This document shows positions 1-33,087 of a stretch of 33,087 nt of DNA, in pieces. A program made the translations under genes and the position numbers. The DNA is from Betaproteobacteria bacterium. Lineage in GTDB: Bacteria > Pseudomonadota > Gammaproteobacteria > Burkholderiales > Burkholderiaceae_C. Below the pieces are notes generated by a model that saw nothing but the letters and a program-made list of their open reading frames with translations, was not told the origin of the DNA and made no database searches. The DNA is taken from contig JANYBQ010000190.1 of NCBI GenBank assembly GCA_025360705.1, positions 1 to 33,087 of the forward strand, read 5' to 3'. Position 1 is the stretch's first letter, and every line of letters starts with the position of its first letter.

Positions 1-84
1 TACGCCCCGGAGATGCCAGATGAGGAAATCCTCAAACGCCTGCTGGCGCTGAACCTTGACCGGGCAAATACATTCAAACCATAA
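1..84 (+). CDS. C-terminal tail of a probable DNA methyltransferase (partial)
   Basis: Reading frame 1 is open from the window edge to a TAA at 82-84 and gives 27 residues containing MPDEEILKRLLALNLDRA. That tail resembles, from memory, the last residues of large DNA methyltransferase or combined restriction-methylation proteins of the type IIL (MmeI-like) group, which often end in a D-E-I-L-x-R-L-x-A-L-N-x-x-R stretch. Nothing of the catalytic part is in the window, so the identity is an inference from a short tail only. The next gene, hicA, starts 26 bases downstream, behind its own promoter-like element. Confidence 0.5.
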   Translation, partial: YAPEMPDEEILKRLLALNLDRANTFKP

Positions 85-100
85 GACACTAAAATATAGT
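73..100 (+). promoter_or_regulatory. Probable hicAB promoter with overlapping palindrome
   Basis: A -35-like TTCAAA (73-78) and a -10-like TATAGT (95-100) are spaced by 16 bases. The -10 box is the right arm of a short inverted repeat, ACTA-AAATA-TAGT, at 88-100. HicB antitoxins with C-terminal DNA-binding domains usually repress their own promoter, so this repeat is a candidate operator; that is inference. The segment is clearly more AT-rich than its surroundings. Confidence 0.45.
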
Positions 101-110
101 ATCATTTGCA

Positions 111-365
111 ATGCAGCGCAAACACCGGCGAACATTGGAACTGGTCTTCTCGCGCCCGGTTCCGGGAGGCGTCAAGTGGCGCGACGTCGAAGCTCTGCTG
201 GTTGCGCTCGGGGCGGAGATTTCGGAGCGCGAAGGGTCACGCGTGGGTGTGAAACTGTTTGCGGACCGGCGGGTGTTCCACCGCCCGCATCCGTCGCCCG
301 ACACCGATAAGGCAGCGGTGGAAAGCATTCGCAAATGGCTGGAGACCAATGGAGTGAAACCATGA
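111..365 (+). CDS. hicA: HicA-family toxin (predicted mRNA interferase)
   Basis: An 84-residue basic protein with the layout of the HicA subfamily that starts MxxKHRRTLE, followed by W-R-D-V-E-A-L-L-V-A-L-G (about residues 23-34) and by GSR and FHRPHP near residues 42-60. HicA toxins have a double-stranded-RNA-binding fold and cleave mRNA in the absence of HicB. The classical G-S-H motif reads G-S-R here, as I recall for this subfamily; the catalytic histidine may be one of the two in FHRPHP. The ATG at 111 matches the family's N-terminus but has no Shine-Dalgarno sequence. The stop overlaps the hicB start as ATGA (362-365), a translational coupling typical of toxin-antitoxin pairs. Confidence 0.85.
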   Translation: MQRKHRRTLELVFSRPVPGGVKWRDVEALLVALGAEISEREGSRVGVKLFADRRVFHRPHPSPDTDKAAVESIRKWLETNGVKP

Positions 366-694
366 AGAACGTGATGGAAATCAAAGGCTACAAGGCGCTG
401 ATTGCCTTCGACCCCGAAACCGACCAATTTCGGGGGGAGTTCATCGACATCAGTGGCGGGGCTGACTTCTATGCAGCCAATGTGAAGTCATTGCGCCGCG
501 AGGGTGAGACGTCCCTGAAAGTGTTCCTGGATATGTGCCGCGAAGATGGCGTGGAGCCTCGCAAAAGCTACTCGGGCAAGCTCATGGTGCGGTTACCCAC
601 CGAGTTGCACCAACGTGCCGCCGCATCGGCGGCATCCAATGGCAAAAGCCTCAATGCCTGGCTGGCCGACGTGGTGGAACAAGCCTCGGCTTGA
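362..694 (+). CDS. hicB: HicB-family antitoxin
   Basis: A 110-residue protein. The N-terminal half (about 1-65; KGYKALIAFDPE, then FRGEFIDISGGADFYA) is the partially degraded RNase H-like HicB fold that binds and blocks HicA. The C-terminal half (about 70-108; KLMVRLPTELHQRAA and then SLNAWLADVVEQA) is a ribbon-helix-helix DNA-binding domain, which would let the protein repress the promoter at 73-100. The ATG at 362 is preferred over upstream in-frame codons because it gives the usual HicB N-terminus and the ATGA overlap with hicA. No terminator-like hairpin was seen after it. Confidence 0.88.
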   Translation: MKNVMEIKGYKALIAFDPETDQFRGEFIDISGGADFYAANVKSLRREGETSLKVFLDMCREDGVEPRKSYSGKLMVRLPTELHQRAAASAASNGKSLNAWLADVVEQASA

Positions 695-799
695 ATTCCC
701 TTCGTATCTTTCAAGGTGCTGGACGTGTCGTCGGACGGTGCAGCGATTTGCGCCCCGCACGCCCCGTTCTAAACTCTCCCTTTTCCCAGGCCTTTGCCC

Positions 800-1627
800 A
801 TGACCTACTGCGTCGCCATCAAACTCAACGCCGGACTGGTCTTCCTGTCCGACTCGCGTACCAACGCCGGGCTGGACCAGATCAGCACTTTTCGCAAGAT
901 GATCGTTTATGAAAAGCCCAACGACCGTTTTATGGTCTTGTTGTCGGCCGGCAACCTGAGCATTTCGCAGTCGGTGCGCGAGATTTTGCAGGTGGAGCAA
1001 CTGCATGAAAACCCCAACAGCGAGGCGATCACGATCTGGAACGCGCGCAGCATGTTCGACGCGGCGCGCGTGCTCGGGTCGGCGATCCGCCACGTGCACG
1101 ACCGCGACGCGCTGTCGCTGCAGCAGGCGGGCGTCGAGTTCAACGTATCGCTGATATTCGGTGGCCAGATCCAGGGTGAGGCGATGCGCCTGTTTCAGGT
1201 GTATTCGGCCGGCAACTTCATCGAGGCCACGACCGAGACGCCTTACTTCCAGGTCGGTGAATCCAAGTACGGCAAGCCGGTGCTGGACCGCGTCATCACG
1301 CCCGACACGCCGCTGGACGAGGCGGCCAAATGCGCGCTGGTGTCGATGGACTCCACGCTCAAGTCCAACCTCTCGGTTGGGCTGCCGCTGGACCTGGTGG
1401 TATACGAGGCCAACAGCTTCCAGACCGACAAGGTGGTGTGCATCGACGAGAACAACCCCTACTTCAAGATGATGCATAACAACTGGGGCAAGAAGCTGCG
1501 CGAGGTGTTCGACAGCATCGAGGACCCGATGTGGAAAGGCGAACAGACCGACGTGCCGCTGATGGTCGAGGCGCAACGCCACAAGCCGCTCAAAAAAATC
1601 AGCACACCGCAAGAGAAGTTGATCTGA
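800..1627 (+). CDS. Anbu-type proteasome-like peptidase (Ntn hydrolase)
   Basis: A 275-residue protein beginning MTYCVAIKLNAGLVFLSDSR, the signature of Anbu, a bacterial relative of the 20S proteasome beta subunit and HslV. Removal of Met would expose Thr1 as N-terminal nucleophile; Asp17 and Lys32 (counted from that Thr) fall where proteasome subunits have their catalytic Asp/Lys. Length fits Anbu (240-290) and is longer than HslV. The ATG at 800 is chosen over the TTG at 794 because Thr must follow Met directly. Anbu is usually clustered with a transglutaminase-like protein, an alpha-E protein and an ATP-grasp protein; none is here. The substrate is unknown. The gene converges on uppP, 39 bases away. 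Confidence 0.88.
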   Translation: MTYCVAIKLNAGLVFLSDSRTNAGLDQISTFRKMIVYEKPNDRFMVLLSAGNLSISQSVREILQVEQLHENPNSEAITIWNARSMFDAARVLGSAIRHVHDRDALSLQQAGVEFNVSLIFGGQIQGEAMRLFQVYSAGNFIEATTETPYFQVGESKYGKPVLDRVITPDTPLDEAAKCALVSMDSTLKSNLSVGLPLDLVVYEANSFQTDKVVCIDENNPYFKMMHNNWGKKLREVFDSIEDPMWKGEQTDVPLMVEAQRHKPLKKISTPQEKLI

Positions 1628-1666
1628 TGGCGCCCGAGAGGAAACTTCGTGGTGATGAACGGCGGA

Positions 1667-2551
1667 TCAATCGGCCCAGGTCACGAGGCCGCTCCAGGCC
1701 GTGGCCAGCACCACGATGCCAAACGCAATGCGGTACCAGGCGAAACCGTTGAAGGTGTGGCTGGCGATGTAGTGCAGCAACCAGCGTATGCACAACCAGG
1801 CGCTGAAAAAAGAGAATAGAAATCCCACCGCGAACATCGGCAGGTCGCCAATGGCCAGCAGTGCACGCTCCTTGTACAGGCTGTAGACACCAGCGCCAAT
1901 CAGCGTGGGAATGGCGAGAAAGAACGAGAACTCGGTTGCCGCCTTGCGCGACAGACCCAGCAACATTCCGCCGATGATGGTGGCGCCGCTGCGGCTGGTG
2001 CCCGGAATCAAGGCCAGGCACTGGACCAGGCCGACCTTGAGCGCGTCCACCGCCGTCATGGCGTCCACGGTTTCGACTCTTGCCAGGCGGTCTACTTCAA
2101 TGCTTCCTACAACCTTGTCGTTGGCGATGATCGGCATGGATTTATCGATCTTCTGGCGCCGCTCAGCCCACAAAATTATGAAGCCGCCAATTATGAAAGT
2201 ACTGGCCACGACCACCGGCGTGAACAAGTGGTCCTTGATGGTCTTGCCGAACAGCAGGCCCAGCACGACTGCCGGAATAAAGGCCACCAGCACATTTAGC
2301 GCGAACTTTTGCGCCTGTTGCTGCGACGGCAATTCCACCAGCGTCTCGCGAATTTTTTTCCAATAAACGATGATCACCGCCAGGATCGCCCCGGTCTGAA
2401 TAGCGATGTCGAACACCTTGCCTTTGGCATCGTCCATACCCAGCAGCGACCCGGCCAGAATCAGGTGGCCGGCGGAAGAAATCGGCAAGAACTCGGTCAC
2501 GCCCTCGACGACACCCATGACGGCCGCTTTGGCCAGCAAAACAATATCCAC
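1667..2551 (-). CDS. uppP: Undecaprenyl-diphosphatase UppP (BacA)
   Basis: An integral membrane phosphatase of 294 residues that removes one phosphate from undecaprenyl diphosphate to regenerate the lipid carrier for peptidoglycan and other envelope polymers; it confers some bacitracin resistance. Both family motifs are present: [14 protein letters not shown] near the N-terminus and PGTSRSGAT in the C-terminal half, with about eight hydrophobic helices. I place the start at the GTG at 2551, which gives the usual [14 protein letters not shown]-terminus and has AAGGAG a few bases upstream; the frame is open further upstream but that extension is not family-like. A 15-bp palindrome lies just ahead of the ribosome binding site. 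Confidence 0.95.
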
Positions 2552-2568
2552 GCGTGCTCCTTGAAGAC

Positions 2569-2583
2569 CGGCGATTATCGCCG
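2569..2583. repeat. 15-bp perfect palindrome before uppP
   Basis: CGGCGAT-T-ATCGCCG is a perfect inverted repeat between the LTxxQ-protein gene and uppP, both on the minus strand. In RNA it would form a short hairpin ending about 10 bases before the uppP Shine-Dalgarno sequence. It lacks a T-run, so it is a weak terminator candidate; it could equally be an operator or an mRNA structure that tunes uppP translation. Confidence 0.4.
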
Positions 2584-2622
2584 CACCCGCTGATAACACG
2601 GCGAGGAGCGGCAGGCGCCGGG

Positions 2623-3039
2623 TCAGGAGCCCACGGCGGCGCTGGCAGAACTCTTCGCGGCCGCCGGGACGGCTATATCGCCGGCAGCCTTTTTGGCCTG
2701 CATCAATTCATAGGTCGCGCGCTGGTCCGGTGTCAACATGGCATTGATTTTCTGTTGCATCTCGGCTGTTAACTTGGCCTTTGCCGCTTCGCGTTCGGTT
2801 GGGCCCAGGCCGCGCAAGGCCAGCGCGCGTGGCAGCATGTCGGCGCCAATGGCGTCCAGCTTTTTTTGTTGTCCGACGTCGAGTTGCAAACCGGCCACCA
2901 GCCGTTCGCGTTGCGCCGCATAGCCGTGTTGCCCGCTCGCCGGCTGGGCATTCGCGGTGGATATCCAGGCCCGGTCGCCGGCAAGCAACAAGGCTACAAG
3001 TAGGACGAATAACAAGTGAGACAAGTGGATCTTCTTCAT
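2623..3039 (-). CDS. Secreted LTxxQ/Spy-like small protein
   Basis: A 138-residue protein with a clear signal peptide: basic MKK start, hydrophobic stretch to about residue 20, and a probable signal-peptidase I site after ANA near residue 31. The mature part is helical, Gln- and Lys-rich, and holds [15 protein letters not shown] followed by an LTPDQR sequence, the LTxxQ-type motif of the Spy/CpxP periplasmic chaperone group. The tail is Ala/Ser-rich and low in complexity. It is predicted to act in the periplasm, perhaps as an envelope-stress chaperone, but similarity is at motif level only. It lies upstream of uppP on the same strand with a 71-base gap. Confidence 0.65.
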
Positions 3040-3235
3040 GTGCCCATTTTAGGAAACCAGCGGCGCACAGACGTAAGAAAGTGATTCCGCACCATAAAGA
3101 TGGATCAGGGTAATTGCCATTGGCGCCGCAAACAACGCTCTTCGCGCCATCTAATTCGCATTTCGTCGTCGCCGGATAGCCAGGCCACGCAAGTCAGGGC
3201 ACATTACGGCTTAACTCGAACCACGGAGAAAAATC

Positions 3236-3766
3236 ATGCTCTATCAAATTCTTGCCCATACGCCGCTGTGGGTCTGGACCATCCTGTCGCTGTTAGTGTG
3301 GTGGGGACTCATGCAAACCGTGGCAAGGCATTCGCGGTTAGGCCGCGTCATCCTGTTGCCGCTGGCAATGACCAGCCTGTCGCTGTACGGCACCCTTTCT
3401 GGCTTCGGTACGGTGCCTGCGATCTGGCCGCTGTGGGTGGGCGCAGCGCTGCTAGCACTGGTCTGGGTCGCGTCGACTGCTTTACCCGCGGGCGTTCAGT
3501 ACGATACCGCCGGCCGGGTGTTCAACCTGCCCGGCAGCTGGGTGCCGCTGGGCCTGATGATGGCGATCTTCCTGACCAAATACGGCGTGGGCGTGATGCT
3601 GGCGCTGGAGCCGGCGCTAGCCCACGACACCACGGCTGCTGCAATAGTCGCCAGCCTGTATGGCGCCATGAGCGGTGTGTTCGTCGGCCGCATGATTCGC
3701 CTGTTGCGCCTGGCCCATGCCAGCGCCGCCAAGCCTCCCGAAACCGGGCCGGTGGCGTGGGGCTGA
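3236..3766 (+). CDS. Four-helix inner-membrane protein of unknown function
   Basis: A 176-residue protein starting MLYQILAHTPLWVWTIL with hydrophobic segments at about 10-28, 38-58, 62-82 and 104-126 plus a weaker one near 137-155, and a Pro/Ala-rich cytoplasmic tail. The arrangement resembles a family of small betaproteobacterial membrane proteins I recall as DUF6622; no function is known and the assignment is from memory. The ATG is preceded by GGAG at a good distance. It is the first gene of a five-gene run (membrane protein, 2TM protein, histidine kinase, response regulator, DUF924) with gaps of 34 bases or less, so it may belong functionally to the two-component system. Confidence 0.6.
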   Translation: MLYQILAHTPLWVWTILSLLVWWGLMQTVARHSRLGRVILLPLAMTSLSLYGTLSGFGTVPAIWPLWVGAALLALVWVASTALPAGVQYDTAGRVFNLPGSWVPLGLMMAIFLTKYGVGVMLALEPALAHDTTAAAIVASLYGAMSGVFVGRMIRLLRLAHASAAKPPETGPVAWG

Positions 3767-3800
3767 ACGACTTCATCACCAACGAAAAAAGGGCTACACC

Positions 3801-4100
3801 ATGTCCACCGAAACACTCTCCGCTACCGAAATCGACCGCATCGCGCGCAAACGCGCCGGCTCCAAGCTCGGCTGGTACATACATGCAACGGTCTACGTGC
3901 TGGTGAACGCGCTGATGTTCGTGGCCTCGTCGCAGGGCCTGGGCCACCGCCAGTGGTCGATTTATCCCGCGCTGGGCTGGGGGCTGGGCCTGATACTGCA
4001 TGGCATCGCGGTATTCGTGCTTGGAGCGGGAAGTGGCCTTCGCGAAAACCTGGTGCAGAAGGAACGCGAGCGCCTGGAACGACAACAGCGCGAGCGTTGA
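3801..4100 (+). CDS. 2TM-domain membrane protein next to a LytS-type kinase
   Basis: A 99-residue protein with an N-terminal helix (TEIDRIARKRAGSKLG), two transmembrane segments (about 24-45 and 53-76) and a charged C-terminal helix ending in ERERLERQQRER. This is the 2TM domain that in many bacteria is fused in front of, or encoded beside, LytS/AlgZ-type histidine kinases. The ATG at 3801 gives the family N-terminus; an upstream in-frame extension overlaps the preceding gene and is rejected. Only 15 bases separate it from the kinase gene, so it probably acts as a membrane partner or sensor part of the kinase. Confidence 0.75.
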   Translation: MSTETLSATEIDRIARKRAGSKLGWYIHATVYVLVNALMFVASSQGLGHRQWSIYPALGWGLGLILHGIAVFVLGAGSGLRENLVQKERERLERQQRER

Positions 4101-4115
4101 CTGGGTCCGTTCCAG

Positions 4116-5144
4116 GTGAAGATCGACTGGCTTGCCAAGCTGCAGCGCTTCTTGCAGACAATGGCGTTTTGCCTCGCCATATCGGCAATTCAATACGGCT
4201 TCCAGCCCGATCGACCCTACGAGTTGCCGCTGGTCTATTCAATCTGTATCGGCGCCGCCACCTGGGCCCTGATCGACTTTGGCCGCAACCTGTTTACCTC
4301 GTCGGCTGAAACCGGTTGGCCGCCGGGCCCTGCCGGGCTGCTGTTGCCACTGGGGGGCATAGTCGGGGGTTACTTCACCGGTACGCTGGCGGGTGACTGG
4401 TGGTTTGGCTGGTCTTCGTGGAGCGAGGGCGGCCGCGCGCAACTGCCGCTGTCGATCATGATTACCGCCCTGGCTGGAATCGTGGGTACCTACTACTTCT
4501 ACTCCCGCAGCAAGAACAGTTACCTGGAAACCAAAATGTCGGAGGCGCGCCGCCATGCCACCGAAGCCAAACTCAAGTTGCTGGAGACCCAGCTGGAGCC
4601 GCATATGTTGTTCAACTCGCTGGCCAATCTGCGTGTGCTTATCGGTACCGACGCACAACGCGCGCAAGCCATGCTGGACCACATGATTGCTTATCTGCGT
4701 GCCACGCTCAATGGTTCGCGCGCCAGTTCTCACGGGCTGCAGGCCGAGTTCGACCGGCTGCGCGATTATCTGGAATTGATGGCCGTGCGTATGGGCCCGC
4801 GACTGGCATACCAGCTCGATCTGCCCCCGGCCCTGGCGGGGCAAACCGTCCCCTCTTTGCTGTTGCAGCCGCTGGTGGAAAATGCCATCAAACACGGGCT
4901 GGAGCCCAAGGTGCAAGGCGGCAGCATCGAGGTGCGGGCGCGCCGGGAGGGGCAAACCATCGCGCTGGAGGTGACGGACACCGGGATCGGCCTGTCTGGC
5001 ACCCATGGCCCGGCGAACGGATTCGGTCTGGCGCAGGTGCGTGAGCGCCTGGGCACCGCCTATGAAAACCGCGGCACTTTAGAAATAGCCGCCAACGGCG
5101 CGGCCGGCACCAAAGTGCGCATAACCTTCCCGTGCGACGCATGA
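4116..5144 (+). CDS. LytS/AlgZ-family sensor histidine kinase
   Basis: A 342-residue membrane kinase. Residues 1-130 hold about four transmembrane helices with no large extracellular domain. The His_kinase domain follows: phospho-acceptor H163 in LEPHMLFNSLANL, the N-box VENAIKHG (254-261, N256) and the G-boxes DTGIGLSG (288-295) and NGFGLAQVRERL. It would autophosphorylate H163 and pass the phosphate to the LytTR regulator encoded next. The GTG at 4116 is the likely start; it has only a weak ribosome binding site, and an ATG at residue 16 is an alternative. The stop overlaps the regulator's ATG as ATGA (5141-5144), implying translational coupling. The signal sensed cannot be read from the sequence. 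Confidence 0.9.
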   Translation: MKIDWLAKLQRFLQTMAFCLAISAIQYGFQPDRPYELPLVYSICIGAATWALIDFGRNLFTSSAETGWPPGPAGLLLPLGGIVGGYFTGTLAGDWWFGWSSWSEGGRAQLPLSIMITALAGIVGTYYFYSRSKNSYLETKMSEARRHATEAKLKLLETQLEPHMLFNSLANLRVLIGTDAQRAQAMLDHMIAYLRATLNGSRASSHGLQAEFDRLRDYLELMAVRMGPRLAYQLDLPPALAGQTVPSLLLQPLVENAIKHGLEPKVQGGSIEVRARREGQTIALEVTDTGIGLSGTHGPANGFGLAQVRERLGTAYENRGTLEIAANGAAGTKVRITFPCDA

Positions 5145-6001
5145 GGCCCATGAAAACAGAATCCGCTCCCACCGCGTTGATCGCCGAGGACGAACCGCTG
5201 CTTGCTTCCGCCTTGACGGCCGAGCTCGCGCGCGCATGGCCGGAATTGAAGGTGTTGGCGATAGTGGGAGACGGTGTGGCGGCGGTCACGCTGACACTGG
5301 AGCACAGGCCCGATGTGGTGTTCTTCGACATTCGCATGCCGGGCATGAGTGGGTTGGAGGCTGCAGCGGAGCTGGCTAACGAGTGGACTATTACGGAGCG
5401 CGGTGGCAGCCCCTTTCCCGCACTGGTGTTCGTTACCGCTTATGACCATTACGCAGTGCAGGCATTCGAGGCGCAGGCGATGGACTACCTGCTTAAACCG
5501 GTACAAGCCGAACGGCTGCAAAAAACGGTATTGAGGTTGCAGCAGGTGCTGGCCAGTCGGACTTTGCGGCAGCAGTCCCCGAACGAGCCGGCAACGAACT
5601 TCGACGCCGGCCTTGACGGTACGCTGGCACAGCTACGCCGGCTGCTTGCGCCACCGGCCAGCGTCGTAGCTACTGCCCCGCTAAAGCTGATTCAGGTCAG
5701 CGTAGGCACGGTGATCCGTATGGTGCCGCTCGAAGAAGTGGTTTATTTCGAAGCCGCCGACAAATACATCCGGGTGCTGACCCCCAGGCATGAATATTTG
5801 ATCCGCACCCCGTTGCGCGAGCTATTGCCGCAACTCGACTCGCAGCAATTCTGGCAAATACACCGTGCCACCGTGGTCCAGGTGCAGGCCATCGAAACCG
5901 TAATGCGCGATGAGGCCGGAAAGTGCTGGCTGCAATTGCGCGCCCGACCGGAGAAACTGGCTGTAAGCCGGCTCTATGCTCACTTGTTCAAGGCAATGTA
6001 G
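5141..6001 (+). CDS. LytTR-family response regulator
   Basis: A 286-residue regulator. The receiver domain (about 10-130) has the acidic pair in AEDEP, phospho-acceptor D63 in FFDIRMPG, T99 in VTAYDH and K119 in YLLKP. A variable Gln/Ala-rich linker (about 135-180) leads to a LytTR DNA-binding domain (182-280) with VYFEAADKYIRV and FWQIHRATVVQV. On phosphorylation by the kinase encoded just before it, it should bind direct-repeat promoter sites. The ATG at 5141 overlaps the kinase stop; an ATG at 5150 is an almost equally good start. The next gene begins two bases after the stop. Target promoters cannot be named from this window. Confidence 0.92.
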   Translation: MRPMKTESAPTALIAEDEPLLASALTAELARAWPELKVLAIVGDGVAAVTLTLEHRPDVVFFDIRMPGMSGLEAAAELANEWTITERGGSPFPALVFVTAYDHYAVQAFEAQAMDYLLKPVQAERLQKTVLRLQQVLASRTLRQQSPNEPATNFDAGLDGTLAQLRRLLAPPASVVATAPLKLIQVSVGTVIRMVPLEEVVYFEAADKYIRVLTPRHEYLIRTPLRELLPQLDSQQFWQIHRATVVQVQAIETVMRDEAGKCWLQLRARPEKLAVSRLYAHLFKAM

Positions 6002-6003
6002 TT

Positions 6004-6633
6004 ATGCGAATAAATCAACAAATGGCAGGGTCGCCCAACGCGCAAACCGTGCTGGAATTCTGGCTTCGGGATGCGCTTTCCATGGGCTGGCCCAGCGAGA
6101 GTCTCAATGACTTGTGGTGGGGCGGTGGGCCTGAGCGCGACCGTGACGTCGATAGCCGCTTCGGCCCTTTGGTACGTGACGCGGTGAACGGCGGCTTGGG
6201 CGATTGGGAAACACAAGCGCTGGATCGGCTGGCTCTCGTCATCCTGCTGGATCAATTTACGCGCAACGTATTTCGTGGCAAACGCCAGGCGTTTGCGGGT
6301 GACGGCAGGGCCCAAGCGCTGGTAACCGAAGCGTTGGCATTGGCGTGGGACGAGAAGATGCCACTGGCCGGCCGTGCCTTCTTTTACATGCCACTGATCC
6401 ATTCAGAAAATATGACGCTGCAGGACGAGGGCTTGCGTTGCTTCAAGTTACTGCTTGAGCGCGCTGACACCGATCGGAAACAAGACCTTCAGGGGTTTTT
6501 GAAATCCGCCCAACAGCACCGGGAAATCGTCGCTACGTTCGGGCGCTTCCCGCATCGCAACGCGGCATTGGGCCGGACCGATTCAACCCGCGAGCAGGAG
6601 TACCTGCAGCACGGGCCGCGCTTCGGGCAATAA
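6004..6633 (+). CDS. DUF924 family protein
   Basis: A 209-residue soluble protein carrying the whole DUF924 signature: VLEFWLRDA, a WWGGGPERDRDVDSRFGPLV stretch, LALVILLDQFTRNVFRG, FFYMPLIHSE, then HREIVATFGRFPHRNAALGR near the end. The family is all-helical with a TPR-like fold and has no settled biochemical role. The gene starts two bases after the response-regulator stop and so is almost certainly co-transcribed with the two-component system. The ATG at 6004 is used; an ATG at 6022 is possible. Its 3' end overlaps, on the opposite strand, the extended end of the Tyr-rich protein gene. Confidence 0.88.
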   Translation: MRINQQMAGSPNAQTVLEFWLRDALSMGWPSESLNDLWWGGGPERDRDVDSRFGPLVRDAVNGGLGDWETQALDRLALVILLDQFTRNVFRGKRQAFAGDGRAQALVTEALALAWDEKMPLAGRAFFYMPLIHSENMTLQDEGLRCFKLLLERADTDRKQDLQGFLKSAQQHREIVATFGRFPHRNAALGRTDSTREQEYLQHGPRFGQ

Positions 6634-7035
6634 GCCCGGTCCCTTAGCGGCGACCTTCGCGGTGGTCACCGCGCCGCGGTCACCACGCTGGTTGTGCCCA
6701 CGGTGGCGCGCGCCCCACCCACCATAGTAGACCGGCGTAGCAAACCCCGAGTTCACGTAATAAGGCTGCGCTGCGTAGTAGGGCTGCGGCGCGTAAATCA
6801 CCTGGGGTTGCACGTACACCACTTGCGGCGGGTTGTAGTAGACCGTCTGGGGGACATATACCGGTTGCCGGTAAAACACCGAAGGAGCGTTGGAGACACC
6901 TATCTGCACGCCCGGTGACGCAACTCCTACCGACCAGGCCACGTCGCGCGCCTGCGCGGCGCTACTCAGGCTCAATGCAGAAACGCCCAAAGCGGCGACA
7001 GCCACCAGTGAGAACACAGAACGTTGAATCTTCAT
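6583..7035 (-). CDS. Secreted Tyr/Pro/Gln-rich protein, probably frameshifted at the 3' end
   Basis: The 150-residue frame starts at an ATG preceded by a good GGGAG and has a signal peptide cleaved probably after AQA (residue 29). The mature part is built of Tyr-, Pro-, Gln- and Val-rich segments such as YVPQTVYYNPPQVVYVQPQ and APQPYYAAQPYY, then GGWGARHRGHNQRGDRG. Such small envelope proteins normally end in a His/Arg/Gly-rich tail. In this frame the tail instead becomes AVTTAKVAAKG and runs 51 bases into the DUF924 gene, whereas a shift by one base near 6671-6676 yields RGDHREGRR and a stop at 6644-6646. A one-base deletion, real or from sequencing, is therefore likely. Function unknown. 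Confidence 0.65.
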   Translation of the reverse strand: MKIQRSVFSLVAVAALGVSALSLSSAAQARDVAWSVGVASPGVQIGVSNAPSVFYRQPVYVPQTVYYNPPQVVYVQPQVIYAPQPYYAAQPYYVNSGFATPVYYGGWGARHRGHNQRGDRGAVTTAKVAAKGPGLLPEARPVLQVLLLAG

Positions 7036-7212
7036 ACCAATCTCCCTAAAATCGAACGCGGGGCGACAGAGCCGCCTCTGCGTATTAAACGCCGTGGGAG
7101 TCTTTACGGATGGCTGGACAGGTGTGACAAGGATTGCCAAACGTAACCTGTAGTTCACGGCTTGCGGGCGGTGGGTTCCCGTGGATGCCAGCCCTGCAGG
7201 AATGCGCCGTCT

Positions 7213-7218
7213 TAAAAT
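7213..7218 (+). promoter_or_regulatory. -10-like box just ahead of glnS
   Basis: TAAAAT lies six bases before the glnS ATG at 7225. If used, transcription would begin at or near the start codon and the mRNA would be leaderless or almost so. No convincing -35 element was found 16-18 bases upstream, and no Shine-Dalgarno sequence precedes the ATG. The rest of the 189-base gap (7036-7224) between the divergent genes shows no other feature I can support. Confidence 0.3.
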
Positions 7219-7224
7219 CGACCC

Positions 7225-9060
7225 ATGAGCATGCCTTCCTCCGCACACAACAAGCCTCCCAAGCCATCCGTGGGCGAACCCGCCAAACCAAGCAACTTTC
7301 TACGCCAGACGATTGAATCGGATCTGGCCGCCGGCACCAATGCGGGCCGCAAATGGGGCGGCAGTCCGGGCGATGGCGCCCACCATGCGGCCGGGCAGTC
7401 CGATCCCGCGAAAATCCGCACGCGTTTTCCTCCCGAACCCAACGGTTACCTGCACATTGGCCATGCCAAAAGTATCTGTGTCAACTTCGGCTTGGCGCGC
7501 GACTACGGCGGTGTATGCCATTTGCGCTTCGACGACACCAACCCCGAGAAGGAAGACCAGGAGTTCGTCGACGGCATCATCGACGCCGTGCACTGGCTCG
7601 GTTTCGACTGGAAAGCCAACGGTACTACCCACCTCTACCATGCCAGCGACTATTTCGACTTCATGTACCGGGCCGCGGAGTACCTGATTAAATCCGGCCA
7701 TGCATACGTGGATGAACAAAGCGCTGAGGATATGCGCGCCAATCGCGGCGACTTTGGCAAACCCGGCATCAACAGCCGGTTTCGCGATCAGACGCCGGCG
7801 CATAACCTGGCGCGGTTTCGGCAGATGCGCGACGCCCAGCATCTGGATGGGACCATGGTGTTGCGCGCCAAGGTCGACATGGCCAGCCCAAATATCAATA
7901 TGCGCGACCCGACCATCTACCGCATTCGGCGCGCCGCGCACCACAACACCGGCGACAAATGGTGTATCTACCCAATGTACGCATACGCGCATCCGATCGA
8001 GGATGCGCTGGAGCAGATTACACACAGCATCTGCACGCTTGAATTCGAGGACCAGCGGCCCTGGTACGACTGGCTGCTGGAGAAACTCATAGAAGGTGGT
8101 TTGCTGCAAGCCCCGCCACCGCGGCAGTACGAGTTCGCGCGCCTTAACCTGACTTACGTCATCACCAGCAAACGCAAACTCGCGGCGCTGGTTTACGACC
8201 ACAAGGTAAGCGGCTGGGACGACCCGCGCATGCCCACGCTGGTGGGTTTGCGCCGGCGCGGCTACACACCCGAAAGCCTGCGTTTGCTGGCCGAGCGCAC
8301 GGGCACCAGCAAGTCCGGCGGCTGGACCGACTACAGCACGCTGGAGGGCTGCCTGCGAGAGACGCTCGATGTGTCGGCCCCGCGCGCGATGGCAGTGCTG
8401 GACCCGATCAAACTCATCATCACGAATTGGGAAGAAACGATGGGCGGCGCCGAGGGCGCGCAAGGCGGCGATGGTGTACTGGACGATTGCAGCGCTCCGC
8501 TGCATCCGCACTTACCGGAGATGGGCCGGCGTAACTTCAAGATCGGCCGGGAAGTCTGGATCGAACGCAGCGACTTTGAAGAGACTCCGCAAAAAGGTTT
8601 TTTCAGGTTGTTTCCGGGCAACCGGGTGCGCCTGAAATACGGCCACGTGATCGAATGCACGGGATGCGGTAAAGATGCCGCGGGCAGTGTGACCCAGGTG
8701 CACGCGACGCTGGTGCCCGATACCAAAAGCGGGACACCGGGCTCCGACGCCATCAAGGTCAAGGGGGTCATTACCTGGGTCGCCGTTGCCGACGGCATAC
8801 CGGCGGAAGTGCGTCTATACGACCGCCTGTTTACCGTGCCCCAGCCCGATGCCGGTGGCAAGGACTTTCTTGCGAGCCTCAATCCCCACAGTCTTAAAGT
8901 GGTACGTGCCGTGGTGGAACCGTCCCTGGCCAACGCGCGGGCCGAAAACAAGTTCCAGTTTGAGCGGCACGGCTACTTCGTGGCGGATCGCATCGACCAC
9001 ACACCGGGCAAACCGGTGTTCAACCTGGCGGTGGGTTTGAAAGATAGCTGGGGCAGGTAA
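7225..9060 (+). CDS. glnS: Glutaminyl-tRNA synthetase
   Basis: Class I aminoacyl-tRNA synthetase charging tRNA-Gln in the cytoplasm. The 611-residue protein has the ATP-binding HIGH motif at 77-80 (PPEPNGYLHIGHAKSI), a KMSKS counterpart ITSKRKL in the middle and a C-terminal anticodon-binding beta-barrel region (RRNFKIGREVWIERSDF onwards). It is longer than the 554-residue E. coli enzyme because of an insertion at about 40-62 (NAGRKWGGSPGD and following) and loops with Gly-rich sequence near 411-425 and a CTGCGKDA stretch, which I recall as typical of Burkholderiales. The ATG at 7225 or the ATG two codons later may be used. It is probably transcribed alone. Confidence 0.96.
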   Translation: MSMPSSAHNKPPKPSVGEPAKPSNFLRQTIESDLAAGTNAGRKWGGSPGDGAHHAAGQSDPAKIRTRFPPEPNGYLHIGHAKSICVNFGLARDYGGVCHLRFDDTNPEKEDQEFVDGIIDAVHWLGFDWKANGTTHLYHASDYFDFMYRAAEYLIKSGHAYVDEQSAEDMRANRGDFGKPGINSRFRDQTPAHNLARFRQMRDAQHLDGTMVLRAKVDMASPNINMRDPTIYRIRRAAHHNTGDKWCIYPMYAYAHPIEDALEQITHSICTLEFEDQRPWYDWLLEKLIEGGLLQAPPPRQYEFARLNLTYVITSKRKLAALVYDHKVSGWDDPRMPTLVGLRRRGYTPESLRLLAERTGTSKSGGWTDYSTLEGCLRETLDVSAPRAMAVLDPIKLIITNWEETMGGAEGAQGGDGVLDDCSAPLHPHLPEMGRRNFKIGREVWIERSDFEETPQKGFFRLFPGNRVRLKYGHVIECTGCGKDAAGSVTQVHATLVPDTKSGTPGSDAIKVKGVITWVAVADGIPAEVRLYDRLFTVPQPDAGGKDFLASLNPHSLKVVRAVVEPSLANARAENKFQFERHGYFVADRIDHTPGKPVFNLAVGLKDSWGR

Positions 9061-9116
9061 GTCGCAATTGCGTTTGGACTTGGGTTTGATGCGATGATTT
9101 GACACGGAGCCAAATC

Positions 9117-9974
9117 ATGCTGCAAACCCCTTCCTCTTTCACGCCCCTGCTGGTTGCGCAGCAGCACCGGGCGCCCATCAACCTGGTGTTTTGCGGTGAT
9201 GCCCTGATGGTGCGCGAATCCGATCTGGTGTTGCCGGACGCCAGCACACTGGCCACTCTGTCCCTGGCTGGGGGCCAGTGGCTGCCGATCGGCCTGCTCG
9301 ATAACCGTTACTGTCAGACCACATGGCTGGAGAGCGGCACCGCACCGGCCGCGGGTTTTGTATTTCGAAAATTGCGCTCCTTGTTCGGCGCTATCGACGA
9401 CAACTTGCTCGCGGTCGCGGGACGCGGCTACCAAATCGCGGAATGGGCGCGCACCCACCGTTTTTGCGGAGCCTGTGGAACGCCCACCGTGCATGTCGCC
9501 GGTGAACGCTGCGTTCGATGTTCAACCTGCGGCCACCTGGCTTATCCGAGAATTTCGCCCGCAATGATGGTCCTGATCAGACGGGGCGATGCGGTGCTGC
9601 TGGCGCGGCACAACAACTCGCCAACCCGCTTCTTTACCGCGCTGGCGGGGTTCCTCGAAGCCGGCGAATCGATCGAGGACGCGGTGCATCGCGAAGTGTT
9701 CGAAGAGGTCGGATTGAAAGTGCGCGACGTGACTTATTTCGGCAGCCAGCCGTGGCCGTTTCCACATTCGCTGATGATTGCATTTACCGCCGAGTACGTG
9801 AGCGGGGAAATCGTGGTGGATGAGGCCGAAATCGCCGAAGCGAATTGGTATGGACCGAACGATCGGTTCCCGAAGGTGCCGCCGCTCGGCCTTTCGATTG
9901 CCGGTCACCTGATCCACGCACACCTGCCGTCGCGCCGCAAAGGCGTGGACGGCGCGACCTACTCGCCCAGATAA
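9117..9974 (+). CDS. nudC: NAD(+)/NADH diphosphatase NudC (Nudix hydrolase)
   Basis: A 285-residue Nudix hydrolase that splits NADH (and removes NAD caps from RNA) into NMN(H) and AMP. It has a zinc ribbon with two Cys pairs (CGAC, then CVRCSTC), the Nudix box in GFLEAGESIEDAVHREVFEE, and the SQPWPFPHSLM motif that marks the NADH-specific subfamily. The ATG at 9117 has GGAG at proper spacing; a TTG six codons upstream is less likely. The last 16 bases overlap the 3' end of livF on the other strand, so the two transcripts are convergent with no room for a separate terminator between the stops. Confidence 0.93.
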   Translation: MLQTPSSFTPLLVAQQHRAPINLVFCGDALMVRESDLVLPDASTLATLSLAGGQWLPIGLLDNRYCQTTWLESGTAPAAGFVFRKLRSLFGAIDDNLLAVAGRGYQIAEWARTHRFCGACGTPTVHVAGERCVRCSTCGHLAYPRISPAMMVLIRRGDAVLLARHNNSPTRFFTALAGFLEAGESIEDAVHREVFEEVGLKVRDVTYFGSQPWPFPHSLMIAFTAEYVSGEIVVDEAEIAEANWYGPNDRFPKVPPLGLSIAGHLIHAHLPSRRKGVDGATYSPR

Positions 9975-10675
9975 GCCGCTCGAACCTTCGGGTCCTTGAG
10001 CAGTTGTTTGGCATCACCGCTCATGGTGACCAGACCCGATTCCATGACGTAGGCGCGATTGGCAACGGCCAGCGCGCGGCTGGCGTTTTGCTCTAACAGC
10101 AAAATGGTCACGCCCCGCGCGTAGACGTCGCGCACCACCTCGAAGACCTTGTCGACCATGATGGGCGACAGGCCCATGGACGGCTCATCGAGCAACAGCA
10201 CCTTGGGCCGGCTCATGAGGGCACGGCCCATCGCCAGCATTTGCTGCTCGCCGCCCGACATGGTGCCGGCCAGCTGGTCCTTGCGTTCTTTCAGACGTGG
10301 AAAAATAGCGAACACCCTGTCCGCATCGGCCGCTATGGCTGCCGTGTCCCGACGCACATAGGCACCCATCTGGAGGTTTTCCATGATGGTCATGCGCGCG
10401 AATACACCGCGGCCTTCGGGCACCATCGCCAGACCCTGCTTGACCAGGTCCCACGGCCCTTGGCCCTTGATGCTCTTGCCCATGTATTCGATGTCGCCCG
10501 CGTTGAGACCCAGCGTGCCGGTGATGGCTTTCATGGTGGTCGTCTTGCCGGCGCCATTGGACCCGATCAGCGTGACCAGTTCGCCTTCATGCACTTCGAA
10601 ATCCACGCCCTTGACGGCCTGGATACCGCCGTAGAAAACCTTGAGTCCGCTGACCTTGAGTAATGTGGCGGCCAT
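9959..10675 (-). CDS. livF: Branched-chain amino-acid ABC transporter ATPase LivF
   Basis: A 238-residue ABC ATPase with Walker A GSNGAGKTTT, signature MSGGEQQMLAMGRAL, Walker B VLLLDEPSMGL and the switch-region LLEQNASRAL, the typical LivF pattern (GLNAGDIEYMGKSI, VPEGRGVFARMTIMENL). It energises uptake of branched-chain amino acids, or of related substrates such as urea or aromatic acids in some homologues, with LivG and the permeases LivH and LivM. It is the last gene of the livH-livM-livG-livF run; one base separates it from livG. No canonical terminator follows; the gene runs into the end of nudC. Confidence 0.94.
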   Translation of the reverse strand: MAATLLKVSGLKVFYGGIQAVKGVDFEVHEGELVTLIGSNGAGKTTTMKAITGTLGLNAGDIEYMGKSIKGQGPWDLVKQGLAMVPEGRGVFARMTIMENLQMGAYVRRDTAAIAADADRVFAIFPRLKERKDQLAGTMSGGEQQMLAMGRALMSRPKVLLLDEPSMGLSPIMVDKVFEVVRDVYARGVTILLLEQNASRALAVANRAYVMESGLVTMSGDAKQLLKDPKVRAAYLGE

Positions 10676-10676
10676 G

Positions 10677-11447
10677 TCAATGTCCTCCCGTGCCCAGATA
10701 GGCCTCGATCACTTTTTCATTTTTCTGAACTTCGGCCGGCTGGCCTTCGGCAATCTGTTTGCCGTAGTCCAGCACTGTTACCCGGTCGCACAGACCCATG
10801 ACCAGCTTCACATCGTGTTCGATCAAGAGGATGGTGCGCAGGTCTTTTCGGATCTGGTCGATCAACACGCGCAGCTGAACCTTCTCGGTTGCGTTCATGC
10901 CGGCAGCAGGCTCGTCCAGTGCGATCAATTGCGGGTCGGTTGCCAGCGCACGCGCGATCTCCAGCCGGCGCTGGTCGCCATAACTCAGCGTACGCGCACG
11001 ATAGTCGGCAAATTTTCCAATGCCCACATAGTCCAGCAACTCCTGCGCGCGCTTTGCGATCGCGGCTTCTTCGGCCTTGAAACCAGGCGTCCTGAAAACC
11101 GCGCCGACCAGGCCGGAACTGGTTCGGATATGGCGGCCCACCATGACGTTTTCGAGCGCCGTCATTTCCGCGAACAGACGGATGTTCTGGAATGTGCGTG
11201 CAATACCCGCCTTGGCCACCTCATGCACCGCCGTCGGTTTATAAGGTTTTCCCACAAGCTCGAAGGTCCCGCTATCGGGTGTGTACAAGCCGGTAATGAC
11301 GTTGAAGAACGTGGTCTTGCCCGCGCCATTGGGCCCGATCAGGCCGTAGACCTGTCCACGTTCGATGGTGATGCCCACGTCGCTTAGGGCCTGCAAACCG
11401 CCAAAGCGTTTTGAGACACCGGCAACTTTCAGGATGGTGTCAGTCAT
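10677..11447 (-). CDS. livG: Branched-chain amino-acid ABC transporter ATPase LivG
   Basis: A 256-residue ABC ATPase. Walker A is GPNGAGKTTFFNVITG, the signature LSYGDQRRLEIARALA and Walker B LIALDEPAAGMN, with the Liv-specific EHDVKLVMGLCDRVTVLDYG stretch and the C-terminal EAYLGTGGH that defines this subfamily. The start at 11447 gives MTDTILKVAGVSKRFGG, the normal N-terminus; the open frame extends further upstream into livM but without family similarity. It pairs with LivF as the heterodimeric motor on the cytoplasmic face. Confidence 0.94.
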   Translation of the reverse strand: MTDTILKVAGVSKRFGGLQALSDVGITIERGQVYGLIGPNGAGKTTFFNVITGLYTPDSGTFELVGKPYKPTAVHEVAKAGIARTFQNIRLFAEMTALENVMVGRHIRTSSGLVGAVFRTPGFKAEEAAIAKRAQELLDYVGIGKFADYRARTLSYGDQRRLEIARALATDPQLIALDEPAAGMNATEKVQLRVLIDQIRKDLRTILLIEHDVKLVMGLCDRVTVLDYGKQIAEGQPAEVQKNEKVIEAYLGTGGH

Positions 11448-11457
11448 GGCAGCCACC

Positions 11458-12537
11458 TTATGCGTTGGTCTGAAGCGACTTGCCGTGGTCCGGCGTGGGC
11501 CACAGGCCACGCGGCCGCAACAACATCACGACGATCATTGCCAAGGCGATCAGCAGTTGCCGCAGGATCGATGCGTCCAGGCGCCCGCCGGTCGCGTTCT
11601 GCAGCGGACTGGCGACATAACGCAGCACCTCGGGCAGCGCTGCCAGCAACAGCGCGCCAACCACGACACCTGGCAGATGACCCAGGCCACCCAGCACGAC
11701 CATGGCCACGATCATTACCGACTCCATGAGGGTGAAGGACTCGGGCGACACAAAACCCTGGAACGACGCGAACAGCGCCCCGCTGACACCCCCGAACGAG
11801 GCGCCCATGCCAAACGCAAGCAATTTGAGATTGCGCGTGTTGATGCCCATCGCCTTGGCGGCGATCTCGTCTTCGCGAATCGCCATCCAGGCGCGTCCGA
11901 CACGCGAGAACTGCAGCCGGTAACTCAACACAATACTGACCAGCACCGCTGCCAGGAACAGGTAGTAGTACATCGCCACCGACGTAAGCTGGAAATTACC
12001 AATCATGAACGGCTTGCCGAGGCTCACGCCGAAGAGGCTGAACGGATCGATCCCGGCCAGGCCCTTGGGACCATTGGTGATGTTGACCGGCTGGTCCAGG
12101 TTATTCAAAAAGACCCGGATGATCTCGCCGAAACCCAGGGTCACAATGGCAAGGTAGTCGCCGCGCAGCTTCAGGGTGGGGACTCCAAGCTTATTTCCTA
12201 AAAACGCCGCGACTCCCGCCGCGAGCGGAATGATGATCCATATCGGCGTGTGCAGTCCGTGAGGAAACATCGCCGCGATCCAGGGGAACACCTGCGTCAA
12301 CTGCGGCGACGCGAGCAACGCGTATAGATACGCGCCCACCGCGAAGAACGCCACATATCCCAGATCGAGCAGGCCAGCGTAACCCACCACGATGTTCAGG
12401 CCGATTGCCAGCAAGACGTAGAGCAAGGCGGTGTCCGCGATCCGGACCCAGGCGTTGCCGAAGGTCTGGAGGAACATGGGTATCAGCAGCAACACGATGG
12501 CGCCGACGATGTAGAGGATGACTTTGTTGTTCTTCAT
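11458..12537 (-). CDS. livM: Branched-chain amino-acid ABC transporter permease LivM
   Basis: A 359-residue polytopic permease with about nine to ten hydrophobic helices. It contains the LivM hallmarks GLNIVVGYAGLLDLGYVAFF near residue 46-65, LRGDYLAIVTLGFGEIIR, and the cytoplasmic loop RVGRAWMAIREDEIAAKAMG that docks the ATPase (EAA-like loop), ending in LRPRGLWP. It forms the transmembrane channel with LivH. The gene is 10 bases upstream of livG and 12 bases downstream of livH, one transcription unit. Confidence 0.94.
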   Translation of the reverse strand: MKNNKVILYIVGAIVLLLIPMFLQTFGNAWVRIADTALLYVLLAIGLNIVVGYAGLLDLGYVAFFAVGAYLYALLASPQLTQVFPWIAAMFPHGLHTPIWIIIPLAAGVAAFLGNKLGVPTLKLRGDYLAIVTLGFGEIIRVFLNNLDQPVNITNGPKGLAGIDPFSLFGVSLGKPFMIGNFQLTSVAMYYYLFLAAVLVSIVLSYRLQFSRVGRAWMAIREDEIAAKAMGINTRNLKLLAFGMGASFGGVSGALFASFQGFVSPESFTLMESVMIVAMVVLGGLGHLPGVVVGALLLAALPEVLRYVASPLQNATGGRLDASILRQLLIALAMIVVMLLRPRGLWPTPDHGKSLQTNA

Positions 12538-12549
12538 GTCTTGCGCTCC

Positions 12550-13479
12550 TTATGCCCGGTCGGCGACACGTTCACCCAGCAGGCCGGAGGGTCGCAAGGT
12601 AAGGATCACGATCAATACGATAAAAGCGAATATCTCGGAGTACTGGCTGCCCAGCACACCCCCTGTCATGACGCCGATGTAGCCCGAGCCCAGCGCTTCG
12701 ATCACGCCCAGCAGGATGCCGCCTACCACCGCACCCGCCAGATTGCCGATGCCGCCAAACACCGCGGCGGTGAAGGCCTTGAGGCCCGGCAGGAATCCCA
12801 TGGCGTGTTGCACCGTGCCGTATTTCATCGCCAGCATGATGCCGGCGATCGCCGCCAGAACGGCGCCAATTACAAAGGTGGCGGAAATCACAACGTCGGG
12901 CTTGACACCCATCAAGCCGGCAACCCGCGGGTTCTCGGCCGTCGCGCGCATGGCCCGTCCCAGCGATGTGTAGTTGACCAGCCATACCAGCGCCATCAGG
13001 AGGACGGCGGTCAGCGACAGGATCAACAGGTCGGTGGGTGAAATGACAGCGCCGGCAATCTCGTAAGGCGTTGTGGGAAGCAGGTTTGGAAAAGGTTTCG
13101 GATTTGGTTTCCAGATGATCATGGCGATGGTCTGCAACAGCAAAGACATACCGATGGCCGTGATCAGCGGGGCCAGTCTGGGTGAGTTGCGCAGCGGTCG
13201 ATATGCCACTTTTTCGATGCAGAAGTTAAGCACCGAAGCCACCACGCACGCCACCAGCGTGATGACGATCAACACCACCCAACCCGGCATCCAGGGGAAA
13301 GCTGTCTGCAACAATCCGGCCACGGTCCAGGCGGTCAGCGCGCCCGCCATCAGAACCTCTCCATGCGCGAAATTGATGAGTTGAATGATGCCGTACACCA
13401 TGGTGTAGCCGAGGGCAACCAGCGCGTAAACGCTGCCGAGCACCAGCCCGTTGATCATCTGCTGGAGAAAAATATCCAT
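12550..13479 (-). CDS. livH: Branched-chain amino-acid ABC transporter permease LivH
   Basis: A 309-residue permease beginning MDIFLQQMINGLVLGSVYAL, with LINFAHGEVLMAGA, the ATPase-docking loop TSLGRAMRATAENPRVAGLMG and C-terminal LTLRPSGLLGERV, all typical of LivH. It is the first gene of the liv unit. GGAG lies nine bases before the ATG. The 157-base gap to the rarA end (13480-13636) must hold the liv promoter; I see a TAGAAT hexamer on the minus strand but no well-spaced -35. No periplasmic binding protein gene (livK/livJ) is adjacent, so it must be encoded elsewhere. Confidence 0.94.
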   Translation of the reverse strand: MDIFLQQMINGLVLGSVYALVALGYTMVYGIIQLINFAHGEVLMAGALTAWTVAGLLQTAFPWMPGWVVLIVITLVACVVASVLNFCIEKVAYRPLRNSPRLAPLITAIGMSLLLQTIAMIIWKPNPKPFPNLLPTTPYEIAGAVISPTDLLILSLTAVLLMALVWLVNYTSLGRAMRATAENPRVAGLMGVKPDVVISATFVIGAVLAAIAGIMLAMKYGTVQHAMGFLPGLKAFTAAVFGGIGNLAGAVVGGILLGVIEALGSGYIGVMTGGVLGSQYSEIFAFIVLIVILTLRPSGLLGERVADRA

Positions 13480-13636
13480 AACCTGTCGCTCCGGTTTTTT
13501 TATTTCCAGGCATGCGCTGAGGGCGTTTTGCTCGGCCCAATTCTACTGACGCGTGGTGCTGCGCCCAGGCGCAATTGGGGTGGGTTTACCCTTGACGCTC
13601 CGGCGAAATAACATGCAAGGAACGCGCCATGAAGCT

Positions 13637-14938
13637 TCAGCTTTTCTCCGCGTCGCGGTCGAGCTTTCTCAGGTGGGCGAGCTTGTCGGCGATCTTCGAC
13701 TCCAATCCTCGTGCTACTGGCTGGTACCAATCCGGCTCCGGCATGCCTTCCGGAAAATAACGCTCTCCGGCGGCATAGCCTTCGGGTTCATCGTGGGCAT
13801 ACCGATAGGCCTTGCCGTGTCCGAGCTCTTTCATGAGTTTGGTGGGGGCATTGCGCAGGTGTACCGGCACCTCGCGCGACTTGTCTTTTTGAATGAACGC
13901 CTTCGCCTTGTTGTACGCCACGTACCCCGCATTACTCTTGGGCGCGACTGCCAGATAAATGACGGCCTGCGCGAGAGCGAGCTCACCCTCGGGGGAACCC
14001 AATCGCTCGAAAGTGGCGGCCGCGTCGTTGGCTATCTGCACGGCCCTTGGGTCGGCCAACCCGATGTCTTCCCAGGCCATACGCACAATGCGCCGCGCGA
14101 GATACTTGGCATCGGCCCCGCCATCCAGCATACGGCATAACCAGTACAACGATGCGTCCGGATGGGAGCCGCGTACCGATTTGTGCAAAGCGGATATTTG
14201 ATCGTAAAAATTGTCGCCCCCCTTGTCGAAGCGTCGGGCGTTGAGAGTCAGAGCGTTCTGCAGGAAAGCGGCATCCACGACCTGCACGCCGGAGGCGCGC
14301 ACCGCTGTATCGGTCTGCTCGAGCAGGTTCAATAACCGTCTGGCGTCTCCATCGGCGTAACCAACCAGGGTGTTGACCGCGGTCTCGTCCAGGTCGAGGT
14401 GGGCCAGTACCCGGCTCTGGACCCTTCGAACCAGCAGTTTCAGCTCATCGTCCGTCAGCACTTGCAACACGTAAACCTGCGCTCTCGACAGCAAAGCAGA
14501 ATTCACTTCAAAAGATGGGTTCTCGGTGGTGGCGCCAATAAAGGTCACCAGTCCCGACTCGACAAAAGGAAGCAGGCCATCCTGCTGGCTCTTGTTGAAC
14601 CGGTGAATCTCGTCGACAAACAGGATGGTCTTTTTTCCCTGCGCGAGATTATGTTGTGCCCGATCCATGGACGCGCGGATTTCCTTGACGCCTGAGAACA
14701 CGGCCGAAAGCGCAATGAATTCATAACCGAAAGCGCTCGCGGTCAGTCGGGCCAGGGTGGTTTTCCCGACACCCGGAGGTCCCCACAGAATCATGGAATG
14801 GGGTTTGCCGGACTCGAACGCCAGCCGAAGCGGTTTGCCGGGTCCTATCAGGTGCGACTGGCCGATGACCTCATCCAGACGGGTCGGCCTGAGCGTCTCG
14901 GCCAGTGGAGCAGCGGGGCCGCCGGGGAACAGGTCCAT
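13637..14938 (-). CDS. rarA: Replication-associated recombination protein A (MgsA/RarA)
   Basis: A 433-residue AAA+ ATPase related to clamp loaders and RuvB that acts at stalled replication forks. Walker [10 protein letters not shown] lies at 53-61, Walker [11 protein letters not shown] at 105-114, sensor-1 region [14 protein letters not shown] after it, then the C-terminal tetramerisation region with [20 protein letters not shown] and YVAYNKA. The ATG at 14938 gives the standard MDLFPGG start; the open frame extends 74 codons upstream into lolA but without similarity. Its ATG overlaps the lolA stop by one base (TAATG), so it is coupled to lolA and ftsK. Confidence 0.95.
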
Positions 14939-15588
14939 TACTGCCGGATAAGGTCCGCCCCCGCAGGCGGTTTGAACTGAAAAGTATTTGCCGGCAGCCC
15001 CGGATTGACTTCCACATGGCCGAAGGTCAATACCGATAGCTGGCCGAAATTGTCGAGAATTTCCAGCGCGGCCAACGTGGGAACCTGGGCGCCGGACTTG
15101 AAGCCCACACGCACATTTTGCAGTTGTCCGTCTTTCGCTTTCGGGGTTGCGAGCAGCCATTCCAGACCATTTTTATCGGGCGCCGGTTCGAGCGAAAATT
15201 CTGCCTGCAATGCGCGCAGATCGGGTGCCGCCGCAATCAATGCCGCAGGGGTGGAACCGAGCACGGCGGCCTGCTTGCGTGCAGTCACCTGGTTCAGATC
15301 GACGTCGTACAGCCAAAGCGTCTGCCCGTCCGCCACTATCGTCTGCTCAAACGGTTTGAGGTACAGGAAGCGGAAACGATTCGGCCGCGAAAACTCGAAT
15401 GTTCCGCTCGATGTCTTGCTGCGTGCCACCTGGCCCTGTCTCGCCGGTGCCGTGACCACCTGCGTGAAGTCGGCGCGCCCGCTGTTGACGGTCTTGACGA
15501 AATTCTCAAGGCTTTGCAGCCCGTTAGCGGACGCGACGATTGCGAGAAACGGGAACGCCAAGGCTACTGAAAGATTTCTCAACTTCAT
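14938..15588 (-). CDS. lolA: Outer-membrane lipoprotein carrier protein LolA
   Basis: A 216-residue periplasmic chaperone that takes lipoproteins from the LolCDE complex to LolB at the outer membrane. There is a signal peptide with probable cleavage after VASA (about residue 21). The mature part shows the LolA pattern: LENFVKTVNSGRADFTQVV, SGTFEFSRPNRFRFLYLKPFEQTIVADG, LWLYDVDLNQVT and the C-terminal ANTFQFKPPAGADLI. The start is the ATG at 15588, which overlaps the ftsK stop as TGATG; a GTG one codon earlier is possible. It lies between ftsK and rarA in an order common in betaproteobacteria. Confidence 0.94.
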   Translation of the reverse strand: MKLRNLSVALAFPFLAIVASANGLQSLENFVKTVNSGRADFTQVVTAPARQGQVARSKTSSGTFEFSRPNRFRFLYLKPFEQTIVADGQTLWLYDVDLNQVTARKQAAVLGSTPAALIAAAPDLRALQAEFSLEPAPDKNGLEWLLATPKAKDGQLQNVRVGFKSGAQVPTLAALEILDNFGQLSVLTFGHVEVNPGLPANTFQFKPPAGADLIRQ

Positions 15589-17936
15589 CACTCTGCCCTC
15601 GCCGGTACCAGAATTTCGCGTTGCCCACTGCTGCTCATGGAGCTGACCAAGCCGGCCTTTTCCATGTCTTCCACCAGCCGTGCCGCGCGGTTGTAGCCAA
15701 TCTTGAGATGACGCTGCACCAGCGATATGCTGGCCCGGCGATTCTTGAGCACCACCTCTACCGCCTGGTCGTACATCGGGTCCTTCTCGCCGCCGTTGCT
15801 ACTGCCGTCTAACGCGCCCTCCCCTTCACCATCGGGCGTGCCACCTTCCAGTACGCCTTCGATGTAGTTGGGTTCGCCTTGCGACTTGAGAAAGTTGACC
15901 ACGCGATGCACCTCTTCATCACTCACGAACGCGCCATGTACGCGAATCGGCAGGCCGGTTCCGCTGGGCATGTACAACATGTCGCCCATACCCAGCAATG
16001 CCTCCGCGCCCATCTGGTCCAGAATGGTCCGGCTGTCGATCTTGCTGCTGACCTGGAAAGCGATGCGGGTCGGGATGTTGGCCTTGATCAAGCCGGTGAT
16101 CACGTCCACGCTGGGACGCTGCGTGGCCAGAATCAGATGGATACCGGCGGCCCGCGCCTTTTGCGCCAGACGCGCAATCAGCTCTTCTATTTTCTTGCCC
16201 ACCACCATCATGAGGTCGGCCAGCTCGTCGATCACAACCACGATGTGCGGCAACCGGTCCAGTGGCTCAGGCGCTTCCGGAGTAAGGCTGAAAGGGTTAT
16301 AGACAAACTCGCCACGCGCCTTGGCTTCGTCGATCTTGACGTTGTAGCCAGCCAAGTTGCGCACGCCCATCTTGCTCAGAAGTTTGTAGCGCCGCTCCAT
16401 CTCCCCGACACACCAGGTCAGGCCATACGCGGCCTGACGCATATCGGTTACGACGGGCGCCAGCAAGTGCGGGATACCTTCATAGACCGACATCTCAAGC
16501 ATCTTGGGGTCGATCATGAGCAGCCGTACATCGCGAGCATCGGCTTTGTACAGGAGGCTCAAAATCATCGCGTTGATGCCCACCGACTTGCCCGAGCCGG
16601 TGGTGCCCGCTACCAGCACGTGCGGCATTTTGGACAAGTCGGCCACTACCGGGTTGCCCACGATGTCTTTGCCCAGGCCCATCGTCAGCAGCGACTTGGC
16701 CTCGTGGTAGACACGTGAGCCCAGAATTTCCGAAAGTTTGATCGACTGGCGTTTGGCGTTCGGCAACTCAAGGGCCATGTAAGTTTTGCCCGGAATGGTC
16801 TCTACAACGCGGATGGATGTGAGGCTCAGGCTGCGTGCCAGATCCTTCGCCAGACCGACAATTTGGGAACCTTTGACCCCCACCGCCGGTTCGATCTCGT
16901 AACGGGTAATGACAGGGCCCGGCAGTGCCAGAATCACCCACACTTCAACGCCGAAATCCTTCAGCTTTTTCTCGATCATGCGGCTGGTCATGTCGAGCGT
17001 CTCGGCCGAAACGGTTTCCTGACGCGTTTGGGCACTGTCGAGCAAATCGACCTGCGGCAACTTGCTGTCCAACATCTCGGCAAACAAAGGCTTCTGGCGT
17101 TCCTTGGCCACCCGTTCGCTTTTGGGTACATCCAGCACAAGCGGCTCTACCAGCACAGGTGCCGTACGGTGCTCTTCAATCTCCACCCGCTCCTCGGACA
17201 CCACCTCTTCGCGTTCGCGCGCTGCTTGCTGACCCAGTGCCATGTCCTGTACCAACTCGCGTTGCTTGCGACTGGATTCGATCCAGGAGTGCAAATAAGC
17301 GCCGAGGCGCTCAGCCACGTTACCCCAGGAGAACCGGAATACCGGCGACGAGCCGGCCACTCCCACAGCGATAGCAATCAACCCCGAACCCGCAAAACCC
17401 AGCCATTTGATGCCGATTGGACCGAGTAGGGAGCCCAGCACACCGCCGCTGTCGCCCGGCAGGCGCGCTTCGAAACTGTACAGGCGGGACCACTCCAGGC
17501 TGCTGCTGGCGCACATCAATAAAACCAGGCCGCACCAAAATGCCGTGCGACCCGACAACAGCCGGTTGACGAAGGACACCGCCAGCGCCGAACGGTCCGG
17601 CACCGCCTCGTGACGCAACCAACCGGCCAGACCGGAAAGCCAGGCGCGGACCGCTGCGGCAAAACACCACCAGACCGAAAATCCGAACAGGTAATAGCTG
17701 CCGTCGGCAATCCAGGCGCCCAGTTTGCCGCCCCGGTTATGCAGCGCAGCGCCACTTCCCGAGGTGGACCAGGCCGCATCCAGCGTGGAGTAACTCAGGA
17801 TCGCCAGCAACCAAAAAAAGAGCAGCAGAGCACCTGTCAACAAGAACATCTCGACAGCGAAGCGACCGAAACCGGTTTGATGCGCGTTCGCGGCAGGACG
17901 CGGCGGGGAAATCAGGGTGTCTAGTGAGTAAGTCAT
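15588..17936 (-). CDS. ftsK: DNA translocase FtsK
   Basis: A 782-residue septal DNA pump that moves chromosome termini and activates XerCD recombination at dif. Four hydrophobic segments lie within residues 25-200, then a short charged linker (about 220-310). The motor has Walker A GTTGSGKS at 444-451, Walker [14 protein letters not shown] at 565-577 and the conserved [21 protein letters not shown] region. The C-terminal gamma winged-helix domain (about 705-782; [20 protein letters not shown]) reads the polar KOPS sequences. The start MTYSLDTLI is the only suitable one. Its transcription unit continues into lolA and rarA. Confidence 0.96.
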
Positions 17937-17994
17937 GCAGCAGCGGTTTTACGTCCAAGCTTAACCCAGCCCGGAGCCTCCGCCCGCGATGCGC

Positions 17995-18669
17995 TCAGCG
18001 CGATTGGAGGCGCCGTTCCTTGACCAGCAAGCTACCGTCTTCGCGGGCTTCGATGAAGCCTTGTTCCTCGAAGTCCTTCATGACCCGGCTCACCATTTCT
18101 CGCGAAGCTCCCACCATTTTTGCGATGTCCTGGCGCGAAATCTTGTCGCGAATGATGCGGATGTTGTCCGCATCGGGCGGAGCGCTGTCGAGCAGCACAT
18201 TGGCCACACGGCCATAGACATTCATCAACGCGAGTGACTCGATCTTGCGATCCGCGCTGCGCAAACGTTGTACCAATCCTTTCATGACCGCCGCCACGGT
18301 GGAGCTGTTCTCCAGCAAACAGCGATTGAAATCGTCGCCGCCCAATATCAGCGCGTCGGTCTGGACTTCAGCCTCGACAGTCGCTGAATGCGGCTCATGG
18401 TCGATCAGGCTCATTTCCCCCACATAGTCGCCCGGATGCATGGTGGCGAGTATTACCTCGCGGTCCCGGCGGTCCGTTACGACGACGCGCGCACGCCCAG
18501 CCAGGATAATAAAAAGCGCTTCGCACTTCTTTCCCTGCTCGACGATGAACTCTCCGCGCTTGAAGCGCCGCTTGCCAACCGCGCCGGCCAGCGACTCCGC
18601 CTGCGCAGGTGTAAGCATCGCGAACAAGGGCACGCGGCGAATCAGATCAAGATTGGTCAACATCGACAT
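17995..18669 (-). CDS. Crp/Fnr-family transcriptional regulator
   Basis: A 224-residue regulator with an N-terminal cyclic-nucleotide-binding-type beta-roll (about 20-120; FKRGEFIVEQGKKCEALFII, PGDYVGEMSLIDHEPHSATV), a long dimerisation helix and a C-terminal winged helix with RQDIAKMVGASREMVSRVMK. There are no N-terminal Cys residues for an Fe-S cluster, so it is not Fnr. The CRP phosphate-binding Arg (E. coli R82 in ERSAW) is His here (PHSA), so cAMP binding is doubtful. The recognition helix keeps the R-E-x-x-x-R pattern of CRP, suggesting TGTGA-like half sites. It lies 58 bases upstream of ftsK on the same strand and divergent from trxB. What it regulates is not evident. Confidence 0.88.
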   Translation of the reverse strand: MSMLTNLDLIRRVPLFAMLTPAQAESLAGAVGKRRFKRGEFIVEQGKKCEALFIILAGRARVVVTDRRDREVILATMHPGDYVGEMSLIDHEPHSATVEAEVQTDALILGGDDFNRCLLENSSTVAAVMKGLVQRLRSADRKIESLALMNVYGRVANVLLDSAPPDADNIRIIRDKISRQDIAKMVGASREMVSRVMKDFEEQGFIEAREDGSLLVKERRLQSR

Positions 18670-18739
18670 CCGACGATCCTTTAAAACAAAGTTCGCTTCT
18701 TACAATCGGGGCACGCGTCAAGCAAGCCATTGCGAGTGA

Positions 18740-19765
<1,026 letters not shown>

Positions 19766-19787
19766 ACGCCAGCCGGACTGCAACAGT

Positions 19788-19793
19788 TATAAT
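19788..19793 (+). promoter_or_regulatory. Consensus -10 box for rpmB-rpmG
   Basis: A perfect TATAAT lies 22 bases after the trxB stop and 138 bases before the rpmB ATG. The nearest -35-like hexamer, TTGAAC at 19762-19767, is 20 bases away, longer than ideal. If used, the mRNA would have a leader of about 130 nucleotides. Confidence 0.45.
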
Positions 19794-19807
19794 CCGAGGC
19801 TTTACCA

Positions 19808-19829
19808 AAATTTCCTGCTTGGGGAATTT
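19808..19829 (+). repeat. Hairpin in the predicted rpmB leader
   Basis: AAATTTCCT and GGGGAATTT can pair over nine positions (two of them G-U) around a GCTT tetraloop. No T-run follows, so it is not a normal terminator for trxB. It would sit about 10 nucleotides into the predicted rpmB-rpmG leader and could be a protein-binding or stability element. Confidence 0.35.
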
Positions 19830-19931
19830 GGCGAAATCGAAATACCGCCATTGCAATATGTGGCGAGGTGCGGCGAAAGCTGTTAACGAATACGTGACGA
19901 ACCAGTCGTTGCGCAAGATGGAGTGTCCAAA

Positions 19932-20165
19932 ATGGCACGCGTATGTGAAGTTACGGGCAAGGGCCCGATGGTGGGGAACAATGTTTCCCACGCTAACAAT
20001 AGAACCAAACGCCGGTTTCTTCCCAACCTGCAATACCGTCGTTTCTGGCTTGAAACCGAAAATCGCTGGGTTCGCCTTCGAGTTTCCAGCGCCGCACTTA
20101 GACTGATCGACAAAAATGGCATTGAATCGGTACTGGCAGACCTGCGGGCTCGGGGTCAAGCGTAA
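19932..20165 (+). CDS. rpmB: 50S ribosomal protein L28
   Basis: A 77-residue basic ribosomal protein with the complete L28 sequence pattern: [20 protein letters not shown], then [18 protein letters not shown], and a C-terminal [19 protein letters not shown]. It binds 23S rRNA in the large subunit. The ATG at 19932 has GGAG eight bases upstream and gives the standard start; an in-frame GTG three codons earlier is not needed. The gene is followed 22 bases later by rpmG, the usual L28-L33 pair. Confidence 0.97.
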
Positions 20166-20187
20166 GCGTTGAAGAAGGAGAAAAATT

Positions 20188-20358
20188 ATGGCAACCAAAG
20201 GCTCACGCGAGAAAATCAAGCTGGAATCCACGGCTGGTACCGGGCATTTTTATACCACCAGCAAGAACAAGAAAACCATGCCGGAAAAAATGCTGATCAA
20301 GAAATTCGATCCCAAGGCACGCAAGCACGTGGACTACAAGGAAATCAAGCTGAAGTAA
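20188..20358 (+). CDS. rpmG: 50S ribosomal protein L33
   Basis: A 56-residue protein, [20 protein letters not shown] onward, ending [17 protein letters not shown]. It is the zinc-free (C-minus) form of L33, without Cys pairs. A strong GAAGGAG precedes the ATG at 20188. It forms an operon with rpmB, and an intrinsic terminator begins 18 bases after the stop. Confidence 0.97.
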
Positions 20359-20376
20359 CCGGCTCTCATACTGTTG

Positions 20377-20405
20377 AATAAAGCCCGGCTTGTCCGGGCT
20401 TTATT
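20377..20405 (+). terminator. Intrinsic terminator of rpmB-rpmG
   Basis: A perfect 12-bp stem, AATAAAGCCCGG paired with CCGGGCTTTATT, closes a CTTGT loop. The A-rich left arm and T-rich right arm (CTTTATTAT) fit a rho-independent terminator for the plus-strand rpmBG transcript. Confidence 0.8.
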
Positions 20406-20412
20406 ATGCACC

Positions 20413-20441
20413 AAAAATAAAACCCGGACAAGCCGGGCTTT
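20413..20441 (-). terminator. Intrinsic terminator of the desaturase gene
   Basis: Read on the minus strand, AAAGCCCGG and CCGGGTTTT pair around CTTGT, with one G-U wobble that exists only on this strand, and the tract ATTTTT follows. That fits termination of the minus-strand desaturase mRNA, whose stop is 29 bases upstream. The element is nearly the reverse complement of the rpmG terminator at 20377-20405. Confidence 0.75.
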
Positions 20442-20470
20442 TAAACCAATGGGAGTGGCCCGAAAACCAC

Positions 20471-21685
20471 TTATGAGTGGGCTGCCCGCAACTTCAGCGA
20501 GAACTCGCGCAGCGCGGATATTCCGCTATCTTCCGCACGGCGACACCAAGCCTGAAGGTCGCTCGCCAATTGCTCGCGCGAGTGGGATGTGTTAAGCCAC
20601 AACTGGCGCAACTCTTCGCGCATCGTCACCATTTTGTCCAACACCGGATGCGCAGCCCGCGCCTGGGCAAGTTTTGATACCGCCGTCACTGGCACTTTAT
20701 CGGCATCGCGATGCAGCCAGCGTCTGGCAGCCTCCAATACCGCTACGTCACCACGCCGGGCCTTCAACGTCGCGATTTCCGCCTTGCATGCCCGGCGCAT
20801 GTCCTTGGCGTAACCGGCCATGACTTCATAACGATTGGCGATCAGTGCCTCCAAGGTTTTTTCATCCGCAACCGGTCTGATATTTCCCAACTGCAATTTC
20901 GGTGGCGTCTTTTTCACCCGGGCCAAACCAACTTTTTCCAGAAGACTGATGTAAACCCAACCGATGTCGAACTCATAGGGCTTGACCGAAAACTTCGCAG
21001 AGGTCGGATATGTGTGGTGATTGTTATGCAACTCTTCGCCTCCAATCAGTATGCCCCATGGAACGATATTGGTGCTGGCGTCGGGTGCTTCAAAATTACG
21101 ATAGCCCCAATAGTGGCCGATGCCGTTGACCACACCGGCAGCAGTGACCGGTATCCAGACCATCTGCACCGCCCAGACCGCGAGACCAAGCGCGCCAAAA
21201 AGGGCCAGGTCCAAAATCATCATCAGGCCCACGCCCTGCCAGCTATAGCGCGAATAAACGTTGCGCTCAATCCAGTCGTTCGGGCAACCTTGGCTGTATT
21301 TGCTCAAGGTTTCCTGATTCTTGGATTCGGCGCGGTACAACTCGGCGCCTTGCCAAAAGACTTTCTTGATGCCATGGGCAACCGGACTGTGCGGATCGTC
21401 TATGGTTTCGCACTTGGCGTGATGCTTGCGGTGAATCGAGACCCATTCCCTGGTGACTTGTCCCGTGCCAACCCACAGCCAGAACCGGAAAAAGTGCGCC
21501 GGGATCGCGTGCAGGTCCATCGCGCGATGGGCTTGGTGGCGGTGCAGATATATGGTGACACTGGCAATCGTGACGTGCGTGGTGAGCAACGTATACAGCA
21601 CGACCTGCCACCATGACAAGTCCCAAAACCCATGCGACAACCACTCAACGGTCGCATTTAAAACTGCCCAGTCGGGTAATACCAT
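20471..21685 (-). CDS. Fatty-acid (acyl-CoA/acyl-lipid) desaturase
   Basis: A 404-residue membrane di-iron desaturase. The three His boxes are HRHQAH (48-53), HRKHH (85-89) and HNNHH (220-224), in the spacing of delta-9 type desaturases, with hydrophobic segments at about 22-46, 62-78 and 150-190. It is predicted to introduce a double bond into saturated acyl chains, so adjusting membrane fluidity. The C-terminal part (about 260-404) is a long charged, helical extension without His boxes. The start ATG at 21685 is the natural one. The gene converges on rpmG with a terminator between them. The 143-base gap upstream (21686-21828) shows no gene and no convincing promoter. Confidence 0.88.
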   Translation of the reverse strand: MVLPDWAVLNATVEWLSHGFWDLSWWQVVLYTLLTTHVTIASVTIYLHRHQAHRAMDLHAIPAHFFRFWLWVGTGQVTREWVSIHRKHHAKCETIDDPHSPVAHGIKKVFWQGAELYRAESKNQETLSKYSQGCPNDWIERNVYSRYSWQGVGLMMILDLALFGALGLAVWAVQMVWIPVTAAGVVNGIGHYWGYRNFEAPDASTNIVPWGILIGGEELHNNHHTYPTSAKFSVKPYEFDIGWVYISLLEKVGLARVKKTPPKLQLGNIRPVADEKTLEALIANRYEVMAGYAKDMRRACKAEIATLKARRGDVAVLEAARRWLHRDADKVPVTAVSKLAQARAAHPVLDKMVTMREELRQLWLNTSHSREQLASDLQAWCRRAEDSGISALREFSLKLRAAHS

Positions 21686-21828
21686 ATTTATGAAATCTCT
21701 GAAAAAGTACTCTGTAAATTCAGACTAGTCGTCAGCCACAAAAGAGGGGATATTCTAATGCCGCGTAGCAAGTTTGACCGGTTCAAAAGCTCGCAAAGCG
21801 TAAAAGTTAACAAATATGCGTCAAAGAC

Positions 21829-23100
21829 CTATTTCTTCTGCCAAATTGCAGCAAAAAAACCATCTGTGTTATGTATGTGGGGCCATGTCCTGAAGTATTT
21901 AAGGCCATTTAAACCCCCGCTACATAGGCTGGACGCTCTTTCTACCTTTAAGTTGGTCATGATTTCTCCAGCGTCAAGGGGGCAAAAATCGACATTCAAT
22001 TCAGAAAAAGACTGCGCGATGGCCTCGTTTTCCTGTGGCAGCAAACTGCAGGTGGCATAAACCAGCCGCCCGCCCGGTTTCAGTAGCCGGGATGCGCTTT
22101 TCAGAATAGCCGCTTGCTTGAGCGACATTTCGTTAACCGAATTCATGTTTTGGCGCCATTTGAGGTCTGGATTGCGCCGCAATGTGCCTAGCCCGGAACA
22201 CGGAGCATCGACAAGCACGCGATCGATCTTTCCCGCAAGCCGCTTGATGCGTTCGTCGCGCTCATGGGCGATCGCTACCGGATGCACATTGGATAGCCCG
22301 CTACGCGCCTGCCGGGGCTTGAAGGCCGCCAGACGATGCGCAGATGTATCGAACGCATACAGGCGACCGGTACTGCGCATGCTTGCACCCAAAGCCAGGG
22401 TCTTGCCACCTGCGCCAGCACAAAAATCCACCACCATCTCGCCACGCCCGGCGTCTACCAGCATCGCCAGCAATTGCGATCCTTCATCCTGAACCTCGAA
22501 TGCGCCTCGCGTGAACGCGGCCATCTTGTCCACGGCCGGTTTGCCGGCGATACGCAGGCCCCATGGCGAGTAAGGCGTAGGCACGGCCTTGATGCCAGCC
22601 TGCGCAAGTTCTTTTTGCACTTCCGCGCGTTTGGATGTAAACGCATTGACGCGCAAATCCAGACCGGCGCCAAAATTCAGGCTCTCGACCAGCGGCCAGA
22701 AGCCAGCGCCAAGCTGGTCCTTGAGCGGCTGCACCAACCACTCGGGCAAGTTGTGGCGATGGCGTTCCATCAGATCGGCCAGATTGATTTTCTCGCACTG
22801 ATCGAGCCAGTTCTTTTCCTGCTCGCTCAAAGCGCTGCGCAAAAAATCCCCGGGACCATGAAACCCCAGAATCGCCAGGCGCCGCTCTTTAGGGCCACTG
22901 CCTGACGGTGCGCAATGGTCGAACAACAGCTTTTTGCGCAGAACCGTATAAACGGTCTCGGCCAGCGTGGCGCGTTCGCGCGGTCCCAGGCTGCGGTGAT
23001 CGCGAAAAAATCGCGACACGATGGCGTCCGCGGGATGGTCGAATTTGAGAGTGAGCCGTATCAGTTCAGAACAGGCTTCAAGCAAGGCGTTAGGATGCAT
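21829..23100 (-). CDS. RsmB/NOP2-family RNA (cytosine-5) methyltransferase
   Basis: A 423-residue SAM-dependent methyltransferase. An N-terminal NusB-like helical region (about 1-135) is followed by the Rossmann-type catalytic domain with the SAM-binding VVDFCAGAGGKTLAL (223-237), DAPCSGLGTLRRNPDLKW (298-315, C301) and YATCSLLPQENE (348-359, C351). The two Cys residues serve as nucleophile and release group in m5C formation. E. coli RsmB modifies C967 of 16S rRNA; this protein belongs to the same family but could have a different target nucleotide. Ends with WPHIHNTDGFFAAIW, the usual C-terminus. Gene order rsmB-like after purN on the same strand suggests possible co-transcription across a 141-base gap. 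Confidence 0.88.
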   Translation of the reverse strand: MHPNALLEACSELIRLTLKFDHPADAIVSRFFRDHRSLGPRERATLAETVYTVLRKKLLFDHCAPSGSGPKERRLAILGFHGPGDFLRSALSEQEKNWLDQCEKINLADLMERHRHNLPEWLVQPLKDQLGAGFWPLVESLNFGAGLDLRVNAFTSKRAEVQKELAQAGIKAVPTPYSPWGLRIAGKPAVDKMAAFTRGAFEVQDEGSQLLAMLVDAGRGEMVVDFCAGAGGKTLALGASMRSTGRLYAFDTSAHRLAAFKPRQARSGLSNVHPVAIAHERDERIKRLAGKIDRVLVDAPCSGLGTLRRNPDLKWRQNMNSVNEMSLKQAAILKSASRLLKPGGRLVYATCSLLPQENEAIAQSFSELNVDFCPLDAGEIMTNLKVERASSLCSGGLNGLKYFRTWPHIHNTDGFFAAIWQKK

Positions 23101-23241
23101 TCAAAAGGATTGTCCCATGACGGACGTATCGCTTGCGCCTTTGATCCAGACCCTCAAAGGCTAAGTACCGCCGCTTCCATGGATGCGCTTTTCAGGGATC
23201 TGCGCCAATCGCTTTACCCTGGGTTTAGCCGAAAATTTGCG

Positions 23242-23835
23242 CTACGGCTTTTGTAGCAATTTTGCGATCGCTGCAGGGTAAATCAAGTGTTCCTGTGTAA
23301 GTACGCGCGCTGCCAGTGCCGCCGCCGTGTCACCGGGCAGCACCGGTACGACGGCTTGCGCCAGGATCGGACCATGGTCCAGTTCGGCAGTCACTTGATG
23401 CACCGTCGCACCGGCGAATTTGCAGCCTGCGTCCAGCGCCCGCTGATGCGTATGCAACCCTGGAAAAGCCGGCAACAACGAAGGATGGATATTGACCAGC
23501 CGTCCGGTGTAACGCGCCACAAACCCCGGTGTGAGAATACGCATGAAGCCCGCCAGCGCTACAAGAACGCCGTGCCCCGGATAACGATACCCATCAATAA
23601 TTTCTGACAGCGTCGTATCGAAGTTTTCCCGTGTCGCAAAAGCCTTGTGGTCAAGCACATGGGTTGCAATATCGTGCTGTCCCGCAAAAGCAAGCCCTTG
23701 CGCCTGGGCCTTGTTACTGACAACGGCCGCGACGCGCGCGCCGAACCGCTGCTGCCAGGCATCCTGCTGCGATGCTCGGACAATGGCTACCATATTTGAG
23801 CCGCCGCCAGAGATCAAAATGACAATGTTTTTCAT
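23242..23835 (-). CDS. purN: Phosphoribosylglycinamide formyltransferase (GART)
   Basis: A 197-residue enzyme of purine synthesis that transfers a formyl group from 10-formyltetrahydrofolate to GAR. The phosphate-binding loop is ISGGGSNM at 8-15 (more often G-R-G-S), the catalytic residues are N115 and H117 in [12 protein letters not shown] and D153 in ELDHGPIL. The start at 23835 gives [10 protein letters not shown], as in most homologues; an open extension of 94 codons upstream lies antisense to yceH and is not real. The start codon is only 12 bases from that of the divergent yceH. No gene is apparent in the 141 bases between this gene and the methyltransferase. Confidence 0.94.
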
Positions 23836-23847
23836 ACCCGCCAAATT

Positions 23848-24513
23848 ATGACTTTGACCTTTACCGAGGCCCGCGTCCTCGGCACCTTGATGGAAAAGGC
23901 ACGCACGGTGCCTGACAGCTACCCCTTGACGCTCAACACCTTGCTGCTGGGCTGCAACCAGAAGACCTGCCGTGAACGGTTCCCGGAGCTTGGCGAAGCG
24001 GAAATCGCGGTCGCGCTGGATAACCTGAAAGCCGCCGGACTCGTACGCGAAAGCAGCGCGGGACGCACCACGCGTTACGAACACAACTTCCAGCGCACGA
24101 TGGGCGTGCCCGAACAATCGTCCGTGCTGCTGGGGATTCTGATGTTGCGTGGTCCCCAGACCGCCGGGGAACTACGGCTCAATTCCGACCGATGGTACAA
24201 ATTCGCGGACATTTCATCGGTCGAAGGATTTCTGGAAGAGCTTCAAGACCGCTCCGATGAGAAGGGTGGCCCGCTGGTGGTCAAGCTGGAGCGTGCCGGC
24301 GGCGCACGCGAGCAACGCTGGGCGCATCTGTTATGCGGCCCAGTAGTGGCGGCCAAGCACACCGGGGCGAACTATCCCGGCTCATTCAGCGACCCTGCGG
24401 CCCACAACAACACCCAACGGATCGAACAACTTGAAACCGAGGTTGCGCAGCTACGCGCCACAGTGCAAAGGCTGTGCGCCGAATTTGGCTTGTCGCCACC
24501 CGGACAGACATAA
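23848..24513 (+). CDS. YceH family protein (DUF480)
   Basis: A 221-residue soluble protein made of two winged-helix domains: the first begins [23 protein letters not shown] and contains GCNQKT, the second begins [22 protein letters not shown]-terminal coiled coil follows ([19 protein letters not shown]). The family has unknown function; the tandem winged helices suggest nucleic-acid or protein binding. The usual CNQKSxRxPVxxL motif is altered here to [13 protein letters not shown]. The ATG at 23848 matches family starts but lacks a Shine-Dalgarno sequence, and the purN start is 12 bases away on the other strand. An acyl-CoA dehydrogenase gene starts 44 bases downstream. Confidence 0.88.
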
Positions 24514-24557
24514 TCAAACGACCGTGCGAAAAATACGATGCAACCGGAGAGACATCC

Positions 24558-25736
24558 ATGGATTTGGCATTTACCCCTGAAGAGCAGAAGTTCCGCGAAG
24601 ACATCCGAGCCTGGGTAGCCGCCAATCTGCCCAAGGAAATATCTCAAAAAGTCTTCAACGCCCTGCACTTAAGCCGTCACGATATGCAGCGCTGGGCCAA
24701 AATTCTGGGCCGGCAAGGCTGGCTGGGTCACGCTTGGCCCAAGCAATTTGGCGGTCCGGGCTGGAATTCGATTCAGAAGCATCTTTTCGAAGAAGAGTGT
24801 GCGCTGGCTGGCGCCCCACGCGTGGTTCCGTTTGGACCGGTGATGGTGGCGCCGGTGATCATGGCTTTTGGCAACGTGGAACAACAACAGCGCTTCCTGC
24901 CCGGAATCGCCAGCGGCGAGGTGTGGTGGAGCCAGGGCTACAGCGAGCCCGGCGCCGGCTCCGACCTCGCGTCGCTCAAGACCAGGGCCGAACGCCAGGG
25001 GGACAAGTACATCGTCAATGGGCAGAAAACCTGGACAACGTTGGGTCAGTATGGCGAATGGATATTCTGTCTGGTCCGCACCGGCACCGAAGGCAAGCCC
25101 CAAACCGGTATCAGCTTTTTGCTGATAGACATGAAATCTCCCGGTGTCTCGGTACGCCCGATTGTGTTGATGGATGGCAGCGTCGAGGTCAACGAGGTAT
25201 TTTTCGACAAGGTGGAAGTTCCCGCCAACAACCTCATCGGCGAGGAAAACAAAGGCTGGACCTATGCCAAACACCTGCTCAGCCACGAGCGCACCAACAT
25301 CGCCGACGTGAACCGAGCCAAACGCGAACTGGAGCGGCTCAAACGCATCGCCAAAGAAGAAGCTGTCTACAACGATCTTCGTTTCCGCGACGAAATCGCG
25401 AAACTCGAGGTCGACATAGTCGCGCTGGAAATGCTGGTTCTGCGCGTACTTGCGGCCGAAAAATCAGGCAAGCAGTCGCTGGATATCGCTGGCCTGCTGA
25501 AGATTCGCGGCAGCGAGATCCAGCAACGCTACAGTGAACTCATGATGCTGGCGGCGGGACCGTACGCTTTGCCGCTGATCCGCGAGGCCATGGAAGCCGG
25601 TTGGCAAGGCGACGCGGTAGGCGCCTTACATTGCGCGCCGCTTGCATCGGCCTACCTCAACATGCGCAAGACCACCATCTACGGCGGATCGAACGAAGTT
25701 CAAAGGAACATCGTTTCGCAAGTCGTGCTGGGCTAA
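24558..25736 (+). CDS. Acyl-CoA dehydrogenase, larger subunit of a pair
   Basis: A 392-residue FAD enzyme of acyl-CoA alpha,beta-oxidation. It has the FAD/substrate-binding YSEPGAGSDLASLKTRA (128-144), NGQKTWTTLGQYGEWIF and the C-terminal YGGSNEVQRNIVSQVVLG. The position of the catalytic Glu of short/medium-chain enzymes (Y-E-G-T) is Gly here; E244 in LLSHERTNIAD lies where isovaleryl- and long-chain-type enzymes have theirs. Start ATG at 24558 has GGAGAG upstream. With the next gene, 18 bases away, it looks like a two-gene, possibly heteromeric dehydrogenase such as the pimeloyl-CoA or steroid side-chain type. Substrate unknown. Confidence 0.85.
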   Translation: MDLAFTPEEQKFREDIRAWVAANLPKEISQKVFNALHLSRHDMQRWAKILGRQGWLGHAWPKQFGGPGWNSIQKHLFEEECALAGAPRVVPFGPVMVAPVIMAFGNVEQQQRFLPGIASGEVWWSQGYSEPGAGSDLASLKTRAERQGDKYIVNGQKTWTTLGQYGEWIFCLVRTGTEGKPQTGISFLLIDMKSPGVSVRPIVLMDGSVEVNEVFFDKVEVPANNLIGEENKGWTYAKHLLSHERTNIADVNRAKRELERLKRIAKEEAVYNDLRFRDEIAKLEVDIVALEMLVLRVLAAEKSGKQSLDIAGLLKIRGSEIQQRYSELMMLAAGPYALPLIREAMEAGWQGDAVGALHCAPLASAYLNMRKTTIYGGSNEVQRNIVSQVVLG

Positions 25737-25754
25737 CACAAGAGGTGACACAAA

Positions 25755-26870
25755 ATGGATTTCGACTTTAGCGACGACCAGGAACACCTTCGCGAGGCGG
25801 TGCGCAAGTGGGTGGATAAGGGCTACACCTTTGAACGCCGCCGCTCCATCGTCAAGGCGGGAGGATTTTCTCGCGATGCATACGGCGAGCTCGCTGAACT
25901 CGGGCTGTGCGGCCTGTACATTCCCGAGGCGGACGGTGGCTTGGGCATGGGTCCGATTGAAGGCATGGTAGCGATGGAGGAATTGGGACGCGGCATCGTG
26001 CTCGAACCGCTGGTCCATTCGTTGATGGCGGGCGCGATACTGGCCGGCTATGCACCCAGGACTCTGGCTGGCGAATGGCTGCCTGGCATCGCCAACGGTG
26101 CATCTATCGTGGTTCTGGCCTATCAAGAGCGTTCGGCACGTTACCGGCTTGACGTCTGCGCTGCCAAAGCGTCGCTCAGCGGCCCCGCTTGGGCAGTTAG
26201 TGGCGCAAAAAGCCTGGTGTGTATTGGGGATCAGGCCGACGCGTTTCTTGTGCCGGCGACTATCGACGGCCAGATCGCCTTGTTTCTGGTCAAGCGTCGG
26301 ATGGCGAGTGTCAGCACACGCGGCTACGGCACCCTGGACGGTGGACGCGCCGCGGAAATGGTCTTTGACAATGCCGCTGCGGACCTTGTTGCCACCGACG
26401 GCAAAACCGCGCTGGAGCACGCCATCGACGTCGGCATTGCCGCGACCTGCGCTGAAGCAGTCGGCGTGATGGACAAGACCTTGACCATAACCGCCGAATA
26501 CATGAATACACGCAAACAGTTCGGTGTGGCGATCAGCAGTTTCCAGGCCTTGCGTCACCGCTTGGCCGACATGAAAATGCAACTCGAACTGGCGCGCTCC
26601 ATGAGTTACTACGCATCGCTAAAACTGAATATGCCTGCGCCGGAGCGTCGCGCCGCGATGGCACGCGCCAAATTCCAGCTGGGCAATTCCATGCGTTTTA
26701 TCGGCCAGCAAGCGGTCCAGTTGCATGGCGGCATTGGTGTCACCGACGAATACGTCGTCGGACACTACTTCAAGCGGCTGACCCAGATGGAAATGACATT
26801 CGGCGACACCCTGCACCACTTGGGCGAAGTCGCCGACCGGATGCAGGACACCGCGGGAGTGTTCGCCTGA
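25755..26870 (+). CDS. Acyl-CoA dehydrogenase, smaller subunit of a pair
   Basis: A 371-residue acyl-CoA dehydrogenase family protein: N-terminal MDFDFSDDQEHLREAVRKWV, helical domain to about 115, a short beta domain with poorly conserved FAD-contact sequences, and a C-terminal helical domain with TRKQFGVAISSFQALRHRLADM (the quote is split here: TRKQFGV, then FQALRHRLADM) and QLHGGIGVTDEYVVGHYFKR. The family motif SEPxAGSD of its partner is missing, which suggests that it may be the non-catalytic or FAD-sharing partner in a heteromeric enzyme. It is co-directional and 18 bases from the preceding gene. A 9-bp-stem hairpin follows 41 bases after the stop. Confidence 0.82.
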   Translation: MDFDFSDDQEHLREAVRKWVDKGYTFERRRSIVKAGGFSRDAYGELAELGLCGLYIPEADGGLGMGPIEGMVAMEELGRGIVLEPLVHSLMAGAILAGYAPRTLAGEWLPGIANGASIVVLAYQERSARYRLDVCAAKASLSGPAWAVSGAKSLVCIGDQADAFLVPATIDGQIALFLVKRRMASVSTRGYGTLDGGRAAEMVFDNAAADLVATDGKTALEHAIDVGIAATCAEAVGVMDKTLTITAEYMNTRKQFGVAISSFQALRHRLADMKMQLELARSMSYYASLKLNMPAPERRAAMARAKFQLGNSMRFIGQQAVQLHGGIGVTDEYVVGHYFKRLTQMEMTFGDTLHHLGEVADRMQDTAGVFA

Positions 26871-26911
26871 AAAGCAGAGACGGTCGCGTCATCCAATATG
26901 CGTACAAAGCA

Positions 26912-26931
26912 TCCGGCGGGTCCCCGCCGGA
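26912..26931. repeat. GC-rich hairpin after the dehydrogenase pair
   Basis: TCCGGCGGG-TC-CCCGCCGGA is a perfect 9-bp inverted repeat with a two-base centre. There is no T-run on either side, so it may be a weak or rho-assisted terminator of the dehydrogenase mRNA, or a structure ahead of the cyclase gene whose ATG is 67 bases on. Confidence 0.45.
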
Positions 26932-26998
26932 GCACGAACCGCGGCTAGACTGAACCGGACGCAAACCAACCCGGTCTGCGCTAATGCAGGGAGGGCGC

Positions 26999-28315
26999 AT
27001 GGCGGCCATATTGGGGACCCCCGGCGAATGGACCCATAAGAACGATACCGAGGGCTTCGACCATTGGCTGACCAGCAAATCGTTCTCGTTGCTGGCCCCT
27101 ATGTGCCGTATCGGCCTGGTCGTGGTCGCGGCAATTCTGTTGATGGTGGATCCAATCCTGTACCACTCCGGGGTTTGGGGAGGTAAACCGCAACACTTGC
27201 AACTCGTGACCTGGCACGCCTGCGCGTTGCTGTACTTCCTGGCCTTCCATGTGCTGGCGCGCTCCGGCGCAACCCATGCCGCGCGCACCCGTTGCCTGAT
27301 TGCTTTTTTTATTGTCGGTGCGGCACTGTTTTTGTGGTTCGCACTGGTCTCTTGGATGCTCAGCGGCGATCTGTCGACCTATGCGATTTTCCTGCTGACC
27401 ATGGTCTGCGTATTCGGCTTTCCCGGCCCCGTGCGCCAGATCATCAATGTGGCCAGCACAGTGGCCCTGACATTTTTTATATTCTGGTTCGATCAACGCG
27501 GAACGTTTTACATCAACGGCGCCATCATCAACCTGGTGGCGCTGGCGGTCGCATCGCTGCTAATCGACGGTTACCTGATGAACCTCAATCGGGCGCTGTA
27601 TCGCGAGAAGCGCCTGGTGGAATACGAACGCGCGCGGGCCGACCGCGTGTTGTACAACGCACTGCCGATGTCGATTGCCAACGAACTCAAAATCAACAAC
27701 GTCGTAAGGGCCGAGAAGTACCAACACATGTCAGTGCTTTTTGTCGACATCGTGGGTTTTACGCGGTTCGCGGCGAACCGCCCGCCGGACGCCGTGGTGC
27801 AGGTTCTGAATGAAATATTTTCTGAATTCGACACATTGGTGGACCGCTACGAGGTAGAGAAAATCAAAACCATAGGGGACGCCTACATGGTGGTCGGCAA
27901 AGGCAATTTGCCCGCGGTGGCGAATCTGTCGCTCGAGATGCTCACCAGCATGGCGGCATATAGCCGGCGTACCGGATTCGATCTGGCGATACGTAGCGGT
28001 ATCCATGTCGGTCCGGCAGTGGCGGGTGTTATCGGACTGAAGCGATTCCTCTATGACGTCTGGGGCGACGCCGTCAACATCGCAAGCCGCATGGAGTCCC
28101 TGGGCGAGGCCGGAAAAATTCAGGTGAGTGAAGAAGTTTTCAGGGAACTCGAACCGAGCTTCCAGTTCCAGCCCAGAGGGGAAATCGAGGTCAAAGGAAA
28201 AGGCGCGATGCGCACCTATTTCCTGACGGCTAAGCCATCAGACGCGACGACTTCGGCAAATGCGTCATCAGGAACTCCATCTGGTCGGCAAGAATGCGCC
28301 GATTGCGCAGTATGA
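26999..28315 (+). CDS. Membrane-bound class III adenylate cyclase
   Basis: A 438-residue protein with six transmembrane helices (about 31-52, 67-88, 97-122, 125-142, 146-164 and 171-194), a short linking helix and a C-terminal cyclase domain (about 240-412). Catalytic residues by comparison with mycobacterial Rv1625c are metal ligands D250 (VLFVDIVGFT) and D294 (IGDAYM), substrate-specifying K290 and D353 (YDVWGDAVNIASRM), N360 and R364. Lys/Asp predicts ATP, hence cAMP, rather than GTP. One domain per chain means it works as a homodimer. The ATG at 26999 has GGAGG four bases before it; an ATG at 26984 is possible. The tail after residue 412 (Ser/Thr-rich, then CADCAV) overlaps the HNH gene and is not part of the domain. 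Confidence 0.9.
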   Translation: MAAILGTPGEWTHKNDTEGFDHWLTSKSFSLLAPMCRIGLVVVAAILLMVDPILYHSGVWGGKPQHLQLVTWHACALLYFLAFHVLARSGATHAARTRCLIAFFIVGAALFLWFALVSWMLSGDLSTYAIFLLTMVCVFGFPGPVRQIINVASTVALTFFIFWFDQRGTFYINGAIINLVALAVASLLIDGYLMNLNRALYREKRLVEYERARADRVLYNALPMSIANELKINNVVRAEKYQHMSVLFVDIVGFTRFAANRPPDAVVQVLNEIFSEFDTLVDRYEVEKIKTIGDAYMVVGKGNLPAVANLSLEMLTSMAAYSRRTGFDLAIRSGIHVGPAVAGVIGLKRFLYDVWGDAVNIASRMESLGEAGKIQVSEEVFRELEPSFQFQPRGEIEVKGKGAMRTYFLTAKPSDATTSANASSGTPSGRQECADCAV

Positions 28316-28787
28316 AGTCTTCCCACAAGCTGGGCACATAAGGCGTATACAACAGCGGCATATGCGCCTGCTCGGGCGTACGGCTGCTCTTGCGATGGTT
28401 GCAGGGACGGCACGCGGTGACCACGTTCATCCAGTGATCGACGCCGTGTTGCGCGAACGGAACGATGTGTTCACGCGTCAGGCTTTCCTCGTGAAAATGC
28501 TCGCCGCAATAAGCGCAAATATTACGATCACGGGCAAACAGCTTGCTATTGGTCAGTCCGGGCTTGAGGTTGAACGGATTGATATTGGGCACGCCCTTGG
28601 TCCCGATGATGCTGTTGACCGTGACGATGGACTGTTCACCGGTGATCGCGCTATGTCCGCCATGGAACACCGCCACCTCGCCGCCGGATTCCCAGCGCAC
28701 TTCGCCGGCGGCGTAATGAATCACCGCTTGTTCGAGGGAAATCCAGGACTGGGGCAAGCCCTGGGCCGACAGCTTCAAGACCTTCAA
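28230..28787 (-). CDS. HNH endonuclease family protein
   Basis: A 185-residue protein. Residues 1-80 form a conserved N-terminal region (VLKLSAQGLPQSWISLEQAV and later NSIIGTKGVPNINP). The HNH domain spans about 84-135: zinc ligands C91, C94, C126 and C129, the catalytic EHIVP with H107, and ACRPCNHRK. The C-terminal region has YTPYVPSLWEDFILRNRRIL and KSSRL. The domain implies a metal-dependent nuclease or nucleic-acid-binding role; the wide occurrence of this form in betaproteobacteria, as I recall, argues for housekeeping rather than defence. I choose the TTG at 28787, with AGGAG eight bases upstream and a family-like start MKVLKLSAQ; an ATG at 28856 would add 23 residues over a palindrome. 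Its 3' end overlaps the cyclase gene by 86 bases. Confidence 0.82.
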   Translation of the reverse strand: MKVLKLSAQGLPQSWISLEQAVIHYAAGEVRWESGGEVAVFHGGHSAITGEQSIVTVNSIIGTKGVPNINPFNLKPGLTNSKLFARDRNICAYCGEHFHEESLTREHIVPFAQHGVDHWMNVVTACRPCNHRKSSRTPEQAHMPLLYTPYVPSLWEDFILRNRRILADQMEFLMTHLPKSSRLMA

Positions 28788-28841
28788 AACACCACTCCTG
28801 AAACAATACAAGAAACCGCTAATGCGAAATAATTGGCTGCC

Positions 28842-28860
28842 GCCAATGCTGGACATTGGC
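28842..28860. repeat. 19-bp inverted repeat between hnh and ribF
   Basis: GCCAATG-CTGGA-CATTGGC has perfect 7-bp arms around five bases. It lies 55 bases upstream of the proposed TTG start of the HNH gene and 36 bases before the -35-like box of ribF, a normal place for an operator that serves either of the divergent genes. No regulator can be assigned. Confidence 0.45.
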
Positions 28861-28895
28861 CTGTTCGCCGCTGAGCCACAATATACCCTCTTTCC

Positions 28896-28923
28896 TTTAA
28901 ATGCGCCGTAGGTGCGCTATAAC
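28896..28923 (+). promoter_or_regulatory. Probable ribF promoter
   Basis: TTTAAA (28896-28901) and TATAAC (28918-28923) are spaced by 16 bases, matching four and five of six consensus positions. Transcription would start near 28930, leaving a leader of about 80 bases before the ribF ATG at 29011. Confidence 0.45.
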
Positions 28924-29010
28924 GCGACACGCCGTGCTATCAAAAACGAAGTCCGCAAGCAGATTTACATTTGTGTGGAACGCTGGTCGCAACCAAAACA
29001 TGACACTCTC

Positions 29011-30021
29011 ATGAAAGTTTTTCGCGGTTTCAATCATTCCCGTATGGCAGGTGCATGCGCGCTGACAATCGGCAATTTCGATGGGGTGCATCGCGGCCAT
29101 CAAGCCATGCTGGCTTTGCTGCGCGGTGAAGCCGCGCAACGCGGCGTACCCAGCTGCGTGCTGACCTTTGAGCCGCATCCGCGTGATTATTTTGCTGCTG
29201 TCACGGGCAGGCGGGAATTCGCGCCCGCACGTATAGGCACGCTGCGCGACAAGTTGACCGACCTGGCCAACTGTGGTGTTGAGCAAACCGTGGTGCTGCG
29301 ATTCGATGCCCGCCTGGCAGCCCAGTCACCGGCCAATTTTGTCGACTCGGTGCTATTGCGCGGACTGGGTGCCAAATATGTTCTGGTAGGCGATGATTTC
29401 CGATTTGGAGCTCAGCGCGCGGGCGATTACGCGATGCTGGACGCGACCGGCGATGCCCGTGGCTTCGACGTGGCCCGCATGAACAGTTACGAAGTGCACG
29501 GCTTGCGAGTATCCAGTTCCGCGGTGCGCGCCGCCCTGGACGAGGGCCGCATGGACGACGCCGCCCGTTTGCTCGGGCGCCCTTATTGCATCTCCGGGCA
29601 TGTTGTGCATGGGCGAAAACTGGGCCGCGAACTGGGATTTCGAACCCTAAATCTGCGCTTCGCGCACTGGAAGCCGGCGGCTAGCGGCATATTTGCGGTG
29701 CTGGTCCACGGGTTGGTGGACATGGCTGTGCCCGGCGTCGCGAATCTGGGCATTCGACCCTCGCTGAACCCGACTGATGTGAACGGCGGACGCGTACTGC
29801 TTGAAACCCATTGCCTGGATTGGCCGGCCGCCTTGGCGCCTGAGGCGGGCTACGGTAAAATCATTCGGGTGGAACTGATACATAAACTGCACGGCGAACT
29901 CAAATACGATGGCTTGGAAGCGCTGCGACGCGGCATCTCCAGGGACTGCGACGGCGCGCGCCACTACTTCGTTTCGATGCATACCAAAACGCATCGGCAA
30001 ACCACACGCGACCGAATTTAG
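29011..30021 (+). CDS. ribF: Bifunctional riboflavin kinase / FAD synthetase
   Basis: A 336-residue cytoplasmic enzyme that phosphorylates riboflavin to FMN and adenylates FMN to FAD. The N-terminal FAD synthetase domain has GNFDGVHRGHQAML (21-34), FEPHPRDYF and VGDDFRFG (127-133); the C-terminal kinase domain begins near 190 with GHVVHGRKLGRELGF and contains GVANLGIRPS and ETHCLDW. The kinase motif usually written G-F-P-T-A/L-N reads GFRTLN (R211), possibly a lineage trait. The ATG at 29011 gives the standard start; an upstream in-frame ATG at 28912 lies within the promoter. It precedes ileS and lspA, a very common order. No FMN riboswitch was recognised. Confidence 0.94.
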   Translation: MKVFRGFNHSRMAGACALTIGNFDGVHRGHQAMLALLRGEAAQRGVPSCVLTFEPHPRDYFAAVTGRREFAPARIGTLRDKLTDLANCGVEQTVVLRFDARLAAQSPANFVDSVLLRGLGAKYVLVGDDFRFGAQRAGDYAMLDATGDARGFDVARMNSYEVHGLRVSSSAVRAALDEGRMDDAARLLGRPYCISGHVVHGRKLGRELGFRTLNLRFAHWKPAASGIFAVLVHGLVDMAVPGVANLGIRPSLNPTDVNGGRVLLETHCLDWPAALAPEAGYGKIIRVELIHKLHGELKYDGLEALRRGISRDCDGARHYFVSMHTKTHRQTTRDRI

Positions 30022-30060
30022 GCGGTGAACGGTACCGCCTGGCCGCCAATCCACTGGCGG
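30021..30060 (+). repeat. Four complementary arms between ribF and ileS
   Basis: Directly at the ribF stop are GGCGGT (30021-30026), ACCGCC (30034-30039), CCGCCA (30043-30048) and TGGCGG (30055-30060). Arms 1-2 and 3-4 form two adjacent six-bp hairpins; arm 1 can instead pair with arm 3, and arm 2 with arm 4. A weak T-run (CTTTTC) occurs only about nine bases further. They may form a modest terminator or attenuator-like structure in the 153-base ribF-ileS gap, which otherwise shows only a lone CATAAT at 30137-30142. Confidence 0.4.
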
Positions 30061-30174
30061 TTCCGATACTTTTCGCCGCTACCCATGGTCCATAAGCGAT
30101 GCCGCGCATCCGGTCCGTTTTGAGTCTTCCAGTTTCCATAATGTCGGCCAAAGACAGGCTGGCGCCACACCGTC

Positions 30175-33075
30175 ATGACTGAAAAAACCGATTACCGCAG
30201 TACCCTGAATTTGCCCGAGACGCCGTTCCCGATGCGCGGCGACCTGCCCAAACGCGAGCCCGGCTGGGCCAAAGAATGGGACGAAAAAGGCATCTACAAG
30301 AAGTTACGCGATGCGCGCGCCAATGCGCCCAAGTTCATCCTGCACGACGGCCCGCCGTATGCCAACGGGCAGATTCACATGGGCCACGCGGTCAACAAGA
30401 TCCTTAAAGACATGATCGTCAAGGAGCGCCAGCTGGAAGGCTTCGACGCGCAGTACGTTCCAGGCTGGGACTGCCATGGCCTGCCGATAGAAAACGCGAT
30501 AGAAAAGAAGTTCGGCCGCAATCTGCCGCGCGACGAGATGCAGGCCAGGAGTCGCGCCTTCGCCACTGAACAGATCGGCATCCAGATGGCCGACTTCAAG
30601 CGCCTGGGTGTGCTGGGCGAGTGGGACCATCCGTACCGCACGATGGATTTCAAGAACGAGGCCGAAGAGATTCGTGCATTCAAACGCGTGGTCGAGCGCG
30701 GCTTCGTTTACCGAGGGCTCAAGCCCGTGTACTGGTGTTTCGACTGCGGCTCTTCGCTGGCAGAGTTCGAGATTGAATACGCGGACAAGAAATCGCAGAC
30801 GGTGGACGTGGCCTTTCTGTGCGCCGAGCCGGAGCGGCTTGCCGCAGCGTTCGGGCTGGTGTCGCTGGATAAGCCTGCCTTTGCCGTGATCTGGACCACT
30901 ACCGCCTGGACCATCCCAGCCAACCAGGCCCTCAACTTGAATCCGGACTTGCCTTACGCGCTGGTAGACACCCAGCGCGGTTTGCTGGTGCTGGCCGAAA
31001 GTTTGGTGCAAGCGTGCCTGGAGCGTTACCAGCTTACCGGCACGGTCATCGCTACAACACCGGGCAGATCGTTGGCCGGAATCAATTTCCAGCATCCGCT
31101 GGCGCGGGTCGACGCCGGGTACGACCGCATGTCGCCGGTCTATCTGGCGGACTACGCTACTGCCGACGACGGTACCGGTCTGGTGCATTCATCGCCGGCC
31201 TACGGCGTGGAAGATTTCAACAGTTGCGTGGCGCATAGCCTGGCGCTTGAGAAAATCCTGAACCCGGTTCAGGGAAATGGCAGGTACGCCGCTGAATTCC
31301 CGCTGTTCGGAGGTCTCAATATCTGGAAGGCCGTGCCGGAAGTCATCCACACGCTGCGCGACGCCGACCGGCTGTTTGCCACTTCCGAGCTGCAACACAG
31401 CTACCCGCATTGCTGGCGCCACAAAACACCCGTGATCTACCGCGCCGCGGCGCAGTGGTTCATTCGCATGGACGAAGGTGTTGGCGTTTTCACCAAGGAC
31501 AAGGCGCCCAAAACGCTACGCCAGATGGCGCTGGATGCGATCGAGCAGACCGCCTTTTATCCCGAGAACGGCAAGACGCGCTTGCGCGACATGATTACCG
31601 GACGGCCCGACTGGTGTATCAGCCGCCAGCGTAGCTGGGGCGTTCCCCTGCCGTTTTTTATCCATCAGGATTCGGGTGAGCTTCATCCCCGCACGATGGA
31701 AATTCTGGACCAGGCTGCTGCCATGGTGGAGGCCGGCGGTATCGAGGCCTGGAGCAAGGCCAAGCCGGAATCCATCGTCGGCCAGCAGGACGCGCAGGTC
31801 TATACCAAGAGCAGCGACATTCTGGAGGTCTGGTTCGACTCGGGCACAACCCACACGACTGTTCTCAAGGGTTCGCATCCTGGCAGCGCGCACGAAGAAA
31901 TCGACCCTCTGACGGGTGCGCCCGGCCCGGAAGCAGACCTGTACCTGGAAGGCCACGACCAGCACCGCGGCTGGTTCCACTCATCGCTGCTGACGGCCTG
32001 TGCGATGTACGGCCGTGCGCCGTATAAAGGCATTCTGACCCACGGCTTTACGGTTGACAGCCAGGGCCGCAAGATGAGCAAGAGCCTGGGCAACGGTGTG
32101 GATCCACAGGAAACCTGGAAAAAACTCGGCGCCGAGATCATCCGCTTGTGGGTGGCGGCCAGCGACTATTCGGGCGACATCGCAGGCGACGAAAAAATCC
32201 TTGCACGTGTGGTGGATACCTACCGGCGCATCCGAAACACACTCAAGTTTTTGCTGGCCAACACCAGCGACTTCGATCTGGCGGTGGACGCAGTGCCGCT
32301 GGACCAGATGCTGGAAATCGATCGCTACGCATTGAGCCGTGCTGCCCAACTGCAGGCCGACATACTGGCGCACTACAAGGTGTACGAATTTCATCCGGTG
32401 GTATCCAAGCTGCAAATTTATTGCAGCGAAGATTTGGGTTCGTTTTACCTCGACATCCTCAAGGACCGCCTCTACACAACGGCGCCGAAGTCGCTGGCCA
32501 GGCGCAGTGCGCAAACCGCGTTGTGGCATATCACCCAGGCGATGCTGCGCTGGATGGCGCCGTTCTTGAGTTTTACCGCGGAAGAAGCTTGGAAGCTAGT
32601 GGGCAAATCGGAATCCATCTTTATGGAGACCTTCGCTAAGCTCGATGCGCCAAACGAGATGCTACTTGCACGATGGTCGCAAGACCTTATGCGACTCCGG
32701 TCCAAAGTTCTTCGGCAAATTGAAAAGAAACGCGAGGGGGGTGAGATTGGCTCCAGCCTTCAGGCAGAAGTGACCATTACCTGCAGCGATGAAAAAGCGG
32801 TTTGGCTTCGCGAGTTTGATGGAGCCGATAACGAGTTGAAGTTTATTTTCATTACTTCTAAAGTTTCGATTGTTGTAGATGAGCAATTAAATGGACACCG
32901 CGAAAGCGAAGAGTTGGAACTTACCTTTGTGGATGTCATCGCGAGCGCTCAAACAAAATGCGAACGCTGCTGGCACTACCGCGATGACGTCGGCCAGGAC
33001 CCCGAGCACCCGACCATCTGCGGCCGCTGCACGAGCAACCTGTTCGGTGTTGGCGAAGAGCGAAAGTTCGCGTAA
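30175..33075 (+). CDS. ileS: Isoleucyl-tRNA synthetase
   Basis: A 966-residue class I synthetase charging tRNA-Ile, with editing of Val-tRNA-Ile. It has the HIGH counterpart HMGH in [16 protein letters not shown] (about 66-81), [16 protein letters not shown] in the editing domain, the [15 protein letters not shown] and KMSKS motifs, WFDSGTTH, an anticodon-binding helical domain and a C-terminal zinc finger CERCWHYR...CGRC. Length and domain order are those of bacterial IleRS type 1. The start [20 protein letters not shown] is standard. Between about 32580 and 32960 the base composition turns AT-rich although the frame is intact. The stop overlaps the next ATG as TAATG. Confidence 0.97.
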
Positions 33076-33087
33076 TGGCAAAGACTA
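33075..33087 (+). CDS. lspA: Start of a probable lspA (signal peptidase II), cut by the window end
   Basis: ATG at 33075-33077 overlaps the ileS stop by one base and reads M-A-K-T before the window ends. Four residues do not identify a protein; the call rests on the ribF-ileS-lspA order, which is widespread in proteobacteria. Confidence 0.45.

Follow-up and report, generated by a model that had tools for sequence, protein, structure and literature searches.

The isoleucyl-tRNA synthetase gene ileS of the window, by which we mean the whole stretch of 33,087 nucleotides analysed here, contains a tract encoding residues 831–926 (positions 32665–32952; plus strand, as for all features unless stated otherwise) in which the protein departs sharply from those of its own genus, with an identity of 0.29–0.38 to four congeners versus ~0.89 before the tract. 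The tract corresponds to a predicted long helix and a small alpha-beta part located just 5' of the zinc finger. The best single reading is that homologous recombination replaced one short ileS subdomain, in frame, by that of a diverged ileS, and we give this slightly better than an even chance. An assembly chimera ranks clearly below this reading, and plain divergence lower still. We infer recombination as the cause, as well as the place of exchange and the function of the product.

The gene ileS (30175–33075) encodes a type 1 enzyme of 966 amino acids, which scores 823.9 bits against TIGR00392 (curated cut-off 621.4) and carries the Pfam domains tRNA-synt_1, Anticodon_1 and zf-FPG_IleRS. The HIGH and KMSKS active-site motifs are present in its translation as HMGH and KMSKS, and the Pfam catalytic domain ends at residue 670. 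The reading frame is open from position 30175 to the stop codon at 33073–33075, in agreement with the original prediction that the frame stays open through an AT-rich segment inside the gene. The C-terminal zinc finger, a type 1 trait, lies at residues 928–954 (32956–33036; PF06827, 35.1 bits, cut-off 21.3), where the protein is family-like again. Type 2 IleRS is described as having no C-terminal zinc finger (PMC10485003). The start of lspA is overlapped by ileS by one base, and ribF (28912–30021; NF004159 and TIGR00083 above cut-off) is the upstream neighbour. Upstream of ribF, a small HNH-endonuclease-like frame (CAYCGE ... H ... CRPCN) was recognised by eye on the minus strand at 28230–28856.

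We compared the encoded protein with its homologues; out of 102, 15 duplicate or partial sequences were set aside, together with a further one that was identical in its last 300 residues. The median identity of the window protein to the four congeners falls from 0.89 over residues 410–800 to 0.30 over residues 831–926, whereas the congeners compared with each other fall from 0.89 to only 0.59, and the medians for the rest of the family are 0.78 in the body and 0.57 in the tail. Over the last 40 residues the identity to the congeners is back to 0.70–0.78; the segment is thus far more divergent from the congeners than both of its flanks, as expected of a mosaic. Within the tract, the median identity to the genus is lower than that to the family (0.39) or the order (0.40), and the median to rows of the wider class is only 0.36. 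When the relation of tail identity to body identity was fitted with all pairs involving the window excluded, the window protein had a lower mean residual (z −3.4) than any other of the 87 sequences, and its body–tail gap is the largest of the 37 rows (window included) that have a neighbour of 0.85 or more. A lesser discordance of the same kind occurs in L048, L103, L004 and L027 (0.38–0.41), which counts against the replacement. In addition, one extra residue follows W834 in the window protein and in none of the 86 others.

The last well conserved part on the 5' side of the tract is a 16-residue stretch, residues 791–806 (32545–32592), which is nearly invariant in the aligned family rows; a start-motif filter had removed two loci at the alignment stage, and one truncated locus was excluded. 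The protein still looks family-like over residues 807–834, where the shift in codon usage has already begun, and the DNA identity to L004 declines gradually at this edge, with 0.80, 0.77, 0.57 and 0.44 in successive blocks of ten codons; both points count against the replacement. At the zinc finger, the identity returns abruptly, which argues against plain divergence.

The tails of the congeners themselves are of two types over residues 831–926, that of L004 and that of L005, L006 and L073, with an identity of 0.46–0.51 between them; the latter type carries a four-residue insertion. Because three kinds of tail are thus found among five genomes with the region (the window included), and the bodies are all ~0.9 alike, the IleRS subdomain 5' of the zinc finger might be an exchangeable module that is repeatedly replaced in this genus, an extension that we regard as improbable.

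A second peculiarity of the tract is its loop length. In the window protein, 34 residues separate the FITS motif from the zinc finger, as compared with 22 in all four congeners and 21–25 in all 42 other family rows. The spacing is 22–26 in 10 of the 11 other rows of the order, with 44 in the eleventh (L088); for the remaining class rows it is 30–38 in 28 of 29. Row comparison assigns the additional length to a 12-residue stretch, residues 906–917 (32890–32925), and residues 909–914 within it have a predicted pLDDT below 50. Judged from these rows, a spacing of 34 residues is typical of the wider class and foreign to the family. The loop length counts against plain divergence and fits a replacement and an assembly chimera alike; it raised our estimates for both of these slightly, the replacement from an even chance to just above it, and lowered that for divergence somewhat more. 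The signals on the source are mixed, as the class-like loop length stands against the low identity of the tract to those same class rows.

The composition of the segment was what drew attention to it. The G+C counts given in the original prediction are exact, with 47 of 120 bases (39.2%) at 32821–32940 and 78 of 120 (65.0%) at 31921–32040, and the AT-rich segment as a whole (32580–32960) has 47.2% G+C. Stretches of 120 bases with at most 47 G+C occur at only two places in the 33-kb window, 21639–21926 and 32771–32961. We trained a codon-usage score on ileS codons 1–790 together with the window's other genes; its mean falls from 0.24 over those 790 codons to −0.13 in codons 821–925, and the maximum-scoring low segment covers codons 803–907 (32581–32895), with none of 5000 codon shuffles as extreme. 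The protein-divergent part sits slightly 3' of this segment. The drop exceeds chance for ileS. Among 106 mechanically picked reading frames of at least 200 codons from the window, contig C481 and 20 sampled contigs (six masked), only three show a larger internal drop, which means that the shift in composition, although real, is not rare in this genome. An internal lspA promoter behind the dip was rejected, since a scan for sites of the sigma-70 type found none in 32400–33087.

The most AT-rich place of the window, 21639–21926 (44 G+C in 120), takes in the end of rsmB with its stop codon and the intergenic gap beyond. We considered the AT-rich C-terminal end of rsmB as a second mosaic and rejected it, because the congeners are equally unlike each other there (0.33–0.53, residues 361–400).

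That an AT-rich and variable end such as that of rsmB is ordinary among congeners lends some support to ordinary fast divergence, in which the IleRS tail is variable, codon usage is relaxed and this lineage is an extreme case that involves no foreign DNA. This explanation is also consistent with tail identity below body identity throughout the family, and with the behaviour of GC3. Thirty-eight of the 42 other family rows lose GC3 in the region, seven of them by more than 0.15 and the largest by 0.22, and in L013 it goes down to 0.34 in residues 880–926 with no unusual protein divergence. Because of these losses in the family, the dip is partly a family trait, and the dip alone is weak evidence. 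By comparison, the window shows a GC3 change of −0.26, the largest drop of the 87 sequences and 3 sd beyond the mean of the 42 family rows. A dip shared by close relatives would speak against the replacement that the original prediction had proposed; it is not seen in the four congeners that have the region, whose GC3 changes by only −0.01 to −0.06. This small loss in the congeners counts against plain divergence, as do the unique extra residue and a loop 12 residues longer than in all 46 genus and family rows. In these alignments the tract stands out through its protein divergence and loop length rather than through the dip, and we hold plain divergence to be unlikely.

In a body tree built with a quick method, the window groups with its genus (97), whereas the tail tree (81 columns) places it outside its own family, with other families of the order and closest to L096, L098 and L088. 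Its end branch is 0.93 in the tail tree versus 0.11 in the body tree, about eight times longer, which counts against plain divergence. AU tests on the 81 columns of the tract, on the other hand, reject neither a genus clade (p 0.236) nor a family clade (p 0.327), a result that leaves room for divergence; the genus without the window is also not one group in the tail tree.

No close source of the tract was found, the best identity to another genome being ~49% over part of the query among the matches listed. The tract has matches in 305 of 369 class genomes at E 0.001, in 14 of 399 order genomes and 23 of 299 family genomes at E 1e-10, and in 5 of 299 phylum genomes at E 1e-9, with its own genome included in each count. 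A search of GTDB contigs gave nine loci, and 72,556 plasmid records gave no match. In the families of two of the best non-family tail matches (5 and 28 genomes), no donor appeared at E 1e-11, a threshold stricter than the earlier best scores of those genomes, so that this search shows little. A literature search returned no report of a mosaic bacterial ileS among the matches listed.

The main competitor of the replacement is an assembly chimera, in which the assembler switched to the ileS of another organism at the conserved stretch and back at the zinc finger, so that the mosaic gene exists in no cell. As contig C320, the window belongs to a draft in 701 contigs (94% complete, 2.8% contaminated), a fragmentation that speaks for this explanation. 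The last 72 bases of the window contig (33016–33087) have an exact copy in contig C481 (G000:C481), where they are flanked by lspA in one direction and by unrelated DNA in the other. Upstream of the shared 72 bases, C481 matches 24 of 33 zinc-finger bases and then enters an unrelated Asp/Ser-rich frame that has no Pfam match. This locus (L033, C481 positions 10841–11726), a genus-like lspA and ileS end joined to the Asp/Ser-rich frame, looks like a chimeric contig; the frame may be of a kind that occurs in Planctomycetes. C481 thus appears to carry a false join opposite window position 32983, ~30 bases beyond the tract, which lends weight to a chimera in the window as well. The lspA of C481 is 82% identical to that of L004, 76–79% to those of L005, L006 and L073, and 75% to the best of another genus, and because it fits the genus best, the 3' flank of the tract looks native too.

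The edges of the tract bear on the same question. Its 3' edge starts with 26 bases identical in L004 (the first 26 of the zinc finger) and 29 in L008, enough for a small-k join, and this stretch could be a switch site for recombination as well as for small-k assembly. Exact runs there are otherwise short, with 17 bases to L005 and 14 to L006, whereas to L073 no run reaches 12, and no run longer than 14 bases occurs in 32560–32700; these runs speak against a chimera, although only six relatives were compared and the true partner may have been another. Furthermore, a chimera needs two in-frame switches within ~300 bases of the window contig. Searches of the bin by both DNA and protein found the tract in the window contig only and a congener-like, native-type ileS tail nowhere else in the bin, and this too weakens the case for a chimera. 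A search for a contig-start overlap, from which the assembler's word length could be learned, gave no second copy of window positions 1–150. In a simulated set, 228 (0.3%) of the 74,581 contig fragments are reported to have been mixed (PMC5607848). On balance, we regard an assembly chimera as possible, with distinctly lower odds than the replacement.

The predicted structure is compatible with a functional hybrid. An AlphaFold model of the last 326 residues, with nine sequences in the alignment, has a pLDDT of 84; block means across the tract are 75–94, falling to 64–69 in residues 901–920, and residues 909–914 are the only stretch of at least three residues below 50. In this model, the tract, which sits after the anticodon-binding bundle and before the zinc ribbon, comprises a long helix, one strand, a pair of helices and a pair of strands. 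The C-terminal model superimposes on S. aureus IleRS 1qu2 with a Z of 31.9 and an rmsd of 2.3 over 304 aligned residues, and it also aligns with 8c9f/8c9e and with H. pylori IleRS 8wnf. A working enzyme is likely and an altered tRNA contact possible. The remark in the original prediction that the change may alter mupirocin sensitivity finds no support, as the tract belongs to the C-terminal tRNA-binding part, past the catalytic domain. Mupirocin is reported to bind the IleRS active site (PMC10485003), and because the tract lies outside that site, no effect on mupirocin is expected. Identity with the mupirocin-resistant MupA and MupB was rejected (258.6 and 287.7 bits, respectively; cut-off 1900 each).

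Under the favoured homologous replacement, ~290–370 bases of ileS, encoding the subdomain that follows the anticodon-binding helices and precedes the zinc finger, would have been exchanged in frame for the corresponding part of a type 1 ileS that is diverged and lower in GC. The exchange sites would lie in or near the conserved flanks, namely the 16-residue stretch at residues 791–806 and KCERCWHYR. The hybrid enzyme should still charge tRNA-Ile, since native sequence flanks the tract on both sides and the IleRS fold is predicted to be preserved within it. The replacement claimed in the original prediction is partly supported by the divergent tract, the foreign loop length, the genus-like flanks and the four congeners with no dip, and it is tempered by the usual GC3 dip of the family, the AU tests, the lack of a donor and possible chimerism at the contig end; that the source was a lower-GC relative is only possible. 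If real, this would be a case in which only part of an essential aminoacyl-tRNA synthetase gene was replaced, indicating that the catalytic part can stay in place while the tRNA-binding tail is exchanged, and gene trees based on ileS would be disturbed. If it is an artefact, the lesson is that a single-copy marker gene at the end of a draft contig can be a hybrid. Neither outcome would much surprise specialists.

Intragenic mosaics that arise from homologous recombination in housekeeping genes are a known kind of event. The tract resembles them in being in frame, in having conserved flanking DNA, in being genus-like on both sides and in differing in composition inside; it differs from them in lacking a found donor and a significant tree conflict, and in being known from an assembled draft alone. 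As compared with bacterial type 1 IleRS (IleRS1), the window gene shares the TIGR00392 assignment, the zinc finger and both active-site motifs, whereas its residues 831–926 are far from the genus, with the additional residue after W834 and the lengthened loop setting it apart from the family rows.
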